DNA from: an uncultured Lachnospiraceae bacterium
Lineage (GTDB): Bacteria; Bacillota; Clostridia; Lachnospirales; Lachnospiraceae
DNA length: 32,952 nt
Direction: 5' to 3'
Assembly (NCBI GenBank): GCA_947627365.1
Contig: CANQVT010000026.1
Coordinates: 1-32,952 of the forward strand
The position numbers and the translations under genes are program-made. Below are positions 1-32,952 of this stretch, piece by piece (within the stretch, counting starts at the first letter, position 1; each line of letters begins with the position of its first letter). The notes beneath the pieces were generated by a model that was given only the letters and a program-made list of their open reading frames with translations, did not search any database and had not been told where the DNA came from.

Positions 1-3
1 CTC

Positions 4-27
4 CTCAAAAATCAGCCCTTTTTTGAG
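4..27. repeat. Small inverted repeat past the end of the acs operon
   Basis: Positions 4-11 (CTCAAAAA) pair perfectly with 20-27 (TTTTTGAG) around an 8-base loop. It lies about 70 bases past the stop of the DUF3786 gene, the last acs-operon gene in the window, so it could end that transcript or one entering from the left. The stem is short and AT-rich, so the terminator reading is weak. Confidence 0.3.
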
Positions 28-99
28 CCCCCTGCTTGTCAGTAGTCAATTTGTCGACGAGTTTCGCAATTACCTATATATTATATTTTTATAGTTTGC

Positions 100-735
100 T
101 TATGCGGACTTCAGCGTCCCTATGATGATGTCGCACACGACGACCAGATCCTCCGCGTGAAACACCGCCGGGAAATTGTCGCTGAACAAAATCTGCGAGG
201 ACGGCGGAAATTCGTCGTCTCCGCCCCAGAGTTGGAATCGGACAAAAAATCCGTCGAACACCTCGAATTCATAGCCTGCGTCCCCGGCTTTGATCTCTTT
301 CGCGCCCAGCTTTTCGCACGCGGCGCGGAAGGCATCCAGCTTATTTCCATAGGAAAACGCGAGCCGCATCATACACCTGCCATTGAACTGCCGGTAATAG
401 ACCTCACCCCAGGGGATATCGCGGTACGTCATGAACTTCCCGGTACTGCTCGCCTGCGCTCCCTCGATCAGAAAACGGATCACAAAGATCTGCGCCGCGT
501 TCATGGCAAGCAGAGGACAATAGCCGTCGTCCTCCTCCGTGCGCTTCACCGTGAACTCCGGGAAGCCGACCTCGTAATCCTTTCCAAGAAAATGTACCGT
601 GAAGCACTGCTTCTCCTCAGAATAGGGAAAGCCGGTGCGCACACTGATCTCCTGCGGATCCTTCTTCCGATATTCATCCTTGTAGTGCTCAAACGGGACC
701 CGTTCCTTGTTGTCCTTCTCGTATGCGATATCCAT
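100..735 (-). CDS. DUF3786 family protein, last gene of the acs operon
   Basis: The 211-aa protein has no signal peptide, membrane segment or metal motif that I can see, so it should be cytoplasmic. The overall pattern (a central PLLAMNAAQIFVIRFLIEGA stretch, a GKFMTYRDIPWGEVYYRQF segment, and a hydrophobic SSQILFSDNFPAVFHAEDL end) resembles the DUF3786 family. From memory, that family recurs next to CODH/ACS and corrinoid-protein genes in acetogens and sulfate reducers, and its function is unknown. The start at 735 has an AAGGAG ribosome site about 9 bases upstream. It follows acsV after 136 bases and is the last gene of the cluster here. From context it may assist corrinoid or methyl-transfer chemistry, but the sequence itself gives no mechanism. 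Confidence 0.7.
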   Translation of the reverse strand: MDIAYEKDNKERVPFEHYKDEYRKKDPQEISVRTGFPYSEEKQCFTVHFLGKDYEVGFPEFTVKRTEEDDGYCPLLAMNAAQIFVIRFLIEGAQASSTGKFMTYRDIPWGEVYYRQFNGRCMMRLAFSYGNKLDAFRAACEKLGAKEIKAGDAGYEFEVFDGFFVRFQLWGGDDEFPPSSQILFSDNFPAVFHAEDLVVVCDIIIGTLKSA

Positions 736-871
736 ACCGGTCGCTCCTTATGTTCATATTTGTACGATAAGCCATACCCGCCTCGTAAGGCTTTCGGCTT
801 TCCCGCCGAGGGTTCAACTTGATCGTCAGGCTCGAAATACCCTCGCCAGGTGATAAATGTGTCGGTCGCGG

Positions 872-2800
872 TCATTTCATCTCCAGCGATGGGAACAGCG
901 TCGCGTCCGTGTGCGGCAGGAAGCAGCTCGCCACAAACTCGTCCATGTACGACGGCTCATTGCTGAGCTCGAGGTAGGTCATGTTGTGCGCGACGTCCGC
1001 CACCTTCGCCTCCGCCTCTTTTGAATAGAGGATCGCGTAGGCGCCCGAGAGCGAAGAGTTTCCGATGTAGGTAAACTTCTCCAGCTCAATATCCGGGAAC
1101 ATGCCGATGTTGACGGCGTTTCGCATATTGATGCCGCTTCCGATCCCGCCGGCCACCAGCACGCGCTCGATCATGCTCACGTCAAAGTCGAGGGAGCTGA
1201 GCATCACGCGGATCGCCGAGAAGATCGCGCCCTTCGCGCGGATGAAGTTGTCGATGTCCACCTCGGTCAGCTCGATGTCCTTGACCGAAGCGGCGTCCTC
1301 CTTAAACGCCAGCACATAGCTTCCCATGCCGTAGCTGTCATGCCGGATCCGCTCGCCCTCGCGGATGAATTTTCCCTTCGGGCTGATGATCCCACAGCGG
1401 AACAGCTCGCTGATGATGTCTATGATGCCGGAGCCGCAGATGCCGACCGGCTTCTGTCCCTCGTCCCCGACGATCTTGAACGTCGGCTCCATCGTATCCT
1501 TGTCGATCGTGCACGCCTCGATCGCCCCGTCCGTCGCGCGCATACCGCAGCTGATGTCGCCGCCCTCGAACGCCGGACCTGCTGAGCAGGCGCAGCTCAT
1601 CATGAACTCGGAGTTGCCGAAGACAAGCTCCCCATTCGTGCCGAGGTCGATGAAAAGAGACATCTCCTCGCTGTTCCAGATCGTGCTCGCCAGCGTACCG
1701 GCCGTGATATCTCCGCCTACATAGCTTCCGATGTTCGGCGCCATGAGGATCCGCGCGTGCGGGTAAATGTGGATGCCGAGATCCTGCGCACAGATGGAAT
1801 CCGTCTCAAAAAATGTGGGGATAAACGGTTCCATGCGCACCGGGTCCGCGTCGACGCCGACAAACAGATGGTTCATCGTCGTATTGCCCGCGACGCACAT
1901 GCGGTAAACCTGCTCAGGGTGAATGCCCGCGGATGCACACATCGCGTCGATCAGCGGGTTCAGCGTCTCCTTGATGATCGCGTCCTGAAGCTTCTTCCGC
2001 CCGCCGTCTTTCTGCTGCTCGATGATGCGGTTGATGACGTCCGCGCCATAACGAATCTGCCCGTTCCCTGCGGAAGCCTTCGCCAGGATCCCACCGTTTG
2101 TCATGTCGATGATCAAAGCAGATACCGTGGTCGTTCCAATGTCCACCGCAAGACCGCAGACCTGCGCTTTCTCCTCCGCCGACAGCACATCGAGCACTTC
2201 CGCTCGCTCTCCATCCCTGCTGACTACGCACTGCACCCGGAACGAAGATTTCCGCAAAACCTCCGCGAGTTTCATGAGCACAGCGAACGACAGCTTCACT
2301 TCCGATGCGCCGCAGGCAGCCTCCACCGCCCAGGTCAGGCGCTCGTTGTCCGGCATCGTGTTGTCCAGAGAGGGCTCCTCCATCGTGATCTCGACGACTT
2401 CCAAATCATTTTTAAAAGCGATCCCGGCAGATGCGATATCGTTCTTCGTCTTTTCAAAAATCTGCAGTTCCTCCGCAGAACCAAGATCCGCAACCTTCAT
2501 CCTGCTCCGATAGGCGGACGCGATGTCTGGGACGAGCACCTCCACGTCCCCGATGATCTTGCTGACACAGGACAACCTCCAGCCCTGCGCGTACTCCTCG
2601 TCCGTGATGTGCCTCGTCTGCTTCGAGTCCAGCTCTCCGCCCGTCAGTTTCACCTTACATTTTCCGCAAGCCGCATTTCCGCTGCATGGCGCGTCGATCG
2701 CCACGTTCGCCTTTCTGGCGACTTCTAGAAGATTTTCCCCGGAACCGGCGAAGACCTCCACGCTTTCGCCGTTCTCAAACTTGAACGTTACCTTGTACAT
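872..2800 (-). CDS. acsV: Corrinoid activation/reductive reactivation protein AcsV (ferredoxin + ASKHA/DUF4445)
   Basis: A 642-aa RamA/AcsV-type protein that uses ATP binding and a [2Fe-2S] cluster to reduce inactive Co(II) corrinoid protein to Co(I). In 646-aa numbering (from the upstream GTG) an N-terminal plant-type ferredoxin domain holds C43, C49, C52 and C82. A linker follows, then an ASKHA-type ATPase domain starting at GLAVDIGTTTVSALIID and containing LFIDLGTNGEL, ending in the DUF4445 region. I place the start at the ATG at 2800 because GGGGGAA sits just ahead of it; the upstream GTG at 2812 overlaps that ribosome site. It follows acsE after 240 bases containing a hairpin. The natural partner is the corrinoid iron-sulfur protein AcsCD encoded upstream. 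No key cysteine is missing. Confidence 0.88.
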   Translation of the reverse strand: MYKVTFKFENGESVEVFAGSGENLLEVARKANVAIDAPCSGNAACGKCKVKLTGGELDSKQTRHITDEEYAQGWRLSCVSKIIGDVEVLVPDIASAYRSRMKVADLGSAEELQIFEKTKNDIASAGIAFKNDLEVVEITMEEPSLDNTMPDNERLTWAVEAACGASEVKLSFAVLMKLAEVLRKSSFRVQCVVSRDGERAEVLDVLSAEEKAQVCGLAVDIGTTTVSALIIDMTNGGILAKASAGNGQIRYGADVINRIIEQQKDGGRKKLQDAIIKETLNPLIDAMCASAGIHPEQVYRMCVAGNTTMNHLFVGVDADPVRMEPFIPTFFETDSICAQDLGIHIYPHARILMAPNIGSYVGGDITAGTLASTIWNSEEMSLFIDLGTNGELVFGNSEFMMSCACSAGPAFEGGDISCGMRATDGAIEACTIDKDTMEPTFKIVGDEGQKPVGICGSGIIDIISELFRCGIISPKGKFIREGERIRHDSYGMGSYVLAFKEDAASVKDIELTEVDIDNFIRAKGAIFSAIRVMLSSLDFDVSMIERVLVAGGIGSGINMRNAVNIGMFPDIELEKFTYIGNSSLSGAYAILYSKEAEAKVADVAHNMTYLELSNEPSYMDEFVASCFLPHTDATLFPSLEMK

Positions 2801-2937
2801 AAGTTCCCCCACTGATTATTTTTCATTACAGTTCATACTGATTTGAAGCGCATGTCTCCGAACCCGCAGGTGTGACGCAAAAAGCAATTCAGACTTCGTG
2901 CTATCGGTCATGCGATGAACAGCAGCGCTTTTAGTGA

Positions 2938-2969
2938 TACACCCGGATACCGAAACGGCTCCGGGTGTA
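2938..2969 (-). repeat. Hairpin between acsE and acsV
   Basis: Positions 2938-2947 and 2960-2969 form a perfect 10-bp stem (TACACCCGGA / TCCGGGTGTA). The loop holds an inner CCG-AAA-CGG stem at 2950-2958. On the transcribed strand no T run follows, so this is not a standard intrinsic terminator. It may be an mRNA processing or stability element between acsE and acsV. Confidence 0.5.
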
Positions 2970-3040
2970 CGGTTTCCGCCCCGGCCGATGCCCTACCGCC
3001 GAAGCCGTAAGCCTATGACCGGATGCAGTATGTTCTGTGA

Positions 3041-3826
3041 TTAAATTTCAAGATAAGAATCCGCATACAGCGTATTGTTCTTGAATACGTCGCAGGACTT
3101 GATCGTCTCCATCAGGCGCAGATCGTTCGGATTCACGATCGCGGAGGTAAGTCCCTGCATCATGCACATCGCGACAAGCGCGGAATCCATGATCGGACGG
3201 ATGTGCTTCGGCATACCGTTGGAATTGTTGGAGAGTCCGCCGGTGGAGTTCAGACCCATGTCGGAGAACATCTTGATGCACTCCAGAATCTCCATCTGCT
3301 TGTCCTGCATGCCCTTCACAACGAGGAACAGCGGATCGAACCAGAGGTCGGTCGGCTCCATGCCGTGCTCAAGACCTCTCTCGAGCAGTGTCTGGCAGTA
3401 AGCCATACGCTCATCGTTGTCCTTCGCAATGCCTTCGCCGTTGCACAGCGCGATAACGATCGCATCGTTCGCCGCAGCGAGATCCACGTTCTCGATCCTG
3501 CCCGCCGCGTCCGCGGAGTTCACGATCGGCTTGCCCTTGGAACGATTGTAGACAGAAATGCCTGCCTCGATCGCCTTCTTATTGGAAGTATCCAGCGCAA
3601 GCGGCACATTGTCGAAGTTGCTCTGAAGGAGCTGAACGGCCCACTTCATCAGGTCCTCGCCGTAACCCTCTGCCGGTCCGATGTTGACGTCGAGATAGAC
3701 AGCGCCCGCGTCAAGCTGCTGCTTCGCACGCGCAAGGATCGGCTCCGGATCTCTCTCCATAAAAGCCTTGTTGACCGCCGGGGCAGTCGTGGAAAGTCTC
3801 TCACCAATTGTAACGAATTTTCCCAT
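3041..3826 (-). CDS. acsE: 5-methyltetrahydrofolate:corrinoid iron-sulfur protein methyltransferase AcsE
   Basis: A 261-aa cytoplasmic TIM-barrel pterin-binding enzyme, the family's usual length (about 262). It moves the methyl group from methyl-THF to Co(I) of the corrinoid protein AcsCD. Visible family features are the N-terminal IGERLSTTAPAVNKAF, the DAGAVYLDVNIG strand, LALDTSN, and the GGLSNNSNG loop near residue 200, where a conserved Asn contacts the pterin N5. The ATG has a GAGAGGTGA ribosome site. It sits between acsC (121 bases upstream, with a hairpin in the gap) and acsV. Other pterin-binding methyltransferases (MetH-like, MtrH-like) are possible, but the neighbours make AcsE the clear choice. 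Confidence 0.95.
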   Translation of the reverse strand: MGKFVTIGERLSTTAPAVNKAFMERDPEPILARAKQQLDAGAVYLDVNIGPAEGYGEDLMKWAVQLLQSNFDNVPLALDTSNKKAIEAGISVYNRSKGKPIVNSADAAGRIENVDLAAANDAIVIALCNGEGIAKDNDERMAYCQTLLERGLEHGMEPTDLWFDPLFLVVKGMQDKQMEILECIKMFSDMGLNSTGGLSNNSNGMPKHIRPIMDSALVAMCMMQGLTSAIVNPNDLRLMETIKSCDVFKNNTLYADSYLEI

Positions 3827-3875
3827 TGCAAATCACCTCTCTTAGTTTTTTAATAAAGCCCCATCCCCCTGCCGG

Positions 3876-3906
3876 TACAGTCGGCAAATTCACATGCCGG
3901 ACTGTA
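3876..3906 (-). repeat. Hairpin between acsC and acsE
   Basis: TACAGTC-GGC (3876-3885) pairs with GCC-g-GACTGTA (3896-3906), ten base pairs with one bulged G and a 10-base loop. A competing smaller pairing, TGCCG with CGGCA, also exists around 3870-3886. The transcribed strand runs through a GC-rich stretch and then TTTATTAAAAAAC before the acsE ribosome site. It may tune read-through or RNA stability. Confidence 0.45.
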
Positions 3907-3947
3907 TCCGCGGGAGACGCCATGTTGGCTTTGATACATTTTGAATC

Positions 3948-5297
3948 TTATGCCGTCAGATCCTTCATGAACTTCACGAGCTGTACCGCCTCGTTCGGAG
4001 CGATGATGATCTCCCAGCCCGGAAGCTTCGCCTCGAGCTCGCCCTTCAGAACGGCAACCTTGCCCGGGATGACGAGCTTTCTGGACTTGATCTTGCCCTC
4101 GATATCCTGCTCCTTAAAGAACTTCTCGATCGTACCTGCGGAGAACTTGCCCGCAGCCCAGGACGTCAGAACGGAAAGTCCGCCCGCGTCGTTAATGATC
4201 AGGTTGAGCGGCACGCCGGAACGCTCCAGCTCGCCGGATACCACGAAATAAGTCAGAGCAAAGTCTACCGTCGTGACACAGATCGAATTCTCGTCCGCGC
4301 CGTTCAGCGGGTAGATGCCCGGCTCGACCTTCATCGGCTTCTGCGGGTCGGTGAACAGGTTCTGGCGCAGGCCATACAGCGGAAGCGCCTCCGCGTAGCC
4401 GAGCTGCTCCAGCACTACGATCGAACCATACTTCATCGTGAACAGGGAAGCCAGAGCCGCCTGCAGATGCGCGTTGCCCTTTGCCAGGCAGCAGGCGCGC
4501 ACGATCGACGGATAACCGCAGGTACGGTCGCCGTCCTTGATCGCTGCTTTACGGAACTGCACTGCCGTCGCGAACGCATCCTTGATGGAATTGCTGCCCG
4601 CATCGATCAGCAGGTTCTTGTTGCCAAGCTTCTCGAGAGCCGCCACCGTATCGTAGAGCTCGTTGATGTCCTTGCCCTGTACGCCGAGCGCAATGCCCGC
4701 TCCGGTCGCCACCGCGTTCATCGCCTCATAGTTGGAAGCGTTCGCGCCGTTCAATACCGGCTTCGCATCCTTCACCAGCGCAACCGCCTCTTTCGCGACG
4801 TCCGCATCGTCGCAGCCGAGGATCAGCACACGTCCGACAGCCGCAGCCTTCTTCACCAGCTCAAGATACTTGTCCTTGCCCGAAGCCGCATCGTAATTTA
4901 CATAGATCATTTCTACGAACATTCTCTCACCGATACGCTCGTAATCTACCTTCGGAACCGCCGCAAGCTTCGCGTCGATCTCTGCGTCGTCCATGCAGCT
5001 GCACACAGACACCGCATATCTCGTCTTGTTCACGAACGTCTTCTCGTGGCGGAACAGCACTGTCTCGCCGCCGAGCGTCATCTCGTTCTCGCCCGCGCCG
5101 ATCTTGACGGTCTTCATGGGCGGAGCGGTCGCCTCGTTGAGCTGAGCCTTCGCGTCCTCAGAGAAGTACGGGCAGGCGTCCACGGATACCGCGCCCTGCG
5201 CGACCTTCATGGAGAAAGCCATACAGGTCGGGCTGCCGCACTCCTTACAGTTTTTCTTCGGTGACAGTTTGAAAATATCAAGACCTTTCAATGCCAT
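3948..5297 (-). CDS. acsC: Corrinoid iron-sulfur protein large subunit AcsC
   Basis: The 449-aa gamma subunit of the acetyl-CoA pathway corrinoid iron-sulfur protein, close to the usual length of about 446. The N-terminus carries the [4Fe-4S] motif C17-x2-C20-x4-C25-x16-C42, in the context KKNCKECGSPTCMAFS, which feeds electrons for cobalt reactivation. A TIM-barrel domain follows. The C-terminal part, ending VVSGELERSGVPLNLIINDAGGLSVLT and beyond, is the cobamide-binding domain. It accepts methyl from AcsE and gives it to the AcsB A-cluster. The ATG is preceded by AGGAGG. It lies 30 bases after acsD, so the two subunits are probably co-translated in matched amounts, in contrast to the long structured gap ahead of acsD. 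Confidence 0.96.
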   Translation of the reverse strand: MALKGLDIFKLSPKKNCKECGSPTCMAFSMKVAQGAVSVDACPYFSEDAKAQLNEATAPPMKTVKIGAGENEMTLGGETVLFRHEKTFVNKTRYAVSVCSCMDDAEIDAKLAAVPKVDYERIGERMFVEMIYVNYDAASGKDKYLELVKKAAAVGRVLILGCDDADVAKEAVALVKDAKPVLNGANASNYEAMNAVATGAGIALGVQGKDINELYDTVAALEKLGNKNLLIDAGSNSIKDAFATAVQFRKAAIKDGDRTCGYPSIVRACCLAKGNAHLQAALASLFTMKYGSIVVLEQLGYAEALPLYGLRQNLFTDPQKPMKVEPGIYPLNGADENSICVTTVDFALTYFVVSGELERSGVPLNLIINDAGGLSVLTSWAAGKFSAGTIEKFFKEQDIEGKIKSRKLVIPGKVAVLKGELEAKLPGWEIIIAPNEAVQLVKFMKDLTA

Positions 5298-5327
5298 ATC
5301 ATTTTTCCTCCTTATGCTTCAGTTTGC

Positions 5328-6269
5328 TTATACTAATTCCTTGACCAGGGTTGAAATCGTCTTAACAGATTCCGGATGTCTCAGGATGACAGCGTTGGAA
5401 CCGGCCGCGAGTACTGCAGCTGCAGTCTCGATCTCCATGTCCACGCCACGCTCTTCCTGATTTCCCCATTCAGGCATATCAGCTTCGGAAGCAGCCGCTT
5501 CCTTTACATTCCAAACCTCAGAAGCTACCGGGGTAATGATCGGCATCTGAAGCGTCGCATCGCTCTGGGACAGCGCCGCGGCCTTTACACGGTCCATCGT
5601 GGAAACCACGTACTCGAAACCGTAGCCGGCGGAAGCCGTACCGACGTTCATGACAACGCTCTGTCCGCTCACGCCGAGCTGTGTCAGCAGAACGTTCAGC
5701 TGCTTTGCAAGGTTGATATCAACAGCGGACTCCGCGCCGACGACCTGCTTGTAAGCAAGACCCGCCGAAGCGCCTACCGTCTTGTAATTCTCTTCTTTTG
5801 CCGCAAGGATCACAGCGTTCTTTCCGGCAAGGGCAGCCGCCGCCTTGTCTAGCAGCTCCGCGTCCTTCTCCACGTTCTTGCATCCGCAGACGACAAGCGG
5901 AAGATCAACCGCAGCCGCAACATCGTTCACCAGAGCGATCAGCTCCTCCGTGGATTTGTTCTTTCCGTTCGGGTCTCCACCCTCCAAACGGATGCTGAGG
6001 AAGTCAACGCCCTCAAAGGTAGCGGCCTTCTTCGCCATGTCGACGACAGATGCGCAGCCCTCGTAGCACTTCTGGATGCACTCCGGCTCTGCCTCCATGC
6101 CGCCGTCCGTGATCTCGATGCCTACCTTCGGCGCGTTCTCGATCGCCTCGTCAAAGGTGTAAAACGGAAGTACGTTCTCTCCTCCGATCGTGATCGCTTT
6201 GTCGCCGGTACCCATCGTGACAGCGTTGATCTTTGCATTGAATTTTCCTGATTTTGCAGTAAACGGCAT
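5328..6269 (-). CDS. acsD: Corrinoid iron-sulfur protein small subunit AcsD
   Basis: The 313-aa beta subunit, a TIM barrel without its own cofactor that pairs with AcsC and helps hold the B12 group. The opening block (AITIGGENVLPFYTFDEA) and the SIRLEGGDPNGKN and SVVMNVGTASAGYGFEY segments match the AcsD/CdhD family. The start has a strong GAGGAGG ribosome site about 10 bases ahead of the ATG. It is followed by acsC after only 30 bases. A 476-base gap with large inverted repeats separates it from acsB upstream, so acsD may have its own promoter or a processed 5' end. Alternative calls such as a plain dihydropteroate synthase fold are excluded by context. Confidence 0.95.
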   Translation of the reverse strand: MPFTAKSGKFNAKINAVTMGTGDKAITIGGENVLPFYTFDEAIENAPKVGIEITDGGMEAEPECIQKCYEGCASVVDMAKKAATFEGVDFLSIRLEGGDPNGKNKSTEELIALVNDVAAAVDLPLVVCGCKNVEKDAELLDKAAAALAGKNAVILAAKEENYKTVGASAGLAYKQVVGAESAVDINLAKQLNVLLTQLGVSGQSVVMNVGTASAGYGFEYVVSTMDRVKAAALSQSDATLQMPIITPVASEVWNVKEAAASEADMPEWGNQEERGVDMEIETAAAVLAAGSNAVILRHPESVKTISTLVKELV

Positions 6270-6496
6270 TTCTCTTTTACCTCCTCGTGATTATATACCG
6301 ATGCGGGTGCCTGGGGTGACAGACCGCAGGGGTAAGGTTATTTTTTCGGGTAATGGATACCCGGTACCGCACTTGAAAAATAATAACAATGGATTAAAGT
6401 ATAACAAAATTAAGTAAAAGTCCACTGTCTTGAATCATTGTGGTTTCTAATTTATAAAAATCTTTAAATGATTCACGTAATTTATCATTTTAGACT
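6270..6496 (-). promoter_or_regulatory. AT-rich leader region upstream of acsD
   Basis: The first half of the 476-base acsB-acsD gap carries no plausible gene. On the transcribed strand it holds a possible -10 TATACT (6398-6403) without a convincing -35 box, a small CGGGTA/TACCCG hairpin followed by an A run, and the acsD ribosome site. An internal promoter for acsD-acsC-acsE-acsV is possible but not demonstrated. I see no cobalamin or THF riboswitch consensus here. Confidence 0.3.
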
Positions 6497-6523
6497 CGAG
6501 AAAATGCTGCGCATTTTCCCTCG
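6497..6523 (-). repeat. GCA-triloop hairpin (acsB-acsD gap, copy 1)
   Basis: GAAAATGC (6500-6507) pairs with GCATTTTC (6511-6518) around a three-base loop, which reads GCA on the transcribed strand. The flanking CGAG and CTCG can extend the stem with two bulged C. Two other hairpins in this gap share the same GCA loop. Confidence 0.5.
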
Positions 6524-6545
6524 TTAAGAAATCCATGACATTCTC

Positions 6546-6576
6546 ATAGGAATTGCCATAAAATGGCAATTCCTAT
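6546..6576. repeat. Perfect 14-bp inverted repeat with 3-base loop
   Basis: ATAGGAATTGCCAT (6546-6559) and ATGGCAATTCCTAT (6563-6576) are exact reverse complements around AAA. No T run follows on the operon strand. It may be an RNA stability stem or the trace of a small palindromic element. Confidence 0.6.
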
Positions 6577-6626
6577 ATCGATCGTCAATCGTCGGTCTGT
6601 CTTCGCTTCGCTCGACATACCAGCTC

Positions 6627-6693
6627 TAAAAAGTTCAATTGCTTTCTGTCAACTGCGTTGACGAAGCTGCGCTTCCCGCAATTGAACTTTTTA
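6627..6693. repeat. Nested palindrome: 16-bp outer stem with two inner GCA-loop hairpins
   Basis: The outer arms 6627-6642 and 6678-6693 pair over 16 bp and end in a run of five A / five T. Inside lie two hairpins: GTCAAC-tgc-GTTGAC (6648-6662) and GAAGC-tgc-GCTTC (6663-6675). The fold is a multi-branch junction. On the operon strand the outer stem ends in CTTTTTAG, so it could act as a terminator or attenuating element after acsB. The layout also fits a small mobile palindromic element. Confidence 0.55.
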
Positions 6694-6697
6694 TCGC

Positions 6698-6748
6698 TAA
6701 GGCCCCAGGGAATGCCTGTGCAAGCACGCATTCCCTTTGCGGGCCTTA
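6698..6748 (-). terminator. Long hairpin overlapping the acsB stop codon
   Basis: TAAGGCCC (6698-6705) pairs with GGGCCTTA (6741-6748), which includes the acsB stop codon. AGGGAATGC (6707-6715) pairs with GCATTCCCT (6728-6736), and GTGC/GCAC closes the tip. The stem is stable and GC-rich and sits directly at the translation end. The transcribed strand continues with AGCGATAAAAAG rather than a U tract, so it is more likely a 3'-end protecting or processing stem, or a weak terminator. Confidence 0.5.
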
Positions 6749-8869
6749 CATCATCGGCTCCATGCTAAGCGCCGGATGGCCCTTCTCCTCAAGGAAAGCC
6801 AGCAGGGTCTCGGGATCTTCCGCAACGGTCTCGTCACCGATCATATCCGTGAAGTTGTCGATTCCGTAGAGCTCCTTCGCGGTCGCGTTCAATCTGTCGG
6901 CCACCTGCTCCTTCAGATCCTTCGGCATCCACACGATACGCTCGATACCGCCCTCAGCCTTCATGAACTTCTTGGAAGCGATGAAGTGCTTGCCGTGGCC
7001 CATGAAGCCCGGTGTCTGCACGCCGCCGCCCGTCATGGAAGCCAGCTCCGGGAAGGTCATGCCGATCGGGGTCATGCCCGCGTACTCACGGTTCGCGATA
7101 CATACGCCGTTCGACAGCGGCTCGATACCACAGATGCACTCGAAGCATCCGCAGGAGGTCATCGGCTTCTCGATGATGGAATACAGGGAAACATCCTCCA
7201 GCGCGCCCTGGGAGAACTTGCGGACTGCCTCGTTGACATCCTCGTACTCACCGATACGCTCGTCGATCGGACGTTCCTTCGTGATCACCTGGCACGGTCC
7301 CTGCGGATCCAGCTCGTTGGTCGCCTTCGCGTCCAGCCACGAAACGGCGCCGCAAAGTCCGAGTCTCTCCGGCGTAACCACACAGACGTGGCTCGGGGAG
7401 AATGCCTGGCACATGATGCAGCTGTAGTATACGTCCACACTCTCGTCGGTCAGCGTATTCAGACGCTCGTCACGCTTGTCGAACGTCGGGATCGCCACCT
7501 CGTGACGGAGCTTCGTGCACTGCTCAGCCTCGGTGTAGATCGTCACCTGGCACTTGTCAACAACCGCCGCGAACTCGCTCTTCACTCTCGCGTAGAGCAC
7601 TTCGCCGAGATGCTTGAGGCCGAAGCCCGCGTTGAACGTATCCTTGCTCACACGGACACGGATCATATCGCGCTGTCCGGTGTGCATCATACCTTCTACA
7701 CAGTTCAGGTAGGAGTGGAACTTACGCTCGATAACCGGCTCGAAGTCGGACTGCATGTTCTTGCCTGCCACCTGCACGACATAAGCGATACTCTGCTTGC
7801 TGCCCTCCGGGAAATCCTTGATGTCCGGTCCGATGACCTCGATCTTGTGATCCTCGACCTCGTTCGCTTCCTTCGTCTGCACCAGCTCGAAGCAGTCCAC
7901 GCGGGAGCCGTCGAACTCGATCTGCATATCGCCGCGGCGGATGATCTCGCCCTCGAACGCGGACGCGAACGCTACCGGGATATCGATCTTTGTGATCTTG
8001 ATCTTGATGTCGCGCGCCTCCAGAGACGTCGCGTTCCACTTGTCTACATCCGGCTGCACAATCAGGCTCTTCGGAACGGTGAACGGATAATCGTTCGTGA
8101 TTGCCGGGAAGCCCATCGCGATCGCGCCCGCGCCGCAGGCAAGCGTCACATTGTCAAGCGGAGCGAACGCGTTAACGAACGCAAACACACGCTTCATCGT
8201 GTACTCGTTCAGGCCCTTCGCATCGCCCGGCGTGATGTTGCCGAAGATCAGTGCCGCGCGGACTGCTACGGAAATGACATGCGCAACGCTCAGGATGTCG
8301 TCGCCCAGCGGAAGGATACGCACGCCCGGGCCCGTCTTGACGCCCTTCTCGACGCACTGGTCGATGATGCCGCCGATCATGGCGACGAGCATGCCCTGTC
8401 CCTGATAGCTCTTCACAAGGGCAACGCCCTGCTCTGCCGTCGGAGCAGGCCCGATGATAACCGCTACGCCCGGGATATCGCCGGTAACAAGCGGAACGCC
8501 CTGCTCACGCACGTAAGCGTCGCTCAAGTGGCCCGTATACGGAGCCTCGTACGGCGTCGCGCCGTCGATGTACTTCAGAACTTCATAAAACTCCGCGCAC
8601 AGCAGGGTCGCCCAGCCGGACTGGAACCCGTCGTGCAGTCTCTGGTTTCTCGTCATCATGGACTTCACAACGCCGAGCGCTTCCTTCAGCTCGTCGAGGT
8701 TGCCGACCTTGTTGCCGGTCATGCCATAGTAGCTCGGAAGGCTGTAAGCCGTATCCGGGAAAGCAACCGCCTTGTCAGCGCCGTACTTCTCAACAGCTTC
8801 GTTGACCGCTTTCTCTACGCGCTCATACACTGTGTCGTTACCGTTAAATATAAGATCTAATAATCTCAC
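6746..8869 (-). CDS. acsB: CO-methylating acetyl-CoA synthase AcsB
   Basis: The 707-aa catalytic subunit that joins methyl (from AcsCD), CO (from AcsA) and CoA into acetyl-CoA at the nickel A-cluster. The cubane cysteines are C484, C487, C496 and C506 (CIMC, then C at +9 and +10), and the C573-G-C575 motif binds the two-nickel site. The length matches bacterial AcsB, which keeps the N-terminal CODH-contacting domain. I chose the GTG at 8869 because GGAGG lies 8 bases upstream and the protein then begins RLLDLIFNG as in the family; extending further upstream adds 38 unlikely residues from the leader. A structured leader precedes it and large hairpins follow it. Nickel loading would be by the nearby CooC/AcsF proteins. 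Confidence 0.96.
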   Translation of the reverse strand: MRLLDLIFNGNDTVYERVEKAVNEAVEKYGADKAVAFPDTAYSLPSYYGMTGNKVGNLDELKEALGVVKSMMTRNQRLHDGFQSGWATLLCAEFYEVLKYIDGATPYEAPYTGHLSDAYVREQGVPLVTGDIPGVAVIIGPAPTAEQGVALVKSYQGQGMLVAMIGGIIDQCVEKGVKTGPGVRILPLGDDILSVAHVISVAVRAALIFGNITPGDAKGLNEYTMKRVFAFVNAFAPLDNVTLACGAGAIAMGFPAITNDYPFTVPKSLIVQPDVDKWNATSLEARDIKIKITKIDIPVAFASAFEGEIIRRGDMQIEFDGSRVDCFELVQTKEANEVEDHKIEVIGPDIKDFPEGSKQSIAYVVQVAGKNMQSDFEPVIERKFHSYLNCVEGMMHTGQRDMIRVRVSKDTFNAGFGLKHLGEVLYARVKSEFAAVVDKCQVTIYTEAEQCTKLRHEVAIPTFDKRDERLNTLTDESVDVYYSCIMCQAFSPSHVCVVTPERLGLCGAVSWLDAKATNELDPQGPCQVITKERPIDERIGEYEDVNEAVRKFSQGALEDVSLYSIIEKPMTSCGCFECICGIEPLSNGVCIANREYAGMTPIGMTFPELASMTGGGVQTPGFMGHGKHFIASKKFMKAEGGIERIVWMPKDLKEQVADRLNATAKELYGIDNFTDMIGDETVAEDPETLLAFLEEKGHPALSMEPMM

Positions 8870-8909
8870 TTTCTCTACCTCCACTTTTTTAGTTATTATT
8901 TTTATAATA

Positions 8910-8983
8910 CCACGGATTGCTCCGTGCTGCGCACTCTCGCAATCCTGCCCCAACATTCGGAATCCGTGGGGCCCCCGCCCCAC
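8910..8983 (-). promoter_or_regulatory. acsB leader with mutually exclusive hairpins
   Basis: Three pairings compete: CCACGGATT (8910-8918) with AATCCGTGG (8961-8969); CACGGA (8911-8916) with TCCGTG (8921-8926); and GTGGGGC (8966-8972) with GCCCCAC (8977-8983). The segment 8966-8969 is shared by the first and third, and 8911-8916 by the first and second. This is an attenuator-like layout just ahead of acsB, although no T run follows. No known riboswitch consensus was recognised. Confidence 0.35.
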
Positions 8984-9002
8984 TACTTCCTCATGTTTGG
9001 GC

Positions 9003-9063
9003 GAGTCATTAAATCATAGAAACACTCCTGCATAAATGCATCGTGTTTCATGATTTATGACTC
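9003..9063 (-). repeat. 61-base near-perfect hairpin after the CooS-like gene
   Basis: GAGTCAT-t-AAATCAT-a-GAAACAC (9003-9025) pairs with GTGTTTC-ATGATTT-ATGACTC (9043-9063), giving 21 pairs interrupted only by two single-base bulges. The tip holds TGCAT-aa-ATGCA (9029-9040). It begins 8 bases past the stop of the CooS-like gene and lies about 130 bases ahead of acsB. It is too AT-rich and lacks a U tract for a normal terminator, so an RNA processing or stability role is more likely. Confidence 0.6.
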
Positions 9064-9071
9064 TGGTATTA

Positions 9072-9764
9072 TCAGATTGCTATCGCGTTTCTCTTCTTCT
9101 CGATGTCCGCAATGATCGCGTCGCCAAGCTCCTCAAGATCCGCGGATACGGTATGCTTCGCCTCCGCTCCGTCCTTCAGGCCGCTTGCGGCGATCACATC
9201 CTCAAGAGAACCCTCATAAGGCATAATGCCGATAAAGGTGTCTACGCCGAGCCCCACGAACGTGTTGCCAAGCTCGACCGCCTGCGCCGATACGCCCGCC
9301 GCGTCGCAGCCGACCACCGGGAGCTGCGGAACCGTAAGCCCGGAATCCGCGGACAGCGCCTGCGCGATCGTCACGACACTGCCGATGTTCTCCAGTCCGC
9401 CAAGCGGCAGCACCGGAGGAATCTCAGCCAGCTCGCAGACCCGCTTCAGCCCGTCGCCGCAGAGCTCCTTCGCCTCCGGATTCAGAAGGCCGGCGTTCTG
9501 CGCCACTGTGACCGGATACCCGATCGCAAGGATCACGAGGTCGCCCGCAATCAGCTTCTTCATCAGAGCCACATACTCATCCGTGTCCCGGACTTCCGAG
9601 CCCTCGCCACCGAGCATCACGACCGCCCCGCGCAGGACGCCGGAGACCACGCACGCCAGCAGCGGCTTTGTCGTACCGGTTGCATCCACCTGAGAATTGC
9701 ACACCCCGTCAAGTGCCTGGATGATATCACCCACCTCAAGTTTCGGTAATGCTGAATCACTCAT
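9072..9764 (-). CDS. CooS-like C-terminal-domain protein lacking C-cluster cysteines
   Basis: A 230-aa intact reading frame that aligns end to end with residues of about 400-630 of the AcsA/CooS protein encoded two genes upstream. Shared segments include NSQVD-TGTTKPL, LMKKLIA, LCGDGLKRVCEL-IPPVL and LPVVGC. The three C-cluster cysteines of this domain are all replaced: C451 by G53, C481 by Y83 and C522 by L124. The N-terminal domains with the B and D clusters are absent. It therefore cannot be an active CO dehydrogenase. The frame is free of stops, has a GAGG ribosome site and keeps conserved non-ligand positions, which argues against a decaying fragment. It lies between cooC2 and acsB, suggesting a scaffold, maturation or regulatory partner of CODH or ACS. 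The function is inference. Confidence 0.8.
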   Translation of the reverse strand: MSDSALPKLEVGDIIQALDGVCNSQVDATGTTKPLLACVVSGVLRGAVVMLGGEGSEVRDTDEYVALMKKLIAGDLVILAIGYPVTVAQNAGLLNPEAKELCGDGLKRVCELAEIPPVLPLGGLENIGSVVTIAQALSADSGLTVPQLPVVGCDAAGVSAQAVELGNTFVGLGVDTFIGIMPYEGSLEDVIAASGLKDGAEAKHTVSADLEELGDAIIADIEKKRNAIAI

Positions 9765-9806
9765 TTCTATCGCCTCACTTTTTTAAATTTATCTCGTAAA
9801 CCGGAC

Positions 9807-10577
9807 TCATTCTTCCGATTTGTCGATCAGGCTTTTGATGTTTCTGATTTCATCGACCGTGGTCTTGCTGAAATCATAGGGTGAGGAACCATTTCGATCC
9901 GCGTCGATGACCTCGGGATTGTAATGAACAAATCCGAGCAGGTCCTCTGGCGGGATCTTCGCGCGAATGAATGCTTCATCCTTCTCATCCCGAACCTTGT
10001 TGGCCACTACACGCACCTGCTTCACCCCAAGGCCGGAGGCCAGACGCTTCACATTCTGGTACGTCTGGATGCTCCGCGCGCCCGGTTCGATCACCACAAC
10101 AAACTGATCCATGCCCTCGGTTGTGCCTCGCCCCAGATGTTCCAGCCCTGCCTCCATGTCGAGGATCACAACGTCCTCGCGGTGAAGCACCAGGTTGTTG
10201 ATGATGCGCTTAAGCATCACATGCTCCGGGCAGACGCAGCCGCTTCCGGCCGTGTCGACCGTGCCGAGCACTAAGAGCTTCACCCCGTTGCACACCCTTC
10301 CGTATGTGTCCGGAATATCGCTCACCTGAGGGTTGATACGGTAAAATTTGTTGTCGGCGCTTGCCCCGGTACGCTCCTCGATCAGTTTGCGCATCTTCGT
10401 GATGGGAGTGATCTGCTCCAGCTCCTCCTCGGAAAAACCGAGCGCCAGGCCCAGATTCGCATCCGGGTCCACGTCGGCCGCCAGAACAGGCCTTCCCTCA
10501 TCCGCGTACAGCCTTGCAAGAGTCGCGGCGAACGTGGTCTTACCCACGCCGCCTTTTCCGGTAACAGCAATCTTCAT
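9807..10577 (-). CDS. acsF: CooC/AcsF-type nickel-insertion ATPase (second copy)
   Basis: A 256-aa MinD/ParA-like P-loop ATPase. GKGGVGKTT at residues 7-15 is the deviant Walker A with the signature lysine. A CxC motif (C114, C116, in GSGCVCPEH) is the dimer-interface nickel site known in CooC. DMEAGLEHLGRGT follows as the Walker B/switch region. The family hydrolyses ATP to load nickel into CODH or, for AcsF, into acetyl-CoA synthase. It lies 26 bases after acsA and ahead of the CooS-like gene and acsB. I infer a role in AcsB or joint CODH/ACS maturation, but motifs alone do not separate AcsF from CooC, so the symbol is tentative. Confidence 0.85.
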   Translation of the reverse strand: MKIAVTGKGGVGKTTFAATLARLYADEGRPVLAADVDPDANLGLALGFSEEELEQITPITKMRKLIEERTGASADNKFYRINPQVSDIPDTYGRVCNGVKLLVLGTVDTAGSGCVCPEHVMLKRIINNLVLHREDVVILDMEAGLEHLGRGTTEGMDQFVVVIEPGARSIQTYQNVKRLASGLGVKQVRVVANKVRDEKDEAFIRAKIPPEDLLGFVHYNPEVIDADRNGSSPYDFSKTTVDEIRNIKSLIDKSEE

Positions 10578-10603
10578 TCTTACGTCACCTCATGTAATAT
10601 AAC

Positions 10604-12496
10604 TTAGATCCCTAAATGATCTCTCTTCTCCTCGATGCGCTCGATCATCTTATCGACGAGCTTGTCGATGTCGGTCTCGATCGTGTAAGCAGCCTCGACC
10701 CAGTCTCTGACGCCGTTGGTCAGCAGATCGTAGACCTTGTCGGAACCGCTGATGTACGGATCGACGCCGAGGAAGGTGTCGATACCGGTCGCCACGACAT
10801 AGTTGCCGATGGAAACTGCCTTCTCGGACATCCACTCAGGCGCGCAGCCGACTACCGGAAGCTCGGAGATCTTCCAGCCGGAATCCTTCGCCAGCTCAGC
10901 CACGAGGATCATCATACGGCTGATGTCCACGCAGGAACCCATGTGCAGCACCGGCGGGATGTCCGCCAGCTCGCAGACTCTCTTGAGGCCGTCGCCGCAG
11001 AGATCCTTCGCCCTCTTGTCCATCAATCCAGCCTTTGCCGCAGCCTGCGCCGCACAGCCGGAAGCAACGATGATGATGTCGTTCGCAATCAGCTTCTTCA
11101 TCAGCTCGATGTGAGCGGTATCCGGGCGGATCTTCGGGTTGTTGCAGCCAACCATGGCCACAGCGCCGCGGATAACACCGGACTTCACGCACTCGATGAG
11201 CGGCTTCGTCGTACCGGTCTCGTCCACCTGGGAGTTTGTGACCGTGTCGAGCGTCTTGACGATCGCCTCGAAGGAATAACCGACCGTAGCCTTCTGCTTC
11301 ATATCCGGGATATGTACGAGCTCCGGCTTTCTGTTCTTGAAGTTCTCAATCGCGAGCTTCACGATCGCCTTCGCGTTCTCACCGGCGGTCTCCGGCTCGA
11401 AGCGGATGTAATCGGACTCCGGCATCTGAGCGATCTCGGAGGTCGTCACGAACTTCGTGTGGAAGCACTTCGCCAGAGGCCCAAGTGCAGGGAAGATACA
11501 CTGCACGTCCACAACGATCGCCTCGCAGGCGCCGGTCAGGATGACGTTCTCCTGCTGCAGGAAGTTGCCCGCCATGGGGATACCGCGGCGCATTGCCACC
11601 TCGTTGGAGGTACAGCAGACGCCCGATACGGTGATGCCCTTCGCGCCCTGCTCCTTCGCGTATGCGATCATCTCCGGACTGTCCGCGTACTCGCAGATCA
11701 TCTCGGAAAGTGCCGGATCGTGGCCGTGTACGACGATGTTGACGTTCTCAGCGTTCATGACGCCTAAGTTCGCCTCGGTGTCGATTGGCTTCGGCGTGCC
11801 GAACAGGACGTCGGAGAACTCCGTGCCTGCCATGGATCCGCCCCAGCCGTCGGAAAGTCCGGAACGGAAGGACTGGCGGATCAGCGCCTCCGGCTTGGAG
11901 GAGCAGCCCATGTGCGTCATATGTAAGGAACAGGAAACCTCACGGTCGATGGCGCGCGGAGCGATTTCTTCTCTCTCCCAGATCTCCTGCGTGTGCTTCG
12001 GAGCTCTCTTCAGGAAATTCTGATAGCCGAACACCTTGCCGTACTCGCTGAGGCCCATGTAAGCGACCTCATGCGCCAGATCGTAGATGTCCTTGCCCTC
12101 GGTCTCCACGCCCCACTCCTTCGCGATGCGGATCAGCTTCTCAGGATCCTTCACCTTGTAGTTGCCGTCCGGAGCCGCGCAGTACAGCGTGTGGCAGATT
12201 GAACGTCCGTGATCGGAGTGCGTCGCGGAACCGCCCGCCGTGAATTTCAGATAGTTACGAGCTACGATGCCGTGCGCGTCGCAGCCGCAGATGCCTCTCG
12301 GAGCCTTCGGCGTAATGCGGCACGGACCCATCGAACAGATACGGCAGCAGATACCCTGCTCGCCGAACTTACAGTGCGGAGTCTGGTTCTTTACACGGAA
12401 CTGCCACGCGTCCGCGCCCACCTTAGCGCCAGTCTCCAGAAGTCGGTTAGTACCGGCTTCAAACTCTTCTACTGTCGTCAACTTAAACTCTCCCAT
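10604..12496 (-). CDS. acsA: Anaerobic Ni-Fe carbon monoxide dehydrogenase catalytic subunit AcsA/CooS
   Basis: A 630-aa homodimeric CODH that reduces CO2 to CO (or oxidises CO) for the acetyl-CoA synthase. D- and B-cluster cysteines lie at C42, C50, C51, C54, C59 and C70. The C-cluster ligands are the His in VHGHDP (257-259), C294/C295, C333, C451, C481 and C522, so all catalytic ligands are present. The length is normal for the family. The ATG has AAGGAGG just upstream. It is flanked by two CooC-type ATPases and followed by acsB, which identifies it as the bifunctional CODH/ACS partner rather than a stand-alone CO-oxidising enzyme. No internal stop or selenocysteine signal is seen. Confidence 0.97.
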   Translation of the reverse strand: MGEFKLTTVEEFEAGTNRLLETGAKVGADAWQFRVKNQTPHCKFGEQGICCRICSMGPCRITPKAPRGICGCDAHGIVARNYLKFTAGGSATHSDHGRSICHTLYCAAPDGNYKVKDPEKLIRIAKEWGVETEGKDIYDLAHEVAYMGLSEYGKVFGYQNFLKRAPKHTQEIWEREEIAPRAIDREVSCSLHMTHMGCSSKPEALIRQSFRSGLSDGWGGSMAGTEFSDVLFGTPKPIDTEANLGVMNAENVNIVVHGHDPALSEMICEYADSPEMIAYAKEQGAKGITVSGVCCTSNEVAMRRGIPMAGNFLQQENVILTGACEAIVVDVQCIFPALGPLAKCFHTKFVTTSEIAQMPESDYIRFEPETAGENAKAIVKLAIENFKNRKPELVHIPDMKQKATVGYSFEAIVKTLDTVTNSQVDETGTTKPLIECVKSGVIRGAVAMVGCNNPKIRPDTAHIELMKKLIANDIIIVASGCAAQAAAKAGLMDKRAKDLCGDGLKRVCELADIPPVLHMGSCVDISRMMILVAELAKDSGWKISELPVVGCAPEWMSEKAVSIGNYVVATGIDTFLGVDPYISGSDKVYDLLTNGVRDWVEAAYTIETDIDKLVDKMIERIEEKRDHLGI

Positions 12497-12583
12497 TAGT
12501 AACCTCCTTGTGCTTTATTTTGTAATGGGTATTACTTTTTTATTTCATGCCCGCAGTCAGAATCACCGCGGGATAAATAACAA

Positions 12584-13360
12584 TTAAAATGAAAGCTTGG
12601 CGATGATCTCGTCCATTGCTCTGCGCACCGGCGAGTCCTCCGGCAGGCTGACCGTCGGCTTGCCGTCGCAGTCGTACTCGTACACCTGCTCGTCGTGCGG
12701 AACGACGCCAAGGAGCGTCAGCCCCTGCTTTTCGATCTCCTCCAGCGTGCCCTCGTTGAGCTTGCCTCCCGGCGCCCGGTTCACGATCAGCCCCATCGTC
12801 TTCGGCGTCATATTGCACTCGCGCGTCAACTCCGCGATCCTCCCGGCCGCCTGCACGCCTCTTCTGGAGCAGTCGCTCACGAGGATGATCGTGTCCACCT
12901 TCGGCAGGATGCCCCTGCTGATGTGCTCCATGCCGGCCTCGTTGTCCACCAACATATATTTGTAATTCGGCAGCAGCCTCTGCAGCTGCGCCTGGAGCAG
13001 GCCGTTCACATAGCAGTAACAGCCTTTCCCCTGCGTGCGCCCCATCACAAGCAGATCGAAATCGTCATCCTCAATCAGGCAGCGCTGGAACATAACCTCC
13101 GCGAAATCTGCCTTCGACATCCCGGCAGGAATCTTTTTCTCCTCCTGCACCCGATGCTCATCCTGCGCGATCTCCTCGCGGACATCGCCGAGGGTCATCT
13201 CAACCTCCACGCCGAGCACCTCGTTCAGATTCGAGTTCGCGTCGGCGTCTACTGCCAGGATCGGCGTCTTGCCCATCCTGCACATAGCCTGAATCAACAT
13301 ACCGGAAAGCGTCGTCTTTCCAACTCCGCCCTTTCCGGCAACCGCAATCACATGCGCCAT
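12584..13360 (-). CDS. cooC: CooC nickel-insertion ATPase (first copy)
   Basis: A 258-aa P-loop ATPase of the MinD/CooC group. Residues 9-17 are the deviant Walker A GKGGVGKTT. The CxC metal site is C114/C116 in GKGCYCYVNG, and VDNEAGMEHISRG is the switch region. It should load nickel into the C-cluster of AcsA, whose gene begins 87 bases downstream. The start at 13360 is chosen for its AGGAGG site 7 bases ahead; longer upstream extension has no ribosome site. It shares fold and motif spacing with the copy at 9807-10577 but differs widely elsewhere, consistent with two specialised maturases rather than a recent duplication. Confidence 0.9.
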   Translation of the reverse strand: MAHVIAVAGKGGVGKTTLSGMLIQAMCRMGKTPILAVDADANSNLNEVLGVEVEMTLGDVREEIAQDEHRVQEEKKIPAGMSKADFAEVMFQRCLIEDDDFDLLVMGRTQGKGCYCYVNGLLQAQLQRLLPNYKYMLVDNEAGMEHISRGILPKVDTIILVSDCSRRGVQAAGRIAELTRECNMTPKTMGLIVNRAPGGKLNEGTLEEIEKQGLTLLGVVPHDEQVYEYDCDGKPTVSLPEDSPVRRAMDEIIAKLSF

Positions 13361-13445
13361 TGTGTGCCTCCTGAAATAATACTGTTGCATCGCCGCTGCC
13401 GTTTCAGGCCGCGCGCGCATAAATCTAAGTCATCATCCGCCGGCT

Positions 13446-13637
13446 TCAGTCGTCCACACAGTCGATCTTCACGACTCCGCCCGTCAGATCCGCCATCGCG
13501 AGCGTCCCCTCGACGGTCTTCTGCTCACCCATCACATCCGTGAGCGTGATCTGATCACCGTGCACCTCGACCTTACTGACATACTCAAGGATGATGCTGT
13601 CCGGAACATTTGTCCGGTACGCTGTTGCAAGGCACAT
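13446..13637 (-). CDS. cooT: CooT-family small nickel-binding protein
   Basis: A 63-aa protein beginning MCLATAY. CooT of Rhodospirillum rubrum is a protein of about 66 aa that starts with Met-Cys and binds nickel at Cys2, serving CODH maturation. The remainder is a small beta-rich, HypC-like fold pattern (VSKVEVHGDQITLTDVMGEQ). I chose the ATG at 13637, not the longer frame, because GGAGGTGG lies just upstream and the MC- start is the functional signature. It sits between the His-rich gene and cooC, matching a nickel-supply module. Annotation pipelines may extend it to 94 aa in error. Confidence 0.8.
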   Translation of the reverse strand: MCLATAYRTNVPDSIILEYVSKVEVHGDQITLTDVMGEQKTVEGTLAMADLTGGVVKIDCVDD

Positions 13638-13757
13638 ATCGTCCACCTCCTGTCGACTTTCGCCTGCTGCATGAATAGGACATCCCCCAATGGACACCTC
13701 TATAGATCCTTCCCGGAAATATCCTGCCATTGCACAACCTATCGTTTTATAAAATCA

Positions 13758-14222
13758 TTATGGCTCCTTCACCATAGAAAGCGCGAGGCTCAGATAGAGA
13801 TTTCCCTTATGGAACTCGTCGACGGCTTTCCTGATCTGCTCCGCCGCCGCGCCTTTGCCCTCCGCCTGCAGTTTCCCGGCCACCTGGTCGAGCTCCGCCG
13901 CGTGGTGCTCATTGTGCTTGAGCATGTAATCCAGCAGTGCTGTCATCTTGTCGCCGGATACTTCCTCGCCATGCGCGTGGGTATGTCCTTCATGCTCATG
14001 CCCGGCATGTCCGCCGCAGCCTCCGCAGTGACTTGCGCAGCCCGTGTCCTCCGCATGCCCGTGGCAATGACCCTGCTCTCCCTCATGGACGTGGTCGTGC
14101 TCATCCTCGTGTCCATGCTCGTGACTGTGCGGATGTGTGTGTTCGTAAGTGTGTGTATGCGCATGTTCATGCTCATGCGAATGCGGGCAGAGATTGCCGT
14201 TTTCATCCTGAATCAAATGCAT
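13758..14222 (-). CDS. His-rich probable nickel-binding protein (CooJ-like role)
   Basis: A 154-aa cytoplasmic protein. Residues 1-84 contain 26 histidines, mostly alternating as HxH with Glu, Thr and Ser, plus Cys at 12, 53, 62, 66 and 69 (CASHCGGC). Residues of about 92-154 form a helical, charged domain (MTALLDYMLKHNEHH to the end). It is the first gene of the operon, about 66 bases from the predicted start of transcription, and precedes cooT and cooC. R. rubrum encodes a His-rich nickel chaperone CooJ beside CooC and CooT; here the His region is N-terminal, so it is an analogue rather than a clear homologue. Start at 14222 is set by an AGGAGA ribosome site. Nickel or zinc storage is inferred. 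Confidence 0.7.
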   Translation of the reverse strand: MHLIQDENGNLCPHSHEHEHAHTHTYEHTHPHSHEHGHEDEHDHVHEGEQGHCHGHAEDTGCASHCGGCGGHAGHEHEGHTHAHGEEVSGDKMTALLDYMLKHNEHHAAELDQVAGKLQAEGKGAAAEQIRKAVDEFHKGNLYLSLALSMVKEP

Positions 14223-14269
14223 ATCTGATCTCCTTTTGAACATAATGTTTGTTATTTTTTTCACATTCC

Positions 14270-14281
14270 AAAATGCATTTT
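14270..14281. promoter_or_regulatory. 12-bp perfect palindrome just after the operon start point
   Basis: AAAATGCATTTT lies about 7-18 bases downstream of the predicted transcription start of the acs operon. A symmetric site here could be a repressor operator, but AT-rich palindromes also arise by chance. Confidence 0.3.
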
Positions 14282-14294
14282 TACATTTGGGTGC

Positions 14295-14323
14295 ATTATA
14301 GCACATTTCGGGATATGCTACAA
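14295..14323 (-). promoter_or_regulatory. Sigma-A promoter of the CODH/ACS operon
   Basis: On the minus strand TTGTAG (14318-14323), a 17-base spacer and a consensus TATAAT (14295-14300). Transcription should start near 14288, giving a 5' leader of about 66 bases before the His-rich gene. Confidence 0.8.
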
Positions 14324-14347
14324 GGAGCGTGTTGTATTTTTTTCGAA

Positions 14348-14375
14348 ACTTTTCACTTTGCGACTTTTCACTTTG
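14348..14375 (-). promoter_or_regulatory. Tandem 13-bp direct repeat upstream of the acs promoter
   Basis: The plus-strand word ACTTTTCACTTTG occurs exactly at 14348-14360 and again at 14363-14375, a 15-bp period. Relative to the predicted start it spans about -60 to -87. Its position suits an activator site for the operon. The rest of the 456-base gap (14223-14678) holds the two divergent promoters and AT-rich DNA but no gene I can support. Confidence 0.45.
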
Positions 14376-14511
14376 TCAAATCGTTCCATCTTTTGAATTC
14401 TTTCTCCTATTCTTGCGCGCTTTCCGAATCATCTGTCTGAGCAACGACCCTAATCATCCATATATGTTTCTAATTTATCACATTATTTTTATGTATTATA
14501 ACATTTTAATG

Positions 14512-14540
14512 TTGACATTCATTTTGAATTATGCTATTGT
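14512..14540 (+). promoter_or_regulatory. Promoter of the Rpn-family gene
   Basis: TTGACA (14512-14517), a 17-base spacer ending in TGC (extended -10), then TATTGT (14535-14540). It is followed by a CGGCA/TGCCG hairpin at 14567-14580 and the AAGGAG ribosome site before the ATG at 14679. Confidence 0.75.
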
Positions 14541-14678
14541 GCTCTTATCTTGAATTCTGAATTCACCGGCAGTTCTGCCGCTCTTCCCTTACAAAAGATA
14601 GACACAAACGATAAATGAAAAAATGACGTTAATTTATGATCCATGATCTTGCACAATTCATGAAAGAAAGGAGTCTTT

Positions 14679-15581
14679 ATGAACCCAAACACAGATTTTC
14701 TACAAAACATGAGCGGTCCACTTGACTATCCGCTCACAAACGACTATATGTTCCGCGCGCTCATGCAGAGCAGCAACAACACGCTTCGACATCTGCTGGC
14801 TGCGCTTCTCCCCGTCCCCTACGAGGAGATTCGCTCCTGCGAGATTCTCAACCCGATCGTCCTCGGCGAGGCCATCGACCAGAAGACCTGCATCATGGAT
14901 GTCCGCGTCTGCATGAACAATGATCGTCTCATCAATCTCGAAATGCAGATGTATCCATACAAAGCATGGCCAAACCGCGCTCTGTTTTATCTCTGCCGTC
15001 TCTACTGCAACATTGAGCGCGGACAGGACTACAGCGAAGTTCTGCCCGCTGTACATATCGGCATCCTGAATGAGTCCCCTTTCCCGGGTGTAAACAAGTT
15101 TTACAGCAAATATGAACTTGCAGATATAGAAGACAAGGAAAATATCAACGTTTTCACTGGCAATTTCTCGCTCCGTGTGCTAGACTTAAGCCAGATAGAC
15201 AACCTCCCGGAAGATGAGCGTTCCTCGGAGAAGTACATCTGGGCGCGACTGTTCCGGGCCACCACATGGGAGGAGATTAGAATGCTGGCAGAGAAAAACA
15301 AAGCAATCCAGGAAGCATCTGCGCACCTGCATATCCTTACCGAAGATGAAAAGATTCGCCTGCAGTGCGAAGCACGCGAAATGTATGAGCATGACATAGC
15401 AACAATACGCAATGAAGGCCGAGCAGAAGGCAAAGCGGAAGGCAGATCAGAAACCAACCAGCTTACCACCTACCTAATCCGAGACGGCCGTATGGATGAT
15501 CTGACACGTTCTGTCTCCGATACCGCTTATCAGGAGCAGTTGATGAGAGAATATGGGATCATCCCCGCAGAAAGTCAGTAA
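14679..15581 (+). CDS. Rpn family recombination-promoting nuclease / putative transposase (PD-(D/E)XK)
   Basis: A 300-aa protein of the Rpn/YhgA-like family (PDDEXK). The start pattern PLTNDYMFRALM is typical. The nuclease core shows D74 (in IMDVRV) and E88-x-Q90 (in NLEMQ), the D-ExQ variant of the catalytic site. Residues of about 245-258 form a Glu/Gly/Arg/Ala repeat (RAEGKAEGRSE) common near the C-terminus in this family. These proteins cut DNA and promote RecA-independent recombination in E. coli; they are often annotated as transposases but no terminal inverted repeats are visible here. It has its own promoter and terminator and is divergent from the acs operon, so it is an independent insert-like unit. 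Confidence 0.85.
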   Translation: MNPNTDFLQNMSGPLDYPLTNDYMFRALMQSSNNTLRHLLAALLPVPYEEIRSCEILNPIVLGEAIDQKTCIMDVRVCMNNDRLINLEMQMYPYKAWPNRALFYLCRLYCNIERGQDYSEVLPAVHIGILNESPFPGVNKFYSKYELADIEDKENINVFTGNFSLRVLDLSQIDNLPEDERSSEKYIWARLFRATTWEEIRMLAEKNKAIQEASAHLHILTEDEKIRLQCEAREMYEHDIATIRNEGRAEGKAEGRSETNQLTTYLIRDGRMDDLTRSVSDTAYQEQLMREYGIIPAESQ

Positions 15582-15620
15582 ATGGCTAACTATACTGTTA
15601 CAATGTAAGTAGAGCGCAAC

Positions 15621-15660
15621 GAACCGGGACAGCCCAATCAACAGTCCCGGTTCTTTTTCT
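15621..15660 (+). terminator. Intrinsic terminator of the Rpn-family gene
   Basis: GAACCGGGAC (15621-15630) pairs perfectly with GTCCCGGTTC (15644-15653), followed by TTTTTCT. It lies 40 bases after the stop codon. It lacks a T run on the minus strand, so it acts in one direction. Confidence 0.9.
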
Positions 15661-15666
15661 AAATGC

Positions 15667-15694
15667 ATTGCTATTTCGATATATTGCTATTTCG
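15667..15694. repeat. 12-bp direct repeat between the Rpn terminator and the small peptide gene
   Basis: ATTGCTATTTCG occurs at 15667-15678 and 15683-15694, spaced by four bases. No function is evident. It could be a slip-strand duplication or an old insertion scar. Confidence 0.4.
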
Positions 15695-15763
15695 CTTTTA
15701 GGATACGCCTGCCGGACTTCTCCCCGCAGGTTCCAGACTCCCAGCGGCTCTCCCCAGCTGTTA

Positions 15764-15940
15764 TCAGCCGTTGTTTTCAATCCGATCCCAAGCGTCTTTC
15801 ACCCATTGCTGGAACCCTCCTCCGGCAGCCTGTTCAAGGACATTGTCGTCTAGTTCACACTGCCCCCGCTCCGGTTTTTCGCTTTCCTCATATTCCTTGT
15901 TTTCCTTATTTTCCATGTTCTCAACCTTTCTGGCGTTCAT
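15764..15940 (-). CDS. 58-aa double-glycine-leader-like small peptide
   Basis: A short frame starting 14 bases after the carB stop. The N-terminal third is rich in Lys, Glu and Asn. It is followed by CELDDNVLEQAAGGG (residues 28-42), which matches the double-glycine leader pattern (E-L-x-x-x-x-L-x-x-x-A-G-G) of bacteriocin and RiPP precursors exported by C39-peptidase transporters. The presumed core after the glycines is FQQWVKDAWDRIENNG, amphipathic and without Cys, Ser or Thr, so lanthionine rings are not possible. No transporter or maturase lies nearby. The ribosome site is weak (AAGG), and an internal ATG at codon 9 is an alternative start. It may instead be a small structural tail protein. 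The leader match is seen; the function is inference. Confidence 0.55.
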   Translation of the reverse strand: MNARKVENMENKENKEYEESEKPERGQCELDDNVLEQAAGGGFQQWVKDAWDRIENNG

Positions 15941-15954
15941 AGCCTTGTCTTTCT

Positions 15955-18900
15955 TTACGCCTTATCGTGGATCTCGCTGTGCAGCTCCTGCAGGGATCGC
16001 ACCTCGCTGTTGCCGTGCTGCTTCACGTACCAAATGCCCTCCGCCGACGCCATAGCGGCCGCGATGGTAGTGAGATACGGCACCTTCGCCTTGATTGCGG
16101 CCTTGCGCAGGTAGCTGTCGTCGTGCACGCTGTCCTTGCCGACCGGAGAGTTCACGATCAGATCGATCTGCCCGTTTGTGATCATATCGGAGATGTTCGG
16201 GCGCCCCTCGTATAGCTTCTTCACCTTTTCCGCCGCAATACCCGCCTGGTTGATGAGGTCGCAGGTGTTGCCGGTCGCCACGATCTTAAAGCCGCACTCC
16301 GCGAACTTTCGCGCGACGTCGACCACCTCCGCCTTATCCTTGCGGTTCACGGAGATCAGCACGGTCCCTTCAAGCGGCAGGCGGGACTGCGTCGCCTCCT
16401 GCGCCTTGTAATAGGCCTCGCCGTAGGAGCGTGAAAGTCCGAGCACCTCGCCGGTAGAACGCATCTCTGGCCCGAGGATCGGGTCCACCTCCTGGAACAT
16501 ATTGAACGGGAACACGGCTTCCTTCACACCGTAGTTCGGGATCTCCTGTTCTTTCAATGCCGGCACGGGCGACGGACGTCCGGTCAGCTCCGAGGTGATG
16601 ATCTCGGTGGCCAGCGGCACCATGCGGATGTTGCAGACTTTGGATACCAGCGGCACGGTGCGGGACGCGCGCGGGTTGGCCTCCAGCACGAAGACCCTGC
16701 CGTTTTCGATCGCATACTGCATGTTCATCAGGCCGCGCACATGCATCTCCTCCGCGATCTTGCGGGTGTATTCCTTGATCGTCGCCACATTCTCCTGCGA
16801 GATATGGACGCTCGGAATGATGCAGGCGCTGTCGCCGGAATGGACGCCGGCCAGCTCGATGTGCTCCATGACGGCAGGCACAAAGGCGTGCGTCCCGTCG
16901 CTGATCGCGTCCGCTTCGCACTCCATCGCGTGGTTCAGGAAACGGTCGATCAGGATCGGGCGGTCCGGGGTCACGCCGACGGCGGCCTGCATATATTCGG
17001 TCATGCTCTCGTCATCGTAGACGACCTCCATGCCGCGTCCGCCAAGCACGTAGGACGGACGCACCATGACCGGATAACCGATCTTCGCGGCGATCGCGAG
17101 GGCTTCGTCTACGGTAGTCGCCATGCCGGACTCCGGCATCGGGATGTCCAGTTTCTCCATCATCGCGCGGAACTGGTCGCGGTCCTCCGCCAGATCGATG
17201 ACCGACGGGGAGGTGCCGAGAATCTTCACGCCATTCTTCTCCAGATCCGCCGCCAGGTTCAGCGGGGTCTGTCCGCCGAACTGCGCGATCACGCCCAGGG
17301 GCTTTTCTTTTTTATAAATGCTGAGCACGTCCTCCAGGGTAAGAGGCTCAAAATACAGCTTGTCAGAGGTGTCGTAGTCGGTGGACACCGTCTCCGGGTT
17401 GCAGTTGACGATGATCGTCTCGAAACCCAGCTTCTTCAGGGCAAGCGACGCATGCACACAGCAGTAGTCGAACTCGATGCCCTGCCCGATGCGGTTCGGA
17501 CCGCCGCCCAGGATCATCACCTTCGGTTTATCCGTGTTCACCGGATTTTTGTCCGGTGCATTGTAAGTCGAATAATAGTAAGCGGAATCCTGCGTACCGC
17601 TGACATGCACGCCCTCCCAGGCCTCCTCGACGCCGAGCGCGATGCGGCGCTCTCTGACGTCCGCCTCCGGGATCTCAAGCAGCTGACTTAAATATTTATC
17701 CGAGAAGCCGTCCTTCTTGGCGGCGATCAGCAGCTCGTCCGCAGGCAGGAAGCCTTTGGACTGAAGCAGCAATTCTTCCTCCTCGACCAGCTCCTTCATC
17801 TGCTCGATAAACCATTTCTTCACATGTGTCGTCTCGTGGATCTCGTCCACGGTCGCGCCCTTGCGCAGCGCCTCGTACATCACGAAGTGTCGCTCGCTGG
17901 AAGGCGTAATGAGCTTCTGCATAAGCTGTTCTTTTGTTAGAGTATCAAAATTTTTTGCGTGGCCGAGGCCATAGCGCCCGGTCTCCAGACTGCGGATCGC
18001 CTTCTGGAAGGCCTCCTTGTAGGTCTTTCCGATGCTCATGACCTCGCCGACCGCGCGCATCTGCGTGCCAAGCTTGTCCTCGACGCCCTTGAATTTTTCA
18101 AACGCCCAGCGGGCGAACTTGATCACAACATAGTCGCCGTCCGGCACGTACTTGTCCAGAGTGCCGTATTTGCCGCAGGGGATGTCCGCCAGAGTCAGCC
18201 CGGAGGCAAGCATGGCGGAAACCAGCGCGATCGGGAAACCGGTTGCCTTGGATGCAAGCGCCGAGGAGCGCGAAGTTCGCGGATTGATCTCGATGACGAC
18301 GATGCGGTCGCTCTTCGGGTCGTGCGCGAACTGCACGTTCGTGCCGCCGATCACCTGCACGGACTCGACGATGCGGTAGGCCTGCTCCTGCAGCCGCTTC
18401 TGCGTCTCCTCAGAGATCGTGAGCATCGGGGCCGAGCAGAAGGAATCGCCCGTGTGAACTCCCATCGGGTCGATATTTTCGATAAAGCAGACGGTGATCA
18501 TGTTGTTGTCCGCGTCGCGCACCACCTCAAGCTCCAGCTCTTCCCAGCCGAGCACAGATTCCTCGACGAGCACCTGTCCCACAAGGCTTGCCTGCAGGCC
18601 GCGCGCGCAGACCACCTTCAGCTCTTCACGGTTGTATACCAAACCGCCGCCTGCGCCACCCATCGTGTAGGCAGGGCGCAGCACTACCGGATAGCCGAGC
18701 TTGTCCGCGATCGAGAGCGCCTCGTCCACGCTGTAAGCCACTTCGCTGCGCGCCATCTCGATGCCGAGGGCGTTCATGGCGTTTTTGAATTCGATGCGGT
18801 CCTCTCCGCGCTCAATCGCGTCCACCTGCACGCCGATCACCTTCACATTGTATTTGTCCAGGATCCCGGCCTTGTTCAGCTCTGCGCACAAATTCAGTCC

Positions 18901-19182
18901 CGACTGTCCGCCCAGATTCGGCAGCAGAGCGTCAGGACGCTCTTTGCGGATGATATGCTCCAGGCGCTCCACATTCAATGGCTCGATGTAGGTGACGTCC
19001 GCGATCTCCGGGTCGGTCATGATCGTGGCCGGGTTGGAGTTTACCAGCACAATCTCATAGCCAAGCTTGCGAAGCGCCTTGCAGGCCTGCGTGCCGGAGT
19101 AGTCAAACTCGCACGCCTGACCGATCACGATCGGGCCGGAGCCGATGATGAGCACCTTGTGAATATCCGTTCTCTTTGGCAT
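15955..19182 (-). CDS. carB: Carbamoyl-phosphate synthase large subunit
   Basis: A 1075-aa protein of normal CarB length that makes carbamoyl phosphate from bicarbonate, ammonia (from CarA) and two ATP, for pyrimidine and arginine synthesis. It shows the duplicated layout: a first ATP-grasp half from MPKRTDIHKVLIIGSGPIVIGQ, a second half with MILGGGPNRIGQGIEFDYCC and its own ATP-grasp, and a C-terminal MGS-like allosteric domain of about 140 residues (VLISVNRKDKAEVVDVARKF onward). The start at 19182 is set by AGGAGGACATACGA ahead of the ATG; 25 residues of upstream frame are not used. The partner carA is not in the window. It follows gpsA by 88 bases on the same strand, probably loosely linked to that operon. 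Confidence 0.97.
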   Translation of the reverse strand: MPKRTDIHKVLIIGSGPIVIGQACEFDYSGTQACKALRKLGYEIVLVNSNPATIMTDPEIADVTYIEPLNVERLEHIIRKERPDALLPNLGGQSGLNLCAELNKAGILDKYNVKVIGVQVDAIERGEDRIEFKNAMNALGIEMARSEVAYSVDEALSIADKLGYPVVLRPAYTMGGAGGGLVYNREELKVVCARGLQASLVGQVLVEESVLGWEELELEVVRDADNNMITVCFIENIDPMGVHTGDSFCSAPMLTISEETQKRLQEQAYRIVESVQVIGGTNVQFAHDPKSDRIVVIEINPRTSRSSALASKATGFPIALVSAMLASGLTLADIPCGKYGTLDKYVPDGDYVVIKFARWAFEKFKGVEDKLGTQMRAVGEVMSIGKTYKEAFQKAIRSLETGRYGLGHAKNFDTLTKEQLMQKLITPSSERHFVMYEALRKGATVDEIHETTHVKKWFIEQMKELVEEEELLLQSKGFLPADELLIAAKKDGFSDKYLSQLLEIPEADVRERRIALGVEEAWEGVHVSGTQDSAYYYSTYNAPDKNPVNTDKPKVMILGGGPNRIGQGIEFDYCCVHASLALKKLGFETIIVNCNPETVSTDYDTSDKLYFEPLTLEDVLSIYKKEKPLGVIAQFGGQTPLNLAADLEKNGVKILGTSPSVIDLAEDRDQFRAMMEKLDIPMPESGMATTVDEALAIAAKIGYPVMVRPSYVLGGRGMEVVYDDESMTEYMQAAVGVTPDRPILIDRFLNHAMECEADAISDGTHAFVPAVMEHIELAGVHSGDSACIIPSVHISQENVATIKEYTRKIAEEMHVRGLMNMQYAIENGRVFVLEANPRASRTVPLVSKVCNIRMVPLATEIITSELTGRPSPVPALKEQEIPNYGVKEAVFPFNMFQEVDPILGPEMRSTGEVLGLSRSYGEAYYKAQEATQSRLPLEGTVLISVNRKDKAEVVDVARKFAECGFKIVATGNTCDLINQAGIAAEKVKKLYEGRPNISDMITNGQIDLIVNSPVGKDSVHDDSYLRKAAIKAKVPYLTTIAAAMASAEGIWYVKQHGNSEVRSLQELHSEIHDKA

Positions 19183-19270
19183 TCGTATGTCCTCCTGATG
19201 TAATATATTCTGAATTGTATCGTTTCCTGCATCACGTTCCCGCGGCCCTGGCAGCAAGTGTCTCGGCCTG

Positions 19271-20278
19271 TCACCACGGGATTAAGGAATTCTCTAATTT
19301 ATTATCTCTGAGCATCAGATCCGAGACCGCCTGCCGCGGATCCTTTCCCTCAAACAGCACCTTATTGACCTGTTCGATGATCGGGAGCTCCGAATCATAT
19401 TTCTCTGCGAGACGCATGGCCGCGCGCGCGGAATAGATGCCCTCCACAACCATGTTCACCTCGCGCATCGCCTCCTCCATCGTGTAGCCCCTGCCGAGCA
19501 GGATACCCGCGCGACGATTTCGGCTGTGCATGCTCGCGCAGGTTACGATCAGATCGCCGATCCCGGTCAGCCCCGAAAAGGTCTCAAGCCTGCCGCCCAT
19601 TTTCATGCCAAGCCGCCCGATCTCCGCCATCCCGCGTGTGATCAGCGCCGCTTTCGCGTTGTCGCCGTAGCCCATGCCGTCCGCAATGCCCGCCGCCAGA
19701 GCGATGACATTCTTCAGCGCTCCTCCGAGCTCGATCCCGAGCATATCCGAGCTGATATACACGCGGAAGCAGGCGCTCATGAAAAGCTTCTGCAGCATCC
19801 GCGCCGTCTCCTCAGACTTTGCCCCGATCACACAGGTCGTCGGAAGTCCTCTCGCGACTTCCTCCGCATGGCTCGGACCGGACAGCACCGCCGCATCTGC
19901 CTGTGGAACCTCCTCCTCCACGATATCCGTCATCGTGTCCAGTGTCTCCTCCTCGATCCCCTTCGAAGCACAGACAACCACCGCGCCCTCGTCGACGAAC
20001 GGGCGCATCTTCACGGCCGTCTCCCGGACACAGGTGGACGGCACCACAAGCACAAGCACCGGTTTTCCCCGCACCGCGAGCGCAAGATCTGACGTGACCA
20101 GAATACCGTCCGGAATCCTTACGCCTGAAAGCTTCGACTCATGCAGTCTCGTCGACTGGATCTTGTCCGCTTCTTCCTTCCGGTGGGACCAAAGCGTCAC
20201 CTGGTTTCCATTCTCGTGCAGCAGGATCGCAAGGGCCGTCCCCCAGCTTCCCGCTCCGATCACAGCTATGTCCGCCAT
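19271..20278 (-). CDS. gpsA: NAD(P)-dependent glycerol-3-phosphate dehydrogenase
   Basis: A 335-aa cytoplasmic enzyme reducing dihydroxyacetone phosphate to sn-glycerol 3-phosphate, the backbone for phospholipids. The N-terminal Rossmann motif GAGSWGTALA, the SGPSHAEEVARGLPT segment, the catalytic-Lys region GGALKNVIALAAGIADGMGYGDN, and the substrate-binding region TGIGDLIVTC-SRNRRAG are all present. AGGAGG precedes the ATG. It follows plsY after 31 bases, so the two consecutive steps, making glycerol 3-phosphate and acylating it, are encoded side by side, the usual Clostridia arrangement. Confidence 0.97.
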   Translation of the reverse strand: MADIAVIGAGSWGTALAILLHENGNQVTLWSHRKEEADKIQSTRLHESKLSGVRIPDGILVTSDLALAVRGKPVLVLVVPSTCVRETAVKMRPFVDEGAVVVCASKGIEEETLDTMTDIVEEEVPQADAAVLSGPSHAEEVARGLPTTCVIGAKSEETARMLQKLFMSACFRVYISSDMLGIELGGALKNVIALAAGIADGMGYGDNAKAALITRGMAEIGRLGMKMGGRLETFSGLTGIGDLIVTCASMHSRNRRAGILLGRGYTMEEAMREVNMVVEGIYSARAAMRLAEKYDSELPIIEQVNKVLFEGKDPRQAVSDLMLRDNKLENSLIPW

Positions 20279-20309
20279 AACTCCTCCTAAGATTTATACT
20301 GCTCCCTCT

Positions 20310-20954
20310 TCAGCTTTCATGCTTCCGCAGATACGTTTTCCGCTCTTCCCCGCGCAGCAGCCGCTTAATATTCCCGCGATGCATCCAGAACGCGAGGAGC
20401 ATCAGCACGATGCCGACCGCGTACATCTCATTCAAATGCGGCTGTGTCATGCCGAACATGCCGCACTGTCCGAACACAATCAGCTCGATGACAAAGCCGA
20501 CGTAGACCAGCAGAGAGCCGAGCGACACGTAATGGGTCAGGCAGAGCGCCGCGCCAAACGTCACAAGGCCGAGCAGCGTCATGATCCAACTCGTCGCCAG
20601 GATCAATCCCGCCGTCGCCGCGATCCCCTTGCCTCCGTGAAAATGCAGATAAAACGGAAAATTATGCCCGAGGATCACCCCGGCCGCCGTGTAGAGACTC
20701 AAAAGCGGCAGCATATCTCCGTATTTCTCCCGGAACAAAAAGCGCACAAGCAGCACCGCAAACACACACTTGAACGCATCGCCCAGCAGCGTGACCGCGC
20801 CGGCCTTTTTTCCAAGCGTGCGCAGCGTGTTCGTCGTGCCGGCGTTTCCGCTCCCGTACTCACGGATGTCGATCCCGTGCAGCCTGCCGTAGATATACCC
20901 CGTCTGAAACAGCCCGAACAGATAGCCGATCGCCAGGCAAAGCAAACGCACCAT
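20310..20954 (-). CDS. plsY: Acyl-phosphate:glycerol-3-phosphate acyltransferase PlsY
   Basis: A 214-aa integral membrane enzyme that acylates glycerol 3-phosphate using acyl phosphate, the first step of phospholipid synthesis. Hydrophobic helices alternate with the three family motifs: GSGNAGTTNTLRTLG (about 36-50), GHNFPFYLHFHGGKG (about 95-109), and HRGNIKRLLRGEE near the C-terminus. The start lies two bases after the der stop, which suggests translational coupling; no strong separate ribosome site is visible. The next gene, gpsA, supplies its substrate. Confidence 0.96.
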   Translation of the reverse strand: MVRLLCLAIGYLFGLFQTGYIYGRLHGIDIREYGSGNAGTTNTLRTLGKKAGAVTLLGDAFKCVFAVLLVRFLFREKYGDMLPLLSLYTAAGVILGHNFPFYLHFHGGKGIAATAGLILATSWIMTLLGLVTFGAALCLTHYVSLGSLLVYVGFVIELIVFGQCGMFGMTQPHLNEMYAVGIVLMLLAFWMHRGNIKRLLRGEERKTYLRKHES

Positions 20955-20956
20955 CG

Positions 20957-22285
20957 TTATCTCTCCTTATCCTTTCGCTCTCTGATGATGAACTTCAGAG
21001 AGGTTCCCTTGAATCCGAACGTATCCCTGATCTTGTTTTCCAGGTATCTTGTATAGGAAAAATGCATCAGCTGCCTGTCGTTGACAAACACCACAAAGGT
21101 CGGCGGCTTCACCGAAACCTGTGTGATATAATACAGCTTCAGACGTTTTCCCTTGTCCGAGGGCGGCTGCTGCAGCGCCACGGCCTCCGCCATGATCTCA
21201 TTGAGCACCCCGGTCGCCACGCGCATCGACTGGTTCGCGATGACCATATCGATCGTCTCAAACAGCTTTGGAATGCGCTGCCCCGTCTCCGCCGAGATAA
21301 AGAGGATCTCCGCGTAAGGCATGTAGGAAAGCACGTTTCGAATATCGTCGCGGTATTTGTAGATCGTCTTGTCGTCCTTCTCGACGGCGTCCCATTTGTT
21401 CACCGCGATGACAATACCCTTGCCCCGGTCGTGCGCAATCCCGGCAATCTTGGCGTCCTGCTCCGTCACGCCCTCGAGCGCGTCGATCAGAAGCACCACC
21501 ACATCGGCACGTTCCACCGCCGTGACCGTGCGGATGATGCTGTAGCGCTCCAGCTCTTCCTTGATCTTGCTCTTCCGGCGCAATCCAGCCGTATCGATAA
21601 ACACATATTCTCTGCCGTCCCACTTCACCGCGGTGTCCACTGCGTCGCGCGTCGTCCCGGCGATCTCGGAAACGATCAGCCGTTTCTCGCCGAGCAGCTT
21701 GTTGATCAGAGAGGATTTTCCGACATTCGGCTTGCCGACAATCGCGATCCTCGGCCTTTCATCCTCTTCCTCGTCCGCCCCTTCCCCATCAAAATATGAG
21801 ACCACCTTGTCCAGCATGTCCCCGACGCCCAGCTTGTTGCTCGCGCAGATCGGGGTCGGATCGCCGATACCCAGATTGTAAAATTCGTAGACGTCCGCCA
21901 TATCGCGGTTGAAGTCGTCCACCTTGTTCACGACAAGCACGACCGGCTTGCGCGAGCGGCGCAGCATGTCCGCGACCTTCGCGTCCGAGTCTACCAGTCC
22001 CTGCTTGTTATCCACCATAAAAAGGATCACATCCGCTGTGTCGATCGCGATCTGCGCCTGATCCCTCATCTGCGCGAGGATCACGTCGTTGCTGTCCGGC
22101 TCGATGCCCCCGGTGTCGATCAGTGTAAAATTGATATTCAGCCACTCTACATCGGCATAGATCCTGTCTCTCGTCACGCCCGGCGTATCCTTCACGATCG
22201 CGATATTCTCACCAGCCAGCGCGTTAAACAGCGTCGACTTTCCCACGTTCGGGCGTCCGACGATCGCTACGATCGGCTTGCTCAT
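20957..22285 (-). CDS. der: Ribosome biogenesis GTPase Der (EngA)
   Basis: A 442-aa GTPase with the hallmark two consecutive G domains. The first has GRPNVGKST at residues 10-18, [12 protein letters not shown] and NKVD. The second starts near residue 180 with GKPNVGKSS, then [10 protein letters not shown] and NKWD. A C-terminal KH-like domain follows ([33 protein letters not shown]). It aids 50S subunit assembly. Its ATG overlaps the stop of the upstream DUF512 gene as ATGA (22282-22285), so translation is coupled. The gene order DUF512-der-plsY-gpsA is typical of Clostridia. Confidence 0.97.
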
Positions 22286-23700
22286 CCGCGTCCTCCTTCT
22301 TCTCTTCCCGTCACAGCCGCGACGAGATCCTGTCCGCTTGATTTTACAATACGCACCTTTATTTGTAAAGCCTTTTCCAGCTCCTCCACCGTTACGTCGT
22401 CCAGAAATACCTGCTCCCCGCTGCGCAGCATATTCACCGGCAGCAAAAGCTCCGTCCCCAGCGGCTTTCCTCGCAGCTGCTCCATAAGATCCGTCCCGGT
22501 GATCAGCCCGGAGACGGTGATCAGCTCACCGAAAAAATGATTGCGGATCTCGTAGACGTGAACGCTCAGGCCCGGAAACCGGCGGGCGATCTCCCCGCAG
22601 AGCTCCCGGATCAGCGGCGCTGCCAGACGCCCCGTCGCGACGGAAAGCTCACGCCGGCCAGAGCTTTCGCTTTCCTCCGTATCCGCCTGCGCGCCGCCTT
22701 CATCCAGCTGTTCTCCGGCCACCCCGGACCCGGGCGCGTTTGCGTCCCCGCACATCTGCCCGAGCGCCTCCATCGTCTCCTCGCGCAGCAGCCTCATCAT
22801 GCCGACGCCGTTTTCAAGCTGCAGGTAACCGTCGTAGCGTTCCTCCTCCGGGAACTCCCGCCCGGCCAGCAGATACCATTCATCCGACGCGTGCACAAAA
22901 TGCAGCCCGTATTCCGGGTACAGCCTCTCCTGCCACGCTTCGATACAGTCGATAACCTGTTCCGCGTCCTGTTTTGTAAAGGGCTCCAGCGGATACAGAC
23001 CGTCCCGAAACTTCGTGAGTCCGACCGGCACGACCGAGACGCTCTTCAGGCTCGGCAGATATTCCGTAAGCTTTCGGATCGAATATTCCAGCTCCTCGCC
23101 ATCGTTGACGCCTCTGCACAACACAATCTGTCCGTTCATCTCGATCCCGGCTCGCGCCAGAGCGTCCACCTTCGGAAAAATATCTCCCGCGAAGCGATTG
23201 TTCAGCATCCTGCAGCGCAGCTGTGGGTTCATCGTGTGGAAGGAGATGTTGATCGGCTCCAGATGATAGCGGATGATCCTCTCAATATCATGATCGCTCA
23301 TATTGGTCAGCGTCACATAATTCCCCTGCAGGAACGACAGCCTTGAATCGTCGTCCTTGAAGTACAGCGTTTCCCTCATGCCCTTCGGCATCTGATCGAT
23401 AAAGCAGAAAATGCATTTGTTCCGGCAGGATTTGTACTCATCCATCAGAGAATTCTCGAACACGATCCCGAGATCCTCCTCAAATTCCTTCTCGATCTCG
23501 ATCTCCCACTCCTCGCCGTCCGGCTTGCGCACCAGCACGGTCAGGTACTCCTCATTTGTCAGATAATGATAGTCGAACACATCCTCCACCGGCTGGCCGT
23601 TCACCTCCAGCAGCACATCCCCGGCCTCGAGCTCGAGCTCCTGCGCGATGCTTCCCGGCAGCACTTCTCTGATCTTATGTTCCGTTTGTTTTTCTCTCAT
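22282..23700 (-). CDS. DUF512 family radical SAM / PDZ domain protein
   Basis: A 472-aa protein. Residues of about 10-60 form a PDZ-like domain ([27 protein letters not shown]). A radical-SAM-type CxxxCxxC cluster motif follows ([19 protein letters not shown], near residue 95), then a barrel and a C-terminal DUF512 domain. The family is widespread in Clostridia beside der; its substrate is unknown to me. It has a Gly/Glu/Ser-rich stretch (about residues 328-355, near [18 protein letters not shown]) that looks like a linker insertion. It is the first gene of the operon, about 50 bases from a predicted promoter, and overlaps der by four bases. Confidence 0.9.
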
Positions 23701-23756
23701 TGCCTGGTCCTTCCCGTCCGTCTGTTCCCTGGCCTGCCATATTTGTAACTTTTTTC

Positions 23757-23785
23757 ATCATACTATCTCTTTCCAGAAAATGCAA
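23757..23785 (-). promoter_or_regulatory. Promoter of the DUF512-der-plsY-gpsA operon
   Basis: On the minus strand TTGCAT (23780-23785), a 17-base spacer and TATGAT (23757-23762). The predicted start near 23750 gives a leader of about 50 bases. Confidence 0.7.
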
Positions 23786-23871
23786 CCGACAAGCTTTACA
23801 AACGCCCTGTCAGGCAGCCATCCAAGTCGCAATAAACCAAAAACAAAATGCAGCCTGGGGTCTGCTTTTTC

Positions 23872-23900
23872 TTGACTGGAAAATGTGGGAATGATATAAA
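23872..23900 (+). promoter_or_regulatory. Promoter of the PRPP synthetase gene
   Basis: TTGACT (23872-23877), a 17-base spacer and TATAAA (23895-23900). The leader to the ATG at 23951 is about 45 bases and ends in GGAGG. Together with the DUF512 promoter this makes a compact divergent promoter region. Confidence 0.8.
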
Positions 23901-23950
23901 TAGACTATCAGCGAAGCTTATTTCATAATCTACATACGACGGAGGAAACT

Positions 23951-25129
23951 ATGGCAGAATACGAGAACAACGAGCACATTTTACCGGTTGGCCCACTGAA
24001 GATCGCGGCGCTTGAAGGATGCCGGGAGTTCGGACAAGCCGTAAACCGCCATCTCGTCACATCCAGGCGCGAGTCAGTATCAGACAATGCCGATCTCGCC
24101 TCCCTGCCCGGCTATCTGGAGGATTCCTATCTGCTGGACTGCAGATGCCCGCGCTTCGGCACAGGAGAAGGCAAGGGACAGATCAACGAGTCCGTGCGAG
24201 GCGCAGACCTCTATATTCTGGTTGACGTCTGCAATTACAGCCTGACCTACACAGTCTGCGGCCACGAAAACCACATGTCGCCGGACAATCACTATCAGGA
24301 TCTGAAACGCATCATCTCGGCGGCCACGGGCAAGGCAAAGCGCATCAACGTTGTCATGCCGTTCCTCTACGAGGGGCGCCAACATAAGCGCGCCAAGCGG
24401 GAGTCGCTCGACTGCTCGCTCGCCCTGCAGGAGCTGACCGACATGGGCGTTTCGAATATCATCACCTTCGACGCGCACGATCCGCGCGTACAGAACGCGA
24501 TCCCGCTGAAGGGCTTCGACAGTTTCATGCCGACTTATCAGTTCCTGAAAGCTCTTCTGGACCATGTAGAGGATTTCCACATCGACAACGATCATCTGAT
24601 GATCATCAGTCCGGATGAGGGAGCGATGGGACGCGCCGTCTATTTCTCGAATATTCTCGGCATTGACATGGGAATGTTCTACAAAAGACGCGACTACTCA
24701 ACTATCATAAATGGGAAGAATCCAATCGTTGCACACGAGTTCCTCGGTGATTCCCTCGAAGGCAAAGACGTCATTGTCATAGACGATATGATCTCCTCCG
24801 GCGAGAGCATGCTCGACGTGGCCCGCCAGGTTAAGGAGCGCGGCGCCAGACGAGTCTTTGTGTGCACTACCTTTGGACTGTTCACAGACGGGTTTGACAA
24901 GTTTGACGAATATTATGAAAAAGGCTATATCTCAAAGGTCGTCACGACCAATCTGAACTACCGCAGCCCGGAGCTTCTGACGAAGCCCTACTATGCGGAG
25001 GCAGATATGACGAGGTTCCTGGCAATCATCATCGAAGCACTCAACCACGACGCGACGCTCGGCAAGATGGAGACGCCCACCGAGAAGATCAATGAGCTGC
25101 TCGAATCGGTGCGGGCAGAAAGAAAATAA
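23951..25129 (+). CDS. prs: Ribose-phosphate pyrophosphokinase (long form)
   Basis: A 392-aa enzyme that makes PRPP from ribose 5-phosphate and ATP, feeding nucleotide, His and Trp synthesis. It is longer than the common bacterial form of about 315 aa. Extra residues lie at the N-terminus and in the first domain (CRCPRFGTGEGKGQINESVRG). The family core is clear: MPFLYEGRQHKRAKRES, the catalytic loop FYKRRDYS, and the PRPP-binding motif VIVIDDMISSGESM in the second domain. It is the only gene on the plus strand in the right half and has its own promoter and GGAGG site. The long form is common in Lachnospiraceae, from memory. The downstream gene converges with only 31 bases between stops. Confidence 0.93.
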   Translation: MAEYENNEHILPVGPLKIAALEGCREFGQAVNRHLVTSRRESVSDNADLASLPGYLEDSYLLDCRCPRFGTGEGKGQINESVRGADLYILVDVCNYSLTYTVCGHENHMSPDNHYQDLKRIISAATGKAKRINVVMPFLYEGRQHKRAKRESLDCSLALQELTDMGVSNIITFDAHDPRVQNAIPLKGFDSFMPTYQFLKALLDHVEDFHIDNDHLMIISPDEGAMGRAVYFSNILGIDMGMFYKRRDYSTIINGKNPIVAHEFLGDSLEGKDVIVIDDMISSGESMLDVARQVKERGARRVFVCTTFGLFTDGFDKFDEYYEKGYISKVVTTNLNYRSPELLTKPYYAEADMTRFLAIIIEALNHDATLGKMETPTEKINELLESVRAERK

Positions 25130-25160
25130 GCTCTAGACAGCGGGCACATGGACAACCGAC

Positions 25161-26012
25161 TCAGTGCTCGCAGACAGACAGAAACGCTGCAAGATTTCCC
25201 CTTTTTCCGTGTGAGGCGCGGTGGGAAAAGAGGATTTCCGGATTGCAGCAGGTGCAGACGTCCGTGACCTCGATGTGCTCCGGGCGCAACCCGGCGCGCA
25301 GCAGATTTTGACGGCAGGCTTCCCAGAGATTCAGCTGGTACCTGCCGTTTTCTTTTTGATAAAACAGGCGCGGCCACAGCTCTTCCACATAGCTTTCACG
25401 CACCTGCGCGATCACATCCTCGCTCACCTCGTAGCAGTCCTGACAGATCGACGGCCCGATTGCCGCAAACATCGCCTCCGGCCGGGTATCGTATTTCTCC
25501 CGCATCGTCCGCACGGTGACGCCGGCGATGTCGCTGACCGTGCCCTTCCATCCGGAGTGCGAAAGGCCGATGGCTCGATGTTCCGGATCGATGAAGTACA
25601 GCGGCACGCAGTCCGCGTAGAAGGTCGCAAGCACTACGCCCGGCCTGTTCGTCACAAGCCCATCCACGTCCGTGTAATCGCGCGGTCGCAGATATCCCTT
25701 GCCGCAGTCCTCTTCCGTGACCTCCCGGACGTTGTTCGTATGGGTCTGATCCGAACAGACAATCCTCTTGTCATCAAAGCCGATCGCTGCCGCAAGCCTG
25801 CGGTAGTTCTCCCGGACGCATTCCGGATCGTCCCCTCTGGTGAAGCTCAGGTTCATCTGCTCGAACTCATTTCGGCTCACCCCGCCAAGTCGGCTGCTGA
25901 ACCCGTGACGAAAGCCCGGCTGCGCGCCGAGCTGTGGAAACGTAAAATACAACACCCCGCCTTTTCTGTTTTCCTGAAGCAAATGTCTCCCTGCTTTTCT
26001 CACCAGCATCAC
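25161..26012 (-). CDS. pgeF: Purine nucleoside phosphorylase/deaminase PgeF (YfiH/LACC1 family)
   Basis: A 283-aa cytoplasmic protein of the YfiH/LACC1 family, first called polyphenol oxidase and now known as a purine nucleoside phosphorylase and adenosine deaminase; some members edit cell-wall precursors. The metal and active-site residues are visible: H91 in SDQTHTNNV, C135 in FYADCVPLYF and H152 in GLSHSGWKGTV, with a C-terminal FSHRASHGKRGNLAAF block. Two adjacent starts are possible, GTG at 26012 (7 bases after GGGAGGG) and ATG at 26009. It follows yraN after 126 bases and may belong to the same long transcript. Confidence 0.9.
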   Translation of the reverse strand: MMLVRKAGRHLLQENRKGGVLYFTFPQLGAQPGFRHGFSSRLGGVSRNEFEQMNLSFTRGDDPECVRENYRRLAAAIGFDDKRIVCSDQTHTNNVREVTEEDCGKGYLRPRDYTDVDGLVTNRPGVVLATFYADCVPLYFIDPEHRAIGLSHSGWKGTVSDIAGVTVRTMREKYDTRPEAMFAAIGPSICQDCYEVSEDVIAQVRESYVEELWPRLFYQKENGRYQLNLWEACRQNLLRAGLRPEHIEVTDVCTCCNPEILFSHRASHGKRGNLAAFLSVCEH

Positions 26013-26138
26013 TTTTCAGCCCTCCCTGTCCCGTCACGAAATTGGAATTCTTTGGAATTCGACCTCCTGCAATATCCCAAATCAAGTCAAATCAGTCTTT
26101 CTCTGCATGGTCCGGAATTATCCGGCAAGTCGAACAGC

Positions 26139-26528
26139 TCACGTCTCAAACGCATCCCGCACCAGAGTAATCTCCTCTCCCAGAAACGAAACCACATCGA
26201 AACGGCACGGCTGCTCCTCACCGGCATGTTTCTCATACAGATACCATGAGGCCGCGCGGATGATCCTGCGCTGCTTCCGGACGTCCACGGCTTCCAGCCC
26301 GTACCCGGCGCGCGCGTCCATACGGTATTTCACCTCGACAAACGCAAGATAAGCGCCATCCCGGGCGATCAGATCGATCTCTCCCAGTTTACAGCGGTAA
26401 TTGCGTTCCAGGATCCGATACCCCTGCTCTTCCAGATACTGTGCCGCCTTCTGTTCGTATCGGCTCCCGATGTTACGCTTATTCAAAATGTAATCAATCC
26501 CTTTTTCCACAATGTACGCCGGTATCAT
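26139..26528 (-). CDS. YraN family protein (UPF0102, endonuclease-like fold)
   Basis: A 129-aa protein with the UPF0102 core NIGSRYEQKAAQYLEEQGYRILERN, then the restriction-endonuclease-like motif GEIDLIARD-x-FVEVK (E/D, ExK). Its nuclease activity has not been firmly established in the family. The start is uncertain. The ATG at 26528 has no clear ribosome site, and a TTG just before NKRNIG with AAAGGG upstream is an alternative that would give a shorter protein matching the usual family start. The order rnhB-yraN is standard in Firmicutes. Confidence 0.88.
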   Translation of the reverse strand: MIPAYIVEKGIDYILNKRNIGSRYEQKAAQYLEEQGYRILERNYRCKLGEIDLIARDGAYLAFVEVKYRMDARAGYGLEAVDVRKQRRIIRAASWYLYEKHAGEEQPCRFDVVSFLGEEITLVRDAFET

Positions 26529-26561
26529 TTCGTTAGCACCCGCAGAGACAAGGACCTGTAG

Positions 26562-26583
26562 GGGCGTCCACCCGGAGACGCCC
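26562..26583 (-). repeat. GC-rich hairpin between rnhB and yraN
   Basis: GGGCGTC (26562-26568) pairs with GACGCCC (26577-26583) around an 8-base loop. No T run follows on the minus strand, so it is at most a partial terminator or a processing stem. Confidence 0.4.
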
Positions 26584-26619
26584 TGCCCCTGCGGCTTTCG
26601 AAACCATATAAGCCTTCAC

Positions 26620-27375
26620 TCACACGAAGTTCCCGATAAACGTCCTCCGATGAATCGGGGACGGCCCGTATTTCTTCAATGCTTCAATGTGCGCTGCCGA
26701 GCCATAGCCCTTGTGGGCCGCAAAGCCGTACTCCGGCATGACCTTGTCGTACTCCACCATCAGGCGATCCCTTGTGACCTTCGCGAGCACGCTCGCCGCC
26801 GCGATCGACAGGCTTTTCGCGTCCCCCTTGACGATTGGCACCTGAGGCAGCTCTATGCCTGGAATGCGCACAGCATCATTTAGCAGAATCTGCGGCGCGG
26901 GATCAAGCGCGCCAACTGCCTGACGCATCGCCTCATAGGTCGCCTGCAGGATATTGATCTCATCGATACGCGCTGGAGAGGCCATCCCAATCCCCCAGGC
27001 AACCGCCTTCTCCCTGATCTCGTCAAAGAGCTCTTCCCGGCGCTTCGCTGAGATCTGCTTGGAGTCGTTGAGATACAAAATCTCACAATCCTTTGGCAGA
27101 ATGACCGCCCCTGCGACCACCGGGCCTGCAAGCGGCCCTCGTCCCGCCTCATCGATCCCGCAGATAAGGCCGCAGCGCGCGTACTCCCGCTCATAGCTTC
27201 GCATCGCGTCGAGCCGTTTACGCTCCGCCTCAAGCTTTTCCAGCCTTTTCTGATACTGAATGATCAGGCCGGCGACGCCCGCCCTCCCATCATCCGCGTA
27301 TCTCTCGAACAACGCAGAGAGCTCTTTGTCTCCGGCCTGTGCAAATTCCTTTTTTATCTCAGCTATACTTTTCAT
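26620..27375 (-). CDS. rnhB: Ribonuclease HII
   Basis: A 251-aa enzyme removing RNA from RNA-DNA hybrids and misincorporated ribonucleotides. The catalytic block [22 protein letters not shown] (near residue 73), the conserved [21 protein letters not shown] segment and the C-terminal [24 protein letters not shown] are all present. The N-terminal extension of about 70 residues before the core ([18 protein letters not shown] onward) is usual in Firmicutes. The ATG is three bases after the stop of the upstream signal peptidase gene, so translation is probably coupled. Confidence 0.96.
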
Positions 27376-27378
27376 ATT

Positions 27379-27930
27379 TTATTTCACCAATCCAATCCTG
27401 TCAAACGGCCAGATGCAAAACAGCGCCTTGCCGATGATATCCTCTCCTGAGATATTCCCGACACTCGGCTCCCTGCTGTCACGGCTGTTGTTCCGATTGT
27501 CGCCGAGCACGAAATACTCATCCTCCGCCAGCGTGATCTCCGAGGACGCGAATCCCGGATTTCGGATCTCTTCATTGCCATAGTTTTCCTGCAGTATCCT
27601 GCCATTGATATAGATGTCTCCATCCTGAATCTGCACCGTCTCGCCCGGAAGTCCAATCACACGCTTGATATAATAGACCCCATCCTGGTACTGGAACGGA
27701 AATACAACGATATCAAAGCGTTTCGGATTGGTGAAGCGATAAGAGATCTTGTCGACGATCAGGTTATCACCATCTTCAAGCGCCGGGTACATCGACTCCC
27801 CGCTCACAACCGTCCGCTCCCCGACAAAGTGCACGATGAGAAACGTGGCGCCCAAAAGCAGTACAAGAATAAGAATCCAGTTCACAAATTCCCGTACCAC
27901 GCTTTTTTTCTTTTTATTCTTCTGGCGCAA
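27379..27930 (-). CDS. lepB: Type I signal peptidase (copy 1)
   Basis: A 183-aa membrane-anchored serine protease that removes signal peptides from exported proteins. A Lys-rich N-terminus leads into one membrane helix (about 17-37), then the catalytic Ser46 in SGESMYPALEDGD and Lys89 in YYIKRVIGLPGE, and the GDNRNNSRDSR box near the C-terminus. The start must be the TTG at 27930: an in-frame stop lies two codons upstream and no ATG precedes the membrane helix. It is the shortest of three copies in this region and is close in sequence to the 28030-28620 copy, suggesting a tandem duplication. Confidence 0.93.
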   Translation of the reverse strand: MRQKNKKKKSVVREFVNWILILVLLLGATFLIVHFVGERTVVSGESMYPALEDGDNLIVDKISYRFTNPKRFDIVVFPFQYQDGVYYIKRVIGLPGETVQIQDGDIYINGRILQENYGNEEIRNPGFASSEITLAEDEYFVLGDNRNNSRDSREPSVGNISGEDIIGKALFCIWPFDRIGLVK

Positions 27931-27982
27931 ATTCTCTCACCACCGTATTCTCAATGTTTCTCGCCATTCTTCCCCGCCGTTT

Positions 27983-28006
27983 TGCAAAAGGGGGCACCTT
28001 CGCCCC
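27983..28006 (-). terminator. Possible weak terminator after lepB copy 2
   Basis: On the minus strand GGGGC (28002-28006) and GCCCC (27991-27995) form a 5-bp stem followed by CTTTTGC. The stem and T run are short, so read-through into the next lepB is likely. Confidence 0.35.
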
Positions 28007-28029
28007 ACAGACAAATCTTTGTCTTTGCG

Positions 28030-28620
28030 TCACTGATGCTTCAGCACCCCGAGATCGGACAGCGGCCATATGCGTACCCAGGCTCTTCCGACGATATCCT
28101 CGCGTTTGATATTTCCAACCTGTCCCCGGTTCCTGCTGTCGGTGCTGTTGTTGCGGTTGTCGCCGAGCACAAAATACTCGTCGTCCCCAAGCGTAATCGG
28201 CTCGGCCGCCCCGTCCGGATTCAGGATCGTCTCCTTGCCGTAATTCTCCTCCAGCAGCTCGCCGTCGATATAGATGTTTCCGTCATCGTCGATCTGCACC
28301 GTCTCGCCCGGAAGTCCGATGATGCGTTTGATATATAATTCCTTCGGGGATCCCTTCGGCGGGAAAACAATGATGTCGAAGCGCTTCGGATCTCCAAAAC
28401 GATAGGATAATTTCTCGACGATCAGGTTGTCCCCGTCGTGCAGCGTATTCTCCATAGATCTGCCGTCCACCACCGTTCTCTGTCCAACGAAGTGGATGAT
28501 CAGATACGTCAGGACAACCACAAATAAAATATAAAATATCCAGCTCATAATCTCCTTTTTGATATCCAGCTTCTCTTCTTCCTTTGCGGCGTCCTTCCGG
28601 ACATCCTGCTTCTCCTGCAT
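28030..28620 (-). CDS. lepB: Type I signal peptidase (copy 2)
   Basis: A 196-aa signal peptidase with a charged cytoplasmic N-terminus (about 22 residues), a membrane helix near 26-46, nucleophile Ser55 in DGRSMENTLHDGD and general base Lys98 in LYIKRIIGLPGE, and the GDNRNNSTDSRNRGQVG box. The ATG is preceded by GGGGGC. It lies between ylqF/rbgA and lepB copy 1. The catalytic pair is intact, so all three copies appear active; differences in the substrate-binding stretch around the Ser may give different substrate choice. Confidence 0.94.
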   Translation of the reverse strand: MQEKQDVRKDAAKEEEKLDIKKEIMSWIFYILFVVVLTYLIIHFVGQRTVVDGRSMENTLHDGDNLIVEKLSYRFGDPKRFDIIVFPPKGSPKELYIKRIIGLPGETVQIDDDGNIYIDGELLEENYGKETILNPDGAAEPITLGDDEYFVLGDNRNNSTDSRNRGQVGNIKREDIVGRAWVRIWPLSDLGVLKHQ

Positions 28621-28694
28621 GCTTACTGCCCCCGCTTTCTTTCTGCTTTTGCAATGGCCCTCTGCTCCATCCGGCCAAATTCACACTCCATGCG

Positions 28695-29567
28695 TCAAAT
28701 TCCGTCGCCTGTATTTTTGCCGTCTTCTTCCGGCAATTCCAATGTGACTCTCCCGAGCCTTCCGCTTCTCAGATCGTCAACAAGAAATGCAGCAGCCCTC
28801 TGAAAATCCGGCTGCCCGCCCTTCTGAAGGCATCCCCGCGATTCCGCGATCCTTCCGAACAGCTCGGCATCTGTGCCATCCTCCGAAATCCCATACCGCT
28901 CCTGAAGCCTGCCCGGATATCGTCCACGCAGAAAAGCCAGGATCCACATCGCCAGCTCTTCTGCCTGAAGGATCTCATCCCTGATCGAACCGATCACCGC
29001 AAGCTTCTGTCCAACGGCCTGATCCTCAAACTTCGGCCAGAGAATCCCTAGCGTGTCAAGAAGCTCCACATTCTTGTTCAGGCGAATCCACTGCTTTCCC
29101 TTCGTCACACCCGGCCTGTTTCCGGTCTTCGCACACGCCTTGCCCGCGAATGTATTGATAAAGGTGGACTTTCCCACGTTCGGAATGCCCGCAACCATCG
29201 CACGCACCGGACGGTTCAGAATCCCCCGTCTGCGATCACGCTCCGTCTTCTCACGGCAGGCCTCCCGGATCAGCTCCTGAATCTGCTTCATGCCTGCGCC
29301 GCTCCTGGAATCAATCTCCGCGACAAAATGACCTTTTCCACGAAAATACTCCGCCCACACGCGATTGCACTGTTCGTCCGCAAGGTCAGCCTTGTTCAGA
29401 AGGACCAGACGCGCCTTATTTTTCCCCAGCTCATCGATGTCCGGATTTCTGCTCGAATACGGCACTCTGGCATCGAGAAGCTCGATGACCAGATCGATCA
29501 GGCGGATATCCTCCTGCATCATCCGTCTGGCTTTCGTCATATGGCCCGGATACCACTGGTAGTTCAT
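28695..29567 (-). CDS. ylqF: Ribosome biogenesis GTPase RbgA/YlqF
   Basis: A 290-aa circularly permuted GTPase needed for late 50S assembly. The permuted order is visible: the G4 motif NKAD (58-61) comes before G1 GIPNVGKS (127-134), then RPGVTKGKQW and the DTLG G3 motif. It begins MNYQWYPGHMTKARRMM, the family signature, with GAGGG ahead of the ATG at 29567; an upstream extension of 16 residues is not used. It lies between two signal peptidase genes in the usual rplS-lepB-ylqF-rnhB order. Confidence 0.96.
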   Translation of the reverse strand: MNYQWYPGHMTKARRMMQEDIRLIDLVIELLDARVPYSSRNPDIDELGKNKARLVLLNKADLADEQCNRVWAEYFRGKGHFVAEIDSRSGAGMKQIQELIREACREKTERDRRRGILNRPVRAMVAGIPNVGKSTFINTFAGKACAKTGNRPGVTKGKQWIRLNKNVELLDTLGILWPKFEDQAVGQKLAVIGSIRDEILQAEELAMWILAFLRGRYPGRLQERYGISEDGTDAELFGRIAESRGCLQKGGQPDFQRAAAFLVDDLRSGRLGRVTLELPEEDGKNTGDGI

Positions 29568-29633
29568 ATATTCCCTCACAATCTGTGTAACTGTCCGCTT
29601 CCAGCCTGATGGCACCGCCCTGTCGCCTGTGCC

Positions 29634-30245
29634 TCAATCCTTCAGGAATCCCCTGTGTCCCTGTGAGGAGAGCACAAACCAGACCTTGCCCTCAATATAG
29701 TCGGACTCTACAAGGCCCACATCTCCAAATCTGCTATCCTCGCTGTTGTTGCGGTTGTCTCCAAGCACGAAATATTGTTTGTCCCCAAGCTTGATCTCGT
29801 CGGCCGCAATCCCCGGATTGGTGATTGCCGGATAGTTCTTCTTCTCCAGATAGACAGCGCCATTGATATAGATCATCCCGTCCTTGATCTGTATGGTCTC
29901 ACCGGGAAGCCCAATGATGCGCTTGATGCTCGAATGCCCGGTCGTGCTGCCATTTGGCTTGAACGAGATCACATCTCCCCGCTTTGGCGAGCCAAGCTGG
30001 TACGCCATCACGTTCAGAAGCACGGTATCGCCGCCGGACAGAGTGACGTCCATCGACTGCCCCACATTTGTGCGGGTTTGTCCGAAGAAATAAACCACCA
30101 CATACGCAAACAGGATCACCACAAGGATCTCAAACGTCCACAACAGGATATTGCGCACCACGGATTTCTTCTTCTGGGGAATCGAGGCCGGCTGCATAAG
30201 CTCCATCTCGCTCACATCCTGCACTCCCTGTGCTTTTTTTCTCAT
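29634..30245 (-). CDS. lepB: Type I signal peptidase (copy 3)
   Basis: A 203-aa signal peptidase. The start at 30245 follows GAGGAG; the longer frame of 219 aa lacks a ribosome site. A cytoplasmic tail of about 30 residues precedes a membrane helix (about 33-54), then Ser64 in VGQSMDVTLSGGD and Lys108 in SSIKRIIGLPGE, and GDNRNNSEDSRFGDVG. It is the most divergent of the three copies: Asp-Val replaces the usual substrate-pocket residues after SM, and it has Gly-Gly-Asp where the others have Asp-Gly-Asp. It is the first gene after the rplS terminator. Confidence 0.93.
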   Translation of the reverse strand: MRKKAQGVQDVSEMELMQPASIPQKKKSVVRNILLWTFEILVVILFAYVVVYFFGQTRTNVGQSMDVTLSGGDTVLLNVMAYQLGSPKRGDVISFKPNGSTTGHSSIKRIIGLPGETIQIKDGMIYINGAVYLEKKNYPAITNPGIAADEIKLGDKQYFVLGDNRNNSEDSRFGDVGLVESDYIEGKVWFVLSSQGHRGFLKD

Positions 30246-30290
30246 ATCCTGCTCCTCACCTGCCCGAAAACGGATCTCTTCCATGCAATG

Positions 30291-30336
30291 CAAAAGGAGC
30301 GTTGCAAAAGAAATATCTCAGATCCTGCAACGCCCC
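30291..30336 (-). terminator. Terminator after rplS
   Basis: GCGTTGCA (30299-30306) pairs with TGCAACGC (30326-30333), with a further GG/CC pair after one mismatch. On the minus strand TTTTGC follows. It lies 11 bases after the rplS stop. The T run is short, so termination may be partial. Confidence 0.65.
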
Positions 30337-30346
30337 TACCGATTCA

Positions 30347-30694
30347 TTATTTCACCAGTTCTTTGACCTTGGCTCTCTTACCCACACGCCCTCTTAAGTA
30401 GGTCAGCTTCGCACGTCTTACCTTACCGCGTCTCACGACTTCTACCTTCTCGACGTTCGGGGAATGCAGCGGCCATGTCTTCTCAACGCCGACACCGTTC
30501 GAATTCTTACGAACTGTGAAGGTCGCTCTCACGCTTCCTCCCTGCTTCTTGAGCACGATGCCTTCGAAAACCTGAACTCTCTCACGGTTTCCCTCTTTGA
30601 TCCTGCCGTAGACTCTGACGGTATCACCGACATTGAACTCCGGCACCTCAGCCTTCAGCTGCTCGGCTTCGATGTTTTTGATAATCTCGTTCAT
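30347..30694 (-). CDS. rplS: 50S ribosomal protein L19
   Basis: A 115-aa protein of normal L19 length, at the 30S-50S interface. The family core [35 protein letters not shown], and [31 protein letters not shown] is complete. AAGGAGG lies 10 bases before the ATG. It follows trmD after 133 bases with its own predicted promoter, and the leader has a possible autoregulatory structure. Confidence 0.98.
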
Positions 30695-30800
30695 TGTGTG
30701 TGCCTCCTTCTATTCTCGGACGTTCTTAACGCGAACCATAGTACTGTTTTCTGTGTACAGTCACGCAAATTCCGCGGCAGAGGACCGTCTCCTTCTCACA
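30695..30800 (-). promoter_or_regulatory. rplS leader, candidate L19 autoregulatory RNA
   Basis: The transcript leader has paired segments, including an ACTGT/ACAGT stem near 30762-30784, and precedes rplS directly. A ribosomal protein L19 leader family is known in low-GC Gram-positives. I cannot confirm the consensus by eye, so this rests on position and some pairing only. Confidence 0.35.
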
Positions 30801-30809
30801 ACGCGTTTT

Positions 30810-30838
30810 ATTTTATCATGCTTTGTTTTAAAATGCAA
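30810..30838 (-). promoter_or_regulatory. Promoter of rplS
   Basis: On the minus strand TTGCAT (30833-30838), a 17-base spacer and TAAAAT (30810-30815). It overlaps the end of trmD, allowing rplS to be made in excess of trmD and rimM. A hairpin AGAAGTTTT/AAAACTTCT sits at the trmD end. Confidence 0.65.
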
Positions 30839-31691
30839 GAAGTTTTGTCAAAAACTTCTTTTCTTCCGGGGTCAGCCCTGTGCCGTCGCCGTCCCCCAGG
30901 TCCGCTGTTCCGGAATCTTCGCATCCGGCGCCGGGCTCTGAAGCATTCTGCCGCGCAGACGATCCATCCAGCAAAGCCTGCAGAAATTTGCGGTCCTTCT
31001 TGTCAAGTTCTGCGCCTGCAAGCAGCTCCGGGCGGTTCTTCAGCGTACGCCACAGCGACTGATCCCTCCGCCAGCGGTCTACGTTTCCGTGATGTCCGGA
31101 CAGCAGCACGGGCGGCACCTGCTTTCCGCGCCACTCCTCCGGCCTGCTGTACTGCGGATACTCCAGAAGCCCGTCCTGAAAGCTCTCATACTGCCCGGAC
31201 TCCTGATTGCTCAGCACCCCCGGCACCATACGCGAGATAGCGTCCATCATCACCATCGCCGGGAGCTCTCCTCCGGTCAGCACGTAATCCCCGATCGAGA
31301 CATGATCGGTAACAATCTCCTCAAGCACGCGCTCGTCGACCCCTTCATAGTGCCCGCAAAGGAAGATCAGATCCTCCTCCCGGGCCAGCTCCTCAGCCAT
31401 GTGCTGGTCAAACACGCGGCCTTGCGGCGTGAGGTAGACTACACGCGGCTTTTTCCCGATCTGCTGCACGAGATCCTCGTATGCGCGGCAAATCGGCTCC
31501 GCCTGCATCACCATGCCAGCACCCCCGCCGTAGGGATAATCATCGATCCTGCCGTTGCCGGTCAGCGAGTAATCCCGAATGTTCACAGTCTGAAGCGACA
31601 AATAGCCTCCCGCGATCGCGCGTCCGATAATGCTCGTGCTCATCCCGTTCTCAATCATTTCCGGAAACAGCGTCAATACGTAATAATTCAT
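30828..31691 (-). CDS. trmD: tRNA (guanine-37-N1)-methyltransferase TrmD with C-terminal tail
   Basis: A 287-aa SPOUT methyltransferase that methylates G37 of tRNAs reading CNN codons, preventing frameshifting. [16 protein letters not shown], the trefoil-knot segments ([43 protein letters not shown]), and [10 protein letters not shown] are intact. The ATG overlaps the rimM stop as ATGA (31688-31691), so the start is there rather than 22 codons upstream. The tail of about 60 residues is longer than usual: two similar helices, [11 protein letters not shown] and [11 protein letters not shown], are joined by an acidic Gly-rich linker. Confidence 0.96.
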
Positions 31692-32197
31692 TCGAGCAAT
31701 CCCTCCAGCAGGTGCACCTTCATCCGACCGCCTTCCACATCCACGTCGAGAATGCACTGTCGGATCGCCGGGATCAGCACATCCCTTCCATTTTCAAGCT
31801 TTACCACATATACATCATTTGCTCCGGTCTGCAACACATCTGTCAACTCGCCGAGGCAGCTTTCGTCTTCCTCATACACCTTCATTCCGATCAGATCGGC
31901 AATGAAATACTCATTTTTCTCCAATCGAACCGCATTTTCGCGCGTCACGTACAGGCTTTTTCCCTTATAGGGCAGAATATCCTCAATCTTATCATATCCG
32001 CGAAATTTGAGGATCACCATCTGCTTGAAAAATTTCACCCCGGCGATCTCGAGCTCCTGCATGCCCTTTCCCGTGTGGAGCAGGACGTTCTTCAGCTTTT
32101 TGAACCTCTTCGGATCGTCGGTCGTCGGATAAACCTTCACCTCACCCGCGATTCCATGTGTGGACGAGATCACGCCCACCTGAAACATAGCCTCCAT
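31688..32197 (-). CDS. rimM: 16S rRNA processing protein RimM
   Basis: A 169-aa ribosome maturation factor for the 30S head, binding S19. It has the N-terminal RimM beta-barrel ([26 protein letters not shown]) and a C-terminal PRC-barrel ([45 protein letters not shown]). The ATG is preceded by GGAGGAGAC. It overlaps trmD by four bases, the normal rimM-trmD coupling. Confidence 0.97.
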
Positions 32198-32307
32198 GTC
32201 TCCTCCAGAACTGTCACCCTGATTTTTGACTCTGATACCTTTTCTGCACAGTTCGACGTGCTGTCTGCATCCGACCTCCGCGCACAGGTATGGCCTGTAA
32301 TGAATAG

Positions 32308-32348
32308 GGCTGCCGAAGAATAGCCTCAGTCAACTATTTTCGACAGCC
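32308..32348 (-). repeat. Hairpin after khpA
   Basis: GGCTG-c-CGAA-g-AATAG (32308-32323) pairs with CTATT-TTCG-a-CAGCC (32334-32348), 14 pairs with one mismatch and one bulge. It starts 10 bases past the khpA stop. It lacks a T run, so it may protect the 3' end of the rpsP-khpA message. Confidence 0.5.
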
Positions 32349-32357
32349 TCATAGACT

Positions 32358-32585
32358 TTACATGATGTCAACTACAACCTTCTTGTCCTCTCTGGATGCC
32401 GCGGCTTTCACCACCGAGCGGATTGCCTTCGCGATCCTGCCCTGCTTGCCGATCACCTTTCCCATATCAGAAGGCGCAACCTTCAGCTCCAGCACGAGCG
32501 TCTTGCCACTCTGCTTTTCAGTAACCGTTACCTCGTCCGGGTGCTCGACCAGAGATTTCGCAATCACTTCTACTAACTCTTTCAT
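32358..32585 (-). CDS. khpA: KH domain RNA-binding protein KhpA
   Basis: A 75-aa single KH domain protein with the RNA-binding GKQG loop in MGKVIGKQGRIAKAIRSVVKAAA. In Firmicutes it pairs with KhpB/Jag and influences cell elongation and RNA regulation. It lies between rpsP and rimM, its standard position (the ylqC locus). The ATG is preceded by AGGTGAGC. Confidence 0.94.
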   Translation of the reverse strand: MKELVEVIAKSLVEHPDEVTVTEKQSGKTLVLELKVAPSDMGKVIGKQGRIAKAIRSVVKAAASREDKKVVVDIM

Positions 32586-32670
32586 TCAGCTCACCTCTGT
32601 ATGCTGCCGTCCCCTGAACAGCGTGCGCAGAAAACTGAAGCAACGCTATCCCGACGGCCTGCAACCTGTC

Positions 32671-32916
32671 TTATTTCTCGATACCGGCAATCTTGAAAAG
32701 CTTGCCAACGACTTCGGTCGGCTGGGCTCCGTTTGCGAGCCACTTCTTCGCAAGCTCCTCGTTGATCTTGAACTCGCTCGGATCAGCGCTCGGATTGTAG
32801 GTGCCGATTTCCTCGATACATCTGCCGTCTCTCGGAGATCTGGAATCTGCTACAACGATTCTATAGAAAGGAGCCTTCTTCTTTCCCATTCTTCTCAGTC
32901 TGATCTTTACTGCCAT
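32671..32916 (-). CDS. rpsP: 30S ribosomal protein S16
   Basis: An 81-aa protein of normal S16 length, needed for 30S assembly. [26 protein letters not shown] and the following [12 protein letters not shown] block are diagnostic. The start is the ATG at 32916, with GGGAGG 8 bases ahead; the upstream GTG at 32925 overlaps that site. The gene upstream (usually ffh) lies outside the window. Confidence 0.98.
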
Positions 32917-32952
32917 CTCTTTCACCTCCCCGGTTTGATTTATTATGTTAAA

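Follow-up and report, generated by a model that had tools for sequence, protein, structure and literature searches.

Nickel CO dehydrogenase (Ni-CODH; AcsA or CooS) and proteins built on its scaffold are the closest described counterparts of the protein analysed here. CooS-V of C. hydrogenoformans is a CODH scaffold with an altered C-cluster, but it is full length, has all three domains and binds an Fe/S/O cluster; its C-terminal domain spans residues 415–629 (PMC9311411). The structural groups A-4 and A-6 are full-length, CODH-like proteins with incomplete active-site signatures (PMC6344411), and mini-CooS (clade G; Thermosinus carboxydivorans) is a small, CODH-like protein with a complete metal-cluster motif (PMC8776680). 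The epsilon subunit of the archaeal CODH/ACS is small, consists of a single Rossmann fold, binds the CODH subunit and is described as burying the D-cluster (PMC11474084). For the CODH of C. autoethanogenum, an ACS-docking loop and a helix alphaA have been described (PMC11474084). Surveys of CODH diversity have a blind spot: the survey that defined A-4 and A-6 dropped hits below 550 aa (PMC6344411), two surveys dropped hits below 400 aa (PMC8776680, PMC13056359) and two dropped proteins with changed cluster residues (PMC11338639, PMC8776680), so that length or intact-motif filters exclude proteins like the one reported here. Literature searches (open-access records, with passages of some papers) turned up no account of a protein like this.

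The window, the whole analysed stretch of 32,952 nucleotides from an uncultured Lachnospiraceae bacterium (contig CANQVT010000026.1), carries a gene of this kind, hereafter half-CooS, in its CODH/ACS operon (Table 1). The frame runs on the minus strand from an ATG at 9764 to a stop at 9072 and encodes about the last third of the CO dehydrogenase enzyme; the plus-strand reading of the same interval was rejected as a gene. The initial annotation had aligned the product with the end of the AcsA encoded 840 bases upstream. This alignment held, as acsA ends 840 nt from the half-CooS start and a search of the window's own genome returned, at E 0.001 or better, only half-CooS itself and AcsA, with 47% identity over half-CooS residues 13–229. 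In the alignment, homology to the C-terminal domain of AcsA/CooS Ni-CODH (TIGR01702, PF03063; C. autoethanogenum 6ytt/9fzy) extended over residues 10–228. Pfam recognised PF03063 (CODH/prismane, CODH/HCP superfamily) and no other family, at profile positions 346–512 of 513 and with 85.5 bits against a cut-off of 27, which places half-CooS in this domain family; the E-value of 4e-24 is far above chance. Half-CooS scored 91.9 bits against TIGR01702 (Ni-CODH catalytic subunit), below the cut-off of 478 and compared with 620.7 bits for the neighbouring AcsA, and it had no match at E 0.001 to TIGR01703, the hybrid cluster protein model.

Table 1. Features of the half-CooS locus in the window
Feature	Position	Strand	Basis
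Half-CooS gene (230 aa); C-terminal Rossmann domain of CODH on its own, C-cluster ligands lost	9072–9764	minus	ORF translation, own-genome match, Pfam, relatives
Ribosome-binding site GAGGCGA of half-CooS, kept in relatives	9770–9776	minus	Sequence and upstream stretches of relatives
Codons 19–42, segment equated with the published ACS-docking loop and helix alphaA; close to AcsA	9639–9710	minus	Identity comparison; mapping inferred from sequence order
Codons 97–113, most strongly kept stretch; probable helix	9426–9476	minus	Identity comparison
Codon 53 (Gly), position of the domain's first C-cluster Cys; Cys kept in L119 and L126	9606–9608	minus	Alignment of 25 copies
Codon 83 (Tyr, invariant in aligned halves), second C-cluster Cys position	9516–9518	minus	Alignments
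Codon 124 (Leu, invariant in aligned halves), third C-cluster Cys position	9393–9395	minus	Alignments
Codon 161 (Gln, invariant in aligned halves), acid-base Lys position	9282–9284	minus	Alignments
Clostridiales-1 RNA element (RF01699), at the end of half-CooS in the window genome; outside the conserved arrangement	8905–9071	minus	Family match, relatives' empty sites
acsA (CODH, 630 aa); closest solved structure C. autoethanogenum CODH	10604–12496	minus	NCBIfam, PDB search
cooC-family ATPase gene, 256 aa	9807–10577	minus	Pfam; best PDB match CooC 3kje, E 3e-52
acsB (ACS, 707 aa); GTG start at 8869 read from sequence; closest solved structure C. autoethanogenum ACS	6746–8869	minus	NCBIfam, PDB search
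CooT-like protein	13446–13730	minus	PF10133
CooC-like ATPase upstream of acsA	12584–13420	minus	P-loop families only

Half-CooS is a pseudoenzyme domain that was split off a well-known enzyme. Unlike Ni-CODH, it starts at the C-terminal domain, lacks the middle domain and the N-terminal domain with the B- and D-clusters, and has its C-cluster ligands and acid-base lysine replaced. Its limits are about those of the CooS-V C-terminal domain. Mini-CooS, as described, is set apart by its motif, none of the three cysteines of the domain being present in half-CooS. The archaeal epsilon subunit is comparable only in how it may work; unlike that subunit, half-CooS matches PF03063 alone.

On the minus strand the gene order was a CooT-like protein, an ATPase that we take to be CooC-like, acsA, the CooC-family ATPase, half-CooS, acsB, acsD, acsC, acsE and acsV, the last four being named by reading their sequences. 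The reported position between a CooC/AcsF maturase and acsB was therefore correct, as was the open frame with a ribosome site. In the PDB, AcsA matched the CODH of C. autoethanogenum best (6ytt/9fzy; 730 versus 605 bits) and AcsB the ACS of the same organism (886 versus 673 bits).

A search for the 230-aa form beside acsB in related genomes, which the initial annotation had proposed, found a full-length half-CooS in 22 of the 47 genomes of the window's genus (window included). The other 21 copies were 81–98% identical to it and without internal stops; all 22 ran for 230 codons between an ATG and a stop and were preceded by GAGGCGA (21 of the 21 relatives examined), and the order acsA-cooC-half-acsB was the same around each. 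One further genome (G161) held residues 1–63 only, at a contig end. The remainder comprised 10 genomes without a match and 14 with AcsA only (14 of the 37 with a match); among these 14, cooC was followed directly by acsB in 11 and acsA by acsB in one (G176), and the junction lay off the contig in two (G173, G181). A scan of named genomes with two exact peptide patterns returned 25 loci in MAGs titled Lachnospiraceae, Clostridiales, Eubacteriales or uncultured Marvinbryantia. The full half was present in 24, judged to comprise 21 relatives already counted and three further genomes (L113, L114, L126) with the gene between cooC and acsB; the 25th was the G161 contig.

Beyond the genus, no further half was seen among the matches listed for 150 genomes of the family (E 1e-3), where the only short ones were a relic in genome G142 and a contig-end acsA piece in G105, nor among those listed for 397 genomes of the family (E 1e-40), 392 of the order (E 1e-40), 391 of the class (E 1e-12) and 388 of the phylum (E 1e-30). 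In these four larger samples, the window's half aside, one listed match had a frame below 400 aa (G765, 305 aa, running to the contig end) and the others were at least 412 aa. Because most genera are represented in these samples by one or a few genomes, a half confined to a genus could escape them, as did those of G204 and G207, two genomes of a second genus whose copies the peptide patterns also missed. The viral contigs searched contained no relative, and the plasmid search gave one match, 40% identical, in a 2.6-Mb Acetoanaerobium record. Two results count against generality: 14 of the 37 genus genomes with a match do without half-CooS, and it was absent from the wider samples as listed.

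The three C-cluster ligands had been read as Gly53, Tyr83 and Leu124, and the alignment agrees for the copy in the window. At the first position, two of the 25 copies (L119 and L126) had Cys and the other 23 had G or T. A further change, absent from the earlier description, affects the acid-base lysine of the AcsA motif APEWMSEKA, which is Gln161 in 15 of 15 half rows. The copies with Cys53 (L063, from the contig of L119, and L126) occupy the base of the half clade, where branching is unresolved. This hints, short of proof, at an order of loss in which Cys53 went last of the three, with L119 and L126 as a possible intermediate of ligand loss. The changes were concentrated around the former active site. 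Of the columns that all CODH rows conserve, those within five residues of the ligand positions or in the lysine loop (154–161) were changed in 18 of 28 cases, compared with 6 of 41 elsewhere (Fisher P = 3e-5). In 28 columns, one of them at the alignment edge, a residue was invariant in the 15 halves and present in at most 5% of AcsA rows, and many of these lay near the old cluster positions.

Selection was assessed by the Nei-Gojobori method in 14 of 17 chosen genomes in which all genes were usable (91 pairs, pS < 0.7). With ratios that are approximate because silent sites are near saturation, the median dN/dS was 0.066 for half-CooS (86 of 91 pairs with pS < 0.7), 0.060 for the matching part of AcsA and 0.038 for whole AcsA, compared with 0.099 for acsB, 0.060 for acsC, 0.040 for acsD (74 of 91 pairs), 0.029 for cooC (52 of 91) and 0.024 for acsE. 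The comparison with the CODH gene suggested earlier thus puts half-CooS within the range of its neighbours, and its dN exceeded that of AcsA in each of eight chosen pairs. Loss of catalytic residues under purifying selection is the pattern of a pseudoenzyme paralogue. The core of the initial annotation, a retained non-catalytic paralogue of CODH rather than a decaying duplication, is almost certainly right, given 22 of 47 genomes with an intact copy beside acsB, no stops and a dN/dS like that of neighbouring genes. The opposite explanation, a partial duplicate of acsA in decay or an artefact of assembly, would account for a protein that spans exactly one domain of a neighbouring gene and for the truncated relic in G142, but it is extremely improbable against intact copies of constant length in 22 genomes with a kept ribosome site, a dN/dS of about 0.07 and no stops. 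Decay was rejected for this genus on the intact copies, the missing stops and the low dN/dS, and an artefact on the presence of the full half in 22 genomes.

Phylogenetic analysis of 82 C-terminal domains placed the 15 halves in one clade (100/100) on a long stem (1.81) whose attachment point is unsure, showing a single origin of the family. The copies of G204 and G207 sit on a long branch (0.68) within a nine-row set (97/87) whose other seven members belong to the first genus; their placement suggests transfer and could also be a long-branch effect. Mapped on the AcsA tree (38 rows), the half-bearing label needed three changes, of which well-supported branches force only one; on the CooC tree it needed two, both forced. 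Half-CooS therefore either entered more than one CooC background or disappeared from some of them. Gene conversion as the cause of the conserved blocks was not supported, third positions of identical codons agreeing at 0.41–0.54 in own pairs and 0.38–0.56 in non-own pairs.

To locate the segments that stayed like AcsA, we compared three sets of rows: the 15 halves, 51 AcsA sequences of Lachnospiraceae and 16 sequences of other CODHs. The last set includes the C. autoethanogenum row and a Lachnospiraceae row that groups with these other CODHs (L019), and the long-branch row L158 was left out. Identity to the Lachnospiraceae AcsA consensus at residues 19–42 was 0.72 for the halves and 0.54 for the other CODHs, and at residues 97–113 it was 0.87 and 0.59, respectively. 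Outside four named blocks the order reversed (halves 0.38, other CODHs 0.58). For residues 19–42, whose limits were set after seeing the alignment, 3 of 197 alignment windows were as extreme (circular-shift P = 0.014); for residues 97–113 it was 1 of 204 (P = 0.005), both values being uncorrected for the choice of limits. Without the G204 and G207 copies, the values were P = 0.023 and P = 0.005, respectively. When the first segment was split, the loop at 19–31 was not exceptional (P = 0.17) and the helix at 32–42 was borderline (P = 0.05). Columns specific to Lachnospiraceae AcsA showed no significant enrichment in 19–42 (3 of 4 kept versus 17 of 37, P = 0.34).

Half-CooS probably has a role in the CODH/ACS system. 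Since it corresponds to Rossmann fold 2, the AcsA and AcsB of the window are closest to the C. autoethanogenum pair and residues 19–42 are well kept, we propose, with a probability of about 0.38, that it is an ACS-docking pseudo-subunit. As such it would be non-catalytic and would keep the loop and helix by which C. autoethanogenum-type CODHs hold the N-terminal (A1) domain of ACS, with residues 19–42 as a putative exposed element binding AcsB; the face that surrounds the C-cluster in AcsA would be reshaped. Half-CooS might then bind newly made or free AcsB at the AcsA-docking site, serve there as a placeholder or chaperone while the CooC-type ATPases load nickel, and give way to AcsA; alternatively, it might act as a competitor that sets how much ACS docks on CODH. 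Of the roles listed in the initial annotation (a scaffold, a nickel-loading clamp, a competitor for dimerisation, or a gate between CODH and ACS), the list was narrowed rather than settled, and the CODH-ACS interface is favoured because the retained segment overlaps the published docking element in the mapping inferred from sequence order. Several observations count against docking: the best-kept stretch, 97–113, lies outside the docking element as published and is not known to be linked to ACS; the test on columns specific to Lachnospiraceae AcsA was not significant for 19–42, and the loop and the helix taken singly were unexceptional and borderline, respectively; AcsB hardly differs between half-bearing and half-less loci (2 of 707 columns, compared with 5 of 256 in CooC); and 14 of the 37 AcsA-bearing genomes of the genus lack half-CooS.

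The column comparison bears on a second explanation, in which half-CooS works with the CooC-type ATPase encoded next to it. As a decoy or carrier that CooC recognises as a CODH domain, it would hold this nickel-loading ATPase or direct it to AcsB or apo-AcsA. The cooC gene lies directly upstream in the in-operon copies laid out, and between 16 half-bearing and 14 half-less chosen loci, CooC had the densest label-separating columns (5 of 256), compared with 3 of 630 in AcsA, 2 of 707 in AcsB, 4 of 449 in AcsC and none in AcsD, AcsE and the upstream ATPase, with fewer rows for these last four. However, these counts are small and confounded by ancestry, and the CooC excess was for this reason set aside as main evidence. 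Half-bearing operons also carry two separate CooC lineages, with at least two label changes forced by well-supported branches, so there is no strict pairing of CooC with half-CooS, and half-CooS itself could presumably not receive nickel at a C-cluster because the ligands are gone. We consider a CooC partner unlikely.

Rather less likely still is an action on AcsA itself, either by occupying or propping the position of the C-terminal domain during folding of apo-AcsA or by forming mixed assemblies that lower CODH activity. The shared domain and origin and a gene two places after acsA fit such an action, and the block at 97–113, 0.87 identical, could be a shared contact. However, the D-cluster of CODH, which belongs to the N-terminal domain, sits at the subunit interface (PMC6344411), so half-CooS cannot join the usual CODH dimer, and the heaviest alteration lies in the columns surrounding the former C-cluster, which are expected to face the middle domain.

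The genus of G142 (13 genomes) contains half-CooS outside the operon. G204 and G207 each hold an intact 230-aa copy, 68% identical, which in G207 is flanked by genes for a MatE transporter and TraX; the surroundings in G204 look the same by eye. The operon of G204 has acsA and cooC, with cooC followed by acsB. In G207, acsC, acsE and acsV lie at a contig edge and the genome search found no acsA or acsB; we did not accept this as real absence, and the operon is probably split by an assembly gap because acsC begins at the contig edge. G142 itself has only a relic of about 40 residues, two pieces of the half run together, on a different contig from its remaining acs genes; the gene ahead of it is presumably a glutamate racemase. 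The genome search found neither acsA nor acsB in G142 and G203, and in both a metF-like gene, acsD, acsC, acsE and acsV stand in a row (L190, L191); the two genomes apparently have the methyl branch and corrinoid protein without CODH/ACS. CODH/ACS has thus probably gone as well from the sole genome whose half is broken; as one case, this fits a function tied to that system.

These copies also bear on the idea that half-CooS is a neofunctionalised Rossmann protein that holds a new ligand in the old cluster cavity and no longer depends on CODH/ACS. The 28 half-invariant, AcsA-rare columns, many near the old cluster, are consistent with it, as is the retention of the gene outside the operon in G204 and G207 at a dN/dS of 0.027 (one pair; 0.003 for acsE of the same two genomes). 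Against it, acs genes persist in each genome whose half is intact (the 22, the three further MAGs, G204 and G207), the search of the one relic-bearing genome gave no acsA or acsB, and Pfam assigns no other domain to half-CooS. We judge this independence from CODH/ACS improbable. It is somewhat more possible, though still doubtful, that half-CooS represents an undescribed regulatory or assembly subunit of bacterial CODH/ACS, a free Rossmann fold 2 domain that, in some gut acetogens, would compete with CODH for ACS and control docking, nickel loading or the coupling of the gas tunnel. Its gene would be portable, occurring in more than one operon background as well as away from the operon. A dead natural copy of the docking-element domain would provide a small, expressible reagent for studying ACS docking apart from CODH catalysis.

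The RF01699 match in the window was full length (122 bits) and lay exactly between half-CooS and acsB. Four close relatives (G191, G185, G187, G193) had an empty site at this position, and the half-CooS stop codon was TGA in the window compared with TAA in three of these four. The 11 copies read (including L224–L233) had inverted repeats at both ends that differed in sequence, one being imperfect, and the element in the window folded at a z-score of -12. Matches occurred in 43 of the 47 genomes of the genus, 0 to 44 in each, with at most 47 candidates scored per genome. This RNA family behaves like a mobile palindromic element; one literature search returned nothing relevant.

Other observations concern the surroundings. 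Upstream of the ATPase and acsA, the interval 13446–14306 (minus strand) encodes the CooT-like protein and a very His-rich 182-aa protein without a Pfam match; relatives of both were found upstream of acsA in most loci laid out, and the two genes probably form a nickel-handling block. Two acsB genes stand in tandem directly 3' of cooC in two loci (L099 in G133 and L100 in G136). At 27379–30293 (minus strand), near a GTPase-like gene and an rnhB-like gene, the window contains three ORFs that we take to be type I signal peptidase paralogues.
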